Source of the DNA: Pseudomonas sp. MH9.2
GTDB lineage: Bacteria; Pseudomonadota; Gammaproteobacteria; Pseudomonadales; Pseudomonadaceae
Reading direction: 5' to 3'
Assembly (NCBI RefSeq): GCF_034353875.1
Contig: NZ_CP133784.1
Span: 4,926,501 to 4,990,500, forward strand
DNA length: 64,000 bases
A model generated the notes under the pieces. The model was not told the origin of the DNA. It worked only from the letters and a program-made list of their open reading frames with translations, and did no database searches. The position numbers and the translations under genes are program-made. This document shows, in pieces, positions 1 to 64,000 of the stretch (within the stretch, counting starts at the first letter, position 1; each line of letters begins with the position of its first letter).

Positions 1-1079
1 CCCTCGTAAAACACCACGGACTGGCCTGGTGTGACTGCGCGCTGGGGTTCTTCGAACGTGACGCGGTAGCCGGTGGCTGTCTGTTCAAGCGTGCATTTCT
101 GGTCGCTTTGGCGATAACGCACTTTAGCGGTCAGTTGACGTGGGGTGCTCAGATCGATCGGGTTGACCCAATAAATTTCCGACGCCGTCAGTGCCTGGGA
201 GAACAGCCACGGATGATCATTGCCCTGACCGACGATCAGCTCGTTGTTTTCCAGGTCCTTGGCCAGTACGTACCACGGGTCGTCGCTCGCGTCTTTCAAA
301 CCGCCGATGCCGAGCCCTTGGCGCTGGCCGATGGTGTGATACATCAGTCCATGATGGTGGCCGATGACTTCGCCTTCGGTCGTCTTGATCTCGCCGGGCT
401 GGGCGGGCAGGTACTGCTTGAGAAAGTCGCTGAAACGACGCTCACCGATGAAGCAGATGCCGGTGGAGTCTTTTTTCTTTGCTGTGGCCAGTTCGTGTTT
501 TTCCGCGATGGCGCGCACGGCAGGTTTTTCCAGCTCGCCGACCGGGAACAGGGTCTTGGCGATCTGCTCGCCGCCCACAGCATGCAGGAAGTAACTCTGG
601 TCCTTGTTCGGGTCCAGGCCTTTGAGCAGTTCGGTGCGGCCGTCGATGTCGCGACGACGGACGTAATGGCCTGTAGCGATCAGGTCTGCGCCGAGCATCA
701 TGGCGTAATCGAGAAATGCCTTGAACTTGATCTCGCGGTTGCAAAGGATGTCCGGGTTGGGCGTACGTCCGGCTTTGTATTCAGCCAGGAAATGCTCGAA
801 CACGTTGTCCCAGTACTCGGCGGCAAAGTTGGCGGTGTGCAGTTTGATGCCGATTTTGTCGCACACGGCCTGCGCATCGGCCAGGTCTTCGCGGGCGGTG
901 CAATAGTCGGTTCCGTCGTCTTCCTCCCAGTTCTTCATGAACAGGCCTTCCACCTGATAGCCCTGCTCAATCAGCAGGAGGGCAGAGACGGAAGAGTCCA
1001 CGCCGCCGGACATACCGACAATGACGCGGGTCCTTTCTGGATCATGAGGAGCTGGATCGTGGGGGGCTGGATCACGCAT
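1..1079 (-). CDS. mnmA: tRNA-specific 2-thiouridylase MnmA (3' end off window)
   Basis: MnmA adenylates U34 of tRNA-Lys/Glu/Gln and inserts sulfur to form s2U34 in the cytoplasm. The minus frame is open from the ATG at 1077-1079 to the window edge (359 codons; the family is about 375 aa, so roughly 15 C-terminal residues are missing). The N-terminus carries a short DPAPH repeat, then the PP-loop SGGVDSS (about residues 24-30), and further on the family segments [12 protein letters not shown] and ATGHY and the catalytic-Cys region [10 protein letters not shown]. Its sulfur donors TusBCDE are encoded at 18.4-19.8 kb in this same window. The family call is secure; only the C-terminus is unseen. 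Confidence 0.95.
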
Positions 1080-1129
1080 AGGAATTCAATGGGTGGCTTC
1101 AAAAAGGACGCAATTCTAACAGGCCGTGA

Positions 1130-1576
1130 TCAAGCAGTCTCACGCAGTAAGCCTAAACCGAAGCGTTCGCCGGTCAAATAATCGTCGATGCAGCGCATCA
1201 CCAGTTCGCTGCGCCAGCGGTCGCGCTGCTCCATAAGCGCTTCTCGAGTGAGCCAGCGTGGTCCAATGATGCCCTCGTCGAGCGTGTAATCGGGTCGTTG
1301 GTGCAATGGCTTGCCGGCGAAGCAGACGCGTTGGTAAGTCACGCCGTTGCTGGGGGCGGTGTACAGGTAGATGCCGATCACGCCGGTCAGCTCCACATCC
1401 CAGCCGGTTTCTTCCAGTGTTTCGCGTAGAGCGGCCTGGATCAGACTTTCGTCGGCTTCCAAATGCCCGGCAGGCTGATTAAATACGGCTCGGCCCTCAG
1501 CGACTTCCTCGACCATCAGGAAACGGCCCTCGTCTTCGATGACGGTTGCCACGGTCACGTGCGGAATAAAACGCAT
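1130..1576 (-). CDS. Nudix hydrolase, NudJ-like phosphatase
   Basis: A 148-aa Nudix protein that hydrolyses nucleoside or thiamine diphosphate-type substrates. The Nudix box starts at GHLEADES and continues through REtlEETGW (about residues 37-60), with the Arg and Glu metal ligands intact. I start at the Met of MRFIPHVTVA because an AAGGAGA ribosome site lies just upstream; a longer frame to 1630 would add 18 Arg/Lys-rich residues that do not belong to the family. It lies 51 bases downstream of the mnmA start, on the same strand and upstream of it in transcription, which is the usual pseudomonad order. The true substrate cannot be read from sequence. Confidence 0.88.
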   Translation of the reverse strand: MRFIPHVTVATVIEDEGRFLMVEEVAEGRAVFNQPAGHLEADESLIQAALRETLEETGWDVELTGVIGIYLYTAPSNGVTYQRVCFAGKPLHQRPDYTLDEGIIGPRWLTREALMEQRDRWRSELVMRCIDDYLTGERFGLGLLRETA

Positions 1577-1901
1577 GAAAGGTGGATCTCCTTTAATTAA
1601 GCGGCGTCGCTTGGCCGCGAGAGGAGCCATAATAGCTGTTCGCCCTGTTTTTCAGCGAACCGACGTTTGGTTCTGGAGTGATGTCAGCTCATCCAAAGCA
1701 GCGATGTAGTCGCTTTGTAGTGTGGCTACATGCCCTGCATTCAGGGGGTTGTAGCAGGTGAGGGTGACATCGGACGATGGAAAAGTGCGTGACTTTCTGT
1801 AGAAAAGCTACAAGAATGATGCGCCTTTTCGCGACCCAAATATCCATCCGTTGCGCTATCCGCGCAGCAGATGTCAGACCACGAAAGAAACGGAGTCCAG
1901 C

Positions 1902-3158
1902 ATGGGATACCAGAAGATTCAGGTTCCAGCAGTCGGCGACAAAATCACCGTCAACGCAGACCATTCTCTTAATGTGCCGAACAACCCGATCATCCCTTTC
2001 ATTGAAGGTGATGGTATCGGCGTCGACATCAGCCCGGTCATGATGAAAGTTGTTGATGCTGCAGTTAAAAAGGCTTACGGCGGCGAGCGCAAAATCTCCT
2101 GGATGGAAGTCTACGCTGGCGAGAAGGCCACTCAAGTCTACGATCAGGATACCTGGCTGCCTCAGGAAACCCTGGACGCTGTTAAAGACTACGTCGTTTC
2201 TATCAAGGGCCCGCTGACCACTCCAGTCGGCGGCGGCATTCGTTCCCTGAACGTTGCCATGCGTCAGCAGTTGGACCTGTACGTCTGCCTGCGCCCAGTG
2301 CGTTGGTTCGAAGGCGTGCCTAGCCCGGTCAAGAAGCCAGGCGACGTCGACATGACTATCTTCCGTGAAAACTCCGAAGATATTTATGCTGGCATCGAGT
2401 GGAAAGCCGGTTCGCCGGAAGCGATCAAGATCATCAAGTTCCTCAAAGAGGAAATGGGTGTTACCAAGATCCGCTTTGATCAAAACTGCGGTATCGGCAT
2501 CAAGCCGGTTTCTCTGGAAGGCACCAAGCGTCTGGTACGCAAGGCTCTGCAGTACATCGTCGACAACGACCGTGACTCGCTGACCATTGTGCACAAAGGC
2601 AACATCATGAAGTTCACCGAAGGTGCCTTCAAAGAATGGGCCTACGAAGTGGCTGCTGAAGAATTCGGCGCTACCTTGCTTGACGGCGGTCCTTGGATGC
2701 AGTTCAAGAACCCTAAAACCGGCAAGAACGTTATCGTTAAAGACGCCATCGCCGACGCCATGCTTCAGCAGATCCTGCTGCGCCCGGCTGAATACGACGT
2801 GATCGCGACCCTGAACCTCAACGGTGACTACCTGTCCGACGCACTGGCTGCTGAAGTTGGCGGTATCGGCATCGCTCCGGGCGCTAACCTGTCCGACACC
2901 ATTGCGATGTTCGAAGCGACCCACGGTACTGCACCGAAGTACGCTGGCAAAGATCAGGTGAACCCAGGTTCGTTGATCCTGTCTGCTGAAATGATGCTGC
3001 GCCACATGGGTTGGGTCGAAGCTGCTGACCTGATCATCAAAGGCACCAACGGCGCAATCTCGGCCAAGACAGTGACCTATGACTTCGAACGTCTGATGGA
3101 TGGCGCTAAACTGCTGTCTTCTTCTGCGTTCGGCGATGCCCTGATCTCTCACATGTGA
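1902..3158 (+). CDS. icd: NADP-dependent isocitrate dehydrogenase
   Basis: A 418-aa dimeric isocitrate dehydrogenase: isocitrate + NADP+ to 2-oxoglutarate + CO2 + NADPH in the TCA cycle. It starts [10 protein letters not shown] at the ATG at 1902, preceded by CGGAGT; the open frame extends further upstream but not as typical protein. Visible hallmarks are [10 protein letters not shown] near the N-terminus, the substrate/phosphorylation loop with [14 protein letters not shown] (the Ser that AceK phosphorylates in enterics), [13 protein letters not shown], and NLNGDYLSD. The gene is monocistronic, with its own promoter region on the left and a strong terminator on the right. Length and motifs are full for the family. 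Confidence 0.97.
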
Positions 3159-3175
3159 GCTGATCGGCGCTAAGC

Positions 3176-3218
3176 AAAACCGGCCAGTTCAATTAACTTG
3201 AACTGGCCGGTTTTTTTT
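3176..3218 (+). terminator. Rho-independent terminator of icd
   Basis: A long perfect stem with arms beginning AACCGGCCAGTT and ending AACTGGCCGGTT, a very short AT loop, then a run of eight T on the + strand. It sits 18 bases after the icd stop. The A-run on the left also makes it usable for cspD coming from the right, so it may act in both directions. Confidence 0.92.
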
Positions 3219-3256
3219 CGGCTGGTTTTTGGTTTAGCGGCCTGATTGCTGACGAA

Positions 3257-3544
3257 TCAGGCAGTTACATCCAGCGGTTGATGGGTCAGATTTGGAACGT
3301 CGACAGGGGAGGAGGTTTGGGTCTCGCTCGCAGCTGCAATCTCTACAGCGTGCAAACCTTTGGGCCCCTGAATGATGTCAAAATTAACGGCCTGACCTGC
3401 TTTCAAGGTCTTGTAGCCGTCCATCTTTATCGCCGAGTAATGGGCGAACAAATCCTCGCTCTGGCCGTCTTCAATAATGAATCCGTAGCCTTTTGCGTTG
3501 TTGAACCACTTAACCTTGCCGCGCTTGGGGTTACTGCTTGCCAT
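3257..3544 (-). CDS. cspD: Cold-shock-domain protein CspD
   Basis: A 95-aa single-strand nucleic-acid-binding protein, by family an inhibitor of replication under starvation. The cold-shock domain fills residues 1-70: GKVKWFNNAKGYGFI carries RNP1, and the segment DLFAHYSAI replaces the usual RNP2 (V)FVH(F). A 25-residue tail extends past the fold, as in pseudomonad CspD. The start chosen is MASSNPKRG, preceded by GAGGGATGTGAGC; the upstream Met in frame adds only six residues. It is transcribed away from clpS, with about 220 bases of divergent promoter DNA between them. Confidence 0.92.
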   Translation of the reverse strand: MASSNPKRGKVKWFNNAKGYGFIIEDGQSEDLFAHYSAIKMDGYKTLKAGQAVNFDIIQGPKGLHAVEIAAASETQTSSPVDVPNLTHQPLDVTA

Positions 3545-3764
3545 GCTCACATCCCTCTGCAAAGGACTCCGTCTGGAGTATGATCCACCTCATCCGCCGG
3601 ACCGAAAAAAATTTGGTTGACTGCACGGACCCTTTTTACCCAATGTGGGTTCTATTCTTTGTAACACCGTTTTGCCGATAGTCAAGGTCATGCGGCGGTC
3701 CACTTGAAAACCGGTCAGACTGCGACTAATTACTGAACCCGCCCACCTACGAACCTTTCTTTCC

Positions 3765-4124
3765 ATGCATGCATTCAGCCAGATTCGACTAACATTCAAT
3801 CAGGACCGTCCGACACACGAGGATGGTGCTGCTGGAGTGGTGCTACAGGAGGCCAAGCCAGCACTGCAGGCGCCACCGATGTACAAGGTGGTTATATTTA
3901 ATGATGATTACACACCGATGGATTTCGTCGTCGAAGTGCTCGAGGTGTTTTTTAACCTGAATCGCGAGCTGGCGACCAAGGTCATGCTGGCCGTCCATAC
4001 AGAGGGACGGGCAGTATGTGGATTGTTTACCCGCGATATCGCCGAGACCAAGGCAATGCAGGTCAACCAATACGCCAGGGAAAGCCAGCATCCGCTACTC
4101 TGTGAGATCGAGAAGGACGGTTAA
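3765..4124 (+). CDS. clpS: ClpS adaptor for ClpAP (N-recognin)
   Basis: A 119-aa adaptor that binds proteins with N-terminal Leu, Phe, Tyr or Trp and hands them to ClpA. The core starts at [16 protein letters not shown], where N-D-D lines the N-degron pocket, continues with the conserved [18 protein letters not shown], and ends with the PLLCEIEKD strand. The flexible N-terminus (first 35 residues) is typical. It lies 29 bases upstream of clpA on the same strand, as in most proteobacteria. Both transferases that create secondary N-degrons, aat and bpt, lie 3 kb downstream. Confidence 0.96.
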
Positions 4125-4153
4125 CGCCGACCACTTGGGTATGAGGTGAAGCT

Positions 4154-6424
4154 ATGTTGAACCGTGAGCTCGAAGTCACCCTCAATCTTGCCTTCAAGGA
4201 GGCACGTTCCAAGCGTCATGAATTCATGACGGTTGAACATCTCTTGCTGGCTCTTTTGGATAATGAGGCTGCCGCGACCGTCTTGCGCGCTTGTGGCGCA
4301 AACCTCGACAAACTCAAGCATGATCTGCAGGAGTTCATCGACTCCACGACACCGTTGATTCCTGTCCATGACGAGGATCGCGAAACCCAGCCGACCCTGG
4401 GCTTTCAGCGGGTACTGCAACGTGCTGTCTTTCACGTCCAAAGCTCGGGCAAGCGTGAAGTCACTGGCGCTAACGTTCTGGTTGCCATTTTCAGCGAGCA
4501 GGAAAGCCAGGCAGTGTTTCTGCTCAAACAGCAGAGCGTTGCACGGATTGATGTCGTCAATTACATCGCTCATGGTATTTCCAAAGTGCCAGGGCATGGC
4601 GATCACTCGGAAGGTGAGCAAGATATGCAGGATGACGAGGGCGGCGAGTCTTCTTCTTCAGGCAATCCTCTGGATGCCTACGCCAGCAACCTGAATGAAT
4701 TGGCGCGTCAGGGCCGGATTGATCCATTGGTCGGACGTGAGATGGAAGTCGAGCGTGTGGCGCAGATTCTGGCGCGTCGTCGCAAAAACAACCCGCTGCT
4801 TGTCGGTGAGGCCGGGGTGGGTAAAACCGCCATCGCCGAAGGTCTGGCTAAGCGTATCGTCGACAATCAAGTGCCTGACCTGCTCGCCAATAGCGTGGTG
4901 TATTCCCTCGACCTGGGTGCGCTCTTGGCCGGGACCAAATACCGTGGCGACTTCGAGAAGCGCTTCAAAGCGTTGCTCAATGAGCTGAAAAAGCGTCCGC
5001 AGGCGATTTTGTTCATTGACGAAATTCATACCATCATCGGCGCAGGTGCTGCTTCTGGTGGTGTGATGGATGCATCGAATCTGCTCAAGCCGCTGCTGTC
5101 TTCGGGGGATATCCGCTGCATCGGCTCGACAACGTTCCAGGAATTTCGCGGGATCTTCGAAAAAGATCGGGCTTTGGCGCGGCGTTTCCAGAAGGTTGAT
5201 GTGTCCGAACCGTCCGTGGAAGACACCATTGGCATCCTGAGAGGGCTCAAGGGGCGTTTCGAGCAGCATCATGGTATCGAGTATAGCGACGAGGCATTGC
5301 GCGCCGCTGCCGAGCTAGCATCGCGCTACATCAATGATCGGCACATGCCGGACAAGGCCATTGATGTTATCGACGAAGCCGGGGCTTATCAGCGCTTGCA
5401 GCCCATCGAGAAGCGCGTGAAGCGTATCGAAGTGGCTCAGGTTGAAGATATCGTTGCCAAGATTGCGCGTATTCCGCCTAAGCATGTCAACAGCTCCGAC
5501 AAGGAACTGCTGCGTAATCTTGAGCGCGACCTCAAAATGACCGTGTTTGGTCAGGATGCAGCGATTGATTCGCTGTCGACCGCGATCAAGTTGTCGCGCG
5601 CCGGTCTGAAATCGCCGGATAAACCGGTCGGTTCGTTCCTGTTTGCAGGTCCTACGGGGGTCGGCAAGACCGAAGCGGCTAGGCAGTTGGCCAAAGCCTT
5701 GGGCATTGAACTTGTGCGTTTCGATATGTCCGAGTACATGGAGCGTCATACCGTTTCGCGCTTGATCGGTGCACCGCCGGGTTATGTTGGCTTCGATCAG
5801 GGTGGTTTGCTGACCGAGGCGATTACCAAGCAGCCGCATTGCGTACTGCTGCTCGATGAAATCGAGAAGGCGCATCCGGAAGTCTTCAACCTGCTGCTGC
5901 AGGTCATGGACCACGGTACGCTGACTGATAACAACGGGCGCAAGGCGGACTTCCGCAACGTGATCGTGATCATGACCACCAACGCTGGCGCAGAAACTGC
6001 TGCGCGTGCCTCGATTGGCTTCACGCATCAGGATCACTCTTCCGATGCAATGGAAGTGATCAAGAAAAGTTTCACGCCGGAATTCCGTAACCGTCTGGAC
6101 ACCATTATCCAGTTTGGTCGCCTCAATCATGAGGTCATCAAAAGTGTGGTGGACAAGTTCCTTACCGAACTGCAGGCGCAGCTGGAAGACAAGCGTGTGC
6201 TGCTTGAAGTGACTGACGCCGCCAGAACCTGGTTGGCTGAAAGTGGCTACGATGCGCAGATGGGTGCAAGACCCATGGCTCGTTTGATCCAAGACAAGAT
6301 CAAGCGTCCGCTGGCTGAAGAGATTCTCTTCGGTGAGTTGGCCGAGCACGGTGGCGTGGTGCATATCGACGTCAAGGACGGAGAAATGACCTTCGACTTC
6401 GAAACAACGGCAGAAATGGCTTAA
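4154..6424 (+). CDS. clpA: ClpA, AAA+ unfoldase of the ClpAP protease
   Basis: A 756-aa hexameric unfoldase that threads substrates into ClpP. Order: Clp-N domain (two repeats, residues 1-145), an acidic linker with many Glu/Ser, first AAA+ module with Walker A GEAGVGKT and Walker [10 protein letters not shown], second AAA+ module with Walker A GPTGVGKT and Walker [14 protein letters not shown], then the small C-terminal domain. Length is that of ClpA; the absence of a long coiled-coil middle domain rules out ClpB. It follows clpS with a short gap and ends before a hairpin. No damage seen. Confidence 0.97.
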
Positions 6425-6434
6425 GCCAAAACCA

Positions 6435-6478
6435 AAAAGCCCTGTATCTCACCTTTGATCGGGTGGTACGGGGCTTTT
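6435..6478 (+). terminator. Probable terminator after clpA
   Basis: AAAAGCCC is matched by GGGCTTTT 28 bases further on, with extra pairing (GTA/TAC and ACC/GGT) inside. It lies 10 bases after the clpA stop. The trailing T-run is short (four), so strength is uncertain. Confidence 0.7.
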
Positions 6479-6532
6479 CATGGGCGAAATCTGTGTTGCG
6501 CGACAGTGCGGGAAGCCAAATCCCGCTCACAC

Positions 6533-6563
6533 AAAAACGCCCGGCACAGGCCGGGCGTTTTTG
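6533..6563 (-). terminator. Terminator of infA
   Basis: An inverted repeat AAAAACGCCCGG / CCGGGCGTTTTT flanks a 6-base loop. Read on the minus strand it ends in five T and lies 11 bases beyond the infA stop. The symmetric A and T runs allow it to work in both directions. Confidence 0.88.
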
Positions 6564-6573
6564 TTAAGACCTG

Positions 6574-6792
6574 TTAGCGGGCGCGGTAAGTGATACGCCC
6601 TTTGCTCAAGTCGTAGGGCGTCAACTCGACGCGGACCTTGTCGCCGGTAAGAATACGGATGTAATTCTTACGCATTTTGCCGGAAATATGCGCGGTGACA
6701 ATGTGCCCATTTTCCAACTCCACACGGAACATGGTGTTGGGCAGGGTGTCGACGACCGTGCCTTCCAGTTCAAAAGCTTCTTCTTTCGCCAT
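6574..6792 (-). CDS. infA: Translation initiation factor IF-1
   Basis: A 72-aa S1/OB-fold protein that binds the 30S A site during initiation. It starts [13 protein letters not shown], contains the family signatures [14 protein letters not shown] and [11 protein letters not shown], and ends with KGRITYRAR. The open frame continues 47 codons upstream, but that part is not IF-1 and lacks a ribosome site. It is an isolated gene between the bpt and clpA ends, as in other pseudomonads. Confidence 0.97.
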
Positions 6793-6892
6793 GTAGTAAA
6801 AGGCCTCGGTATCCGATGAGTGGCCTGGTGCAACTGCTCCAGGCAAAAGCGGCGTGCATTGTGCCCGAAAAATAGGGGTTAAGCCAAGCGCT

Positions 6893-7600
6893 TCAATAAA
6901 GAGTGACCCATCTCTGGTTCGTAAGCAGCTCAATGGGCCGATATTGGGTTTTGTAATTCATCTTTTTACAGTTCTTTATCCAGTAGCCCAGGTAGACCGC
7001 ATGGAGCTGCAATCTGGCCGCCTCGGCGATCTGCCAGAGAATCGCGTAGCGGCCCAGACTGCGGCGCTCTTCGCCTGGTTCATAGAATGTATAAACCGCC
7101 GAAAGGCCGGTGGGTAAAAGGTCAGTAACGGCGACTGCCAAGAGGCGTTCGTCGAGGCGAAATTCGTAGAATGTCGAGAAAGGCAGGTCGCGTACCAGAA
7201 ATGTTGAAAACTGGTCACGACTAGGGGGGTACATGTCGCCATCAGCATGCCGCTGCTCGATATAGCGCTGATACAGGTCGAAGTACTCTTCGCTGAATCG
7301 TGGCTGAGTCGGGGTCACCTGCAGATCGGCATTGCGCTTGAAAATGCGCTTTTGCTGACGATCTGGAACAAACAGTCCCACAGGAATGCGAGCAGGAACG
7401 CACGCGCTGCAATTCTGGCAGTGAGGCCGGTAAAGATGGTCTCCGCTGCGGCGAAAACCCATGTCGGAAAGATCGGCGTACACCTGAACATCCATCGGCT
7501 GGCTAGGGTCCAGAAACAGCGTCGTCGCTTGTTCCTCAGGCAAATAGCTGCAGGAATGGGGTTGAGTGGCATAAAACTTAAGCCGCGCCAGCTCTGTCAT
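6893..7600 (-). CDS. bpt: Aspartate/glutamate leucyltransferase Bpt
   Basis: A 235-aa aminoacyl-tRNA-protein transferase (ATE family) that in gammaproteobacteria adds Leu to N-terminal Asp or Glu, making ClpS substrates. It has the N-terminal HSCSYLPEE segment and a second Cys pair in [11 protein letters not shown], the redox/Fe-S-type Cys cluster of ATE enzymes, then the C-terminal GNAT-like half ([13 protein letters not shown]). The start is the second Met of MIMTELARL. It lies upstream of infA and 44 bases downstream of aat, so the two N-degron transferases are probably cotranscribed. Confidence 0.94.
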
Positions 7601-7644
7601 GATCAACCCTCGGATAAAATCTCTAGTTAAGAGTGTATGTCAGG

Positions 7645-8337
7645 CTATGAAACTCGCCTAGGCAGCCAGTCGGCGATATTAGGTTGATCCAGGTGCTGGC
7701 GAAGGTAGTCGGCAAATGTGGTGCGGGTAATCGCTCTGGCGCCGAAGCTGTGCAGATGTTCGGTTGGCATCTGGCAGTCGATCAGTACGAAACCCCACGC
7801 CTTCAGGCGCTCGACCAGCGTGGCAAAGCCGACTTTCGAGGCGTTGTCCGCCCGACTGAACATGGACTCGCCAAAAAACAACTGGCCTATTGCCAAGCCA
7901 TAAAGGCCTCCGACCAAGGCATCCTGCTCCCAAACCTCCACGCTGTGGGCATAGCCGCGTCGATGCAGTTCAAGGTAGGCCGATTGCATCGAGTCGGTGA
8001 TCCAGGTGCCATCGGCGTAATCGCGCGGCGCGGCGCACGCTTGAATGACGGCTGTGAAATCCTGATCAAAGGTCACCTGGTAGCGCCCCTGGCGCAACAC
8101 TTTGCCCAAGCTGCGAGAAATGTGCAGTTCCTCGGGAAATAATACCGTGCGCGGATCTGGTGACCACCACAGGATCGGCTGTCCCTCCTGAAACCAGGGA
8201 AAGCAGCCATGACGATAAGCCTGAATCAAGCGGTCGGCGGATAGATCACCGCCTGCGGCCAGCAAGCCGTTCGGCTCACGCATGGCTTTTTCCAGTGGAG
8301 GAAAGGTCAGGTCGTTACGTTGTAACCAAGTCAGCAT
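7645..8337 (-). CDS. aat: Leucyl/phenylalanyl-tRNA-protein transferase
   Basis: A 230-aa L/F-transferase that moves Leu or Phe from tRNA to N-terminal Arg or Lys of proteins. The start [10 protein letters not shown] matches pseudomonad Aat; a longer frame to 8373 would add 12 residues in front. Family segments seen: [46 protein letters not shown]...LVGGLYG and FGESMFS. Its start lies only 4 bases past the stop of a small upstream ORF, which suggests translational coupling. It belongs with bpt, clpS and clpA in one functional group. Confidence 0.95.
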
Positions 8338-8341
8338 GGTA

Positions 8342-8515
8342 TCAAGACTTATCGAAGGGGGAGGGCGGTACACTCGACGGCTGCAACTCTATGGCGTCGG
8401 TGTGGTCGTAGACGGTCCCGTTGACGAAACCTGAGGCCGATGTGTGTAGCCAAACGATGCAATCAATGGCTTGAGTGTGCGACACGGCACGATCCGGATG
8501 TTTGATGTCGTTCAT
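8342..8515 (-). CDS. Small hypothetical protein upstream of aat
   Basis: A 57-aa reading frame starting [19 protein letters not shown], with ATG at 8513-8515 and a good ribosome site GGAGTG 5 bases in front. It ends 4 bases before the aat start. It contains one Cys, a hydrophobic patch (CIVWLH) and a Pro/Ser-rich tail; no domain recognised. The close spacing to aat and the ribosome site favour a real gene or a leader peptide for aat. It could be chance, since it is short. Confidence 0.55.
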
Positions 8516-8787
8516 AAAAACACTCCATAAGCCTTTGTCACGAAAGACAATGCATGCTCAAATTGAGTCGTTCGTCCGGCGCTTGAAGATATGCTACACG
8601 CAAGCCAGACTAGCGTGGCAACGGCGGTGCAAACCCGTACAATGCCGCCCTTATTGGTGTTTTTTCAAGTGATTAGCCGAGTTGTAGATAAGCGTATCCA
8701 TTTGTTTCATTTTTACCGAACGCTAGACAGCAGTATTTCGTAGTCAATCATCAGATGTTCGCGCTAAGGCGCAGGAAAAGAAGCGTT

Positions 8788-11187
8788 TTGAAGAAATCCA
8801 CCGTAGCATCCAGTTCCATTCCGCTCTGGCGTCAACAGTTGCACTACCGGCTCAAGGAAGGTGCGCTGATCGCTATCGGCGCCCTGTGCCTGTATCTGAT
8901 GATGGCGTTATTGACCTACGATCAGGCCGACCCCGGTTGGAGCCATACCAGTAGTGCCCGGCAGGTGCAGAATGCTGCGGGGCGCGCTGGCGCATTCTCG
9001 GCTGACATATTGTTCATGGTGTTGGGTTATTTTGCGTACATCTTCCCGCTGTTGTTGGCGGTCAAGACGTATCAAATCTTTCGTCAGCGTCATGAGCCGT
9101 GGCAGTGGAGCGGTTGGTTGTTCTCCTGGCGCCTGATCGGCCTGGTCTTCCTGGTATTGTCTGGTGCGGCCTTGGCCCATATCCACTTTCACTTCACTGC
9201 GGGCCTGCCAGCATCGGCCGGTGGTGCGCTGGGCGAAAGTCTGGGCGATCTGGCAAAAAACGCGTTGAATATCCAGGGCAGCACCCTGATGTTCATTGCG
9301 CTGTTTCTGTTTGGCCTGACGGTTTTTACCGATCTTTCGTGGTTCAAGGTGATGGATGTCACCGGCAAGATCACGCTTGACCTGTTCGAGTTGTTTCAGG
9401 GCGCGGCCAATCGCTGGTGGACGGCCCGTGGCGAGCGCAAGCAGATGGTTGCGCAACTGCGTGAGGTTGATACCCGTGTCAGTGAAGTGGTGGCGCCTGT
9501 CGCCCCTGATCGCCGGGAGCAGGCCAAGGCCAAAGAGCGTTTGATCGAGCGCGAACAAGCCCTCAGCAAACACATGACCGAGCGCGCAAATCACGTACCC
9601 GCGGTGATTGCTCCGGCGCCGGCCAAAGTGGTGGAGCCGAGCAAGCGCGTGCAGAAAGAGAAACAGGCGCCATTGTTCATCGACAGCGCGGTGGAAGGTA
9701 CCTTGCCGCCGATTTCGATCCTTGATCCGGCAGAGAAGAAAAAGCTCAACTACTCCCCCGAATCGCTGGCTGCCGTCGGTCATCTTCTGGAAATCAAACT
9801 CAAAGAGTTTGGTGTGGAAGTCACCGTTGACTCCATTCATCCGGGACCGGTGATCACGCGCTACGAAATTCAGCCCGCCGCCGGGGTCAAGGTCAGTCGA
9901 ATCTCCAACCTGGCCAAGGATCTGGCGCGTTCGCTGGCCGTGACCAGTGTGCGTGTGGTTGAAGTCATCCCGGGCAAGACCACCGTCGGCATCGAGATTC
10001 CTAACGAAGACCGGCAGATCGTGCGCTTCTCCGAGGTGTTGTCCACTCCGGAATTCGATGACGCCAAGTCCCCGGTCACTCTGGCCCTGGGGCATGACAT
10101 TGGCGGCAGGCCGGTGATTACCGACTTGGCGAAGATGCCGCACCTGCTGGTGGCCGGTACTACCGGTTCCGGTAAGTCGGTGGGGGTCAACGCGATGATC
10201 CTGTCGATCCTGTTCAAGTCGGGGCCGGAAGACGCCAAACTGATCATGATCGACCCGAAAATGCTTGAGCTGTCGATCTACGAAGGCATTCCGCATCTGC
10301 TGTGCCCTGTCGTCACCGACATGAAGGACGCGGCCAACGCCCTGCGCTGGAGCGTCGCCGAGATGGAGCGGCGTTACAAACTGATGGCGAAGATGGGGGT
10401 GCGTAACCTGTCGGGTTTCAATCACAAGGTCAAAGAAGCTCAAGACGCCGGGACGCCGCTCGAAGATCCGTTGTACAAACGCGAAAGCATGCACGACATA
10501 GCGCCGCTGCTGACCAAATTGCCGACCATCGTGGTAGTGGTCGACGAATTCGCCGACATGATGATGATCGTCGGCAAAAAGGTCGAAGAGCTGATCGCCC
10601 GAATCGCCCAGAAAGCCCGGGCAGCTGGTATTCACTTGATTCTCGCGACCCAGCGGCCATCGGTGGACGTGATCACTGGTTTGATCAAGGCCAACATTCC
10701 TACTCGCATGGCGTTTCAGGTATCGAGCAAGATCGATTCGCGGACCATCATCGATCAGGGCGGCGCCGAACAACTGCTCGGTCACGGTGACATGCTGTAC
10801 ATGCCGCCGGGTACCAGTCTGCCCATTCGTGTCCATGGTGCTTTTGTGTCTGACGAAGAGGTCCACCGCGTCGTGGAGGCCTGGAAGTTGCGTGGCTCAC
10901 CTGACTACAACGAAGACATCCTTGCGGGCGTTGAAGAGCCCGGTAGTGGCTTTGATGGCGGCAGCGAAGGCTCGGATGACAGCGAAAGCGATGCTCTGTA
11001 TGACGAAGCGGTACGTTTCGTCCTGGAAAGCCGCCGCGCTTCCATTTCCGCGGTGCAGCGCAAGCTGAAGATCGGTTACAACCGCGCCGCCCGAATGATC
11101 GAAGCAATGGAAATGGCGGGCGTTGTGACGTCCATGAACACCAACGGCTCGCGTGAGGTCATCGCACCGAGCCCAATGCGCGACTAA
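8788..11187 (+). CDS. ftsK: DNA translocase FtsK
   Basis: A septal DNA pump of about 799 aa that moves chromosome termini and activates XerCD recombination at dif. N-terminus: four membrane segments within the first 190 residues (for example [19 protein letters not shown]). A charged linker of about 100 residues follows, much shorter than in E. coli. The motor domain has Walker [13 protein letters not shown] and Walker [14 protein letters not shown]; the C-terminal winged-helix gamma domain starts near [12 protein letters not shown] prefer the TTG start at 8788 ([10 protein letters not shown]) because AGGAAAAGA precedes it and homologues begin MKKST; an ATG at 8755 lies in frame. Confidence 0.94.
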
Positions 11188-11243
11188 CCCAGACAGCGCG
11201 ACAGTGCGCTGTCTGGGCTCCACTGAATTCAATGAGGACTCCC

Positions 11244-11867
11244 ATGCGTCTTATCCGCATGCTGTTGGTATCTGCACTGGCTTTTTCCGCTATCCCGGCC
11301 TATGCCGATAGCAAAGATGTCGCGCGACTCACTCAGTTGCTTGAAAAATCACAAACCCTGACCGCCCGGTTTTCTCAATTGACACTGGACGGCGGCGGTA
11401 CCCAATTGCAGGAAACAGCCGGTGACATGGCGTTGCAGCGTCCAGGCCTGTTCTATTGGCATACAGACGCGCCTCAGGAACAGTTGATGGTATCCGACGG
11501 GAAAAAAGTCTCGTTGTGGGACCCGGATCTGGAACAGGTGACAATCAAGACCCTCGACCAGCGGCTGACCCAGACCCCTGCATTGCTGTTGTCCGGTGAT
11601 GTGTCCAAGATCAGCGAAAGCTTTGACATCAGCGCGAAGGAAGCCGGCGGCGTGATCGACTTTGTGCTCAAACCCAAGACCAAGGACACACTGTTCGACA
11701 GCCTGCGGCTGTCTTTTCGCAATGGCGTCATCAATGACATGCAGTTGATTGACAGCGTCGGCCAGCGCACCAATATCCTGTTCACGGGCGTGAAAGCCAA
11801 CGAGCCGATTGTTGCCGGCAAATTCAAATTCAATATCCCGAAAGGCGCTGATGTCATTCAGGAATAA
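11244..11867 (+). CDS. lolA: Outer-membrane lipoprotein carrier LolA
   Basis: A 207-aa periplasmic chaperone that takes lipoproteins from LolCDE to LolB. It has a signal peptide [21 protein letters not shown] with cleavage after AYA, then the LolA fold with TLTARFSQL near the mature N-terminus, [12 protein letters not shown], and the C-terminal [14 protein letters not shown] strand. The start is the Met after GAGGACTCCC; the Met 12 bases earlier lies inside that ribosome site. It follows ftsK by 56 bases and precedes rarA by 19, probably one transcription unit. Confidence 0.94.
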
Positions 11868-11886
11868 GAGGTTTTAACCGCGGCCC

Positions 11887-13208
11887 ATGGACTTGTTTCG
11901 TAGCGATCCGATAGCTCAGCCCTTGGCCGCGCGCTTGCGTGCGGCCAATCTGGATGAATACGTCGGTCAGGAACATCTGCTCGCTCATGGCAAGCCTCTG
12001 CGTGAGGCGCTTGAGCAGGGCGCTTTGCATTCGATGATCTTCTGGGGGCCGCCGGGCGTGGGTAAAACCACGCTGGCACGGCTGTTGGCGAAAGTCTCGG
12101 ATGCGCATTTCGAAACGGTCTCGGCAGTGTTGGCCGGGGTCAAGGAAATCCGTCAAGCCGTCGAGATTGCCAAGCAGCAGGCGGGGCAATACGGTCGCCG
12201 AACCATTCTGTTCGTCGACGAAGTGCATCGTTTCAACAAGTCGCAGCAGGACGCCTTCCTGCCTTACGTAGAAGACGGCACTCTGATTTTTATCGGCGCG
12301 ACCACTGAGAATCCGTCTTTTGAACTGAACAACGCCTTGCTTTCCCGTGCGCGGGTTTATGTCCTGAAAAGCCTCGACGAAGCGGCGTTGTACAAACTGG
12401 TGCAGCGTGCACTGACGGAAGAGCGTGGTCTGGGCAAACATCAACTGAGCCTGAGCGACGAAGGTTTCAAGATGCTCCTGGCTGCGGCTGATGGTGACGG
12501 CCGGCGTTTGCTCAACCTGCTGGAGAACGCTTCCGACCTCGCCGAAGATGGCACCGAGATCAGTGTCGAGCTGCTGCAAAGCCTGCTTGGCGACAGTCGT
12601 CGTCGGTTCGATAAGGGCGGCGAAGCGTTTTACGATCAGATTTCAGCGCTGCATAAGTCGATTCGCGGTTCCAACCCTGACGCGGCGTTGTACTGGTTCG
12701 CGCGGATGATCGATGGCGGTTGCGATCCGTTGTACCTGGCGCGCCGTGTTGTGCGCATGGCCAGTGAAGACATCGGCAATGCTGACCCTCGGGCGCTTAC
12801 GTTATGCCTGTCGGCGTGGGATGTGCAGGAGCGTCTGGGCAGCCCCGAGGGTGAGCTGGCGGTGGCACAGGCCATCGTTTATCTGGCCTGCGCGCCAAAA
12901 AGTAACGCCGTGTACATGGGCTTCAAGGCAGCGATGCGCGAAGCGACCGAACATGGTTCGCTGGAGGTTCCGCTGCACCTGCGTAATGCGCCGACCAAGC
13001 TGATGAAGCAGCTGGGCTATGGCGAAGAATACCGTTACGCCCACGATGAGCCCGACGCTTATGCCGCTGGCGAAGACTACTTTCCGGACGATCTTGAGCC
13101 GCGCCAGTACTACCAGCCGGTACCGCGTGGCCTTGAGCTGAAGATCGGAGAAAAGCTTAATCACCTGGCGGCACTGGACAAAGCAAGCCCACGTAAGCGG
13201 AGAAAGTA

Positions 13209-13209
<1 letters not shown>
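11887..13209 (+). CDS. rarA: Replication-associated recombination protein RarA (MgsA)
   Basis: A 440-aa AAA+ ATPase related to clamp-loader and RuvB proteins that acts at stalled replication forks. Walker A is GPPGVGKTT, Walker B is [16 protein letters not shown], and sensor 1 follows as [14 protein letters not shown]. The C-terminal tetramerisation part contains the family segment [21 protein letters not shown], cut here to its start. The stop overlaps the crcB GTG start by one base, implying coupled translation. Confidence 0.94.
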
Positions 13210-14880
<1,671 letters not shown>

Positions 14881-16275
14881 ATGGAATTCCTGCCGCTGTT
14901 CCATAACCTGCGTGGCAGTCGCGTGCTGGTGGTCGGCGGGGGTGAAATTGCCTTGCGCAAATCACGCTTGCTCGCTGATGCCGGTGCGTTATTGCGGGTG
15001 GTTGCGCCCGAGATAGAAGCGCAATTGTGCGAGTTGGTGGAGCGCAGCGGCGGCGAACTAATTTTACGTGGCTATGCCCAAGGCGACCTTGTGGGGTGCG
15101 TGCTGATCATCGCCGCCACCGATGACGAGCCGCTTAACGCTCAGGTGTCGCAAGATGCCCGGCAGCGTTGTGTGCCGGTCAACGTGGTGGATTCGCCTGC
15201 GTTGTGCAGCGTTATATTCCCTGCAATCGTTGACCGTTCACCGTTGGTGATTGCGGTGTCCAGTGGCGGTGATGCGCCGGTGCTGGCGCGGTTGATTCGC
15301 GCCAAGCTTGAAACCTGGATTCCCTCGACGTATGGCCAATTGGCCGGCTTGGCGGCGCGATTCCGCAGTCAGGTGAAAAACCTGTTCCCCGATGTTCAGC
15401 AGCGCCGGGCATTTTGGGAAGAGGTGTTTCAGGGACCTGTCGCTGATCGCCAGTTGGCCGGGCAGGGCGCTGAAGCCGAGCGTCTGCTGATTGCTAAAAT
15501 CAATGGTGAGGCGCCCAGCGCACCCGGCGAGGTGTATCTGGTGGGCGCAGGGCCGGGCGATCCGGATTTGCTGACCTTCCGCGCTTTACGTCTGATGCAG
15601 CAAGCCGATGTGGTGCTTTACGACCGCCTGGTGGCGCCGGCGATTCTGGAACTTTGCCGGCGCGATGCCGAGCGAGTCTATGTCGGTAAACAGCGTGCCG
15701 ATCACGCTTTGCCGCAGGATCAGATCAATCAGCAGTTGGTTGTTCTGGCCAAGCAAGGCAAGCGTGTACTGCGTCTCAAAGGCGGCGATCCGTTCATCTT
15801 CGGGCGTGGTGGCGAAGAGATCGAAGAGCTGGCGGCCCACGGTATTCCGTTTCAGGTGGTGCCAGGCATTACTGCTGCCAGCGGTTGCGCAGCCTATGCC
15901 GGTATTCCGCTGACCCACCGTGATTACGCGCAATCAGTGCGCTTTGTTACCGGGCATTTGAAAGACGGCACCACGGACCTTCCCTGGAGCGATCTGGTCT
16001 CACCGGCGCAGACATTGGTGTTTTACATGGGCCTGGTCGGCTTGCCGATTATTTGTGAACAGTTGATCCAGCATGGCCGTTCCCCGGACACGCCTGCAGC
16101 GCTGATTCAGCAGGGCACCACCTCGAATCAACGGGTATTCACTGGCACATTGGCCAACTTGTCACAACTGGTCGCTGAGCATGAAGTGCATGCGCCAACG
16201 CTGGTGATCGTCGGCGAAGTGGTCCAGTTGCGAGAAAAACTGGCGTGGTTCGAAGGCGCTCAAGGACAGCTCTAG
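14881..16275 (+). CDS. cysG: Siroheme synthase CysG (trifunctional)
   Basis: A 464-aa fusion. The N-terminal 150 residues are the precorrin-2 dehydrogenase/sirohydrochlorin ferrochelatase part ([17 protein letters not shown], an NAD-binding turn). From about residue 215 follows uroporphyrinogen-III C-methyltransferase ([31 protein letters not shown]). It makes siroheme for sulfite and nitrite reductases. The ATG directly follows the serS stop with no gap. Both halves look complete. Confidence 0.96.
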
Positions 16276-16294
16276 CGCATCTGCTTTAAGTGCA

Positions 16295-16330
16295 TGCCTT
16301 GATGATCCGGGTTTACGGGTGATCAAGGCA
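16295..16330. terminator. Inverted repeat between convergent cysG and GST genes
   Basis: TGCCTTGAT is matched by ATCAAGGCA after an 18-base loop in the short space between two convergent genes. There is no T-run on either side, so the terminator role is only inferred from its place. Confidence 0.4.
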
Positions 16331-16348
16331 GCACCTCATGCCTTATCC

Positions 16349-17356
16349 TCAAACTCCAGTTTTGTGCCAGATTCCACGGCCTGTAAGCCGTTCGCGGTCA
16401 TGGCTGGCGTGGAGGTGCAGCGCTGGTCCTTTAGGTACGATCCCGGTCGGGTTGATGGTCCGGTGGCTCGCATAGTAGTGACCCTTGATGTGCTCAAAGT
16501 CCACCGTCTCAGCGATGCCCGGCCACTGATACAACTCGCGTAACCAGTTACTCAGGTTCGGATAATCGGCAATGCGGCGCAGGTTGCATTTGAAGTGGCT
16601 GTAATACACCGCGTCGAAGCGAGCGAGGGTGGTGAACAGGCGTACATCGGCCTCGGTCAGGTACTCACCGGCCAGGTAACGTTTCTCGCCAAGCAGCACC
16701 TCCAGCCAATCCAGTTCTGCAAACAATCCATCGAATGCTTGCTCGTAAGCGCCTTGCGAAGTGGCGAAGCCTGCGCGGTAAACGCCATTATTGACTGCTG
16801 GGTAGATCCGATCATTCAATCGATCAATCTGCTGTTGCAGCGGTTCAGGGTAGAAATCCAGGCGATCACCGGTCAGGCCATCGAACGCCGAGTTGAACAT
16901 GCGGATGATCTCGGACGACTCATTGCTGACGATACGTTGTTGCTGTTTATCCCACAGCAATGGCACGGTCACGCGGCCAGTGTAGGCGGCGTCATCGGCG
17001 GTGTAGCGCTGATAAAGAAAGTCCAGGCCATCAAGCTTGTCACCGCTGGAGCCCTTTTGTTTATCGAAGGTCCAGCCATTTTCCAGCATCAGCCAACTGA
17101 CCACGGACACGTCGATCAAGCTTTCCAGACCTTTGAGTTTGCGCAGAATCAGTGTGCGATGGGCCCATGGGCAGGCGAGGGAAACGTAGAGGTGATAGCG
17201 GCCAGCGTGTGCTGCAAAGCCACCTTCACCGCTGGGGCCGGGTTGGCCGTCAGCGGTGATCCAGTGACGGCGTTGCGCGTTTTCACGCTGGAAGGCGCCG
17301 TCTTTGCTGCTTTCGTACCACTGATCATGCCAGCGTCCGTCGACCAGAAGGCCCAT
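16349..17356 (-). CDS. Glutathionyl-hydroquinone reductase (YqjG/Xi-class GST)
   Basis: A 335-aa Xi-class glutathione transferase that reduces glutathionyl-hydroquinones using a catalytic Cys. The signature SLACPWAHRTLILRK lies near residue 60, where C-P-W-A is the active-site loop. The GST C-terminal helical domain follows (YLAGEYLTEADVRLFTTL), ending with the family's HYYASHRTINPTGIVPKGP. It is a single gene on the minus strand, convergent with cysG. Length and motifs are typical. Confidence 0.92.
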   Translation of the reverse strand: MGLLVDGRWHDQWYESSKDGAFQRENAQRRHWITADGQPGPSGEGGFAAHAGRYHLYVSLACPWAHRTLILRKLKGLESLIDVSVVSWLMLENGWTFDKQKGSSGDKLDGLDFLYQRYTADDAAYTGRVTVPLLWDKQQQRIVSNESSEIIRMFNSAFDGLTGDRLDFYPEPLQQQIDRLNDRIYPAVNNGVYRAGFATSQGAYEQAFDGLFAELDWLEVLLGEKRYLAGEYLTEADVRLFTTLARFDAVYYSHFKCNLRRIADYPNLSNWLRELYQWPGIAETVDFEHIKGHYYASHRTINPTGIVPKGPALHLHASHDRERLTGRGIWHKTGV

Positions 17357-17444
17357 GTCTGACTCCTAAGCTCTTTTGCATTGGAGGCCAGTCTAATTGC
17401 ATTGGTTCGAACGAATAGTGCAAAGCATGGGCGACTATGATCGA

Positions 17445-18446
17445 TTAAATAGATCTGTCGCGATTATCCCAGTACTGCTGAGCCAATTCGAAGGCGGCAT
17501 CGCGTGGGGTTCCAAGGCCGCGCAAGGCCAGAGCAATGGTCGAAATCAAGGCCAGCTGCGGGTAGCTGTCTTCGACTTCACCTCTCCAGAGTGCCGTTAA
17601 CTGTGTCGGGTCGAGCGTGGCCGGTTTGACATGGCGTCTTGGTGACAGCGCAGGCCACTCCTCATCCCAGCTTTGCCCGGCTGTAGTGCCGTAAAGGTGA
17701 CTGATGGTGTCCGGGTTTATTTCGACTTCACCGCCATCGCCCTTGATCACGATGGCGTTGTCACCCAGCAAACCACTGGCTTCGCGGTGCATGCCCTGAT
17801 AACCGGGATGGAAGATACTTTGCAGGCCGCAACGAGCGCCCAGAGGATTGAGGGCTCGTGCCAGTGAGTGGATAGGGGAGCGCAGGCCGAGGATGTTGCG
17901 TAGGTCGATCATTCGCTGCAACTGCGGCGCCCAATCCCCTAGCGGGATGAACGCCAGGTTGTGTTGCTCGAGCGCCGTACCGACCTCCTGCCAGTTGCGG
18001 CACAGCGGGATGCCCAGCAGGTCTAGCAGTTGTTCGCTGTACAGGCGCCCTGCGGTATGCGCGCCGCCACCATGCATCAACACGCGCACACCGTTTTGCG
18101 CCAGGCACTTGGCCGCAAGCAAGTACCACGGCAGATGGCGCTTCTTGCCGGCGTAAGTCGGCCAGTCGATATCGACGTGCAATGCCGGGGTCTGCAAGCG
18201 TTCACGTACCGCCTCGGTGAAGCCTGCCAGTTCCTCCGCGCTTTCTTCCTTGTGCCGCAACAGCATCAGAAAGGCGCCAAGCTGGGTGTCTTCGACTTTC
18301 TCATCGAGCAGCATGCCCATGGCTTCACGCGCTTCTACGCGAGTAAGGTCGCGGGCGCCCCGTTTGCCCTTGCCCAGGATGCGCACGAACTGGGCGAACG
18401 GATGTTCGGCAGGTGTTTCTGTGATCAGCGGGGCAAATTCGGTCAT
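17445..18446 (-). CDS. ybiB: YbiB-like protein, anthranilate phosphoribosyltransferase fold (TrpD2)
   Basis: A 333-aa member of the TrpD2/YbiB group, which has the TrpD fold but is reported to bind nucleic acid rather than make tryptophan. The N-terminal helical domain contains RDLTRVEAREAM and the next part LMHGGGAHTAGR replaces the phosphate-binding glycine loop of true TrpD. The ATG overlaps the tusE stop as ATGA, so the gene is the last of the tusDCBE operon. The link to sulfur relay is by position only. Confidence 0.85.
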   Translation of the reverse strand: MTEFAPLITETPAEHPFAQFVRILGKGKRGARDLTRVEAREAMGMLLDEKVEDTQLGAFLMLLRHKEESAEELAGFTEAVRERLQTPALHVDIDWPTYAGKKRHLPWYLLAAKCLAQNGVRVLMHGGGAHTAGRLYSEQLLDLLGIPLCRNWQEVGTALEQHNLAFIPLGDWAPQLQRMIDLRNILGLRSPIHSLARALNPLGARCGLQSIFHPGYQGMHREASGLLGDNAIVIKGDGGEVEINPDTISHLYGTTAGQSWDEEWPALSPRRHVKPATLDPTQLTALWRGEVEDSYPQLALISTIALALRGLGTPRDAAFELAQQYWDNRDRSI

Positions 18447-18778
18447 ATGCAATTCGTCGGTTTGGGCAGGCCCGCCAGCTTAGCGGCGAGTTTGGCGGGG
18501 GTGCCATTGAACAGGCGATTGAGGTGCATGCTGTTGCCCTTTTCAGGGCCTAGCTTCAACGCCGTGTATTTGATCAGCGGGCGAGTCGCGGGCGACAGCT
18601 GGAACTCGGTATAAAAAGCCCGCAGCAGTTGCAGAATCTCCCAGTGTTCCGGGCTGAGGGTGATTTCTTCCCGCAAGGCCAAGGCTGTTGCAACCTCTTC
18701 TGACCAGTCGTTCAGGTCTACCAGGAAACCATCCTTGTCCAGTGCAATGCTGTGTTCGGCAATCGTCAGCTGTTTCAT
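18443..18778 (-). CDS. tusE: Sulfurtransferase TusE (DsrC family)
   Basis: A 111-aa protein that accepts sulfur from TusD and passes it to MnmA for s2U34 synthesis. It matches DsrC/TusE from DKDGFLVDLNDWSEEVA to the C-terminus. The C-terminal arm ends PKPTNCI, with the conserved penultimate Cys that carries the persulfide. A typical DsrC sulfite-reductase partner has a second Cys in the arm; it is absent here, which fits a TusE role. The start overlaps the tusB stop as ATGA; an ATG six bases earlier is also in frame. Confidence 0.93.
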   Translation of the reverse strand: MKQLTIAEHSIALDKDGFLVDLNDWSEEVATALALREEITLSPEHWEILQLLRAFYTEFQLSPATRPLIKYTALKLGPEKGNSMHLNRLFNGTPAKLAAKLAGLPKPTNCI

Positions 18779-19074
18779 AGCCAAGTGTTGACCTTGTCGA
18801 AGCAGATCGATAATGCGACGAACCCTGGGTAATCGACGCTTTCGACCCCGTGCGGAATCTCAAGGTTACGCGCCAGGATGTCCTCTTCAAGCACGAACAG
18901 CTTTAGCGACTCTATTTGTTTCTCCAATGCGCGGCGCGGCGCGGAATCAGGGCGCAAGGCATACGTCGCGTCACCGCAGAGCAGGATGGCGTCGTCCGGG
19001 CCGAGCACGCGCAGACAGCTGGTCAGGCGGCTGTCTGCAAAAGGGGAGTGAGACAAAACATGCAAGGTCGACAT
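18775..19074 (-). CDS. tusB: Sulfur relay protein TusB (DsrH)
   Basis: A 99-aa subunit of the TusBCD hexamer. It starts MSTLHVLSHSPF and shows the DsrH pattern with ILLCGDATYAL in the middle and KVNTWL at the end. The gene abuts tusC (stop and start share a base) and overlaps tusE by four bases, so it belongs to the tight tusDCBE operon. Confidence 0.9.
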   Translation of the reverse strand: MSTLHVLSHSPFADSRLTSCLRVLGPDDAILLCGDATYALRPDSAPRRALEKQIESLKLFVLEEDILARNLEIPHGVESVDYPGFVALSICFDKVNTWL

Positions 19075-19436
19075 CAGAGCGTTATCACCTGGTCGTAACG
19101 GTCAATAATCGCGGAAATTTCTGACGCCTGAAGTAGCTGCAGCGTATCCAAATTTAACTCCTTAGGGGGAATTCCGCGTTCTACCAGGCTGTCGTTGCAG
19201 GCAAAAATGTCCTCTACACCGAACAGTGACAATGCCTTCAAATTGGCCGTCAAGTCCTTCTGTTGCACTTGAGCAGCCTGTTGCTCGGGCAAAAGCTGCA
19301 GCACGCCATCATCGAGAAACAGTAATCCGATGGGCAAATCGAACGCGCCGCCCGCTAATACGATATCCAGCGCTTCCCGCGCGCCCGGGCCGGACCAAGG
19401 CGCCTGACGGCTGATAATTAATAGTGATGCTGGCAT
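19074..19436 (-). CDS. tusC: Sulfur relay protein TusC (DsrF)
   Basis: A 120-aa DsrE-fold protein, the third subunit of TusBCD. MPASLLIISRQAPWSG and ALDIVLAGGAFDLPIGLLFLDDGV match the TusC pattern of a Rossmann-like beta-alpha start. One base separates it from tusD and it shares a base with tusB. No catalytic Cys is needed in this subunit. Confidence 0.9.
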   Translation of the reverse strand: MPASLLIISRQAPWSGPGAREALDIVLAGGAFDLPIGLLFLDDGVLQLLPEQQAAQVQQKDLTANLKALSLFGVEDIFACNDSLVERGIPPKELNLDTLQLLQASEISAIIDRYDQVITL

Positions 19437-19437
19437 C

Positions 19438-19830
19438 TCAAGGTCCTCCGAAGCAGATCAGTCGGTCGGCTGCCTGCACCGCATCATGCAGTTGGCCTAG
19501 CCCCGACAACTCCCACGGCGCTGAGACATTGGCTGCTGGTCGCTGATAGCGTTGAGCTTCTTCTTTATTAAGCACGCCACGTCGCAAGGCGGCGGCGATG
19601 CACACGACACCGTCGAGCTGATGGTGGGTGACGAACTCGCGCCATTGGCGTGGCAGATCTTGCTCATCCTGAGGCGTGACGATATTGCCCGACGCGATGT
19701 GCACGCCTTCCTGATAGAAAAACAGCCGGACAATCTCATGGCCGCCAGCCAGCACCGCCTGCGCAAACAGGAGGGCGCGGCGGGAGGAGGGCTCATGGGC
19801 CGCAGAAAAAAGGGCAATGGAGAACTTCAT
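19438..19830 (-). CDS. tusD: Sulfurtransferase TusD (DsrE)
   Basis: A 130-aa subunit that carries the reactive Cys of TusBCD and receives sulfur from TusA. The start MKFSIALFSAAHEP is chosen by family; the open frame reaches 19881 but has no ribosome site there. The segment VVCIAAALRRG contains the conserved Cys (about residue 77). It is the first gene of tusDCBE-ybiB. In this window the final acceptor MnmA is also encoded. Confidence 0.92.
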   Translation of the reverse strand: MKFSIALFSAAHEPSSRRALLFAQAVLAGGHEIVRLFFYQEGVHIASGNIVTPQDEQDLPRQWREFVTHHQLDGVVCIAAALRRGVLNKEEAQRYQRPAANVSAPWELSGLGQLHDAVQAADRLICFGGP

Positions 19831-19879
19831 GGTCGGCTCAGTCAACGAATCTTGGGCAATGATAATAGAGTCAGACAGC

Positions 19880-19904
19880 AAAAAGCCCGCTAAGCGGGCT
19901 TTTT
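19880..19904 (-). terminator. Terminator after yccA
   Basis: A perfect AAAAAGCCCGC / GCGGGCTTTTT hairpin with a short TAA loop lies 19 bases past the yccA stop and upstream of tusD. Read on the minus strand it ends in a T-run. It separates yccA from the tus operon. Confidence 0.93.
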
Positions 19905-19923
19905 GTTGAAGCTCAACAGAGAA

Positions 19924-20598
19924 TCAGTTTCTGCTGCCACCCATCAGGCCAAACAGCTGCAACAGGCTGACGAACAGGTTGTAGATCGATACATACAGGC
20001 TGATGGTCGCCATGATGTAGTTACGTTCGCCGCCCTGGATGATGGCGCTGGTCTGGAACAGGATGCAAACGGAGGAGAACAGCACGAAACCTGCGCTGAT
20101 CGCCAATTGCAGCCCGCTGATCTGGAAGAACATGCTGGCCAGCACCGCGCCCAGCAGGACGAAGAAGCCAGCAGTGATGAAACCACCGAGGAAGCTCATG
20201 TCCTTGCGGGTGATCAGCACGTAGGCGGACAAACCACCGAATACCAGCGCGGTCATCGCAAACGCGGAACTGACAACCTCAGCACCGCCCTGCATTCCCA
20301 GGTAACGGTTGAGAATCGGGCCCAGCAGGTAACCCATGAAACCGGTCAGAGCGAAGGTCGATACCAAGCCCCACGCCGAGTCGCGTAATTTATTGGTAAG
20401 AAAGAAAAGGCCATAAAAACCGATCAGCACAACGAATACGTTCGGGTAACGAACGTGATTCTGCTGAGCGATAAAAGCCATCAAACCGCTGAAAGCAAGG
20501 GTGATAGCCAGAAGACCATATGTATTGCGCAGGACGCGGCTAACCTCTAGCTGCTCGGCCTGCACGCCGTTGTTCACTGCGTAATCCTGTTCGCGCAT
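19924..20598 (-). CDS. yccA: Bax inhibitor-1/YccA family membrane protein
   Basis: A 224-aa inner-membrane protein with seven hydrophobic segments. YccA of E. coli is an FtsH substrate and modulator. It starts MREQDYAVNNG behind AGGAGTTGCGCC. Membrane segments run from GLLAITLAFSGLMAFIAQ to the C-terminal FVSLLQLFGLMGG. A conserved acidic residue near the end of BI-1 proteins appears as D/N here only ambiguously. It has its own terminator and faces away from the tRNA genes. Confidence 0.92.
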   Translation of the reverse strand: MREQDYAVNNGVQAEQLEVSRVLRNTYGLLAITLAFSGLMAFIAQQNHVRYPNVFVVLIGFYGLFFLTNKLRDSAWGLVSTFALTGFMGYLLGPILNRYLGMQGGAEVVSSAFAMTALVFGGLSAYVLITRKDMSFLGGFITAGFFVLLGAVLASMFFQISGLQLAISAGFVLFSSVCILFQTSAIIQGGERNYIMATISLYVSIYNLFVSLLQLFGLMGGSRN

Positions 20599-20719
20599 GG
20601 CGCAACTCCTGGTGATTGAAATGTTAAGACGCAAAGATCATAACAGACGCTTTGCCGCTAGTTATGAAGAGAGTTTGACAGTGTGTTTCATTCGGGTATT
20701 ATGGCGCCCGCAACGCAAC

Positions 20720-20808
20720 GGAGGTGTGGCCGAGTGGTTTAAGGCAGCAGTCTTGAAAACTGCCGACTGTAACAGGTCCATGGGTTCTTATCTCATGTAC
20801 TTCTCAGC
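20720..20808 (+). pseudogene. Degenerate tRNA-Ser(UGA)
   Basis: The 5' two thirds are a normal tRNA-Ser: acceptor GGAGGTG, D-arm GGCCGAGTGGTTTAAGG, anticodon loop CTTGAAA (anticodon TGA) and a long variable arm. The 3' part departs from consensus: the T-loop is TTCTTAT instead of TTCGAAT, the T-stem CTCAT pairs with ATGGG only with a G-T wobble, one extra G follows, and the acceptor strand TACTTCT pairs with GGAGGTG only by several wobbles. The GCCA end is lost. I call it a decaying gene; expression cannot be excluded. Confidence 0.75.
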
Positions 20809-20838
20809 TGCATCCTTGCGACGCACGACATGAAAACC

Positions 20839-20929
20839 GGGAAATTGGCAGAGTGGTTGAATGCACCGGTCTTGAAAACCGGCGAACGTTAATAGCGTTC
20901 CCAGGGTTCGAATCCCTGGTTTCCCGCCA
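20839..20929 (+). tRNA. tRNA-Ser(UGA)
   Basis: A full 91-base cloverleaf: acceptor GGGAAAT pairs with GTTTCCC, anticodon stem CCGGT/ACCGG around CTTGAAA (anticodon TGA), a long variable arm containing GAACG and CGTTC, T-loop TTCGAAT in a stem CAGGG/CCCTG, and an encoded GCCA end. It reads UCA and other UCN codons. Its body differs from the degenerate tRNA-Ser 30 bases upstream, so it is not a simple tandem copy. Confidence 0.95.
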
Positions 20930-20944
20930 CGCATCAGTAAAATC

Positions 20945-20977
20945 AAGGGCTCAGAGATAATCTGGGCCCTTTTTTTA
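20945..20977 (+). terminator. Terminator of the tRNA-Ser
   Basis: AAGGGCTCAGA is matched by TCTGGGCCCTT (one G-T or C-T irregularity) and followed by seven T. It lies 15 bases after the tRNA CCA. Confidence 0.85.
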
Positions 20978-21315
20978 TGCCTGCAATATGTCTGGCAGGT
21001 GTGCTGGATTGGAGGTGAACAGTCCTCAACGACCTCGTCATCATAAGATGCAATCGTCTGGATGCGTGCTACTGCATTCTGTTGCGTGCTTGCGAGGGGC
21101 TTGTGTTCAACTGCATGCTTACGGATGGGCCCCGCCAGTGGTGACCCTAGTGGGCTTTACGCCGAATTCGATGTCCGATTTAGCCATCTATTGAAGCAGG
21201 CTTGGTTGCCGTTTCACTCGTACCCTGAACCGGTGCGGGGCTTCCTGTGTCTTTCCGGAGCGTCGGAAGAGCGTGCCGAAGTCACCCGTCAGTTACATCT
21301 CAAAAGGAGCATTGG
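20978..21315. other. No gene recognised (left edge of accessory region)
   Basis: About 340 bases between the tRNA terminator and the first accessory reading frame. Short open frames exist but have no ribosome sites and no recognisable protein. I looked for a repeat of the tRNA 3' end (an att site) and an integrase gene and saw neither. Confidence 0.5.
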
Positions 21316-22500
21316 ATGGGGAGTCCGGACAAGGTATTGGAACAGCGAATCCTGCATGCCCAAATCGCCTTACAGGAATGGGCGATTGCGGCCGACCTGT
21401 GGCACGACAGCGGCTTTCAGTCTTATGCGGAGCGCGTCGATGGGGAGCTAGGTAAAAGACGCCGTTGTCTTCATCCTGCATAGCAGCTGCGACCTTGCAC
21501 GACTTTTAGACGAAGACTAAGAGCCCAGGTTGCGAGAGCAATTCGCTGAGATTGCCGACACGCATGGTTTCTTCTACGACGATAACGATGGGTACTCCTT
21601 CAGTTTTTTTGCCAACAATGAGCCACTGCAGCGGGCCTACGACGAGTATTTCACTGGAAGTGGGTGTGCAGCTTGATCGTCGAGGATTTCGGCGACCTGT
21701 ATGCCGAGCTGTATCAGTATTTCCATGCTCACCCCGACCGGTTGTATAACCTTCACCACCGCGAATTCGAAATCCTGCTCTATCGAATTTTTCAAAGTCT
21801 GGGCTTTGAGGCGGAGGTAGGCCCGGGTTCGGGAGATGGAGGTGTTGACGTCAAATTGCTTCAACGCGGCCCGCTGGGCGACACCCTCGCCTATGTACAA
21901 GCCAAGCGGTATTCGCCATCCCGCCCTATAGGCCTCGAAGCTGTCGCAGCGTTGAGGGGCGTTGTTGCCAACGATGGCGTTGATCGCGGAATATTTGTCA
22001 CGACTTCTCGTTACCTTCCCAGCGCAGTGACCTTTGCGCATCGGTCATCCGGGGTGCTGGAGCTCAAGACGTCTACCGACGTTGCCCAGTGGTGTCATCA
22101 AGCCCAAGGAGGGGGCGTCCGGGACAAATCAATGTTGGTGTCCGACGCTAACTTGCTGTCGGTGCTGCGTGACGTCAATGCGGGCCATGGAAATCATGTT
22201 GTGCATGCGCATGGTAGATACAGCACCATTTCGAACGTCTTTGCCCTCGTCCTCAGGGAGACCCTGCATGCGGCATTACTCATGCGCCTTCCGAAGCAGA
22301 TCACTGGGCAGGATGACCATGGTCTTGAAGGTCACGAAGTACCTGTCCTGAATGACCAGATACTCACGGTGAAAAACTTCGGAACCGTCTTTCGCGCGAA
22401 GCGAACGGTAGATGATCGGGGTCGTATTGCTTATTGGGACGGCAGGCATCATTTCGAAACCTGGGATCGCAGACCAACCTTCTTCAGCAACCTCGATTGA
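21316..22500 (+). pseudogene. Mrr-type restriction endonuclease, broken by frameshifts
   Basis: Reading starts well at MGSPDKVLEQRIL behind AAAAGGAGC, runs 45 codons, shifts frame near 21452, meets a TAA near 21518 and shifts again near 21655. After that a 278-codon frame holds the PD-(D/E)XK nuclease core of Mrr proteins: a conserved helix EFEILLYRIFQSLGFEAE, then GPGSGDGGVDVK and the VQAKRY strand with the QxK motif. These frames join into one plausible protein. The 3' third (after about 22120) resembles no family I know, and the opposite strand is also open there (22276-22686). A separate short active nuclease starting at GTG 21664 is possible. Confidence 0.65.
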
Positions 22501-22579
22501 TGCATGCTTCAGAGCACTCGCTGGGTCTGTCAGACACCCGACGGCCAACGTTACCCACTTGTTCGATAAGCTCGTAGGA

Positions 22580-23196
22580 AGAGAAACCAGACACCTGGTT
22601 TTGAAAACAAGCACGGTGTTGCAGTCAATAAACATGTGATCGGCAACCAGGTACCGGTAGAGGTTCGAGAACTTGACTGGGAACACCTAGTCCAGATGGT
22701 CGAACACCATTACGACGCCGGCCGCTCGATCCTGGTGCTTTACCGTAAACGCGACACCAAAAAAGACGCTGAGACAAAGCTAAGCCGCGTCATTGAGCGA
22801 GTGCGTGAAGACAAGCGAAGCAAGGAAATCAAGTTTTTGACCTACCACTCCTCGAAGGGCTTGCAGGCCGATGCGGTCTTTTTGCTGGGGGATTGTGAGG
22901 TCACCACCTCATCGCCTTCGAGAAACGATTTCTATGCCCAGGCTGGTATGGCGAATCCGGGCGAGCCCTGCGGTTACGACAGAGCACAGCAGCAGGAGGC
23001 GCTGCGAACAGCCTACGTCGCGATTACTCGGGCCATAACCTACTGCTATTGGTACATTTCCTGGGACGAAAAGGTACCTGCGTCGGAGAAGGCAAGCCGT
23101 TATATCAAGGTGGATCAGCCCTATTGGAATGTCGTGACCCCGCGTCCTGCGCCCCCTTCAGATGGGATCAAACGCAAAGCAGTCAAAGGGCGCTAG
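22580..23196 (+). pseudogene. C-terminal fragment of a UvrD/HelD-type superfamily 1 helicase
   Basis: About 200 codons covering only the last motor part of an SF1A helicase: ILVLYRKRD, then motif V TYHSSKGLQADAVFLLGD and motif VI YVAITRA. Walker A, Walker B and domain 1 are absent and no intact upstream frame supplies them. The frame is open from about 22580, but its first usable start is GTG at 22636. With the preceding broken nuclease it looks like the remains of a restriction/helicase defence locus. Confidence 0.7.
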
Positions 23197-23272
23197 CAGG
23201 GCCCTTGTTCACCACCATCTAAGCATCTGAAGGCGACATACGGGAATACAGAAAAGAGCAGCGACTGGGCGG

Positions 23273-24637
23273 TCAGGAGGTTTGAGCGATATCCTCTTCT
23301 AGCTCCCGCACAGCCTTGCTGGCTTTGATTTCAAATCGACGCTCCACCTCTGCGTCACTCAGCTTAAGCGCATCATTGCCGAGCCACATGGTAAGTTTCT
23401 CGCGCTTCTGATTGATCGTGAGAGCATCGAGATTCGGGATGTAGCCATTATTAGCCTTCATGCCCCTCTGCAGCTCGTAGAAGGTCTTGATCAGAGACTT
23501 CGGATGGATCTCACCGCTTGGGCAAAAGCGGTCTCTGAGCTTCCTGACTGTGTGATTGATGGCACGCAACTGGGAGGTCGTGGTGATCTGACAGAAGTAG
23601 GCAGCCCAACCGAGGCGTTTGCCCTTGAATATGCAGCCAGTAATCCTCAGGTTGAGCTTCCACTGGCAGTAGGCCAGAGCTCGCTCCTTATCAGCTGGAC
23701 GTCGGGCTGTTGCCATTTTGTGCCGGTATGCTGTGAAAATTTTGGCGATCGATGACTCAAATCTGAGAATGCTCTCGTGGCGAATGAGCACCTGGCTCCC
23801 CTCGATCTGGTACCCAAGAAAGCTAAAGGGGTCGGTTAGGCTTTCTACCTTGGACTTGGATCCCGGTTCAAAGCCATGCGGATTGAGCTTCAAGGCTTTC
23901 AATTCCGCGATGAGCTCATTAGCGGTTGAGCGCGCCACCCCTGCCGGTGCCAAGATCAGGATGTCGTCAACGTAACGCTTGTACCAAATCCCAGTCCGAG
24001 ACTCGAAGAGAGTATCAATGCCTTGGAGCGCAATCTCTGCGAGCACATTGGAAATCGCAAGGCCTTGTGGAACGCCGACGGTAGGACGATCGGCTCCTTT
24101 ACCTCCCCTGGATTCAGGCACCGTGGGCGTTGTGAGCGCGTCGGTAATCAGCTGTCTGAACTCGGGTTTCTGAATTTTTTTTCGCGTTGTGGCGGCGACC
24201 AGTTCGTGAGGAATGGATGGGTAGAAGCTTTTGAGATCAATTTTGGCGTATTCGGCATACACGCCGGAATTGAGCGCAGTTTTCAGGGAATCGATGACGG
24301 TCTGGGGGAGGGTGAGTTTCGCCATGGGGAAAACGTCAGATAGGCAATTGCACAACGCACGTAGGACGATTCTGTCTCTGGCGGTTGGAATGGATATCTG
24401 CCGAGGCGGCGACGAGGCCCCCTTGAGAATCAGTTTTTCCTTGTAGGCAGTGAAGCGATATTCACCCTGGTGAACCTTCTCAATGATGTGATCAAGCTCC
24501 GCGCTTAACTGTTTATCGAGGTTAGCCGGACGCATGCGGTCGAGGCCGATGGCCCCGGAGTTTTTGATTTTATCGGTGTAGATTTCCTGGAGACGCTTTC
24601 GGGTAAATACCTTTTTAAAGCTTCTCGCCGCGCTCAT
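23273..24637 (-). CDS. Reverse transcriptase, defence-type (UG/Abi-like)
   Basis: A 454-aa RT. Motif order: RT1/2 RQISIPTARDRIVLRAL (about 79-95), motif A KIDLKSFYPSI with Asp134, motif B VGVPQGLAISNVLAEI (187-201), motif C RYVDDILIL with the catalytic Asp pair at 224-225, and FSFLGYQI after it. There is no group II intron maturase or HNH domain and no intron RNA visible; the C-terminal 160 residues are helical and unassigned. The start MSAARSFKK overlaps the stop of the upstream membrane gene as ATGA, so the two are one operon. All catalytic residues are intact. A retron RT is less likely because retron-type msr/msd DNA is not seen. Confidence 0.88.
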   Translation of the reverse strand: MSAARSFKKVFTRKRLQEIYTDKIKNSGAIGLDRMRPANLDKQLSAELDHIIEKVHQGEYRFTAYKEKLILKGASSPPRQISIPTARDRIVLRALCNCLSDVFPMAKLTLPQTVIDSLKTALNSGVYAEYAKIDLKSFYPSIPHELVAATTRKKIQKPEFRQLITDALTTPTVPESRGGKGADRPTVGVPQGLAISNVLAEIALQGIDTLFESRTGIWYKRYVDDILILAPAGVARSTANELIAELKALKLNPHGFEPGSKSKVESLTDPFSFLGYQIEGSQVLIRHESILRFESSIAKIFTAYRHKMATARRPADKERALAYCQWKLNLRITGCIFKGKRLGWAAYFCQITTTSQLRAINHTVRKLRDRFCPSGEIHPKSLIKTFYELQRGMKANNGYIPNLDALTINQKREKLTMWLGNDALKLSDAEVERRFEIKASKAVRELEEDIAQTS

Positions 24638-25200
24638 GGCTTGTTCCAGAAAGAATAGAGGCCTGCCAGTACCGGGAGTGCATAGAGCAACGCTGTGATC
24701 AGTAATCGCATCGTCAGCCAAAATACGGCAGCAAAGTATTCAAAGCCTGTGGGCATTCGAGTGGTGAGGCCGCTGGCAAAAACGCGTGCGATCCGATCAT
24801 CGATTTCCCGATGATTTTCCGATTCAGCCAACAGTTCGTCATATCTGGTGACCTGTGCCGGCGTTGGCGCAGGGGATGTGGTGGTCGGTGAGCCATCAGG
24901 CAGTCCCCGATGGAGTTTCTGCAGCTCCAGATAGTTGGTGCGCATCAGCATTGCTCGGCCTCGAAAGTCGCGGTTCGCAACCGCAAGCGAAATGCCGAGC
25001 AAGGCAACCGAAAGAATCGTCGCCATGATGTCTGTGTCGGGGCCAAGGATAGTGCTGTGCCTGATGGTTAGCACCCCCAGCGCCGTGCTAAGGATCGCGT
25101 ACCATACCAGCAAGAGTTGCGAGTGAAAGTCCAGCCACTCCAGGCGCTTGTGAGCCTGAATGCGTGCCTTGTAAGTGAACCAGACGCTGTCCTTTTTCAC
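24634..25200 (-). CDS. SLATT-like membrane protein, partner of the reverse transcriptase
   Basis: About 188 aa. A basic amphipathic N-terminus (YKARIQAHKRLEW) precedes two membrane helices, LLLVWYAILSTALGVLTI and IMATILSVALLGISLAV, then a helix with YLELQKLH, a Pro/Thr-rich loop, and a C-terminal hydrophobic hairpin near LLITALLYALPVLAGLY. This layout is that of SLATT domains, predicted pore-forming effectors known beside reverse transcriptases and nucleotide-signalling genes. I choose GTG at 25200 because GGAGAG lies 6 bases in front; ATG at 25206 is the alternative. It is the first gene of the operon with the RT. The SLATT name rests on topology and context. Confidence 0.72.
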   Translation of the reverse strand: MKKDSVWFTYKARIQAHKRLEWLDFHSQLLLVWYAILSTALGVLTIRHSTILGPDTDIMATILSVALLGISLAVANRDFRGRAMLMRTNYLELQKLHRGLPDGSPTTTSPAPTPAQVTRYDELLAESENHREIDDRIARVFASGLTTRMPTGFEYFAAVFWLTMRLLITALLYALPVLAGLYSFWNKP

Positions 25201-25395
25201 ACACATCTCTCCATAGAAATTGGTGAAGGGGCGGGGGGATTTGAGTACCGTTGAACATCCCTTAGGGATCAGTGGGCCGAAACCCAACAGCCGAAGCTGT
25301 TAATTATCAGAACCGCCCTCGTTCGCACGAGAGGAAATACCCACCCCTTCGCGACTGATTCTACAGTGCCATTATGACGCGTGGAAGCCACCCAG

Positions 25396-25545
25396 TTACT
25401 CGACCTTTCTATTCCAGTGGTGTCCGATGGTTGACGTCGAAATCTCCAGCTGTGTCGCCACATCTTCCTGACTGAACCCCCTGGGCTTTTAGTGCCTGGA
25501 CGGGCTGAATCGTTTCGACCCGTTTTTGGCGGTTTGCGGGTGCAG
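25396..25545 (-). pseudogene. Remnant of a helix-turn-helix protein
   Basis: In the 400-base space upstream of the SLATT/RT operon, the minus strand reads QALKAQG then, after a one-base shift, GFSQEDVATQLEISTSTIG and HHWNRKVE before a stop. This is a C-terminal helix-turn-helix like the tail of the XRE gene at 26.3-26.8 kb (GLSQKATIEKLGIPRSTVS). No start or N-terminus remains. The rest of 25201-25613 shows no other gene. Confidence 0.5.
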
Positions 25546-25613
25546 TGGCGGCTGCACATAGTCATTCAGATCTGAATCGAGGTACCTCAGTGAGAGGGGG
25601 CTAACGTCTACGT

Positions 25614-26102
25614 ATGTCGGATGTCAGTGTTGTCAGCGGTAAGCTGGAAGTGGTCGGCCCATCGTCAAACAAGCCAGATGGCAGCGAATACACCTATCTG
25701 CGCATTGCCGAAAAAGACGGCAGCACCAAGCTCGTCAAAAAAGTCGGAGTAGGGCAGCTCATCGAGTCGTACATGCGACCGGGCATTGAGGGTGATTTTT
25801 ACTTCGTGAAACTTGGTCGGCTGGGCTACATTCTTTTTGCAATCAAAAAGTCAGATGGCCAGAAAATCTATGAGGAGAATGGATTCAAGATGTGGATCGG
25901 CAAGATGCGGTTGAGCGCCGGTATGCTGGCCCTGCTCTTTATTCCGCTGAGCTTTGTGGGGCTGCTGATGGGTGGATGGCTGGGCATTATTGTCCCTGTA
26001 GGATTCATCTACGTGATGTGGAAACTTGCGGTGTCTTTCCCGAGAGTACTGAAGGAAAGCTTCCTTAAGTCCCAACTGACTCAGTTAGGATTCGGGAACT
26101 GA
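25614..26102 (+). CDS. Hypothetical protein with two membrane segments
   Basis: A 162-aa protein, not recognised. Residues 1-85 are soluble and look like a small beta-rich domain (GKLEVVGPSSNK, TYLRIAEKDG). Two membrane helices follow around residues 100-140 (LSAGMLALLFIPLSFVGLLM and GIIVPVGFIYVMWKLAV). The ribosome site is weak (GAGGGGG, rather far from the ATG). It stands alone, divergent from the SLATT/RT operon. A similar architecture, soluble sensor plus two helices, occurs in many island proteins, but I assign no function. Confidence 0.7.
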   Translation: MSDVSVVSGKLEVVGPSSNKPDGSEYTYLRIAEKDGSTKLVKKVGVGQLIESYMRPGIEGDFYFVKLGRLGYILFAIKKSDGQKIYEENGFKMWIGKMRLSAGMLALLFIPLSFVGLLMGGWLGIIVPVGFIYVMWKLAVSFPRVLKESFLKSQLTQLGFGN

Positions 26103-26267
26103 CGTAGCGCAATTCGGAGCGTCTCGCGCCGCCGGCACCCCGATCCTTAAGCTGCGCCGGGTTGAGTTGTTCAATGGTCGCCAGGTTCACCAAGGCATGC
26201 CTGCTTTTGTGCGGGGTCGCTTCAAGATAAGCGGGCAGGGGATGTTCATTGACTGTTTCGCCGCCAA

Positions 26268-26756
26268 TCACGGCCGGCGGGATTGCTCACCCAGGCTTTC
26301 TACTTTCCACATATCGCTCACCGTCGACCTCGGAATCCCGAGCTTCTCGATCGTGGCTTTCTGGCTCAGCCCTTGGCGTTTGCACTCTTGAACCGCAGCA
26401 AGTTTGTGCGCTCTCTCTTCAGCGCGCGAACTCTGCCCATCACCCTCGAAGTTGCGTAGCAGCTTCTCGATGCCTCCCAACTGCTCGAACTCATCGATCT
26501 CCCTTTGCGCCCGGACAAGCGCGTCAGCCGGCGAAATTCTGTCTCGGGCAGCAACGCAGAGCGCGAGAAGCGTAACCGGGTCGAGCTTGAGGGCGCGGGA
26601 CAGCTCATCAAACTTGTTCAGGGTCGGTGAAGATTTCGCGTTTTCCATTAGCCAGAGGTGCTTACGATCACCTGCGTTCCCGAGATCTTGCTGAGAAAGG
26701 GCTCTGACCGATCGCGCAGCTTTTAGCGCCGCTGCTAAACCTTTGCTCAGTGACAT
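26268..26756 (-). CDS. XRE-family regulator with a second C-terminal helix-turn-helix
   Basis: A 162-aa DNA-binding protein. The N-terminal XRE domain runs over the first 65 residues (ARSVRALSQQDLGNAG, then SSPTLNKFDELSRALKLD). A helical linker with many Glu/Arg follows, and the C-terminus carries a resolvase-like helix-turn-helix GLSQKATIEKLGIPRSTVSD. I start at MSLSKGLAAA since GAGGG sits 6 bases upstream. It is monocistronic and divergent from the metallophosphoesterase gene. It may regulate neighbouring island genes; target unknown. Confidence 0.82.
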   Translation of the reverse strand: MSLSKGLAAALKAARSVRALSQQDLGNAGDRKHLWLMENAKSSPTLNKFDELSRALKLDPVTLLALCVAARDRISPADALVRAQREIDEFEQLGGIEKLLRNFEGDGQSSRAEERAHKLAAVQECKRQGLSQKATIEKLGIPRSTVSDMWKVESLGEQSRRP

Positions 26757-26946
26757 CAGCATCCCTCGGAAAAGCGAGGATAGAGCCATGTTGATCAATC
26801 CGGAGCGACGGTATATATTCCCCGTCCGGATTATTCTGGGTCGGCGATCAATTTACTTGTGCTAGGTGACGCGCCCCCATGGATGACCGCGTTTCTCAGC
26901 GGCATGCCAATCAATATAGGTCTAAATCGAAGCTTAGCGGGGGGCC

Positions 26947-27675
26947 ATGAAACTCTATATTTTGTCGGACTTGCATAATGAGTTTTCCCAGTTCACCCCA
27001 CTCCCAACGGACGCCGACTTAGTCATCCTGGCCGGTGACATCGACATTCACGCCAGAGGGGTGACATGGGCGAACCAGACATTTTCGTGCCCTCTAATTT
27101 ACGTATGTGGAAACCACGAATTTTACAAAGGCCACATTGACCGCACGCTCCAAAAAATGAGAGACGCTGCGGCACCTCACGTACACATTCTTGAAAACGA
27201 GGTTTTTGTTTGGCAGCAAATTCGTTTCCTCGGCACGACTGGGTGGACTGATTTCACCTCCACCGGGGACGTTGTAGCTGCCTCACGAACAGCTGCTGAG
27301 TGCATGAACGATTTCCGAGTCATTCGAGCAGATACTTCTTACCGTCGTCTTCGGCCAGATGATGTCTCAAGTCGAAATAAGGCGGCGTACGAATGGTTAA
27401 GCCAAGAGCTTGAAAAGCCTTTTGACGGTAAGACCGTGGTCATTACTCACCACGCGCCAACACCATCAGTTGCTGGCGATATGACTGATGGCCACCTAAA
27501 TGCAGCCTATTCAAACCATTGGCCAAACCTGATAGAAAAGGCGGATATGTGGGTATTTGGACACACGCATCGAGCTGTTGATATCGAGCTCACCGGGTGC
27601 AGACTGATCTCAAATCCACGAGGTTATCCAGGGGAAGAAACTGGCTTTCAGGCTGGTTTTGAGGTGCAGATTTAA
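26947..27675 (+). CDS. Calcineurin-like metallophosphoesterase
   Basis: A 242-aa phosphoesterase. Metal-binding motifs appear in family order: SDLHNEF near residue 8 (D-x-H), LAGDID near 30, GNHEFY near 57 (GNHE), THHAPTP near 168 and FGHTHRA near 202 (GHxH). All five metal-ligand blocks are intact. The ribosome site GGGGGG lies 4 bases before the ATG. The substrate is unknown. It precedes the small-gene cluster by about 30 bases and may head that transcription unit. Confidence 0.88.
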   Translation: MKLYILSDLHNEFSQFTPLPTDADLVILAGDIDIHARGVTWANQTFSCPLIYVCGNHEFYKGHIDRTLQKMRDAAAPHVHILENEVFVWQQIRFLGTTGWTDFTSTGDVVAASRTAAECMNDFRVIRADTSYRRLRPDDVSSRNKAAYEWLSQELEKPFDGKTVVITHHAPTPSVAGDMTDGHLNAAYSNHWPNLIEKADMWVFGHTHRAVDIELTGCRLISNPRGYPGEETGFQAGFEVQI

Positions 27676-27707
27676 TAACCTTTTCTGTGATTAATCGAAA
27701 TGATCCG

Positions 27708-28052
27708 ATGTATAGCAGGTACATGATCAAAACGTACGGAGCGACGCTTGCCGACTTCCGTTTTTCACGTCTGCCTACTGTGATATTGAACGCCAGAAAA
27801 GCCATACCAGACTACGACATCGTTGGGTTTCTAGCCTGTGCGCTTGAGCGGCCGCCCCGTATGACGGGTTTGATGTTTTGTGACCATAGGAATCGGTTTC
27901 CTGAAGGACTTCCTGCGCACACACCTCCCATCGAAAAGCGCTATTACCGCGATGGTTACCTGGTCGTCCAAGCCGAGGGCGGTGGGCTTTACGTGATAGC
28001 TCACTGGTGGTTTGAGAACGGCGCCATCGGCCCCTTTTGTTCGGTTCAATAA
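27708..28052 (+). CDS. Small unknown protein, first of a tandem paralogue pair
   Basis: A 114-aa protein, family not recognised. It aligns by eye over its whole length with the next gene: RY near the N-terminus, then GFLACALE against GYLSCVIS, RNRFPEG against RGRFEDG, GYLVVQAEGGGLYVIAHW against GYKLFETIGGSRYVVCDW. I start at MYSRY because that matches the paralogue start; a GTG 21 bases upstream and an ATG at 27723 behind AGCAGG are alternatives. Its stop overlaps the next start as TAATG. Confidence 0.7.
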   Translation: MYSRYMIKTYGATLADFRFSRLPTVILNARKAIPDYDIVGFLACALERPPRMTGLMFCDHRNRFPEGLPAHTPPIEKRYYRDGYLVVQAEGGGLYVIAHWWFENGAIGPFCSVQ

Positions 28053-28402
28053 TGCCTAGATATTTTAAGTTGTTAGAGACCCACCAGTCCCCGGTAGAGA
28101 CGAAAGCGGTCGGTATGCCGGCAAGCGTCCAGCGTGCCATCAACACCAATTTTAAGGTGCCGATCACGGGCTACCTTTCTTGCGTAATCTCAGATGCTGC
28201 TATTGGATGTCTGGTAGGCATCGTTTTTCGGGAGAGCCGAGGACGATTCGAAGACGGTGCGACTATTCGTACTTCCACGCTGATCAGTTGTACCGATCAT
28301 GGGGGCTACAAGCTATTTGAGACCATTGGCGGCAGCAGGTACGTGGTATGCGACTGGGCGCTGGAGGGCGGGAGTCCTCGATTTGAAGGCGTGCTTCATT
28401 AA
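28052..28402 (+). CDS. Small unknown protein, second of a tandem paralogue pair
   Basis: A 116-aa protein starting MPRYFKLLETHQ. The ATG overlaps the previous stop (TAATG), so translation is coupled. It shares with the preceding gene the pattern G-Y/F-L-S/A-C, a Gly-rich turn and a W near the C-terminus. Tandem diverged copies like these are typical of immunity-gene arrays, but no toxin is adjacent. Function unknown. Confidence 0.7.
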   Translation: MPRYFKLLETHQSPVETKAVGMPASVQRAINTNFKVPITGYLSCVISDAAIGCLVGIVFRESRGRFEDGATIRTSTLISCTDHGGYKLFETIGGSRYVVCDWALEGGSPRFEGVLH

Positions 28403-28443
28403 ATTTGTAGGCCGTTATTTGTTGAGGTTGGAGAGGAAAAACG

Positions 28444-28797
28444 GTGTCTTGGATGCCTAAACACAATGGGGATATTGATTGTGAAGTTACGGTTCAGATC
28501 AAAGCCTTAAAGACACTGACTGTAGTTGATGGTGCGTTTCGATTGATCCATCAGAAGTACTTAATCAGCCGAGCTATTTGGATCAGCGTGCTCCCCTTGC
28601 CGCTATGGTGCGCAACTCGCAGCAACAGGCCCGTGAAGCGATGCTGAACAGGGATGCAGTTGATTTAATGAGTACAGAAGCACTCGTCAAAAACTATCTC
28701 ATTGACTCTTATGCAGTCGTGCCGCGACGGTGTTTACGGTAAGCAAGCGGAAGCTGATTTGCGTTACTTTTTCGTGAAGAAGGATGCACAGTTATGA
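28444..28797 (+). pseudogene. Frameshifted unknown gene in the small-gene operon
   Basis: Reading begins at MPKHNGDIDCEV (28453) or a GTG just before it, shifts near 28555 into VLNQPSYLDQRAPLAAMV, and shifts again near 28710 into CRDGVYGKQAEADLRYFF, ending at a TGA that overlaps the next gene's ATG. At least two indels break about 115 codons. The last two segments look like ordinary protein, so this was a real gene recently lost. Family not recognised. Confidence 0.55.
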
Positions 28798-29198
28798 CTA
28801 GTGAATTGCAGGAAGTGACGGAATTATTGTTCGGTGCTGGTGAGCCTGCTTTAGGTTTTGAAGACGATCAAGTACAGGCGGAAGCCGAAGCAATCCTCCG
28901 CTCCTTCGGGAAAGCTTATTGTTTGGTGAAAAACTGGATACTCATAGAGGTCGAAGTTTCTGACGATTATCGTGATGCGCTGGAGGCCGATGGATTCTCG
29001 CCTCACGTCTTATACGCGGCAAATGTAGTCCTTCACAGTGCAGGTAAACGATCATCAGGAGACTGGGTACGCAGCACTTTTCAACGTGCTTTCTCACTGG
29101 GGTACGTGTTCGAAACGCGGAACACGATCTACTTGCTTATGGGCGCCGGCCTGCAAAAGAAGGCAAGTCCTAAAACGGTCTTGGCGATAGTCGAGTGA
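28794..29198 (+). CDS. Small unknown protein, paralogue of the next gene
   Basis: A 134-aa protein starting MTSELQEVTELLFG. It matches the next gene by eye: ELLFG, a core YCLVKNWILIEVEVSDD against FCIVKVWMLIDVMLTDR, VLYAANVVL against VLYANTIIY, FQR, and FETRNTIYLL against FETEDMIYIL. The ATG overlaps the stop of the broken gene before it (ATGA). Acidic, soluble, with no signal peptide. Function unknown; an immunity-type role is only a guess from the tandem layout. Confidence 0.75.
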   Translation: MTSELQEVTELLFGAGEPALGFEDDQVQAEAEAILRSFGKAYCLVKNWILIEVEVSDDYRDALEADGFSPHVLYAANVVLHSAGKRSSGDWVRSTFQRAFSLGYVFETRNTIYLLMGAGLQKKASPKTVLAIVE

Positions 29199-29713
29199 GC
29201 GTGTTGAGTGACCTCAACACGACGTCAATCACCACAAGCTTTCATGGCGGAAATCACTGTTTTTGCGAACCAATAGGAAAGATTTTGGAAGATGAATTAA
29301 TAGGCGAGCTTTTATTCGGGCCAGCTTGGATATTGAGCGGTTCAGCGCTCAGTGACGAACAGCTCATACGGGCGACGTCTGAAACTTTTCCGGGTCGATC
29401 ATTCTGCATTGTGAAAGTTTGGATGCTCATCGACGTCATGCTAACTGACCGGCACGCTCAGTTAGTTAAAAATGACGGACTGATCTCAACAGTGCTTTAT
29501 GCCAATACAATTATCTACGCGGTTGATGCGCAGGGTGATACATCGCATGGCGTTCTATCGGGTTTTCAGCGCAGTCACGAAGACTGCTTTTTTGAGACAG
29601 AGGACATGATTTATATCCTCGGGGGACGTGGGGCCCGGAAACAGGCCGGTGTTGCTGAAGTTTTTGCTCTGGCACAGAAGTGCGGGGCTGAACTCTGGAG
29701 AGGTTATGACTGA
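29195..29713 (+). CDS. Small unknown protein, paralogue of the previous gene
   Basis: A 172-aa protein starting at GTG (MSVLSDLNTT) that overlaps the previous stop. The paralogous core starts at residue 35 (IGELLFGPAW); the N-terminal 30 residues contain GGNHCFC and are extra. It ends inside the start region of the next gene with an 8-base overlap. No family recognised. Confidence 0.72.
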   Translation: MSVLSDLNTTSITTSFHGGNHCFCEPIGKILEDELIGELLFGPAWILSGSALSDEQLIRATSETFPGRSFCIVKVWMLIDVMLTDRHAQLVKNDGLISTVLYANTIIYAVDAQGDTSHGVLSGFQRSHEDCFFETEDMIYILGGRGARKQAGVAEVFALAQKCGAELWRGYD

Positions 29714-30194
29714 CGATCTATTACCGATATTGCGAAAACGCTATCCTGCGATTTTGGGCGACCCGCTGCTTCGTGAAATTGGTTGTTTGCCAGGTTGGTC
29801 GCCACTTCTGGATGACCTCTGCAAGGCGCTCCAAGGTCATCGCGATGCGCATCCCGAGCTTCCGGCGGTCAGGGTGGTACGCATAAAGGAAAAATGGGGC
29901 GAGCTCCGATTCATTTACGGTGGTGGGGACAAGGTTTGCCGGGAACAGGTGGACAAAGCCGTCGAGTCCTCATTGATGATCTGCGAGGTTTGCGGTGAGA
30001 CCGGAGAGTTGATTGGTGAGCGATGGTTTAGCGTACTTTGTCCCGCTCACATCACGTGGTCTCCTGACCCTGCTGGAGCCGCCGCAGCGACTGCCGCCGA
30101 AAGAAACGCCGCGTTATTGTCGGACAAGGGCATAACCAACTTAGGCATCGCTATTTCCCCTAGGGCTCTGAGACTTGACGGGCCGAGTCCCTAG
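29706..30194 (+). CDS. Unknown protein with a CxxC zinc-ribbon-like motif
   Basis: A 162-aa protein starting MTDDLLPILRKRYP behind GGAGAGG, overlapping the previous gene by 8 bases. The middle has the pattern IKEKWGELRFIYGG and then ICEVCGETGELI with WFSVLCPAH, i.e. C-x2-C and C-x2-H that could bind a metal. The C-terminal 45 residues are Ala-rich. Similar small proteins are common around secretion-system cargo; function unknown. Confidence 0.75.
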   Translation: MTDDLLPILRKRYPAILGDPLLREIGCLPGWSPLLDDLCKALQGHRDAHPELPAVRVVRIKEKWGELRFIYGGGDKVCREQVDKAVESSLMICEVCGETGELIGERWFSVLCPAHITWSPDPAGAAAATAAERNAALLSDKGITNLGIAISPRALRLDGPSP

Positions 30195-30275
30195 CCCGAA
30201 GCCTGTAATTGTTTGAGGCGGGCACAGTTGGGCCTCTCAACACAGAGTGTGGCTGGACGTCCAGAGGCTGCCTAT

Positions 30276-30512
30276 CTAAGCGCTGAGCCACTGTTCGACT
30301 TTGTCACGGGTCGGGATGCCCCCTGAGTGAACCACCTTTCCATCAATCACGACGCTGGGCGTGGACATTACCCCGTAGCTGACGATCTGTTGCATGTCTT
30401 CGATTTTTTCCAGCTTTACGGGGACGCCTTTCGCACTCGCCACCTGTTCGATGATAGCTACTGTCGATTTGCATTTTGCACAACCGGTGCCCAGAACCTT
30501 GATGTCTTTCAT
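30276..30512 (-). CDS. Small thioredoxin-fold protein (glutaredoxin-like, CxxC)
   Basis: A 78-aa protein starting MKDIKVLGTGCAKCKST, with the redox pair GCAKC near residue 10 and the cis-Pro segment STPSVVIDG. This is the compact thioredoxin_3 fold often found beside ArsP-type permeases. The upstream frame to 30560 has no supporting start. It lies 19 bases downstream of the permease gene and is likely the last gene of that unit. A role in arsenic or metal redox handling is inferred from context. Confidence 0.88.
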   Translation of the reverse strand: MKDIKVLGTGCAKCKSTVAIIEQVASAKGVPVKLEKIEDMQQIVSYGVMSTPSVVIDGKVVHSGGIPTRDKVEQWLSA

Positions 30513-30531
30513 AAAAACCTCGGTAGGTGGA

Positions 30532-31569
30532 TTACAACGCGAAGTTGAAGACGTAACCAACGATGAGAATGCCGGCGGCTACGACTCCAATGAAGGTGGC
30601 TATCAGGCGAACTTTCAGCACCTTGCGCAAGATCACCATCTCCGGAAGGGATAGAGCGATGACACTCATCATGAAGGCCAGTACGGTGCCCAGCGCCGCC
30701 CCCTTTGCGAGCAGTGCCTGCACAATAGGAATGATGCCTGCCGCATTGGTATACATGGGGATGCCGATAAGAACCGCGAGCGGAACCGACCACCAGGCGT
30801 CTTTGCCCATAAAACTGGCCATGAAATCCTCTGGCACATACCCGTGAATGCCTGCGCCAATAGCGATACCGGCAAGGATGTAAGGCCATACTTTCCCAAC
30901 GATTTCACGCACGCTACTAAGCCCGGAATTTGTTCGCTCATGCAGCGGCATACTCGTGTCCCCAACAGTTGCCTGGATCTTGGGCATATTACGAACCCAG
31001 TCTTCCAGATAGGCCTCCATTTTCAGGCGCCCAATGACCCAACCAGCAACAATCGCAATAAACAAACCCAAACTGAGGTACAGCAACGCAACTTTCCAGC
31101 CGAATAGGCCAAGCAGCAGTGTCAGCGCTACCTCATTCACCATGGGCGCAGAAATGAGAAAAGAGAAAGTCACCCCTAGTGGCACCCCGGCTTGAACAAA
31201 ACCTATAAATAGAGGAACGGCTGAGCAGGAGCAAAATGGGGTAAACACACCGAGAGAGGCCGCCATGACATTGGCCATCCCTTCGCTTCGCCCTGCCAAC
31301 ATTGCGCGGGTGCGCTCAGGTGTGAAGTGGGAGTTGAGCATGCCCATCAAGAACACGATGCCGGTCAACAGCATCAGCACTTTGGGCGTGTCGTAGAAAA
31401 AAAACTGTAAGGCGCCTCCAAGGTGGCTATTACGATCAACAGGAAGCGCTGCGACCAAAGCCTCTGAAACAGGAATCAGGGCTTCATACAATCCGAACCA
31501 GACAAGCGCTGCTACCGCTAAAAACATGCGGGGATTCCGCTCAGGCCAGCGCACGATCATTTCGTTCAT
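30532..31569 (-). CDS. ArsP/DUF318-type permease
   Basis: A 345-aa membrane permease with about eight to ten hydrophobic helices. The signature FTPFCSCSAVPLFIGF in the first half holds the CxC that ArsP proteins use for trivalent organoarsenicals, and the second half repeats the fold around IGIPMYTNAAGIIPI. The start is the ATG at 31567-31569, with AGGAG 8 bases in front; GTG at 31575 is in frame. It sits between the redox protein and the ArsO-like gene. Related permeases move other metals, so the substrate is inferred. Confidence 0.88.
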   Translation of the reverse strand: MNEMIVRWPERNPRMFLAVAALVWFGLYEALIPVSEALVAALPVDRNSHLGGALQFFFYDTPKVLMLLTGIVFLMGMLNSHFTPERTRAMLAGRSEGMANVMAASLGVFTPFCSCSAVPLFIGFVQAGVPLGVTFSFLISAPMVNEVALTLLLGLFGWKVALLYLSLGLFIAIVAGWVIGRLKMEAYLEDWVRNMPKIQATVGDTSMPLHERTNSGLSSVREIVGKVWPYILAGIAIGAGIHGYVPEDFMASFMGKDAWWSVPLAVLIGIPMYTNAAGIIPIVQALLAKGAALGTVLAFMMSVIALSLPEMVILRKVLKVRLIATFIGVVAAGILIVGYVFNFAL

Positions 31570-31596
31570 GTCCACTGCTCCTAAGGTATAGAGGCA

Positions 31597-32676
31597 CTAG
31601 GCAACGGACTGCTCGGCGAGAAAGGCTGCGATCTCATTGACTGTGCTGCGTGCTGTGCGTGTTACACCGATCAAGGTGGCAGAAGCCGAACCTGTCCACT
31701 CGCCATAGCCGACCAGCCATAGTCTAGGCTCTTGGATCGAGTGAGAGCCTTCGACCTCAACGCGGCCTTCGGTGTTGATCACCCCCAGCGTATCCAGATG
31801 CTGAAGTGCTGGCCTGAATCCGGTACACCAAATTACCGCGTCCACTGCAGATTCGGAACCATCGGCCCAAATCACGCCATCGCGAGTGAAATGTTCAAAA
31901 GGGCGTACAGACTTGAGAACTTCACGCTCACGGGCTTCTACAACTGGCGGCACCATGACAATGTCTCCCAACCCGCCGACGGGCTGGTCAATGACACGCC
32001 CCTCCTGCTGAGCTTTCAAGCGCTGAGTGGCGCGCTCAAATAGTACCCGTCCATCCACTTCGTCAGGCAAAAAGACCGGCTCAGTAGGGGTTACCCAAGT
32101 GGTCTCGGCGACCTTGGATACTTCTGCCAAAATCTGCGCTCCTGAATTACCACCACCCACCACCAAAACCTTCTTGCCAGCAAACGCTTGTGCTTCGACA
32201 TAGTTCGCGGAGTGCAATTGCCGCCCGGCGAATTGCTCGGCATTCGGGTAATGAGGGATGTAGGGATTGCTCCAGGTGCCGGTAGCGCTAATTACAACCT
32301 TGGCATCCCAATACCTGTCGTCAGAACGTACTCGTAAGTCAGACTCTATACGTTCCACAGAAACGACCCGAACCGGGCGCTCAACCGGAAATTGGTAGCG
32401 CTGCTCATATTGGTTGAGGTAATCGACCACATGATTTCGTGTGGGGTAACCCTCTTGCGCGGGCGGCATCATCCAGCCGGGGATCGAACTCCAAGTGGAC
32501 GGGGAGAATAAACGCAGCGAGTTCCAGCCATGCCGCCAGGCACCACCGGGCTCTTCCTCCGCATCGAGGATGACGAATGAAAGTTGAGCTCGGCGTAGGA
32601 AATACGCTACTGCCAAGGCTGACTGCCCCCCGCCGATAATGACTACGTCTAGCTGGCCACTCAGTGAATGAGTCAT
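31597..32676 (-). CDS. ArsO-like flavin-dependent monooxygenase
   Basis: A 359-aa FAD/NADPH enzyme of the flavin-containing monooxygenase group. The FAD Rossmann motif is [17 protein letters not shown] (near residue 10); [19 protein letters not shown] follows; the NADPH Rossmann motif is [17 protein letters not shown] near 170; VIWCTGFRP precedes the C-terminus. ArsO proteins accompany arsenic operons but their reaction is not settled. It is the first gene of a set with the ArsP-type permease and the small redoxin. No arsR, arsB or arsC is nearby. Confidence 0.86.
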
Positions 32677-32812
32677 GTGGGGGAAACCTTAGATCGGTGC
32701 TGGGCGTTAGTAAGTTTATCGACTCAGCTTTGACTCTTACTGATCTAGCGCATATTGAGAGGGAATTGACTGTCACCGTTTCAATGCTTCGAGTGGCTCC
32801 TTTGGCTCCTTT

Positions 32813-32997
32813 GGCTGATTTTGTTGAAAAACTTGTCGATGGTCTCGACTACAAAAAAAGCTCGCACGAGATGAAATCTGAACTTGGTATAGAAGAAAGC
32901 CAGCTCAAATTTCACGTAGCAACGCGTAAAGTAGACGTTTTTCAAGCTCAGTGCAGGTTGAGCCAAGCCGCTCGGACTTTTTCAACAGAATTGAGCC
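32813..32997. mobile_element. MITE-like 185-base element with inverted ends
   Basis: The left end GGCTGATTTTGTTGAAAAAC and the right end, read on the other strand as GGCTCAATTCTGTTGAAAAA, are imperfect inverted repeats of the type ending IS5/IS1182-like elements. The 145 bases between hold no transposase. It lies in the 470-base space between the ArsO-like gene and the Crp/Fnr regulator, where no gene is recognised. Confidence 0.55.
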
Positions 32998-33147
32998 ATA
33001 GCTGCCAGGTGTCACTTTCTTTTTTTGATAGTTCGGAAAAATTGGATTTGGGCCGGGTAGTGCTTCTGCGGTCACACGATCAATGCCAGTCGCGTAGACA
33101 TAGCATGCACTGCCTCGTTTTCCGTGTCCTCAATTGGTCTCCGTAGG

Positions 33148-33780
33148 TCAGGGTTTGATAGTCAAATGATTGCCTTCGACTTTAAGACACCCATCGTTCT
33201 GCATGCGCCTCAAAGCCCTGTATAGAGCTTCGTGAGTCAAGCCCAGATCTTTTGCCCAAGACTTGCGCGACTGACTGAGCGTAACGGCGCCATCGCTGCC
33301 TTCGGATTCAATGTAATGGGTGATACGGTCAGTTGCGCTATGCAGGCACAGCCTTTCGCATTGAGCGCGTAGCTTTTGGATTTCCTTGGATAGTTCTGAT
33401 TGCCAGGCTCTGCGAAATGCAGGCACATCATCCAAGGCCGCGCGAAACGCTACGACCGGAAACAACAGCAAAGTAGTGGATTCGGTAGCTATAGCGTCAC
33501 AGTGGTAGGCGCGGCTGTCGATACTGGCTTCCGCAATGAAGCCTCCACGTGAGTGTTGCAAGACCACTTCGAGGCCATTACGGCCTAGCCGAACCAGGCG
33601 CGCTTCGCCCGAGATCACAAGATAAACATGACGAATCGGATCTCCAATCAGAAAGAGTATCTCGCGAGTATCGGTATCCACCTGCCTGGCCGACACACGC
33701 AGTGTCTCTGGGATGAGGGCCGCTGATGGTTGGGCGGCGATCAAAGCCGGCCAGTCCAATGCATCATTTACATTCTTCAT
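33148..33780 (-). CDS. Crp/Fnr-family transcription regulator
   Basis: A 210-aa regulator. Residues 30-145 form a cyclic-nucleotide-type beta-barrel (REILFLIGDPIRHVYLVISG, GFIAEASID). The C-terminal winged helix has SRKSWAKDLGLTHEALYRAL as recognition region. The Cys residues do not form an FNR-like N-terminal cluster, so a [4Fe-4S] oxygen sensor is unlikely. The start MKNVNDALDW is chosen by family length; the open frame goes 57 codons further without a ribosome site. It is divergent from the secreted-protein gene at 33853. Confidence 0.86.
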   Translation of the reverse strand: MKNVNDALDWPALIAAQPSAALIPETLRVSARQVDTDTREILFLIGDPIRHVYLVISGEARLVRLGRNGLEVVLQHSRGGFIAEASIDSRAYHCDAIATESTTLLLFPVVAFRAALDDVPAFRRAWQSELSKEIQKLRAQCERLCLHSATDRITHYIESEGSDGAVTLSQSRKSWAKDLGLTHEALYRALRRMQNDGCLKVEGNHLTIKP

Positions 33781-33852
33781 ATGATTAGGACCATACCCAT
33801 GGAAGGTCGTCACATCATAAGATTGATGTAACGTCAATTTCGGAAAAAAATC

Positions 33853-34389
33853 ATGCGCATAATCGCTATTACTTTGGGCGTTATTGTTGCTTTCGCCGGA
33901 AGCGCTGATGCCCAAATTATGGATCACTCTGAAATGAACCATGCCGCTCATATGACGGCGATGGCCGACGCGCAGCGTAAATCAGAAGTATCCCAACGCG
34001 GCGAAGAGGTAATGCCATTTAGCCTAGCAGCAACGACCCACATCTTTACAAAAAACGCCGAAGGTGGGGTGCAGCAAGTTGTGGCCAAGAAGTCCACTGA
34101 CGCCGACCAAGTGAAGTTAATTCGCCAGCACCTGCAAGAGATCCGCAAGCAGTTTCTGGATGGCGACTTCTCAGGCCCTTCCCGAATCCATGGTGACGAC
34201 ATGCCAGGCCTCGCCGATCTAAAAAACGCCAAACCAGGACAAATCTCCATCGTTTACCAGGATGTTGAAAGCGGCGCAGAGCTGATCTACAAAACGTCGG
34301 ATGCCAGCTTGGTGTCGGCATTGCACAAGTGGTTTGACGCCCAACTCTCCGACCATGGTAAGGATGCTATGGAAGGACATTCCAAGTAG
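33853..34389 (+). CDS. Periplasmic His/Met-rich protein
   Basis: A 178-aa exported protein: signal peptide MRIIAITLGVIVAFAGSADA, then a His/Met-rich start (DHSEMNHAAHMTAMAD) that could bind metal. The remaining part is a compact alpha/beta domain ending LHKWFDAQLSDHGKDAMEG. I recognise it as a conserved protein of metal-resistance regions but cannot name a function. It is transcribed divergently from the Crp/Fnr gene, which may control it. Confidence 0.8.
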   Translation: MRIIAITLGVIVAFAGSADAQIMDHSEMNHAAHMTAMADAQRKSEVSQRGEEVMPFSLAATTHIFTKNAEGGVQQVVAKKSTDADQVKLIRQHLQEIRKQFLDGDFSGPSRIHGDDMPGLADLKNAKPGQISIVYQDVESGAELIYKTSDASLVSALHKWFDAQLSDHGKDAMEGHSK

Positions 34390-34473
34390 ACGATAAAGCC
34401 CGACGGAATTTAAAAGACCGTCAAAGCACGACACTCAGCAGCCATCCGGCTACACCACCGACCACAACCAACC

Positions 34474-34860
34474 ATGGCGGTTGCTTCCAAAACATCAGAG
34501 CGACTAGGCACTAATATCCTCGACGCCGAGTTAGGTTTGAACACCTACGACCTGTGGCACGACAGGGCGGTATTCCATTTTCTAACCAGCGCACAAGAGC
34601 GCCGAGCTTACGTCCGGGCTGTACTTCAGGCGGTCAAGCCTGGCGGTCTGGTTATAGTGGCAACTTTCGCGGAGGACGGGCCCAGCAAATGCAGCGGGTT
34701 ACCGGTTATGCGCTACGACGCAAAGGAGCTTCACGCGGAGTTTGGTGAGCCGGTTGTACTGCTTGGACATGAAAAGGAGTCGCACCATACGCCTTGTGGC
34801 ACAGAAGTTCGTTTACTGTTTTTACCGCAAGCTAGCCTGATGACCATGCGGTTTGGATGA
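34474..34860 (+). pseudogene. 5'-truncated, frameshifted SAM methyltransferase
   Basis: This reads as the C-terminal half of the methyltransferase at 52082-52699: YDLWHDRAVFHFLTSAQERR, ATFAEDGPSKCSGLPVMRYD, GHEKESHHTPCG. The N-terminal half with the SAM-binding GGGxS loop is missing. Near 34800 a 5-base loss relative to the full copy (GGCA-CAGAAG against GGCAATGAGCAGAAG) shifts the last 15 codons. It is therefore a nonfunctional, diverged copy. Confidence 0.8.
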
Positions 34861-34885
34861 TCGTTTTATGATGAGGAAGATGGTC

Positions 34886-35347
34886 TCATAGCCAGCGGCG
34901 AACCTTCGCTTGATAGGCCAAGAAGTCAGCTCCAAACAAGGCGGTCAACGCACGCTCCTCGGGGGTGATCTGGAACCGGTTCATGTACAAGATAAATCCC
35001 AGTACCCCGAGCAACAAAAGCGGCGATGCAAGATAAAAGGCCCAGGCAGTGAGAAACATAGCAAAGCCGACGTACATCGGGTTGCGTGAATATCGATAGA
35101 TCCCTGTGCTTACGAGCGCTGATGCTGTTTCAGGCTTCAACGGATTGACAGTTGTCTTCGCTCGCCGAAAAGACACCGCTCCTGAAAGATCAAAGAAGCC
35201 TCCCGTACAGAACACGAGCAAAGCCAACATCACTCGCATCGAATGTGCCACGTCGATGCTTGGAAGATAGGCTGAACCACCCCACATCAGCACCCCAAAC
35301 AGGACTGCAACAATGGGCGGAGGAATCTTGTTTTCCAATGTACTCAT
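34886..35347 (-). CDS. Isoprenylcysteine-carboxyl-methyltransferase-family membrane protein
   Basis: A 153-aa integral membrane protein with four to five hydrophobic helices. The C-terminal part has the ICMT/PEMT pattern: LVSTGIYRYSRNPMYVGF and later TPEERALTALFGADFLAY, where R-x-x-x-P-x-Y and the E-E pair bind SAM. The start MSTLENK follows AAGGTGG by 5 bases. Bacterial members methylate unknown small molecules or lipids. It is a single gene, convergent with the methyltransferase remnant. Confidence 0.85.
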   Translation of the reverse strand: MSTLENKIPPPIVAVLFGVLMWGGSAYLPSIDVAHSMRVMLALLVFCTGGFFDLSGAVSFRRAKTTVNPLKPETASALVSTGIYRYSRNPMYVGFAMFLTAWAFYLASPLLLLGVLGFILYMNRFQITPEERALTALFGADFLAYQAKVRRWL

Positions 35348-35898
35348 AGAAACCACCTTAAATTTGCAGGAGTAAGCTGAGCATACAGGTTACGACCTAG
35401 AGACAAGCAAGGCAGCAAATGTGACCTTGATTTATTCGGGGGGCTTAAGCGTTGGGGTCAGGAAGGGGTGTTGCCCGGACGGTTACTGTAATCGCATCCA
35501 AGGCATCAGATTAGATGGCTATTTAGGTGTCAAATGCGACAATATGCATGCCATATACGACAATATGCGCTCGCCCCCCTTAATAAAAAACTTTTGAGAC
35601 GGAGTTCTTATATTTGAGACCAAAGAAAAAGCGAGGTAAGCAGTCGCTCCGTTTTCTTGAGCGATACCACCGATTCTGTCTTCGCTTTTTGTCTTTGATT
35701 CTGCTTCGCCTCTGACGATTTTCAGCGCGGATACGGTGTTGGAAACACCCGTAGGACACAGGGAAGTCGCGCATTCGGTCGCCAGACCGCTGCTTCTCAC
35801 TTTGGCTTCAAAAAGCGAGCTCTTAAAGTTTAAAAAATCTGTCGCCTAGCACAGCGCCAATCATTGGGATTGGTACGTCTGAAATTTGAGGTGGCAGC
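35348..35898. repeat. Intergenic stretch with two 11-base direct repeats
   Basis: A 550-base stretch without a recognised gene. It contains CGACAATATGC at 35537 and again at 35558, exactly 21 bases apart, in a context of ATGCGACAATATGC and ATACGACAATATGC, followed by a C-run. The rest shows only short chance frames. The repeats could be transposase sites at a lost transposon end, or an operator. Confidence 0.45.
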
Positions 35899-36252
35899 GT
35901 GGATTATTCACTTGAAGTAAAAATTTGGTCGTTGGCGCAGGCGGTCTATTCAGATGAGGATTTTGCTGAACTGATCATCGACGTGGCCAAGATATACAAG
36001 CGGCGACCTGGGTATTTTGACGTGGAGCGAATATATGCATCGACTATCGGGGCTCAAGGCGTCTCAGCGCTACGCACCGCCCTTGAGCAGCCCGTGGAGC
36101 AAGTATACGGTTTCGCCGCGTCGAGCTTTGTGCTTGTGAGAGCTCCCTTACGCCAGCATCTTTACGAGCAGTTACAGCGAAGACTGATCGAGTCTGGATA
36201 CTCTTGCGACGCGGTGCTGGAGGATCGGATGGCGCGGGACTTAGGGCTTTGA
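35899..36252 (+). CDS. Hypothetical small soluble protein
   Basis: A 117-aa protein starting at GTG (MDYSLEVKIWSLAQ) with GAGGTGG 4 bases upstream. It is helical and charged, with KIYKRRPGYFDVERIY in the middle and no signal or membrane segment. Family not recognised. It stands alone between the repeat-containing gap and a convergent CGNR gene. Confidence 0.62.
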   Translation: MDYSLEVKIWSLAQAVYSDEDFAELIIDVAKIYKRRPGYFDVERIYASTIGAQGVSALRTALEQPVEQVYGFAASSFVLVRAPLRQHLYEQLQRRLIESGYSCDAVLEDRMARDLGL

Positions 36253-36318
36253 GAAAGTGGAGCGGGGGGGCATTTACGTATTCGCATCAGGCGCGTTTGA
36301 TCGTTGTGCATTCGTAGA

Positions 36319-36936
36319 TCACTCGGCTGTCGCTTTCACCTGGTAATGCCGCTGCGCTTTTGCTCTGTTCCCGCACGTAGCCATGGAGCACCACCGTCTC
36401 CGGTGATTCTTGGACGTATCGATAAACAGCCAAGTACACCCCTCACACTGCTTGATTTTTGCAACCAAATCGCTGGCAAGCAGCTCATGCAGCCCCAGGG
36501 CGAGTCTCTGTGGGATGGTTGTCAAATCGGTTATGGCTGGAGATGTTTTCCAGGATGTAGCACCGACTTTATCTCGGGATAGAAGGGCGCTAGAAATTGC
36601 TTTCTTAATCGAAGTCTCGACGGTTTTCCAATCATCGGCAGGTGGCGCTTCGTTTCTGACAATAGCCTCGAAGACTCGGTAGACCGCCTCACGCCACTGC
36701 ACCAAATCATTCAGCGCTTGTTCCGAGTCCGCTGGAGCGCTTGAGGCAGTGTCGGCGATCCTCTTGAACTCTGCAGAATCGATCAAATCAGCTGCCTCAC
36801 CCCAAGCTAGAGCAGAGGCGTAGCTTGTCAGTCGATCCTGGTCAACTGAACGTCCATGGGCGTCAACGGTGTTGAGGAAGTCGAGTACCGCGTTACCCGC
36901 GACGAACGCTGATTTTGGCCATTTGTGTGGAAACAT
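36319..36936 (-). CDS. CGNR zinc-finger regulator (ABATE domain)
   Basis: A 205-aa putative regulator. The N-terminal ABATE-type domain (GNAVLDFLNTVDAHGR) is followed by a C-terminal CGNR zinc finger: CEGCTWLFIDTSKNHRRRW, then CSMATCGNRAKAQRHY, with the four Cys in C-x2-C and C-x4-C positions. By family these are stress-linked transcription factors with a ligand-binding N-terminus. Single gene; target not visible. Confidence 0.87.
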   Translation of the reverse strand: MFPHKWPKSAFVAGNAVLDFLNTVDAHGRSVDQDRLTSYASALAWGEAADLIDSAEFKRIADTASSAPADSEQALNDLVQWREAVYRVFEAIVRNEAPPADDWKTVETSIKKAISSALLSRDKVGATSWKTSPAITDLTTIPQRLALGLHELLASDLVAKIKQCEGCTWLFIDTSKNHRRRWCSMATCGNRAKAQRHYQVKATAE

Positions 36937-37264
36937 ATAACCTTCATCTATTACTTTACCGGTTAGCTCAGACTATAGCCTTTCTAACTGTTAAAAGCGT
37001 TGATGGTGGTTTTAAAAGTTTTCCGCGCTACCACTGCCTGATGTCTTTCGGTTTGAGGGCGAAGTGTAGTGGTCTAAGGAAAACGAGAACGCCTAGTGAA
37101 CCGCCAAGTCGATGCAATTTAGTATTGAACGCCTGCAGGCCTGCGGAGGGCGTATGCACTCAAAAGGCTCTGTGCGACGACATCAGGAGCTTTTTAGCTT
37201 TGCCCCGGCTTGATTGATGGCTGTTGAGCCATTCTCGCAGCTGAATTTGGATTGCTATGCTTCC

Positions 37265-37760
37265 CGAACAGGCCTTGCGCTACATCCAGTTGTTGTACGA
37301 AATCTAGCGTGAAGATCAGCGATCTGAAACCGGATTTACGCAGCCGAATATGGCAAGAAAAGGCTGTGCCCGTGATGATCTGTTTCATGCTTGGATGATC
37401 GTCCTGCGCGAGTTTGTGCTCGATGGTGTAGCTATCGCCAAGTCCTTCGATTACAGCCTGAAACGCTGGACGGCGTTGTTACGCTATCTTGATGACGGTG
37501 CTGTACTCATAGACGACAATCACGCAGAGCAGCAAATTCGACCGTGGCCGCTGGGTCGCAAGCAGACTCTTCGCGGGGTCGTTGCGCAGCGGTAAGCGTA
37601 CGGCTGCACTGATGAGTTAGATCCAGTCGTCCAAGCTCAATGCGCATGATCCGTACGAGTATTTGAAGGGCGTACTGACATGGCTGCCGACGCAGCGGGC
37701 GAGTGAGACTGCCGAACTGTTGTCGGTGACGCAACCTGTAATGCCCATCAGCTTACGTCA
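37265..37760 (+). mobile_element. IS66-family transposase remnant
   Basis: Broken frames match the C-terminal part of the IS66 TnpC transposase: LRYIQLLYEI followed by a stop, LKRWTALLRYLDDGAVLIDD, NHAEQQIRPWPLGRK, then after a shift LNAHDPYEYLKGVL and LPTQRASE. The start, the N-terminal half and the accessory genes are missing. The gap 36937-37865 contains nothing else I can name. Confidence 0.8.
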
Positions 37761-37865
37761 CAACCATGGGAGCTGGCGTATAGTCAACAAAAGTCACAGG
37801 TGAATTGCCTGATGAACTCCCAGAAACCCCGGCGTGACTTGCGCAAACGCTTGAGAAGGATATTC

Positions 37866-40385
37866 ATGATGAGGCCCCTAAGAAAGGAGTCCGCTGCTTG
37901 TCCTCCGCCTATAAATGCACCTGACATCGCCAGTGCAACGGTTCCTCAAACGCTTGCGGCTCTCCATGTGAACCCAGATGCCGGGCTCACACATTCGGAG
38001 GTCGACTCACAGCGCAAGGAGCACGGCTACAACGAAGTAGCCGAAAGGAGAGGGCATCCGGCCCTGAGATTCCTGCGAAAATTCTGGGGTATCTCGGCAT
38101 GGATGCTCGAGCTGATCATGATTTTATCCGCTGTACTCGGAAACTATACCGATCTTGCGGTTGTGGGCGCGCTACTGGTTGTCAACGCTGTACTGAGTTT
38201 TACTCAGGAACAGCGCGCCGCTGGCGTCGTCAAAACTCTGCAAAAGCGCTTGCAGGTCAACACCCGAGTGCTGCGCGACTCGAAGTGGCAGGTGATTCCC
38301 GCCCGAGAGCTGGTACCTGGCGACATTATCCGCGTGCGCCCAGGTGACATCATCCCAGCGGATCTAAAACTCCTCTCCGGCGCCATGAGCCTGGATCAGT
38401 CCGCGCTGACCGGCGAGTCGAAAGAGTCTGATAAAGCGCCCGGCGAAGTCCTCTCATCGGGATCTATCGTACGGCGTGGGGAAGGCAATGGCGTGGTGAT
38501 TTTAACGGGCGCGCAAACCTATTTCGGTCGTACTACAGAACTCGTGCAGCAGGCGCGTCCGAAACTTCATATCGAAGCGGTCGTAACCAAGATCGTGCGC
38601 TGGCTGTTTGTCATTGTAGGCGTACTGCTCGGCGTGGTGCTCGCGCTATCGCTGATTCGCGGCGTACCGCTGCTCGAAATGATCCCTCTCCTGCTTGTCC
38701 TCTTGATGAGTGCGGTGCCGGTCGCCCTTCCCGTCATGTTCACGGTTAGCATGGCTTTCGGATCGAAGGAGCTGGCCCAGCGTGGAGTGCTGGTCACCCG
38801 GTTGAGTGCTACGGAAGATGCCGCCACGATGGACGTCCTTTGCGTGGACAAGACAGGCACAATCACGATGAATCAACTGGCTGTCACGGGCGTTATCCCG
38901 TTGAAACATGCGACGGAAGCCGATGTTTTGGTCTCGGGCGCGCTTGCGTCACAAGAGTCCAACCAAGATCCTATCGATCTCGCCTTTCTCGCAGCAGCTA
39001 AAGCGCATCATGTGTTCGACGGCCTTGTTGCCGGAACGCCCGTATCCTTTTCTCCATTCGATGCGAAAACTCGTCGGACGGAAGCCATTGTTGAGCAGAA
39101 TGGACAGCGGGTGCGCGTAATGAAAGGCGCCGTGCGCACCATCTCAGAAGCCTGTGGACTCCAGCCGCTCGAGATCGAGACGTTGGACGCGCGTGTCAGC
39201 GTGTCAGCCGCAAAAGGCTTTCGCACGCTAGCGGTAGCGCGCGGCGCCGAGGATGGCGTCCCTGTCCTGCTTGGATTAGTGGAGTTGTACGATCCTCCGC
39301 GACCGGACGCCAGGCAGCTCATCGCGACTCTTCATGAGCTGGGAGTGCAGGTCAAGATGCTGACAGGGGACGCGCTCCCGGTGGCACTCGAGATCGGCAA
39401 GGGCGTCGGACTCACCCAGATCAGGCGCGTGGCGGATTTAAAGGCTGCGAGCGCACAAACCGGCGCCGTAGTCGACCTTTTCGCCGGTGCTGACGGCTTT
39501 GCCGAAGTATTCCCGGAAGACAAATATATCGTGGTAAAGCATCTTCAGGCCGCAGGCCACGTAACCGGGATGACGGGCGACGGCGTCAACGACGCTCCAG
39601 CTCTCCGTCAAGCTGAGGTTGGAATAGCTGTCAGCACCGCTACCGATGTCGCCAAGAGCGCCGCGAGCGTTGTTCTGACCGAGGCGGGGCTGATCAACAT
39701 TGTCACGTTGGTAGAGCAGGGACGGACGATTTATCAACGTATCCTTACATGGATCATCAACAAGATCAGCCGTACGATCCTGAAGGCCGCGTTTGTGGCC
39801 ATCGCATTCGTTGTAACAGGTAAGTTTGTGGTCTCCGCCTTTGCGATGCTGTTGCTGGTGTTCTTGACGGATTTCGCGAAAGTTTCCCTCTCCACAGACA
39901 ACGTTAAGCCATCGAAGAACCCCGAGACGTGGAACATAGGCGGCTTCATCACCGTGTCGGTCGTTCTTGGCGTCGCGATGGTTGCCGAAACGCTTTTTCT
40001 TTTGTGGGTTTGCTGGACGAGATTCAATTTGGCAAGCAACAATGACACCCTCTACACGTTCAGCTTTCTTATGCTTCTCTACTTTGCCATATTCTCAGTC
40101 GTGTCGGCACGGGAGCGCAGTTGGTTTTGGGCTACCCTGCCGAGTAAGACCTTTATGTCAGCTTTAACAGCGGACGCCATTGTGGGCACAGTCCTGACGT
40201 TCGTAGGACTCAAGGGGCTCGCTCCTTTGCCCGGATGGCAGATGCTCGCGATATTCGGTTATGCGCTAGTCTCTTGTCTAATTCTGAACGACGCTTTGAA
40301 GGTCGCGATGATCAGATGGCGAGTTCCCAATGCAGCTTCAAGGCAACCAGCAATCGCGCCGGCAGCGCCGAAAGGCGGCATATGA
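37866..40385 (+). CDS. Plasma-membrane-type H+-translocating P-type ATPase (P3A)
   Basis: An 839-aa pump resembling the fungal/plant and archaeal Pma1 group, which exports protons. Actuator motif LTGES (after SLDQSA), phosphorylation motif CVDKTGTITMNQ, hinge motif GMTGDGVNDAPALRQA and about ten membrane helices are seen. It lacks N-terminal metal-binding CxxC domains and the CPx helix of P1B metal pumps. I start at ATG 37866 since GAGAAGGATATTC precedes it; the frame is open to GTG 37800. Downstream a short frame overlaps the stop (ATGA). It probably supports acid or metal stress. Confidence 0.9.
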   Translation: MMRPLRKESAACPPPINAPDIASATVPQTLAALHVNPDAGLTHSEVDSQRKEHGYNEVAERRGHPALRFLRKFWGISAWMLELIMILSAVLGNYTDLAVVGALLVVNAVLSFTQEQRAAGVVKTLQKRLQVNTRVLRDSKWQVIPARELVPGDIIRVRPGDIIPADLKLLSGAMSLDQSALTGESKESDKAPGEVLSSGSIVRRGEGNGVVILTGAQTYFGRTTELVQQARPKLHIEAVVTKIVRWLFVIVGVLLGVVLALSLIRGVPLLEMIPLLLVLLMSAVPVALPVMFTVSMAFGSKELAQRGVLVTRLSATEDAATMDVLCVDKTGTITMNQLAVTGVIPLKHATEADVLVSGALASQESNQDPIDLAFLAAAKAHHVFDGLVAGTPVSFSPFDAKTRRTEAIVEQNGQRVRVMKGAVRTISEACGLQPLEIETLDARVSVSAAKGFRTLAVARGAEDGVPVLLGLVELYDPPRPDARQLIATLHELGVQVKMLTGDALPVALEIGKGVGLTQIRRVADLKAASAQTGAVVDLFAGADGFAEVFPEDKYIVVKHLQAAGHVTGMTGDGVNDAPALRQAEVGIAVSTATDVAKSAASVVLTEAGLINIVTLVEQGRTIYQRILTWIINKISRTILKAAFVAIAFVVTGKFVVSAFAMLLLVFLTDFAKVSLSTDNVKPSKNPETWNIGGFITVSVVLGVAMVAETLFLLWVCWTRFNLASNNDTLYTFSFLMLLYFAIFSVVSARERSWFWATLPSKTFMSALTADAIVGTVLTFVGLKGLAPLPGWQMLAIFGYALVSCLILNDALKVAMIRWRVPNAASRQPAIAPAAPKGGI

Positions 40386-40600
40386 AAATCAATTCGGCGG
40401 ATTTTAGAATTCTGGAAAGGCGACGACGTCAATTTCCGCAAGTGGCCGACAAACTGGAACCTTTCTACAAGTCAAAACAGCAATATCGCAAGGTCTTAAG
40501 AGCGCTTGTTGCGCAATTGAGCACGCTCATGCCAACGATATCCGTAAGCGCTTCACCCATCGTGAGGTCACCACGAGACAGATCATCATGTTCGGCTTGA
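40382..40600 (+). pseudogene. 5' stub of an unknown gene fused to rcnA debris
   Basis: The ATG overlaps the ATPase stop (ATGA). The first 40 codons (MKINSADFRILERRRRQF, KLEPFYKSKQQYRKVL) look like a genuine small protein, but from about 40500 the DNA is an rcnA fragment in another frame, so the last 30 codons are not natural. A deletion joined the two. Confidence 0.5.
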
Positions 40601-40860
40601 CGGGTGGGCTCATTCCTTGCCCAGCGGCCATCACCGCTCTGCTGCTCCGCATTCAGGTCAAAGAGGTCGCCTTGGGTGGCATGCTCGTCCTGTGCTTCAG
40701 CATTGGCCTGGTGCCCACACTGGTCACCGTCGGTGTAGCGGCAGCTATTGGCGCCAAGCAGGCCTAGAATCGCTGGCCTTGGGTGGGCACCGTTGCTCGT
40801 CGTGCACCTTATCTGTCCAGCAGGCTGATTATCGCAGTCGGTCTGGATCGGCCTGAACGC
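40500..40860 (+). pseudogene. rcnA: rcnA (nickel/cobalt exporter) C-terminal remnant
   Basis: A frame different from the stub before it reads IEHAHANDIRKRFTHREVTT, FGLTGGLIPCPAAITALLL and LVLCFSIGLVPTLVTVG, the last membrane segments of RcnA, then a TAG at 40765-40767, and afterwards VGTVARRAPYLSS in the expected continuation. The N-terminal half is gone. An IS3-type end lies 100 bases further on. Confidence 0.78.
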
Positions 40861-40964
40861 ATAAGGCGGCTCTTGAGTGTTTGAGCTCACCAGCTACGTT
40901 GGTCTGTTCCTGGCGGCACTCGGTGCCGCCACGCCGCTTCCAATGCAATCTGAAGCGGTGTTGG

Positions 40965-40986
40965 TCGGGATTAGTTGACCACTACA
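40965..40986 (-). mobile_element. Solo terminal repeat of the IS3-type element
   Basis: Read on the minus strand, TGTAGTGGTCAACTAATCCC (40986 down) is identical to the orfB-side end of the intact IS3-family element at 59133. No transposase lies next to it. It marks a deleted former copy beside the rcnA remnant. Confidence 0.75.
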
Positions 40987-41072
40987 AAGTGCCTAGTTTT
41001 AGCATCTGTAGCAGTAACCCTGATCTTTCCATCACAAAGCCAAATGCAATACCGACCTATGGTCAAATCTTC

Positions 41073-41456
41073 CTAGATGTCACTTATCCACTGGAACGTG
41101 AGTGTTCCCAGCGCAGCCATAGCAAGCACGCCTACGACATGAAGCGAGATAGCCCCAATTGCGGAAATGAACCGTTCCTTTTGGTTTAACGAGGCTGATC
41201 CTGCTGACGCTATTGAGAAAATAGCAAGTCCTATGCAAAAACTGGTGATGATCGCAAGGTGCCATCGCGGGAAGAGAAGCGGCGAATCCGCCCAGAAGCC
41301 GATGGACAGGCCAATGAAGTACCCGCTGGCCAAATTCGCCACGAGCGTTCCTGCGGGCATGCTTGGAAACGAGCTCTTAAGCTTTGCCCCCAAAGCACTG
41401 CGTAACCAGCCTCCTAGCGATGCGCTTATGGCGATGGCCATTATTGTTCTCACCAC
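41073..41456 (-). CDS. Second CrcB-like protein, divergent
   Basis: A 127-aa four-helix membrane protein aligning with CrcB: ISASLGGWLRSALGAKL, then GTLVANLASGYFIGLSIGF with the TM2 Asn, and ITSFCIGLAIFSIASAGSAS in place of the usual GG-TTFSTFS. The Phe-box is altered (IFSIAS), so fluoride conduction may be reduced or a partner subunit needed. GTG at 41456 gives the family N-terminus; ATG at 41441 behind GGTGAG is the alternative. It lies between the rcnA/IS3 debris and an IS5 remnant. Confidence 0.75.
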   Translation of the reverse strand: MVRTIMAIAISASLGGWLRSALGAKLKSSFPSMPAGTLVANLASGYFIGLSIGFWADSPLLFPRWHLAIITSFCIGLAIFSIASAGSASLNQKERFISAIGAISLHVVGVLAMAALGTLTFQWISDI

Positions 41457-41582
41457 AGCTAGCGAACTCCTTGCAGCTCTAGGGGCTGAGAGCTTACGTA
41501 TGTAATGAATGAAGGAATAAAGCAGGCAAGCTATCTACATGCCCCCGAAGTGAATAGGAAAGCACAGGATGCCTCCTTTCCA

Positions 41583-41619
41583 GGACTCGCTCCTGCACCT
41601 CCGGTGAGGATGTGAGTCC
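41583..41619. other. Strong hairpin upstream of the second crcB
   Basis: GGACTC pairs with GAGTCC and, inside, CCTGCACC faces GGTGAGG. A second copy of CTCCGG lies just right of it (41621-41626). It could be a leader RNA of the minus-strand crcB copy 130 bases away or a transposon structure. It does not match the crcB fluoride riboswitch consensus as I know it. Confidence 0.35.
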
Positions 41620-41820
41620 GCCTCCGGGGTTACATTCTATAGGGGTGGCGGGATGCTTCAAGTGAGAGCCTCTCTAGACAGGGAAACTCCGAACAACTTG
41701 AGCAGATTGGGGGCTTGAGTAGCGGCGTCATCTATTTCCGGTGAAAAACGGATCATAAATACCGACCCCTTGGGCTCTTCAGTCCGGCTTACCTTACTAC
41801 GAGCGCACCTCACCCAAGCC

Positions 41821-42400
41821 CAACAAGTGTTTTCGTACCATCACAAATTCGGCAGTGCAAACGGCGTGGTCAGATGAGCGGTATTTTTCATCAGCTCACG
41901 AAGTCGCACTTTCACATAACCTAACTGACGTTTGACCACCCGTAAGGGTGCTCGACTGTAGCAGGGATTCGGGCTTTGCAATACTCGATCTTGCGCTTGG
42001 CCTTGTAGAGCTGGCTTCCCTTATTCCGTTTGTAATAGGTGTTCCGCCGCGCGGTAATTTGCCAGATTACTTGACGATTTTCGTGCTCTTCACGCTTCTC
42101 AACGCCGATGTATCCCGCGTCGGCGTACATCGTGTTTTCGTTGCAAGGCAGCAGTTCGGCCCTAGGTGACCTCGGCCACGTTCGCGGCCCTACCGTGAAC
42201 GTGATGAGCCAGGCGCGACTGCACATCGGCGCCGATATGCGCCTTCATTTCGAAGAAGTATTGGTTACCCTTTGTTGTCTTGTGCATATCTGGATCACGC
42301 TTGCCATCCTCGTTTTTAGTCGAGCGGGGCGCATGAGTAATCATGGCGTCGATGCTTGTGGGGTATGCTTTAAGATATAATTAGCGAAACACAGCTCTTC
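41821..42400 (-). mobile_element. IS5-family transposase remnant
   Basis: Minus-strand frames with shifts give the DDE part of an IS5 transposase: KRDPDMHKTTKGNQYFFEMK, AHIGADVQSRLAHHVHG, NVAEVT, then MYADAGYIGVEKREEHENR and KRKIEYCKARIPATVEHPYG. Start, first Asp block and the end are missing. The stretch 41630-41820 holds nothing recognisable. Confidence 0.82.
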
Positions 42401-42434
42401 CATTACGCATACGCACCATTACTCAGCGAAATAG

Positions 42435-43214
42435 TTATCCAAATCGGCCAGATATGTAGTCTTCCGTTTGCTTGATTTTTGGCTTGGTGAAAATAATGTC
42501 GGTCAAATCATGTTCAATCAATTCACCCATAAACATAAAGGCGGTGTAGTCTGATACTCGTGCGGCTTGCTGCATGTTGTGAGTCACGATGATGACGGTG
42601 TATTGCTGTTTCAACTCCGTAATCAACTGTTCTATGCGTCCGGTAGAAATCGGGTCGAGAGCGGAAGTCGGTTCATCTAGGAGCAATACCTGTGGCCGTA
42701 AAGCAATGGTGCGCGCTATACACAGACGCTGCTGTTGACCACCAGACAGACCCTGTGCGCTTTGTTTGAGTTTATCCTTTACTTCGTCCCAAAGTGCGGC
42801 TCCATTTAAGGCTTGTTCGACACGTGCATCCATCTCATGACGGGATAGCGACTCATGGTGACGTACTGCATAGGCAACGTTGTCGTAGATTGACATCGGA
42901 AACGGTACCGGTTTTTGGAATACCATGCCGACATGGCTGCGTAGGCGATTCATCGAGTAACCAGAAGCGAGAATGTTCTCCCCGTTGAGTAGTACCTCGC
43001 CGCGCGCTTCCTGCTTTGGGTACATGGAGTAGATACGGTTAAATACCCGCAGCAGTGTCGACTTCCCACAACCTGAAGGCCCGATGATTGCAGTGATGCG
43101 CTTCTCTGGAATATCCATGTCGATGGACTTCAGGGAACGTTGGTTATTGTAAAAAAACTCTAGGCCACGAACGCGAATTTTAGTTCTTTCGTTGGTAAGG
43201 TCAAGGCTATTCAT
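42435..43214 (-). CDS. pstB: Phosphate ABC transporter ATPase PstB
   Basis: A 259-aa ATPase of the high-affinity phosphate importer. Walker [13 protein letters not shown], signature [13 protein letters not shown], Walker [14 protein letters not shown] and the switch His in VTHNMQQA are intact. The gene follows pstA with a one-base overlap and is last in the operon; phoU, which normally follows pstB, is absent and IS5 debris begins 30 bases later, suggesting truncation of the operon by insertion. Confidence 0.95.
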
Positions 43215-44086
43215 CAGGTCAACCTATTGCGCAAAAGTATCAAGCGGGACAGAAGACTTAGTATCAATACAAACAATGTCAGCACTAATGCTCCAGCCCA
43301 AGCCAGAGAGTGCCAGTCCTCGAATGGGCTCATGGCGTACTGGAAAATTACCACCGGCACGCTGGCAATCGGTTTAAGAAGATTGCTGCTCCAAAACTGG
43401 TTGCCGAATGCTGTAAACAGTAGCGGCGCCGTTTCACCAGTGATCCTGGCTAGCGCGAGAAGTACCCCGGTAACCACACCCGCTTTCGCCGCTCGCAATA
43501 CGATTTGCAACGTCAACTTCCATTGCGGGACGCCTAATGCCAGCGCCGCTTCTCGCATTGTTGATGGTTGCAACTGAAGCATCTCGTCAGTTGTTCTTAC
43601 CACTACCGGAATCACCAATAGCGCCAATGCCAGAGCCCCGGCGATGGCAGAAAAACCGACTTGGTGGTTTGTCAGCATGTTCAGCGGCAGGATGACGCCG
43701 GTGTAGATGAATAACCCCAGCACAATGGAGGGCGCCGAGAGCAGAATGTCGTTGATAAATCGGACTATAGTGCCTAGACGCGAATGTCGTGCGAACTCCG
43801 CTAGCCAGATCCCTGCCATGAGGCCAATGGGTGTGCCAATCAGCAACGCGATGGCCGACATCAGAGCACTGCCGTAGAACGCATTTGCTAAACCGCCTTC
43901 CGTACCAGGTGGCGGCGTCATCTCAGTAAAGAGGCGGAAATTAAGCGCCTGAAATCCATTGACCACCGTAGTCAGCATAATCCAGACCAACCAAATCAAA
44001 CCGAAGGCTGTGGCACCACAACTCAGCACCATCGCAAGCCGATTCTTGAATGTACGAATTTTGTAAAGACGTTCATTGCCAATCAT
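43214..44086 (-). CDS. pstA: Phosphate ABC transporter permease PstA
   Basis: A 290-aa permease with six membrane segments; the inner-membrane coupling loop [19 protein letters not shown] is the EAA motif that contacts PstB. The N-terminus ([13 protein letters not shown]) is short, unlike the long N-terminal extension of some pseudomonad PstA, which fits an acquired second operon. Start and stop overlap the neighbours (ATGA with pstC). Confidence 0.94.
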
Positions 44087-45093
44087 AGGCCCTCCTTGCG
44101 AGACAGTCGCATAAGCATGAGTCGCGCTAAGGCCAAGATGATAAAGGTGACAATAAACAGCAGGAAACCCAGAGCGATTAATGCCGATCGGTGCAGATCG
44201 GTATAGGCCTCGCTGAACTCGTTGGCTATTACCGAAGCTATGGAGCTGCTCGGCATCAGTAATGAGGCCGAGAACTGATTGGCATTACCTAGCACGAAGG
44301 TCACCGCCATTGTCTCGCCCAAGGCCCGTCCTAACCCCAGAAAAACACCACCAACAACCGCAGACCGTGTGTAGGGAAGAACGATGTCCCAGACCACCTC
44401 CCAAGTGGTACTGCCTAATGCGTACGCAGACTCCTTGAGGGTTGTCGGGACACTGCGAAACACCTCATGCATTACTGAAGTGATGAATGGCATGATCATG
44501 ATGGCTAGAACAATACCGGCAGTCAGCATGCCTATCCCTAATGGAGGGCCCTGAAATAGCGAACCAACCAAAGGTAACTCACCCAGATAGTCGTTGATCC
44601 AGGGCGATAGATGTTCTGCCATGAATGGCCCAAAAACAAACAGGCCCCACATGCCATAGATAATTGACGGGATTCCCGCCAACAATTCGATGGATGAGGC
44701 AATTGGCATGCGCAGCCAAGGCGGCGCGACTTCAGTAAGAAACATCGCAATGCCAAAACTGATAGGCACCGCTATAAGCAATGCCAGAAAAGACGTCATG
44801 AGAGTGCCGTAAATCGGCACCAAAGCGCCGAAGTGGTTATTGACAGCATCCCATTCCGTGCTGGTAAGAAAATCGAGGCCGAAGGTTCTTAGTGCAAGAC
44901 TACCGCCCCACAGTGTCGAAGCCGCGATGCTTGCCAGCAGTAACAGCACCAACAGTGCAGCTCCCAGCATTGAACGTCTAAACCAAAGATCATGACGCTG
45001 ATCGCGAGCGGCACGCGTATCAGTCGTCGCGTCGCTAATGTGAATGGTCATGGCCAGAGGTTGGACTGTGTCGTTCATCATATGTCTGCTCAT
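44083..45093 (-). CDS. pstC: Phosphate ABC transporter permease PstC
   Basis: A 336-aa permease with six main membrane helices and the EAA-type loop KESAYALGSTTWEVVWDIVL. The start MSRHMMNDTV is behind AAGGGG; the open frame extends 22 codons upstream into the pstS end without a ribosome site. It pairs with PstA to form the channel. Confidence 0.93.
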   Translation of the reverse strand: MSRHMMNDTVQPLAMTIHISDATTDTRAARDQRHDLWFRRSMLGAALLVLLLLASIAASTLWGGSLALRTFGLDFLTSTEWDAVNNHFGALVPIYGTLMTSFLALLIAVPISFGIAMFLTEVAPPWLRMPIASSIELLAGIPSIIYGMWGLFVFGPFMAEHLSPWINDYLGELPLVGSLFQGPPLGIGMLTAGIVLAIMIMPFITSVMHEVFRSVPTTLKESAYALGSTTWEVVWDIVLPYTRSAVVGGVFLGLGRALGETMAVTFVLGNANQFSASLLMPSSSIASVIANEFSEAYTDLHRSALIALGFLLFIVTFIILALARLMLMRLSRKEGL

Positions 45094-45155
45094 AAACAAA
45101 CCCCTTCGCCAGGCAAAAATTTGCTTGAAGAAGGGGTGTTTTAGGTGTTGCTGAA

Positions 45156-46175
45156 TCAATGGGCGAAGTCAGATTTCCAATAACCTTCGATCCGCTTAAC
45201 CAGGGAATCAGGCAAGGCTACGTAGTCCAGCGCCGAGGCCTGTTGCTGACCGTTCTCCAATGACCATTTGAAGAAGTTGAAGGCTGCTTGGCTTTGCTCG
45301 GCATTTTTTGGCTGTTTGTACATAATGATCCAAGTGGTCGCAGTGATCGGCCATGCGCTATCGCCGGGTGCGTTGGTCATGATCAGGCTGAAGTCCTTAG
45401 CGTTAGCCCAATCCGCAGTATCGGCAGCCGCTTGGAAGGCTTTGGAATTGGGTTGAATGAACTTCCCTGCAGCGTTCTTCAGCTGCGCGTGAGTCATCTT
45501 GTTTTGAAGGGCATAGGCGTACTCAACATAACCGATTGAGTTTTTGATTTGCTTTACGTAGGCGGAGACACCTTCGTTGCCTTTGCCGCCCACACCGACC
45601 GGCCAAGGCACAGTGGTACCGAAACCGACTTTAGATTTCCAATCATCACTCACTTTGGTCAGGTAGTTGGTGAAGTTATAAGAGGTGCCAGAGCCGTCAG
45701 AACGGTGAACGACGGTGATTTTACCGCCGGGTAGTTTCATACCTGGATTCAGTGCGACGATGGCCGGGTCGTTCCAAACAGTAATCTCACCAAGGAAGAT
45801 TTTCGCCAGGGTCTCACCGTCCAGCTTCAATTGGCCTGCGGCGATACCATCAATGTTCATCACCGGCACGATGCCGCCAATGACACTGGGAAATTGGCCT
45901 AGGCCGCTGGCCTTGAGGTCATCAGCAGACAATGGGGCGTCGGAGGCACCAAAATCTACTGTTGCCGCCTTGATCTGAGCGATACCTCCACCCGAGCCAA
46001 TCGACTGGTAATTGATGCGGTTGCTGGAGCTTTTGCTGTAGTCCTGCGACCACTTGGACAGTACCGGATAGACAAAACTGGAGCCCGCACCGGTAACATC
46101 GGTCGCATGAGCAACGCTACTCAGGCAGAGGGCAGCCAGCAAGACAGACAGGCTTTTTTTAGTCAGCAACATCAC
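45156..46175 (-). CDS. pstS: Phosphate-binding periplasmic protein PstS
   Basis: A 339-aa solute-binding protein with a signal peptide ending SVAHA after LLAALCLS. Phosphate-contact motifs visible: TGAGSSFVYP at the mature N-terminus, GSGGGIAQIKA, DFGASDAPL and HRSDGSGTSYNFT. It is the first gene of pstSCAB. I looked for Pho boxes (CTGTCAT repeats) in 46176-46300 and saw no good match, so regulation by PhoB is unproved here. Confidence 0.95.
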   Translation of the reverse strand: MMLLTKKSLSVLLAALCLSSVAHATDVTGAGSSFVYPVLSKWSQDYSKSSSNRINYQSIGSGGGIAQIKAATVDFGASDAPLSADDLKASGLGQFPSVIGGIVPVMNIDGIAAGQLKLDGETLAKIFLGEITVWNDPAIVALNPGMKLPGGKITVVHRSDGSGTSYNFTNYLTKVSDDWKSKVGFGTTVPWPVGVGGKGNEGVSAYVKQIKNSIGYVEYAYALQNKMTHAQLKNAAGKFIQPNSKAFQAAADTADWANAKDFSLIMTNAPGDSAWPITATTWIIMYKQPKNAEQSQAAFNFFKWSLENGQQQASALDYVALPDSLVKRIEGYWKSDFAH

Positions 46176-46487
46176 GACAACACCTCAATGGAAGGGTTTA
46201 AGTGGATTGACCCACCTAGTCAGAGAAGTGACGATTTAACTCCTTAAATATTTCTGTCTGATGACGATTGGGGTGTTGTTAGCAATATTTTGAAATAAAT
46301 TTTAACAATTCGCATTCGCTTGCCTGAGCGCTGAAAAGCAGGCGGCACTGGGGTTCTAAGCCCAAACCGACGGAATTTGTCCATCTCGTCAAAATTGGCA
46401 ACTACTCCCAGTCAATCCCAGCCAAAATGGCCTCCAGGTCAATCGGTTACCGCTTGTCGCGGAATGCAAGCTTGAACGCATGGTAGT

Positions 46488-46523
46488 GGGGCGCACGTAG
46501 ATTCGGAAAAATCGTACGCTAAG
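46488..46523 (+). mobile_element. Tn3-family terminal inverted repeat
   Basis: 36 bases beginning GGGG, with the internal CGGAAAAATCG and ending TACGCTAAG, fit the pattern of Tn3/Tn5393-type ends (GGGG ... ACGCTAAG). The GGGG side faces left, so the transposon body would lie to the right with the metal genes. I found no matching right end or transposase. The remainder of 46176-46584 shows no gene. Confidence 0.5.
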
Positions 46524-46584
46524 ACTTCGGTAGTCACATGACGTAAACAACCCGCGTGTAGGTGAGGCAGGAGAAAATCTGGCC

Positions 46585-46797
46585 CTACCCGCAACACCCG
46601 TGCTGCGTCTGAATCGGAGGGCATTTCGTAGAACCGAAGGAACAGAACACACAGCAGTCGCCGGGGTTGGGACGCAGCAGCGTGTTGCAGTTGCGGCACT
46701 CGTAGTAAAACTGGCAGGCGTCAGTCGGCATGGTTTCCTGCCGGGAAAATCCACAGCGCGGGCACGTCAACACGGACTCCAAGACAATAATGTTCAA
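46585..46797 (-). CDS. GDCCVxC-domain small Cys-rich protein
   Basis: A 70-aa protein with 11 Cys. It has an N-terminal CPRCG zinc-ribbon half, TDACQFYYECRNC, and the hallmark GDCCVFCSFGSTKCPP. In some relatives one Cys of GDCC is selenocysteine; here Cys is encoded. It probably starts at TTG 46797, 3 bases after the preceding Met-rich gene's stop, so it is translationally coupled. These proteins occur beside mercury and other metal genes; biochemical role unknown. Confidence 0.83.
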   Translation of the reverse strand: MNIIVLESVLTCPRCGFSRQETMPTDACQFYYECRNCNTLLRPNPGDCCVFCSFGSTKCPPIQTQHGCCG

Positions 46798-46800
46798 TGC

Positions 46801-47289
46801 TTACTTGTCCCCGGTTGCACGGATGCTCAGAGCCGCCTTGCCCGTGCTGGCAAGATGCGCGATAAGATGAATCGCGCTTTCCTCAGTGATCTTCAGCGAA
46901 GCGGCCAGGGTCGAAACATCCATCTGGCCCTTGCCTTCCATTGCCGTGAGCGCCTCGCGCTCCAGACTTTCCATCCACTCGCCGAATAGGGTATGGAGTT
47001 CCGGTGTGGTGAAGGCCGCCATTGAGGTGGTTTTATGCATGGCGGTTAACATCTCCGCGCACATTCCCATGCACATACCCATCATATTCTGCATGGGGTT
47101 TCCTGCTTCGCCTTCCTTATGGCTACCCATCTGCCCCATCATCTTTTGCATCATAGCCATGGGGCCTTCGCCACCCTGGCCCATTGATGACATCATCTTT
47201 TTCATCTTGCCCATCATCGGGTTAGAGCCGTTGTCTTGCCCCGACTCGGATTCACTGCTCTCTTTGGTGTCTTGGTTTTTCGATTCCAT
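46801..47289 (-). CDS. Met-rich cytoplasmic protein with a helical C-terminal domain
   Basis: A 162-aa protein. Residues 20-85 are very rich in Met (MMGKMKKMMSSMGQ, MMQKMMGQMG, MQNMMGMCMGMCAEM) and could bind soft metals such as Cu(I). Residues 90-160 form a small winged-helix-like domain (MDVSTLAASLKITEESAIHL). No signal peptide. It is the first gene before the GDCCVxC gene. Family name unknown. Confidence 0.78.
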   Translation of the reverse strand: MESKNQDTKESSESESGQDNGSNPMMGKMKKMMSSMGQGGEGPMAMMQKMMGQMGSHKEGEAGNPMQNMMGMCMGMCAEMLTAMHKTTSMAAFTTPELHTLFGEWMESLEREALTAMEGKGQMDVSTLAASLKITEESAIHLIAHLASTGKAALSIRATGDK

Positions 47290-47334
47290 CTCAAATCTCC
47301 TTTGCGTTGGATTACGTGAAATAAGGGAACGGCG

Positions 47335-47946
47335 TCAGGTTTTCTTGAAAATTGCCCCGTAGTGGTAGGGCGGCAGCTTGACCAGCCCTTCCAGTTGGAA
47401 GCCAGCCGGTTCAGCTACCGCGCGGGTCTCCTCTGTGGACATGCGAAGTTCCGTGCGTGGCCCGCGCGGCTGGCCCAGCACAGGCGTGTCTTCGCGTGCG
47501 ATGGGATACCAATTGACGATTGCGAAGCGACCGGCGGGCTGGAGAGCGGCGGCGACTTCCTTGGACAGTGCGGTTTTGTCTGGCACGCCATGGAAAGTAT
47601 TTGCGATCAAGACAAAGTCTACTGGGCTGGCTATCAGCCGGCTTAATTCCATCGCATCGCCGAGTAGCCAGTCACAGTTCGACATCCCGTCACAAGCGGC
47701 TTCCGCTTGCTCCAGCATCGCCGGGTCGAGGTCGAGGTCGAGGTCGAGACCGATGACGCGGCCTGGGCCAACCCGGCGGGCGATGGCTGCGGTGAAATAG
47801 CCGTCGCCGCAACCCAAATCGACAACGGTCATCCCGGATTCGATACGCAATTCCTTGACGATGCCATCGGGGTCGGGCCATAAGGCATGCCACCAGTTTT
47901 TGTCCGGCATCCCCGTAGCTTGAAACAATCGGTCTTGAAGCATCAT
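47335..47946 (-). CDS. Class I SAM-dependent methyltransferase with an expanded repeat
   Basis: A 203-aa methyltransferase: motif I VVDLGCGDGYFTAAI, then RVIGLDLDLDLDPAMLEQAE, CDWLLGDAMEL and ANTFHGVPDK. The motif II region contains LDLDLD encoded by four GGTCGA units (plus strand), where relatives normally have a single LD; this adds about four residues next to the SAM-ribose site. It may still fold. Neighbours are Met/Cys-rich metal proteins, so a thiol or metalloid substrate is possible. Confidence 0.86.
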   Translation of the reverse strand: MMLQDRLFQATGMPDKNWWHALWPDPDGIVKELRIESGMTVVDLGCGDGYFTAAIARRVGPGRVIGLDLDLDLDPAMLEQAEAACDGMSNCDWLLGDAMELSRLIASPVDFVLIANTFHGVPDKTALSKEVAAALQPAGRFAIVNWYPIAREDTPVLGQPRGPRTELRMSTEETRAVAEPAGFQLEGLVKLPPYHYGAIFKKT

Positions 47947-47961
47947 TTGAGAATTCCTTGG

Positions 47962-48192
47962 CTATTCGAGATCTTTTTTCATCTGTTGATATTCCTCGCG
48001 GTTGATCTCTCCACGGGCATAACGCCGGTCGAGAAGTTCTCGCGCGCTTTCTTCTCTTTTTTCGTGTGTTTTATGGCCGCCGCACATGGGCAAACAGCCG
48101 CTCCGGAAGAGGAAGATCAGCATCACGATGAGAAAGATCAGTGGAAATATCCACATCCACGGAAACATGCCCCACGGTTCATAGTTCCACAT
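47962..48192 (-). CDS. SHOCT-domain membrane protein
   Basis: A 76-aa protein: an N-terminal Trp-rich stretch and one membrane helix (MWIFPLIFLIVMLIFLF), then a Cys pair, and the C-terminal SHOCT motif RELLDRRYARGEINREEYQQ. Such small proteins are frequent in copper and silver resistance clusters. It is 15 bases downstream of nothing but the methyltransferase, same strand. Role unknown. Confidence 0.85.
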   Translation of the reverse strand: MWNYEPWGMFPWMWIFPLIFLIVMLIFLFRSGCLPMCGGHKTHEKREESARELLDRRYARGEINREEYQQMKKDLE

Positions 48193-48194
48193 AA

Positions 48195-48434
48195 TTACGC
48201 TACCTCCTTGGTTTTTACCGCCGCCGAATTGTGTCTACCTGGGCGGCTACGCTGTTTGACCTCGCTTGTGACCATCGCATGGTGTGTGTCCAGCCACCGT
48301 TTCAAGTCCTGCAGGATGCGCAACAGTTCAGTGTAGGCGAGGCAGTAATAGATGAACGTCCCGCGACGCTCGGCACGGACGAAGCCAGCTTCACGCAACA
48401 CACGCAAGTGGAACGAGAAGTTGGTTTGTCCCAA
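48195..48434 (-). pseudogene. ArsR-family regulator lacking its N-terminus
   Basis: The frame reads FSFHLRVLREAGFVRAERRG and FIYYCLAYTELLRILQDLKRW, the recognition helix and wing of an ArsR repressor, but the preceding helices are missing and an in-frame stop is reached within 15 codons upstream. The DNA before it is the end of the secreted Met-rich gene. A deletion removed about 40 codons and the promoter, so it is probably not functional. Confidence 0.78.
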
Positions 48435-48465
48435 GCCCGTTGCATTTACAACGCTATCGTCAGGA

Positions 48466-48852
48466 TCACTTGTTCATGGGCATTGCCATCATGCTCGACT
48501 GCTGATCCATCATTTTCATCATCATATTCATCATGCCCGTGCCGTCTTTGTTGCCGGACATGCCCATGCCATTACAGTTTTTCTGCATCATGCCCAGGCT
48601 GTCTTTCATCGTCTTCATGTTTTCCTGCATGGCGGCTTGACGCTCGGCAGGGGTTTTGGCGGCCGCTGCTTTGTCATGAGCAGCCTGCATTTTTTGCATT
48701 TGCGCAGTCATGGCTTTGTTCTGCATGGGCATTTCGCTTGTTTGAGCTGCCGTGGTCGACGACGACTCTGGCTGTGGTTCATCGGCGGCCGAGGCCATGA
48801 GTGGGCTGCTGACGAGAAGGGCAGCGAGGATCAGTTTCAATGACGTATGCAT
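48466..48852 (-). CDS. Secreted Met-rich protein
   Basis: A 128-aa exported protein. Signal peptide MHTSLKLILAALLVSSPLMA with AxA cleavage, then many Met and Gln: MQNKAMTAQMQKMQAAHD and, near the end, GMMNMMMKMMDQQSSMMAM. The start follows GGAGATTGCC. Met clusters of this kind bind Cu(I) or Ag(I) in the periplasm. It lies upstream of the truncated ArsR gene on the same strand. Confidence 0.82.
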   Translation of the reverse strand: MHTSLKLILAALLVSSPLMASAADEPQPESSSTTAAQTSEMPMQNKAMTAQMQKMQAAHDKAAAAKTPAERQAAMQENMKTMKDSLGMMQKNCNGMGMSGNKDGTGMMNMMMKMMDQQSSMMAMPMNK

Positions 48853-48952
48853 GGCAATCTCCAAAGGGTAAGGGCAACACAGGTAATACAAAGCCGCGCC
48901 AGAGTGGCGCAGCCAAGAAGTGCGGCCGGAATTCGGCGCGCAGAAGGTCGGT

Positions 48953-49348
48953 CTAAATGTTGAAGCGGACGAAAATCAGGCGAGCGGGCGGTCTGGCGGG
49001 CGCAGGGTGCCGCAATGCAAGAAAGGCAAAAGCAGAAGGGGTGGCGGGGTAAAAAATCAGCAGCGCAGGGATCAGTAACAGGAACGTCCAAATGGACAGG
49101 TCAGACAGTTGAAGATGCGGCGAGGGACTCACGGCAATCGCCGCATCGGCGCAGTGTTGGATACAGCCAAGGGTGTGGGCGTCGTGGCTATCGTCATCTT
49201 GCGCGGTGTTGAGCGAGACATGGGTTGTCGCGGGAGTGTGGCTTGGCTGTGTCAGGCATCCCTGGGTCGCGGCCATACCAAACGCTAACACCCACAGCAC
49301 GATGGCGAGGCGTATGAACACTGGTTGGTGGTGGCGAAACCAGAACAT
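48953..49348 (-). CDS. Membrane protein with a CxxHC motif (DUF2946-like)
   Basis: A 131-aa protein starting MFWFRHHQPVFIRL after GGAGACGCTGC. A signal or anchor helix (LAIVLWVLAFGMAATQGC) precedes a His/Asp-rich region ending GCIQHCADAA, then a second hydrophobic helix WTFLLLIPALLIFYPA and a Pro-rich tail. The layout matches small DUF2946-type proteins near copper genes; the name is tentative. Confidence 0.68.
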   Translation of the reverse strand: MFWFRHHQPVFIRLAIVLWVLAFGMAATQGCLTQPSHTPATTHVSLNTAQDDDSHDAHTLGCIQHCADAAIAVSPSPHLQLSDLSIWTFLLLIPALLIFYPATPSAFAFLALRHPAPARPPARLIFVRFNI

Positions 49349-49617
49349 GCAGCGTCTCCAACACTGATTGACGGGTGCTAATCTTTTAAAAATATCAGCA
49401 CCTCGGAGCGCCGCGATTGATCCACATCAACGCATGCAACCGGATGTCGGTTCTTGTGGTGTGGCCAAATCGTAAGGTCAACGTCGACCTTTCGAGTTTT
49501 TACCCTTCTTTGCCGTTCCTTGCTATCAGTTTTTTGGGCGCAACTCTTTCATCGTCCATGTGTATTAAGGGGGCATTGAGTGCAAAGTGGTCACAGTGAC
49601 GTGTTAATCAGCTGTTG

Positions 49618-49692
49618 AGTGAGCCTCCTGGGCGGAGTCACTCACCGCGCGGCCATGTGCTGCGGTCAAGACCGTTTGTAGGCGTTGGCCAC
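49618..49692 (-). repeat. Fragment of an RND efflux gene (copy of part of 53356-53430)
   Basis: About 75 bases match the RND gene downstream: GAGCCTCCTG, GTCACTCACCGC, GGCCATGT, CTGCGGTC, GTTTG, AGGCGTTG in the same order and spacing, with scattered substitutions. It lies in the 550-base gap between the DUF2946-like gene and the ArsR gene, which otherwise holds no recognised gene. It is a relic of a second RND pump. Confidence 0.72.
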
Positions 49693-49849
49693 GCCATGGC
49701 CACCCTTGAGGGTGGCAAGCGCGACAACAGTTTTACTGTTGTGCGGATAGACAACTGAAACCTGATTATCCGGCTCAGAGCGACGTCCGCTCGTCGATTT
49801 CTTACCTGGCCTCGTTGGCTTCTATCCCGAGTACAGGAACTGCTTGCCA

Positions 49850-49884
49850 TATAATATATAAGATAATATATTGTTGTTATCTTA
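49850..49884 (+). promoter_or_regulatory. AT-rich promoter/operator of the ArsR-YeeE operon
   Basis: Just upstream of the ArsR start lies an AT-rich block, with the inverted repeat AAGATAA-N10-TTATCTT (49860-49883) preceded by ATAATATATA. This resembles the operators of BigR/SqrR-type sulfur-sensing ArsR proteins, which are AT-rich and autoregulatory. It ends 16 bases before the ATG. Confidence 0.55.
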
Positions 49885-49899
49885 ACTGAATACTGTGTC

Positions 49900-50226
49900 A
49901 TGACTACCACCAAAGACGCTCTCAATATCCCGCAGCTGCGCGCGAATGCCGATGCTGCTGGTCAGCTACTCAAGGCTCTTGCCAACCCAGATCGACTGCT
50001 TCTGCTCTGTCAGTTATCGCAGGGAGAGCGCAACGTCAGCGACTTGGAGGCTTTGCTTGGCATCCAGCAACCGACGCTGTCTCAGCAACTCGCAGTATTG
50101 CGTCGGGAAGGTCTAGTGGAGACGCGTCGCGATGGCAAGCAGATCTACTACCGTATCAACAGCCCGGCAGCACTTGCCGTGATCAATACCCTTTACCAAC
50201 TATTTTGTGCGGGAGACGCGACATGA
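49900..50226 (+). CDS. ArsR/SmtB-family regulator, BigR/SqrR-like
   Basis: A 108-aa winged-helix repressor: AAGQLLKALANPDRLLLLCQ, SDLEALLGIQQPTLSQQLAV (recognition helix) and RRDGKQIYYRINS (wing). One Cys lies in helix 2 (LLCQL) and one near the C-terminus (LFCAG), the positions where BigR/SqrR sense persulfides through a disulfide or tetrasulfide. Its stop overlaps the next gene (ATGA). With YeeE/YedE genes behind it, a sulfide-responsive operon is likely. Confidence 0.87.
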   Translation: MTTTKDALNIPQLRANADAAGQLLKALANPDRLLLLCQLSQGERNVSDLEALLGIQQPTLSQQLAVLRREGLVETRRDGKQIYYRINSPAALAVINTLYQLFCAGDAT

Positions 50227-50657
50227 GCATCGACTGGCTTAACTTCACTCCCTGGTCAGCCCTGTCCGGGGGTGCGTTGATCGGGCTGGCGGCCAGTGTG
50301 TTTGTTCTCGCCAATGGCCGTATTACTGGAATCAGTGGATTGCTCGGCAGCGTACTCCAATGGGGTAGTGATGGCTGGGGAGAGAAAGCGTTGTTTCTAC
50401 TTGGCCTGTTGTTGGCGCCCTTGCTCTGGACGCTGTTTGCTGCCTTCCCGACGATCCAGTTCCAGACGGGCTGGGTTGGTTTGGTGCTGGCCGGTCTTCT
50501 AGTAGGTGTCGGCACCCGCTATGGCTCCGGTTGTACCAGTGGCCATGGCGTGTGCGGTATATCGCGCTTATCCCCGCGCTCCATCGCTGCAACGTTGTGT
50601 TTTATGTCTACGGGATTTGCCACGGTGTATGTCGTTCGTCATGTGTTGGGAGTCTGA
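50223..50657 (+). CDS. YeeE/YedE-family transporter, N-terminal half protein
   Basis: A 144-aa membrane protein with four hydrophobic segments and the sulfur-transport motif region [20 protein letters not shown]. By family YeeE/YedE (DUF395) imports thiosulfate-type sulfur using conserved Cys; here C-T-S-G-H-G-V-C. Start [12 protein letters not shown] overlaps the ArsR stop. The partner half is the next gene. Confidence 0.88.
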
Positions 50658-50659
50658 GC

Positions 50660-51082
50660 ATGGTCAAATTAACTGCTTTTTTTGCCGGGTTGATCTTCGG
50701 GCTTGGCCTGCTACTGGGTGGCATGGCGAACCCCGCCAAAGTGCTAGGCTTTCTTGACTTGGCGGGTGCTTGGGATCCCTCTCTGGGGCTTGTCATGGCT
50801 GGCGCTATCGCAGTGGCGATCCTGCCGTTCAATTGGGCCCGCAAACAGAAGCAATCCTTGCTTGGATCACCCATGCAGCTACCCGTCAAACGTGAACTGG
50901 ACTCTCGACTCATTGTAGGCAGTCTTTTATTCGGTGTTGGCTGGGGCATCGCAGGCATCTGCCCTGGGCCGGCGGTGGCGATTTTGCTCACCGGACACTG
51001 GCAAATCATCGTGTTTGTGCTGGCCATGCTGGCCGGTATGTTGCTGTTCTCTGTGCTCGAAAACCGTCGAACGGATAGATAA
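50660..51082 (+). CDS. YeeE/YedE-family transporter, second half protein
   Basis: A 140-aa membrane protein with four hydrophobic segments, starting MVKLTAFFAGLIFGLGL 2 bases after the previous stop. It has GMANPAKVLGFLD near the N-terminus and GVGWGIAGICPGPAVAIL with the conserved Cys. In BigR-type operons two such half-proteins make one transporter for sulfur compounds. Confidence 0.88.
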   Translation: MVKLTAFFAGLIFGLGLLLGGMANPAKVLGFLDLAGAWDPSLGLVMAGAIAVAILPFNWARKQKQSLLGSPMQLPVKRELDSRLIVGSLLFGVGWGIAGICPGPAVAILLTGHWQIIVFVLAMLAGMLLFSVLENRRTDR

Positions 51083-51092
51083 GGAAATAGCC

Positions 51093-51281
51093 ATGAAAGC
51101 AAATGTTGGAACCATCGACCGCATTCTGCGCGTTGTCGCAGGCGTAATTCTGATCGGTCTGAGCCTGGCTGGGGTCATTGGCTGGTGGGGCTGGCTTGGT
51201 GTTGTGCCATTGGCTACCGGCATCTTTCGCTTCTGTCCGGGCTATTCGCTTATTGGGGTCAATACCTGCAAGCGTTCTTAG
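51093..51281 (+). CDS. DUF2892 small membrane protein
   Basis: A 62-aa protein, MKANVGTIDRILRVVAGVIL at the start, two hydrophobic helices and the end RFCPGYSLIGVNTCKRS. This is the DUF2892 pattern, often fused or adjacent to rhodanese and YeeE genes. AAGGAA precedes the ATG. It closes the operon that begins with the ArsR gene. Role in sulfur detoxification is inferred. Confidence 0.88.
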   Translation: MKANVGTIDRILRVVAGVILIGLSLAGVIGWWGWLGVVPLATGIFRFCPGYSLIGVNTCKRS

Positions 51282-51573
51282 CTCAGGGCTGTTACGGCGC
51301 TTGGGGACTGAGCGGTTATTAACGTTCTTGGCGAGCCCCATATTTAGTTAAACACGCTTCGGCGGGAAAATGCCAAGCGTGGACTTTGACTGGGTCAGGT
51401 GAGTGTAGGCGTTAGCCCTGTTTCAAGTTGTAACCTTCCAGCGGCAGAGGTCGCTAATGGATTGACTCAGCCGGTTGAGTTTCCTCGAATGACTCGGGGC
51501 ACGATAGTTCGAACGACCGAGTTGCCCTAAGGCTTCTCAGGCTCTATTCACCCTTCAAAGGAATATCGCGGAC

Positions 51574-52032
51574 ATGACTATGAAAACTATTAGCGCCCAT
51601 GGCACCCTCGGTTCAGGCTTTGCAGTCGAGGTGACTTGCGGTGAGCATCACGTCATCATGGATCAGCCCAAGCATGCGGCTGGACAGGATACCGGGCCTA
51701 CTCCGCTGGAACTGATTCTCGCCGCGATTGCCGGATGCTTTGGCACCATTGGCCGCTTTCTTGCCCATCAGCGCAAAATTGAACTGCGCGGCATGCGCTT
51801 TGAAATTCAGGCTGATTACGACCCTGCCGGATTACTCGGGCGGGATCTTTCTGTTCGACCAGGATTTCAGGCCTTGCGAGTGTTGGTAGAGATTGATGCC
51901 GATCTAAGCCTTGAAGAAAAGCAGGCGTTTTTGCAAGAAGTAGAGCGTCGCTGCCCACTGGCTGATAATTTGACCCATGGCACTCAGCTATACAGTCAAC
52001 TCGTAGATCGCGAATCGCCACAGACTTTGTAG
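51574..52032 (+). CDS. OsmC-family peroxiredoxin-like protein
   Basis: A 152-aa OsmC/Ohr-fold protein. The segment GPTPLELILAAIAGCFGTIG carries the first conserved Cys, and VERRCPLADNLTHGT carries the second; together they are the hydroperoxide-reducing pair. The start follows AAAGGAATATCGCGGAC. It is probably an accessory of sulfur or peroxide stress with the preceding operon, though 290 bases separate them without a gene. Confidence 0.86.
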   Translation: MTMKTISAHGTLGSGFAVEVTCGEHHVIMDQPKHAAGQDTGPTPLELILAAIAGCFGTIGRFLAHQRKIELRGMRFEIQADYDPAGLLGRDLSVRPGFQALRVLVEIDADLSLEEKQAFLQEVERRCPLADNLTHGTQLYSQLVDRESPQTL

Positions 52033-52081
52033 GCGTGCACTACACCTCCCTGTTCCGCAAAGACAGCTCAGAGGAATCACT

Positions 52082-52699
52082 ATGCAATCCAAGGAGCACT
52101 GGGAAAACGTCTACACGACCAAAGCCGCTGATGAGGTGAGTTGGTTTCAAGAGCATGCCGCACTCTCGCTCAAGTTCATTCGAGAGGCGGGTGTACCGCT
52201 TACAGCTTTGATCATTGATGTTGGCGGCGGCGCATCAACACTGGTTGATGATCTCTTGGCTAACGGTTATGAAAACGTCACGGTTCTTGACCTTTCCGGA
52301 AAAGCTCTTGCTACGGCAAAAGCCAGGCTCGGCACGCTAGCTTCGAAGGTACAGTGGCTAGAAGCGAATATCATCGAAACCAAGCTTGATTCGAACGCCT
52401 ACGACGTGTGGCATGACAGGGCCGTATTTCATTTTTTAACCACTGCAGAAGAGCGGCATGCGTATGTCCAAGCTGTGCTTAGGGCGGTTAAACCAGGCGG
52501 TCTGGTCATCGTGGCAACCTTTGCAGAGGATGGGCCAAGCAAGTGCAGTGGCTTGTCTGTCATGCGTTACGATGCCAATGAGCTTCATGCTGAATTCGGT
52601 GAGCCGTTTATCATGCTTGGACATGAAAAAGAGTCTCACCATACGCCAGGGGGCAATGAGCAGAAGTTTGTTTACTGTTTTTGTCGCAAGGTCATCTGA
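52082..52699 (+). CDS. Class I SAM-dependent methyltransferase
   Basis: A 205-aa methyltransferase: HWENVYTTKAADEVSWFQEH near the start, SAM loop LIIDVGGGASTLVDDLL, DLSGKALATAKARL, then VWHDRAVFHFLT and the C-terminal CSGLSVMRYDANELHAEF. This is a widespread TehB/thiol-methyltransferase-like group found with metal and sulfur genes. AGGAATCACT precedes the ATG. A broken copy of its 3' half lies at 34474-34860. Confidence 0.86.
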   Translation: MQSKEHWENVYTTKAADEVSWFQEHAALSLKFIREAGVPLTALIIDVGGGASTLVDDLLANGYENVTVLDLSGKALATAKARLGTLASKVQWLEANIIETKLDSNAYDVWHDRAVFHFLTTAEERHAYVQAVLRAVKPGGLVIVATFAEDGPSKCSGLSVMRYDANELHAEFGEPFIMLGHEKESHHTPGGNEQKFVYCFCRKVI

Positions 52700-52722
52700 G
52701 TCGTGAATCGCCCTTGCTCGCA

Positions 52723-55700
52723 CTAGGTGGCGGATTCAACGGGTGTTAACTGAGCTGGAAACTCTTCGACGCGCTTTTCAAAGCGTCCAAAATGCAACGC
52801 CAAAGTTGGTAACACCAAGAGGTTGAGAGCTGTTGAGGTCACTAATCCTCCCAAGATAACGATAGCCATAGGCCCTTCAATTTCATTGCCGGCAGCGCCA
52901 CTGGCGAGCGCCAAAGGTAGCAGTCCCAACGCGGTCACCACGGCTGTCATCAGAATCGGTACAAGTCGCTCGGCGGCACCCCTTCGAGCTGTTTCCGGGC
53001 CCCATGTCATGCCTTCTTCATTCACCAGGTGTGAGTAATGGGAGATGAGCATGATGGAGTTGCGCAGCGTGATACCAAACAGGGTGACAAACCCGACCAG
53101 TGTTCCCAATGACAAGTTTCCACCGCATACCAACACAGTCAATACACCGCCTACCAAGGCAAAGGGCAGGTTCACGAGGACTAAGACCAACGCACGCATG
53201 CTTTTGAGGGCGAGGAACAGAAGCAGCATGATCCCAATGATGGCAACCGCTGTGTAAACCAGTAAGTCCTGTTGCGATTGCACACGTGCTTGTTCCTCTC
53301 CAGCAAACAAGACGTAGGTTCCCTTGGGTAAAGTGACCTCCTTGTTAATTCGCCGTTGAGCCTCCTGAACGAAGTCACTCACCGCACGGCCATGTACTGC
53401 GGTCGAGACTGTTTGCAGGCGTTGACCACCGCTGTGCATGATTTGGTAACGGCTGGTGGTTTGAGTGATCACGGCCAGTTGATTGAGCGGCACCGTGGTT
53501 CCGGTTTTGTTGCGTAGCAGCAGTGAACCGACAGCCGCGATGCTGTGGTGGGTTGCGGGACTCAACGAGACGGTGACGTCATACGTCTGGTTGCCCTGAT
53601 AGATCTGGTTGGCGGTCACTCCGTCGTAGGCCACCTGGATCGCCTCCATCACATCAACCGGCTCGAACCCCCAGTGTGTCAATTGCTCAGGCCGCAGCCT
53701 GATGGTTAATTGCGGCACATGCTGGGCGGACTCGACTCTCAAGCCGATGGTGCCGGGGATTCGACCGATCACCTGTGCAATTTCCTGGGCTTTGCTGTCC
53801 AGCACATCCAGGTCAGGGCCAAAGACATTGATAACGACCGGCGCGGTGACGCCGGAGATGCTTTCGTCCACCCGCTCAGTCACGAACGTGTTCACCGACG
53901 TCGTTAGCCCCGGGAAGCTGGCCAGCACGTGTTGAATACGCGCTACGGCCTGGGTTTCCTCTGCGGCGGACAAGCTATTTAAATCCACTTCGAACTCACT
54001 GACATGGACGCCAGTCGGGTCGACTACTTCACTGGCTCGCCCTGCGCGTTGCGCTACCAGCCGCACGCCGGAGACTGTACTCAGCTCCTGCGCTACACGG
54101 TCGCCCACGCGCATGGACTCGGTCAAAGAGGAGCCTGGGGCCAACGCCATATGGATGAGGTAATGCCCCTCCTTCAATTCCGGTATGAAGTTACCGCCAA
54201 AGAACGGGAGCGCGCTGGCCGCCACGGTGCAGAGAATGACGATCATCCAGACGATTGAACGAGAGTGCGACTCGATGCTGGCGAGTAGTTTCAGATAACG
54301 AGCCTTCAGTCGCTGCACCAGCTTGGGCTCTTCCGATTGAAGTGGCTTGGTGGTCAACAACATAAACGCCAGCGCTGGCGTGACCGTCAGGGCCACCACA
54401 AGGGACGCCAAAATCGCCAGGATATAGGCGAGCCCCAAGGGCGCGAACAGTTCCCCGGCAATCCCTGACAGTGCCAGAACAGGCAGGAAAATCAGTGCAA
54501 CAACCAAGGTGGCATACACCACTGCACTACGGACTTCGAACGAGGCGCGCAATACCACCAAGGCCGGTGAGATGGGATGCTCCAGCGCTTGATTTTGGCG
54601 CAGCCGACGGAAGATGTTCTCCACGTCGACCACGGCATCGTCCACGACCTCTCCCAGGGCAATGGCCAAGCCGCCCAAGGTCATGGTGTTGAGACTTACG
54701 CCGAAGTGATGGAGCACGATCACCGCCGTTAACAGGGAAAGCGGAATCGCCGTAGCCGAGATGATCGCAGTGCGGATATTGAGCAAGAACAGAAACAGCA
54801 CCAGGACAACCAGCACACTGCCCAGCAGCAGTGCCGTTTGCAGGTGACCCATCGCGGTTTCAATAAATTTGGCGGGGCGGAAGATGTCCGGATGCAGACT
54901 CACTTGTTCCGCTTCGAGCGCTGGTTTCAAGCTGTTCAGGGCGCTTTCCACACTACTGGAAACGCTCATCATGTCGGCGCCGTATTGGCTTTCCACCATC
55001 AGCGACACCGCTGGCTTACCCTCGATTGCCGCCGCACCGACTGCGGGAGCTGGCCCATAGGTCACCGTGGCGACATCGCCCAAGCGTACGGCGATACCAC
55101 TCTGGTAGTTGAGCACTGTTTGCGCCAACTGCTCCGGTGTAGCGGTTTGCCCCTCGGTATTCAAGACGATGCGCTGGTTAGCGGTCTCCAGAAAACCTGC
55201 GCCTCTAACCCCCGTTGCACGCTGGGCAGCGCTCAATACGTCTTGCAGAGCGAAACCGTATTGCACCAGCTTTTTGGGATCTGCCTGAATCTGAAACTGC
55301 TTTAGATCACCGCCGAATACGATTACGTCTGCCACGCCTGGCACGCGTAATAATTGCGGTTTGATCGTCCACTCCGCCAGTGTGCGCATCTCCATCAGCG
55401 AGCGGGTGTCAGAGGTAATACCTGCGACCAGAGTGACGCTGGTCGATGACGTTAATGGCAATAGCGCAGGTGTTTTGACCCCGTGCGGGAGAATACCGGT
55501 GAGCGTACTGAGTCGCTCCGCAGCCAGTTGTCTGGCTCGGTATAGGTCAGCCCCATCCTTGAAGGTCAGCGTCACCATTGACAGCCCCGGCAACGATTTG
55601 GATCGCATGCTCGCAAGTCCCAGGGTGCCACCCATGGCATTTTCGACCGGCTGGGTAACAAGCATTTCAACCTGCTCGGACGATAACCCTGGAGCTTCGG

Positions 55701-55851
55701 TCTGAATCACCGCCAGCGGTGGAGCGAACTCGGGGAAAACATCTTGCCGGGCCTGAGTCAGGGTATAGATGCCATAACCTGCCAGCAGACACGCGAGGGC
55801 GATAACCACCCCTCGGAAGCGCACAGCGAAGCGGATAATTGAATTCAACAT
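52723..55851 (-). CDS. Heavy-metal efflux RND pump (CusA/CzcA family)
   Basis: A 1042-aa inner-membrane pump with twelve membrane helices. The first helix is followed by RQDVFPEFAPPLAVIQTEAP; the TM4 motif is LGEVVDDAVVDVENIFRRL, with the proton-relay Asp pair. The pattern differs from Cu/Ag CusA (few Met at the cleft) and from CzcA (DFG-type), so the metal is not predictable by eye. It is the last gene of an operon with adaptor and outer-membrane genes. A diverged fragment of it occurs at 49618-49692. Confidence 0.92.
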   Translation of the reverse strand: MLNSIIRFAVRFRGVVIALACLLAGYGIYTLTQARQDVFPEFAPPLAVIQTEAPGLSSEQVEMLVTQPVENAMGGTLGLASMRSKSLPGLSMVTLTFKDGADLYRARQLAAERLSTLTGILPHGVKTPALLPLTSSTSVTLVAGITSDTRSLMEMRTLAEWTIKPQLLRVPGVADVIVFGGDLKQFQIQADPKKLVQYGFALQDVLSAAQRATGVRGAGFLETANQRIVLNTEGQTATPEQLAQTVLNYQSGIAVRLGDVATVTYGPAPAVGAAAIEGKPAVSLMVESQYGADMMSVSSSVESALNSLKPALEAEQVSLHPDIFRPAKFIETAMGHLQTALLLGSVLVVLVLFLFLLNIRTAIISATAIPLSLLTAVIVLHHFGVSLNTMTLGGLAIALGEVVDDAVVDVENIFRRLRQNQALEHPISPALVVLRASFEVRSAVVYATLVVALIFLPVLALSGIAGELFAPLGLAYILAILASLVVALTVTPALAFMLLTTKPLQSEEPKLVQRLKARYLKLLASIESHSRSIVWMIVILCTVAASALPFFGGNFIPELKEGHYLIHMALAPGSSLTESMRVGDRVAQELSTVSGVRLVAQRAGRASEVVDPTGVHVSEFEVDLNSLSAAEETQAVARIQHVLASFPGLTTSVNTFVTERVDESISGVTAPVVINVFGPDLDVLDSKAQEIAQVIGRIPGTIGLRVESAQHVPQLTIRLRPEQLTHWGFEPVDVMEAIQVAYDGVTANQIYQGNQTYDVTVSLSPATHHSIAAVGSLLLRNKTGTTVPLNQLAVITQTTSRYQIMHSGGQRLQTVSTAVHGRAVSDFVQEAQRRINKEVTLPKGTYVLFAGEEQARVQSQQDLLVYTAVAIIGIMLLLFLALKSMRALVLVLVNLPFALVGGVLTVLVCGGNLSLGTLVGFVTLFGITLRNSIMLISHYSHLVNEEGMTWGPETARRGAAERLVPILMTAVVTALGLLPLALASGAAGNEIEGPMAIVILGGLVTSTALNLLVLPTLALHFGRFEKRVEEFPAQLTPVESAT

Positions 55852-55872
55852 GATGTATTCGCTGCCGTCTGG

Positions 55873-56940
55873 TTAGTCGTCACATTCGGGGTCTTTGCAA
55901 GCCGATGCGGTGATGGGCGGACGCTGCTCTTCGGACAACAGCAGTTGCGCACCACGTACCACGACACGATCACCGGACTCAAACCCTGTGTTGACCAGGT
56001 ACCCATTGTTGTAGGGGGTTTGGTCTGCGACAGGACGGCGGGTAAACCGGTCTTTGGCAATTTGCACATACGCCCACGGCTGCCCGCCAAACCATAGGAT
56101 GGCCGCCTCAGGTATGACGAGACTGGTGCTGGTGGGTGTGGGTAATGGCAAATAGGCAACTACTTTGCTACCGACAGGAAGGGTAGCCGCCGCTCGGTAA
56201 AGGTAGGCACGGCCTTCTGTCGAAGCATCGACTTGAGGTGAGACCGAAATCAGGTGCGCCGTTTCCCGATGATGTTCGCTGGACTCAATCGTGATCTGTT
56301 CAGGCGCGGCCAAATCAACGCCGAGGGGGAGGGCAACGCGCAACAGCATGTCTTCGCGGTTCAACAGCCTACGCAATAGAGGGGCATCTTGCGCTCCGAT
56401 CATGCCGGCCAAGGGCGCACCAAACTGTTGGAGCGCGCTATTGCGTACCGACTGCAGGTTGGCACTCGCGGCTTGCAGCTTGGTCTTGTCGGTACTCCAT
56501 GTGACTTGCGAGGCTTGCAGCACCTTCAAGGCCACGCTCTGGTTGGCCTTGAACAGCGCGGCGTTGCGCTCATATTCCTGGCTAGAAGCCGAAGCGGCAG
56601 ACTGTGCCGCTGAAGAGTCTGCTTGAGCCATCGCGTAACGAGTGCTCAGATCATTCAGCCCTTGCACATCGAGCACACTGCCGTAAGCAAGATGTTCCAC
56701 TTGATGCCTGGACGCAGTGATCGATTCACTCTGAATTCCACTGATTGTCTGGGTCGTTTCATCCAGCGTGACGATGGTCAAACCTCCTTCGGTGGTGACC
56801 CGTGTTGGACGGGGGGCGACCGAAGTTGTAAGCACAGCCTGCATGGCTTGATAAGAAAAAAAGCCTAAAGGGCCTAATCCGACGACGGCTACCACCGCCA
56901 AGGTGATCAGTGGGATTTTGCTACGAAAGGGTGTGTTCAT
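55873..56940 (-). CDS. RND periplasmic adaptor (membrane-fusion protein)
   Basis: A 355-aa adaptor with an N-terminal anchor (LITLAVVAVVGLGPLGFFSY), a helical hairpin in the middle, barrel domains and the segment GDRVVVRGAQLLLSEEQ. The C-terminus ends CKDPECDD, with a CxxxxC pair that may bind metal. Start and stop couple it to the outer-membrane gene (ATGA overlap). It connects the RND pump to the TolC-type channel. Confidence 0.9.
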   Translation of the reverse strand: MNTPFRSKIPLITLAVVAVVGLGPLGFFSYQAMQAVLTTSVAPRPTRVTTEGGLTIVTLDETTQTISGIQSESITASRHQVEHLAYGSVLDVQGLNDLSTRYAMAQADSSAAQSAASASSQEYERNAALFKANQSVALKVLQASQVTWSTDKTKLQAASANLQSVRNSALQQFGAPLAGMIGAQDAPLLRRLLNREDMLLRVALPLGVDLAAPEQITIESSEHHRETAHLISVSPQVDASTEGRAYLYRAAATLPVGSKVVAYLPLPTPTSTSLVIPEAAILWFGGQPWAYVQIAKDRFTRRPVADQTPYNNGYLVNTGFESGDRVVVRGAQLLLSEEQRPPITASACKDPECDD

Positions 56941-58307
56941 TTTCGAATGACCGCCTCGGTTGACTGGGCGTGCAATGGGATTCCATCGAGCGGTTGCTGG
57001 ATGGCATTTTCAAGTTGGGTGATGGCTTGCTGGACTTGAACCACTGCATCCACGTGGGTCAGTGCATCGACATTCACAGCACGGCGTGAGCGTGATAGCG
57101 CCAGTCGGTCTATCGCGCCCAAGTCAAAAGAACGTTGGTCGGATTGAAAGGCGGCTGTTCGAGTCGCATCCTGAGTTTCGATGAGCGCCAGGTTCTGCGT
57201 GGCCATGCGATAGTGTTGTAGAGCGCTGTCGGTCTGATTGATCGCTTGGTCTTGAAGTGCTTCGACGTGAACGGCGGCTTCCTTACGATGCGCTTCGGCC
57301 TCCGCGATAGGCCCTTCATTGCGGTTGAACAGGGGGAGGGTGATGCCTGCCGGTGTAACGCTGTACTTGTTCACCCCTTGGTCGAATGAGTATCCAAGCC
57401 CGAGTGACAGGTTCGGATATTGCCGTGCAACTTCCAATTGGAGAGCGGCTTGGGTCGCTTCGTACTCGGCGAGGGCACCCAGGATGTCAGTGCGGTTCAG
57501 AACGGTTTGACGACGGGCAGCGCTATCAGGGATCTGCGGGGTCAGGCTCTCGAATTCACTCAGGTCTAGCTTGATGGATTCAAGAGCCCTGAGAGGAATA
57601 CCAATGGTTTGAGCGATCAGTGCTTTGGCGTCCAGCATCAGCTTTTCGCTATTAGCCAAGTCACTACGATCACGCTCCAGAATGAACTGCTCCTGGCTCA
57701 ACTCGAACGTAGAGGTCGACCCCAACGAAAGCTGTGTCTCCAGCATGGTGACTATGTTCTGCTGGGTTTCGACCTGGCGCTCGATAATCGCGTGGTGCTG
57801 GCTGGCGGCGTAAAGGTCGAGCAACGCGCTGCGGAGACGACTCCTTATCTGCCAAGCGGTTTGACCGATATTGAGACGGGCAGCGTCTGAGAGTTGTTGC
57901 GCTTGTGCCACTCGAAACCCACGTTTACCGGCAGTCTCAATTGGGATGTCGAGGGCCAGTCCGTACGTCCAAGGTTTTATCGGCTGATCGGCGTATTGCA
58001 GTGGCAACGACAAGGACGGATTGGGTCGTTGATTCGCCGTTTCTGTCGCCGCTTCACCGCTAGTAAATTTGGCGCGTACCGCGTCCAGATCGGGACTGTA
58101 GTAATAGGCCGCTAGAGTTAATTTGCTCAGCCCCCAGGCGCTAGTGGTTTTGGGGAGGCTCGCTGTTATGAAGCGCTGAAGCTCTGGGTTAGTCAGAGAG
58201 CGCTCTTCATAAGCAGCCATCATTTTCTGAGGTGCCAGGGGTTGTGGTTGATAACTCGCACAGCCGGTAAGCAGCGTCATCACGATGAAAAGGTAGGGTT
58301 TGCGCAT
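56937..58307 (-). CDS. TolC-family outer-membrane lipoprotein (CusC/CzcC type)
   Basis: A 456-aa outer-membrane factor. It starts MRKPYLFIVMTLLTGC: the lipobox LTGC marks Cys16 as the lipidated residue. Two long helical OEP repeats follow (RPNPSLSLPLQY, RQYPNLSLGLGYSFDQG). The open frame extends 42 codons upstream without a ribosome site. It is the first gene of the tripartite efflux operon, so the promoter lies in 58308-58374. Confidence 0.9.
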   Translation of the reverse strand: MRKPYLFIVMTLLTGCASYQPQPLAPQKMMAAYEERSLTNPELQRFITASLPKTTSAWGLSKLTLAAYYYSPDLDAVRAKFTSGEAATETANQRPNPSLSLPLQYADQPIKPWTYGLALDIPIETAGKRGFRVAQAQQLSDAARLNIGQTAWQIRSRLRSALLDLYAASQHHAIIERQVETQQNIVTMLETQLSLGSTSTFELSQEQFILERDRSDLANSEKLMLDAKALIAQTIGIPLRALESIKLDLSEFESLTPQIPDSAARRQTVLNRTDILGALAEYEATQAALQLEVARQYPNLSLGLGYSFDQGVNKYSVTPAGITLPLFNRNEGPIAEAEAHRKEAAVHVEALQDQAINQTDSALQHYRMATQNLALIETQDATRTAAFQSDQRSFDLGAIDRLALSRSRRAVNVDALTHVDAVVQVQQAITQLENAIQQPLDGIPLHAQSTEAVIRK

Positions 58308-58374
58308 TAGAATTTTCTTTGAGGACAAAATGGTAGAGCACGATGAACTTCGTGAATAAAGCACGCATCTCCTC

Positions 58375-58971
58375 CTACAGCTGAGCGTTACGTCGAGCGG
58401 TTTCTGGAAAAACTCGTTGATATAGACACTCAAGAGCGTCGAGAAAACGCTCGTCGAGATGCCTCCAGCTCAGCACCTGTGGTACCAACCACGCGCTTAT
58501 CAACGAGATCAGCAGCGACCCGGCAATATCGAATGGGAAATGCACGCCTAAATAGATACGCGCCCAGCCAACCGACATACCCAGCAGCAGCATCAACACG
58601 CCAAGTTCGCGTAGCGATGCCAGCATCAGAGCCATGGCAAACGTGAACATCACAGTGGCGTGATCGCTGGGGAAAGAGGACTCCGGGGTGTGTGCCAGGA
58701 GCTTTTGTCCTAGCCCCAGCATGAAGGGTCGTGGATGGAACCAAAGGCTACTGATCAGCAGATTGCACCCAAGCGCGAACACGATGCTGAGCGTGGCGGT
58801 TACCGCAGCGGCTCGATGCTGGCGTGTCCCCCGCAGCCACAATCCGATCAGCAACAGTGGTACGCCGGTGATGAGCCACTGCGCCAGAAAAGTCGCAAAT
58901 AGCTGCATTTCCGCCGAGGAGTGCACGCTGGCGTTGATAGCCAAAAACAGGGTGCGATTGAACTCTTCCAT
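58375..58971 (-). CDS. PAP2-superfamily phosphatase (undecaprenyl-PP or lipid A type)
   Basis: A 198-aa membrane phosphatase with five to six helices. The three PAP2 motifs are seen: K-x6-R-P region as WFHPRPFMLGLG, then SSFPSDHATVMFTFA and RIYLGVHFPFDIAG, with the catalytic His pair. The start MEEFNRTLFLAINA resembles BcrC/YbjG proteins. PmrA-like boxes lie about 80 bases upstream, so the gene is a likely target of the two-component system at 62.2 kb. A role in polymyxin-type envelope resistance is inferred. Confidence 0.88.
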   Translation of the reverse strand: MEEFNRTLFLAINASVHSSAEMQLFATFLAQWLITGVPLLLIGLWLRGTRQHRAAAVTATLSIVFALGCNLLISSLWFHPRPFMLGLGQKLLAHTPESSFPSDHATVMFTFAMALMLASLRELGVLMLLLGMSVGWARIYLGVHFPFDIAGSLLISLISAWLVPQVLSWRHLDERFLDALECLYQRVFPETARRNAQL

Positions 58972-59048
58972 GGGAGACCCGTTCAGGAGGCTAGGAAGCA
59001 CCACGTTGTGATCGCGGTGCGATTGATACGCACCATAGTGGTTGTTTC

Positions 59049-59065
59049 CTTAAATCCACCTTAAG
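59049..59065 (-). promoter_or_regulatory. PmrA-like box upstream of the PAP2 gene
   Basis: CTTAAATCCACCTTAAG: two CTTAA-type half sites spaced by five bases, the YTTAAK-N5-YTTAAK form known for PmrA. It stands 78 bases before the PAP2 start. The surrounding 35 bases are nearly repeated at 61980-62017 in front of the two-component genes. Confidence 0.6.
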
Positions 59066-59140
59066 GCTGAATCTAAGAGTCGCATCAATCAAAAAATACC
59101 CGAGCGAACTCAGTCCGGAGTCCGCAACACTTTGTAGTGG

Positions 59141-60303
<1,163 letters not shown>

Positions 60304-60493
60304 CTGACACCTCGATCTGGCGAGCATTCTCGCCTAAATGGGTGTCCGGTTTCATTAGACCACTACACTTCAACTTCTGAATGGCCATTCCTGAGCCTCG
60401 CTCCAGCGTATTTCGCTGAAAAAAACGTAGCCTCGAAGCCTGAAATCCTTCTGCTAATCTGACTGAACTGTCTTTAGCCTGGAATCGAATCGG

Positions 60494-61258
60494 ATGTCAT
60501 TCGTAGACTTGTTCGTCGCCCAAATCCTGTCCTTGGAAGTAGGGCTGTTCCATGCACATGCTCGAATGGAAGCCAGAACGGACAGTGAAGCCTTGCATGA
60601 TCTGCGAATCAATCTGCGGCGTATCAGAAGCCTGTTGAGGCCATTACGCAAGATAGAGGGCATTGCGCCACTAAATGATGCTGCTGCCGAGGTGGGGAGG
60701 CTGACGACTCCTGCGCGGGATCTTGAGGTGCTGATCGAAGAACTCGAGGTACAAGGGGCTATAAAACAGGCGAATATCCGAAAGGCGATTTTGCAGGCCA
60801 GCTACAATCACATCGTCAGAAGCCGGGAGATCAAACAGCTCTTTTCACAACTGGATGAGTGGCCATCAGCCTTCCGTAACGCCGAGCGGGCGGACGAATT
60901 AAGCGGAGTTCAGAAAAGGATCCGTCAACATTTGGATAGACAGGTCGAATGTCTGAAAGTCGCGTTGGCGGATGCGCAGTTTGATCGCCACCAGTTAAGG
61001 ATCCTGGTCAAGCGTACGCGCTATCTGGTCGATACCTTTCCTCAGAGTTCTCCTTTGTCCTCGGAGGCCGCAGCTTCGCTCAAAACCGTGCAGTCGGCCC
61101 TTGGCTCCTGGCACGACCATTTCCAGTGGTGCCTCAAAGCCAAACAGGAAAAGGATCTACAACCTCTTGCCGATGCCTGGCAGGCATCAGCCGACGCCGC
61201 GCTTTTGAAAGCAGAGGATCACTTGGAACAGCTTTTACGTCTGCTTGCGAAGAAATAG
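60494..61258 (+). CDS. CHAD-domain protein
   Basis: A 254-aa all-helical protein with conserved His/Arg pairs: ALHDLRINLRRIRSLLRPL (about residues 33-51) and later FDRHQLRILVKRTRYLVDTF. CHAD domains bind polyphosphate, often beside CYTH or polyphosphate genes. No signal peptide. The gene lies just right of the IS3 element and left of the two-component system; no polyphosphate kinase is nearby. Confidence 0.88.
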   Translation: MSFVDLFVAQILSLEVGLFHAHARMEARTDSEALHDLRINLRRIRSLLRPLRKIEGIAPLNDAAAEVGRLTTPARDLEVLIEELEVQGAIKQANIRKAILQASYNHIVRSREIKQLFSQLDEWPSAFRNAERADELSGVQKRIRQHLDRQVECLKVALADAQFDRHQLRILVKRTRYLVDTFPQSSPLSSEAAASLKTVQSALGSWHDHFQWCLKAKQEKDLQPLADAWQASADAALLKAEDHLEQLLRLLAKK

Positions 61259-61298
61259 TGATTGAAAAAATGCCTTTACCGACGTAATGCAATGTCGC

Positions 61299-61493
61299 TT
61301 ATGAAGTGCTCACCGGCAGTGATGCTAGCAATTCATCACAGCTTACCGGCAGGTAATGGGGCGCATCGAGTCGCGCTTGCGGTCGCTCGACAAAGGCTAC
61401 GGCTTCCTCCTGACTGCGAAAACCCACAGCACAGGTGCCCAACCTTACCTCCCAGCCGGCTTTTCCCTGTACCTGTTCTATCTCAACTTTCAT
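61299..61493 (-). CDS. Small hypothetical protein
   Basis: A 64-aa protein starting MKVEIEQVQGKAGWEVRLGT with GAGGAC 9 bases upstream. It looks like a small beta-beta-alpha fold with a short helical end (SQEEAVAFVERPQ), similar in shape to DUF2188/DUF3509-type pseudomonad proteins, but I cannot place it. Convergent with the CHAD gene. Confidence 0.6.
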   Translation of the reverse strand: MKVEIEQVQGKAGWEVRLGTCAVGFRSQEEAVAFVERPQARLDAPHYLPVSCDELLASLPVSTS

Positions 61494-61789
61494 CCGTAAA
61501 GTCCTCAGCGAAAATGACACGAGGTGTTAATGATAGCCTTTTCGTATGTTGTTTAAAAAACCTCTTGACAGCTCTATTTAGAGGCTTTCCGGCTTATTGC
61601 ATCGCTAATGCCATGCGGCTTGCATGGTAACACCTCAACCTGCGCGACCTTTTCGTACGGATCCCGGAACTTCATGAATGGCTTTCTAGCGCTTGAAGAG
61701 ACTTTCATGATGAGTTTTAGCACGCCCTGAACTCCCAAGAGCTTTACTGATGATCAGTACAGAGATTATCCGTTGTCGGTAATTCTGCT

Positions 61790-61990
61790 TTGTTAGCCAG
61801 CTTGTGTTTGCTGGCGATGGCATACACATGTGTTCCCCGTGAAAGCGTCAGGCCAAAGCAGTTTTCCTGGTTGCTAATCATCATCCTGCTGCTGAGTGGT
61901 TCCTGGCATATGATGCAAAATCACAGTCAGGACTCTTTCCGTTACTCGCCCCAGCCATATGAGTCGTCCCAGATCGCCTACGCACCATAG
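61790..61990 (+). CDS. Possible small membrane protein before the two-component system
   Basis: A 66-codon frame with a TTG start, two hydrophobic stretches (SLCLLAMAYTC and SWLLIIILLLSGSWHMM) and a polar end QIAYAP. No ribosome site is evident. Its last 12 bases coincide with the start of a segment duplicated near 59029. Could be real or the remnant of a larger gene. The gap 61494-62245 holds nothing else but the PmrA-like boxes. Confidence 0.35.
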   Translation: MLASLCLLAMAYTCVPRESVRPKQFSWLLIIILLLSGSWHMMQNHSQDSFRYSPQPYESSQIAYAP

Positions 61991-62000
61991 TGGCCGCCTC

Positions 62001-62028
62001 CTTAAGTCCACCTTAAGTCCACCTTAAG
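62001..62028 (+). promoter_or_regulatory. Three tandem PmrA-like half sites upstream of the two-component system
   Basis: CTTAAG occurs three times (62001, 62012, 62023), each separated by TCCAC. Two overlapping YTTAAK-N5-YTTAAK boxes result, 11 bases per repeat. It lies 220 bases before the response regulator start, so autoregulation is likely. A close copy stands before the PAP2 gene. Confidence 0.65.
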
Positions 62029-62245
62029 GGTGACGTTGGTAGTCTTGTTGTCCTTGCAATCCTGAGAAACCTTGTTCTGAGGTGTTTGATTCAAGGGGTC
62101 AGGGTGTGCTTGGGCTGAGTGCTGAGAGGCCGAGCGAATTCAGAATTATCTGTGTCTTGTACGCCATATGCGCATAGTCAAGGGGGCGACACACCGCATG
62201 GCACTCCAGCGAAGCGCTGGCTTATGTGAGGGGAGAGATCAGGCG

Positions 62246-62908
62246 ATGCGAATATTACTTGCAGAAGATGACCCGATGATCGGCAGCGGCTTGCAAAAAG
62301 GCTTGCGCCAGGAAGGGTACATAGTGGATTGGGTCACGGACGGCAAGGCCGCTGTCCTCGCATTGGAAACTACCCCGTATGCGTTACTGCTACTCGACTT
62401 GGGACTTCCGCGCCAAGATGGAATGGATGTTCTCAAGGTACTGCGTAAACACGATGAGCGCTTGCCGGTAATCATAATCACCGCCCGCGATTCGCTACCA
62501 GATCGAGTTGCTGGCCTTGATCACGGCGCTGACGATTACCTGGTTAAACCGTTCGCCATCGAGGAACTGGTTGCACGCATCCGTGCCGTCAGCCGCCGTC
62601 AATCAGGCCGTGTGCAGACCGAGCTTCGAGGCGGCCCCCTGCGACTTGATCCTGTACGACACCTGCTGTGGTTACGCAACGAGCCTGTCAGCCTGTCGGC
62701 CAAAGAATATGCGTTGCTGCACGAGCTGATGAAGGAGCCGGATACGGTGATATCCCGCGAGCAGCTAGAGGATCGCCTGTACGGTTGGGGAGACGAGGTC
62801 GGTAGCAATGCAGTGGAGGTTCATATCCATAATCTTCGTAAAAAGCTTGGGGCCGAGGTAATCCGTACTGTCCGAGGTGTCGGATATCAAATTGGAGAGG
62901 ACGCATGA
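62246..62908 (+). CDS. OmpR-family response regulator (PmrA/QseB type)
   Basis: A 220-aa regulator. Receiver domain MRILLAEDDPMIGSGLQKGL with the acidic pair, phospho-acceptor Asp51 in LLLLDLGLPRQDGMDVL, Thr/Lys switch in IIITARD and LVKPFAIEEL. The C-terminal winged helix contains SLSAKEYALLHELMKEPDTV and VEVHIHNLRKKLG. The start has GGGGAGAGATCAGGCG before it; the frame extends upstream. ATGA overlap with the kinase gene. The nearby CTTAAG boxes suggest PmrA-like DNA recognition. Confidence 0.92.
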   Translation: MRILLAEDDPMIGSGLQKGLRQEGYIVDWVTDGKAAVLALETTPYALLLLDLGLPRQDGMDVLKVLRKHDERLPVIIITARDSLPDRVAGLDHGADDYLVKPFAIEELVARIRAVSRRQSGRVQTELRGGPLRLDPVRHLLWLRNEPVSLSAKEYALLHELMKEPDTVISREQLEDRLYGWGDEVGSNAVEVHIHNLRKKLGAEVIRTVRGVGYQIGEDA

Positions 62909-64000
62909 GTTCGCTCCGTCGACGTCTGCTGTTATGGCTGCTGCCAGCCACTTTTCTGGCTGGGCTGCTGGCAAGTATCGGCACCTATTGGGGGGCTGTC
63001 CTTGAATTGGATGATCTGCTCAACGACCAAATGCGTTACCTCGCAGAACACATCAATGTGGATCCTGGTGAGCATGTGGTACTGACGGATACTGGCAGGA
63101 AACCCAGTCCACTCAGTGATGATAATGCGGACGAAGTACTGCTTCAGGTTTGGAGCGCAGGAGCCTTGAGTTTTACGACTGACCCCGCACTCACGCTGCC
63201 GCCGCCGCAGCAAACAGGCCTCAGTGATGTTCGGGTCGGAGATCAAATCTGGCACACGTTTATGAGCCAGCGCGGCGACAAGTTTATCCGGGTGGCTCAA
63301 GCAGAAAATAAACGCTGGGAAGAGCTCGCCGGTTTAGCCGTGCACCTACTATGGCCAGTGGTGTCACTGATCCCCTTGCTAGCCCTGTTTTTGTGGTTTG
63401 GTATCACCTATGGGCTAAAGCCATTGCGGGCAGTGGCGACAGAACTGTCTGAGCGTAACGTGAATAGCTTGCAGCCTATCGCTTCGAAAGGGTTGCCTGG
63501 CGAAGTGAAGCCCTTGGTCGATGCTCTCAACGATCTGCTGGAACGCCTGGCAAATGCCTTCGCCATGCAAAAGCACTTCATCGCTGATGCCGCGCATGAG
63601 TTACGCACCCCGGTAGCAGCGCTCTGCATCCAGGTTGAATTGGCGCAACGTGCCACTCAGGAAGTAGACAGGCAGGTATCACTTTCTGAGGTGCAGTCGG
63701 GTGTCATGCGCCTTACTCACCTGACACAACAGTTGTTGACCTTGGCTCGCCTGGAGCCTGACGCGCAGTCGCCAGTCATGCAAAGCGTTGAGTTATCCGC
63801 TCTCTGCAAATCGGTGATCACTGATCAGGTTCGTAGGGCTGAAGCCTCTGGTATTGATCTCGGGCTGACCGAGCATGCCGCATCCAGCATTTTTGGGGAT
63901 CCCGAAACGCTGCGAATCCTGCTCAATAACCTGGTCGACAACGCCATTCGCTACGCAGGTGCCCAGGCAAAGATTGACGTGGCAGTACGCGATACCGACC
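62905..64000 (+). CDS. Sensor histidine kinase (PmrB/QseC type), 3' end off window
   Basis: The first 365 codons of a kinase. An N-terminal helix (LLLWLLPATFLAGLLASIG), a periplasmic sensor of about 140 residues, a second helix (LLWPVVSLIPLLALFLWF), a HAMP-like linker, the phospho-acceptor FIADAAHELRTPVAAL, and the N-box NNLVDNAIRYAG are seen; the ATP-lid lies beyond the window. The ATG overlaps the regulator stop. By neighbours it senses envelope stress or cations. Confidence 0.92.
   Translation, partial: MSSLRRRLLLWLLPATFLAGLLASIGTYWGAVLELDDLLNDQMRYLAEHINVDPGEHVVLTDTGRKPSPLSDDNADEVLLQVWSAGALSFTTDPALTLPPPQQTGLSDVRVGDQIWHTFMSQRGDKFIRVAQAENKRWEELAGLAVHLLWPVVSLIPLLALFLWFGITYGLKPLRAVATELSERNVNSLQPIASKGLPGEVKPLVDALNDLLERLANAFAMQKHFIADAAHELRTPVAALCIQVELAQRATQEVDRQVSLSEVQSGVMRLTHLTQQLLTLARLEPDAQSPVMQSVELSALCKSVITDQVRRAEASGIDLGLTEHAASSIFGDPETLRILLNNLVDNAIRYAGAQAKIDVAVRDTD

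Follow-up and report, generated by a model that had tools for sequence, protein, structure and literature searches.

The window, by which we mean the whole 64,000-nucleotide stretch of Pseudomonas sp. MH9.2 DNA that was analyzed, very probably contains a complete DRT10 (UG17) system, comprising a non-coding RNA (ncRNA), a gene for a SLATT membrane protein and a gene for a reverse transcriptase (RT), with UCAA-CGGUAC-UCAA as its predicted template. An October 2025 preprint presented DRT10 as a phage defense system in which a tiny RNA template is copied repeatedly, in a telomerase-like manner (PMC12632851, cited in part here and throughout). According to those parts of the preprint, the RT, the ncRNA and the SLATT protein of relatives are all required for defense, and the cDNA is protein-primed and repetitive. 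The assignment of the window locus to DRT10 follows from the combination of a UG17 RT with a SLATT partner, and the locus is a good new example of a kind that is already known.

Both genes are intact and lie on the minus strand as an operon, the SLATT gene (24634–25206, with its ATG at 25206; 190 residues) preceding the RT gene (23273–24637; 454 residues), which it overlaps as ATGA. A first-pass annotation, made from the sequence alone, had correctly recognized this RT/SLATT-like pair and its overlap. It had set the limits of the unit at 23273 and 25206, which take in both genes but are too narrow: because the ncRNA adjoins the SLATT gene upstream, the functional unit runs to about 25350. Its reading of the locus as a probable anti-phage operon holds insofar as this is an RT/SLATT operon of a defense-tied UG class, but the ncRNA template had been overlooked.

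The UG17 reverse transcriptase and its SLATT partner

When searched against profiles of the UG/Abi classes, the RT was matched over its full length (residues 1–454) by PADLOC RT_UG17, with 517 bits and an E value of 9e-156. The runner-up class was Drt3a (119 bits), while the Drt9 profile reached 52 bits; we take the corresponding systems, DRT3a and DRT9, to be UG3 and UG28, respectively. To judge the conservation of catalytic residues, we aligned 20 RTs, namely the window RT (P0001) and 19 homologues hand-picked for spread from the 120 listed (of 992). D134 in YAKIDL, VPQG, and YVDD (D224 and D225) are invariant in this alignment, so that motifs A, B, and C are kept, as the first-pass annotation had stated. 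RVT_1 is the sole Pfam domain in the protein, which therefore has no maturase or endonuclease domain, also in line with the earlier reading. Three further RVT_1 RT matches (L001, L002, and L004) occur in the same genome, a single 5.58-Mb contig, outside the window locus.

The RT ends in Ser454, and the last residue is serine in all 20 aligned sequences, as well as in 120 of 121 proteins when P0001 is taken together with the 120 listed homologues (of 992), the exception being a partial record. Across 60 loci, many of them near-duplicates, it is serine in 53, tyrosine in five and another residue in two, one of which, L073, has a broken RT frame; at the sequence level, the C-terminal serine or tyrosine expected of a DRT10 primer is therefore present in 58 of 60 loci, including the window. 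Eco3 DRT10 uses its last RT residue, Ser456, as protein primer; for Eco1 DRT10, Tyr444 is the likely primer (PMC12632851, in part). By its matching position, Ser454 is the predicted protein primer of the window RT. The RTs that end in tyrosine, as in Eco1 DRT10, are those of L042, L043, L044, L049, and L089; templates of a UAAC type are seen in L042, L043, and L049, and a weaker one in L044.

The partner protein scored 82.8 bits with Pfam SLATT_5 (cut-off 29.5), 123.4 with NCBIfam SLATT_5 (cut-off 60) and 183 bits with PADLOC RTasSLATT. Both curated SLATT_5 cut-offs are thus exceeded by a protein encoded next to the RT, which is the arrangement that defines DRT10, and the earlier SLATT-like assignment was well founded. 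No SLATT homologue was found by sequence among solved structures at E ≤ 0.01. Hydrophobic segments are present at residues 30–49, 58–79, and 157–187, of which the first two agree with the pair of N-terminal membrane helices that had been proposed. The structural model (mean pLDDT 78) predicts helices that include 12–49, 58–78, 81–100, 116–128, 135–143, and 154–187. Since the last of these is one continuous helix (pLDDT 81–93 by blocks), we dropped the C-terminal hydrophobic hairpin of the first-pass annotation. Nor does the Pro/Thr-rich loop define a new subtype, as had been suggested; it is a linker of variable length, shorter or different in relatives that have the same pairing. Residues that are invariant in 25 SLATT sequences include W9, T11, K13, N131, H132, D136, and P178. 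The protein is the predicted effector of the system.

The pairing of the two genes is conserved. Four of 59 loci begin at the RT and could not be judged (L052, L061, L062, and L080); of the 55 UG17 loci that remain, 54 have a SLATT gene next to the RT, near-duplicates being numerous in this count. A 48-residue partial match, L041, was left out. The first-pass annotation had called for a survey of such recurrence. The pairing is not new but already in print: 82% of UG17 RTs are accompanied by SLATT_5 (PMC8934634, in part), and DRT10 has been shown to defend (PMC12632851, in part). Separately, L046 has a UG17-like RT (400 bits) with methionine as its last residue and no SLATT gene in 1.5 kb on either side of the RT.

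These results bear on the idea of a stray RT, from a group II intron or a retron, with an incidental SLATT neighbor, for which one could cite the 120 bits given by the group II RT model and the best PDB fold match of the RT, the group II RT 6ar1. However, the group II score (120.2) misses the TIGR04416 cut-off of 300, the retron RT model NF038233 gives 40.4 against a cut-off of 235, and both fall short of the 517 bits for RT_UG17. The AlphaFold2 model (mean pLDDT 82; residues 452–454 below 50) matches group II, G2L4, DRT9 (9nlx), and DRT2 RTs, and we read such model-based fold matches as evidence of an RT fold in general and not of a particular class. In addition, Rfam gave no match at E ≤ 1 in 23000–26000, be it to an intron RNA or to any other family, and the near-constant SLATT pairing is hard to reconcile with an incidental neighbor. 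We therefore rejected both a group II RT and a retron RT, and regard a stray enzyme as extremely improbable.

A structured ncRNA upstream of the SLATT gene

Comparison of the DNA upstream of the SLATT gene in relatives revealed a sharply bounded conserved block of ~130 nt, which in the window stops 18 nt short of the SLATT start codon; a GGAG ribosome site lies in the gap. Outside the block, the upstream DNA of relatives is mostly unalike, although a promoter-like stretch is common to some. The DRT10-type ncRNA core extends from closing stem to closing stem over 25225–25350 on the minus strand (covariance-model match, 25219–25353) and, as is characteristic of DRT10, consists of a closing stem and smaller stem-loops. 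Its predicted fold has an energy of −54.4 kcal/mol (z −3.42), and none of 200 shuffles was as low. In an alignment of 21 sequences, including the window, a structure of 34 pairs is formed in 98.2% of cells, and 14 of the pairs are altered on both sides; when partner columns are slid by 1–3, the paired cells fall to 46–54%. The ncRNA stems covary. Stem-loop 5 (AUCCC-UAA-GGGAU, 25257–25269), the expected 5′ boundary of the template, has a helix that is paired in 100% of cells.

When a first covariance model (R1) was run genome-wide, with 150 of 1140 candidates scored, it gave a single match; 27 loci carrying other RTs (UG17 profile ≤156 bits) gave none. Among 23 UG17 loci besides the window, R1 found 10, three of them weakly (E 0.02–0.04), and missed 13, which are mostly divergent, with L080 having no upstream DNA. 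To avoid circularity, we kept the window out of a second model, which was built from 12 enterobacterial-type ncRNAs only. This held-out model matched the window with 108.4 bits (E 3e-24) and all seven other Pseudomonas-type loci with at least 84.6 bits, compared to 14.1 bits for its best spurious match anywhere; 13 loci that carry other RTs gave nothing at E ≤ 1.

The template and its predicted repeat

DRT10 copies segments A and B of the loop that follows stem-loop 5 and then realigns on A′, which is a repeat of A (PMC12632851, in part). In the window, this loop reads GU-UCAA-CGGUAC-UCAA, and an A-B-A′ arrangement lies, as in DRT10, directly after stem-loop 5: template segment A (UCAA) at 25251–25254, template segment B (CGGUAC) at 25245–25250, and realignment segment A′ (UCAA) at 25241–25244, all on the minus strand. 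From A and B together, the predicted product would be single-stranded DNA of the form (GTACCGTTGA)n. Two exact tandem units of this repeat occur nowhere in the genome, which therefore bears no trace of integrated product, and we rejected the idea of genomic tandem copies.

Taken alone, the window A-B-A′ arises in shuffles with a P value of 0.031 when its position is fixed and 0.18 when it is free. Because of the latter value, we did not accept it as stand-alone proof and relied instead on a family-wide count, for which 48 anchored loci yielded 35 loops, 24 of them distinct, after removal of seven exact duplicates. Left out were L054, L063, and L084, with too little upstream DNA, and L047, L079, and L091, in which the loop pattern was not matched; of the 59 loci, 11 lacked an anchor. 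We positioned L072 manually, and L073, L093, and L094 stand outside the count. An A of at least 3 nt at the loop start, followed by B and A′, was present in 23 of the 24 distinct loops, which share ancestry and hence are not independent, compared to a mean of 5.2 (maximum 12) in shuffles and 12.0 (maximum 20) in chimeras of different loops (1000 rounds each). With position left free, several loops gave other registers, and L072 gave none; in three E. coli-type loops, the 8-nt register used in the count ties with the expected 9-nt register at 3 nt.

Where A is longer, A′ mirrors it, as in L006 (UCAAAU twice), L040 (UCAAU twice), and L042 and L043 (UAACU twice in each). The same holds for L093 (G1044), which reads UCAAA-GGUUAC-UCAAA, with a 5-nt A and an 11-nt unit. 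At the homologous site, CAATGATTC and then CAAT are found in E. coli L216 and L218 and in the viral-collection contig L073. This corresponds to the Eco3 template and its A′, as worked out from the motif and text in print (PMC12632851, in part), and for loci of this type our repeat finder picked the Eco3 register as best. E. coli L217 carries CAACGGTTC followed by CAAT.

Distribution and genomic setting

The closest named relatives are from Pseudomonas, with the RT of P. violetae being 95% identical to that of the window. We searched the genome of the window and those of 18 relatives; three of these 19 contain a UG17-type RT. Among 5426 E. coli genomes, searches for the RT and for the ncRNA each gave 187 places, in 185 genomes, counts that were not paired genome by genome. 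A search of phage records gave no match at E ≤ 1e-40. In L007, L045, and L089, UG17-like RTs have a SLATT gene downstream rather than upstream, and model R1 found no DRT10 ncRNA match there; these loci possibly form a separate sub-lineage.

Two tandem tRNA-Ser(TGA) genes (20721–20929) lie 2.3 kb from the operon. In genome G1040, of the same genus, this tRNA-Ser site is conserved; a phage-integrase gene (PF00589, 49.9 bits) sits at the tRNA, and a DRT10 operon (L095; RT 61% identical) is found about 9 kb away. Since G1040 carries both DRT10 and an integrase gene at this place, the tRNA-Ser site is likely a hotspot. A search for att-like repeats returned one exact 18-bp direct pair (21393–21410 and 34548–34565, 13 kb apart), which probably reflects a coding motif common to both places. 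The remains of a nuclease and a helicase that the first-pass annotation had noted nearby do give Mrr_cat and UvrD matches: an Mrr-type nuclease ORF (21664–22500) with a complete Mrr_cat domain (89.8 bits), and a UvrD-helicase remnant (22636–23196) of which just the C-terminal part is left, both convergent with the RT gene.

An alternative reading is that of a DRT10 relic, decayed or silenced within an old island, whose parts are present but have ceased to work. The truncated helicase gene next to it would fit such a history, as would a simple promoter and terminator scan, which found no site at the locus. Nevertheless, both genes are full length with their invariant residues kept, the ncRNA stems are intact, the primer residue is retained, and a 95% identical relative exists in another species. 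We therefore consider a relic quite unlikely.

Discussion

In its general layout, the window locus closely resembles Eco3 DRT10, which likewise has a UG17 RT, a SLATT gene upstream of it, an ncRNA upstream of SLATT, a template right after stem-loop 5 and an RT ending in a serine at the primer position (PMC12632851, in part). When aligned with the ncRNA of L073, a locus that has the Eco3 template, the window ncRNA is identical at 88 of 132 positions; two of the window stem-loops are 4 nt shorter. The two systems differ in host, Pseudomonas versus E. coli, and in template, which is UCAACGGUAC (10 nt) in the window and CAAUGAUUC (9 nt) in Eco3; the window RT is 57–62% identical to its enterobacterial-type relatives. 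The DRT10 system, its RNA and its mechanism are already in print. Our search of the open-licence literature on DRT10, UG17, and SLATT/telomerase points to one primary DRT10 paper (PMC12632851), other relevant papers being devoted to RT classes (PMC8934634), DRT3 (PMC13174585), and DRT9 (PMC12483538). The window template was not seen in the main text or legends of the DRT10 paper (consulted in part), whose 307 homologues may include the locus.

Other systems share some of these features. DRT9, a fold match of our RT model, is likewise a Class 2 UG RT system with an ncRNA template and protein-primed repetitive DNA (PMC12632851, in part), but its RT is of another class and its poly-U template yields poly-dA. 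DRT3a, the second-best profile class, also makes repeat cDNA from a short loop template; it works with a second RT, DRT3b, however, and the word SLATT is absent from the main text of that study (PMC13174585, in part). Telomerase likewise has its template and an alignment segment on a separate RNA and adds repeats with a structural template boundary (argued in PMC12632851, in part), but it uses chromosome ends as primer, and the likeness is one of mechanism, homology aside.

By analogy, the window RT should depend on the ncRNA template. It would bind the ncRNA from its own operon, prime DNA synthesis on Ser454, copy the 10-nt A-B and halt at stem-loop 5. The new 3′ end would then slip onto A′ and the cycle would repeat, to give a protein-linked single strand of the predicted repeat. 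From the cDNA onward to SLATT we infer the whole step: the RT-cDNA complex may arm SLATT, such that infection would lead to membrane damage and the infected cell would be stopped. We consider arming about evenly balanced between right and wrong, and favor it since cells with a dead RT apparently grow and show no more than a loss of defense (PMC12632851, in part).

Arming does not appear in the parts of the preprint cited here, which leans toward cDNA holding SLATT in check. According to the antitoxin-like logic proposed by its authors, which contests the arming step and leaves the DRT10 identity untouched, uninfected cells keep SLATT silent through binding of the repeat DNA, until infection lowers the DNA and SLATT opens the membrane. 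In support, Eco3 cDNA is constitutive and drops during infection. On the other hand, RT-dead (YVAA) cells, which lack multi-repeat reads, evidently grow, are plated with phage and lose just their defense (PMC12632851, in part). If SLATT is present and expressed in these cells, then loss of the cDNA alone does not unleash it. We regard silencing as a real but less favored possibility than arming by the RT-cDNA complex.

With 18 nt, the GGAG among them, between the closing stem of the ncRNA and the SLATT start codon, RT binding could steer SLATT synthesis. We think it rather doubtful that the ncRNA doubles as the SLATT leader and that RT on the nascent RNA sets the amount of SLATT in cis. If it did, template supply, RT level and effector level would be coupled in one transcript, and loss of RT or RNA in infection would alter the synthesis of SLATT besides its activity.

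The window locus offers a distant (about 60% identical) complete member of DRT10, for which telomerase-like copying of a short RNA template has been reported in bacteria, with a predicted repeat unlike the published Eco3 repeat. Swaps of parts between the Eco3 and window systems could tell whether SLATT responds to the sequence of the repeat, to its length, or to the mere presence of RT-linked DNA, and would thereby bear on how the repeat DNA controls SLATT.
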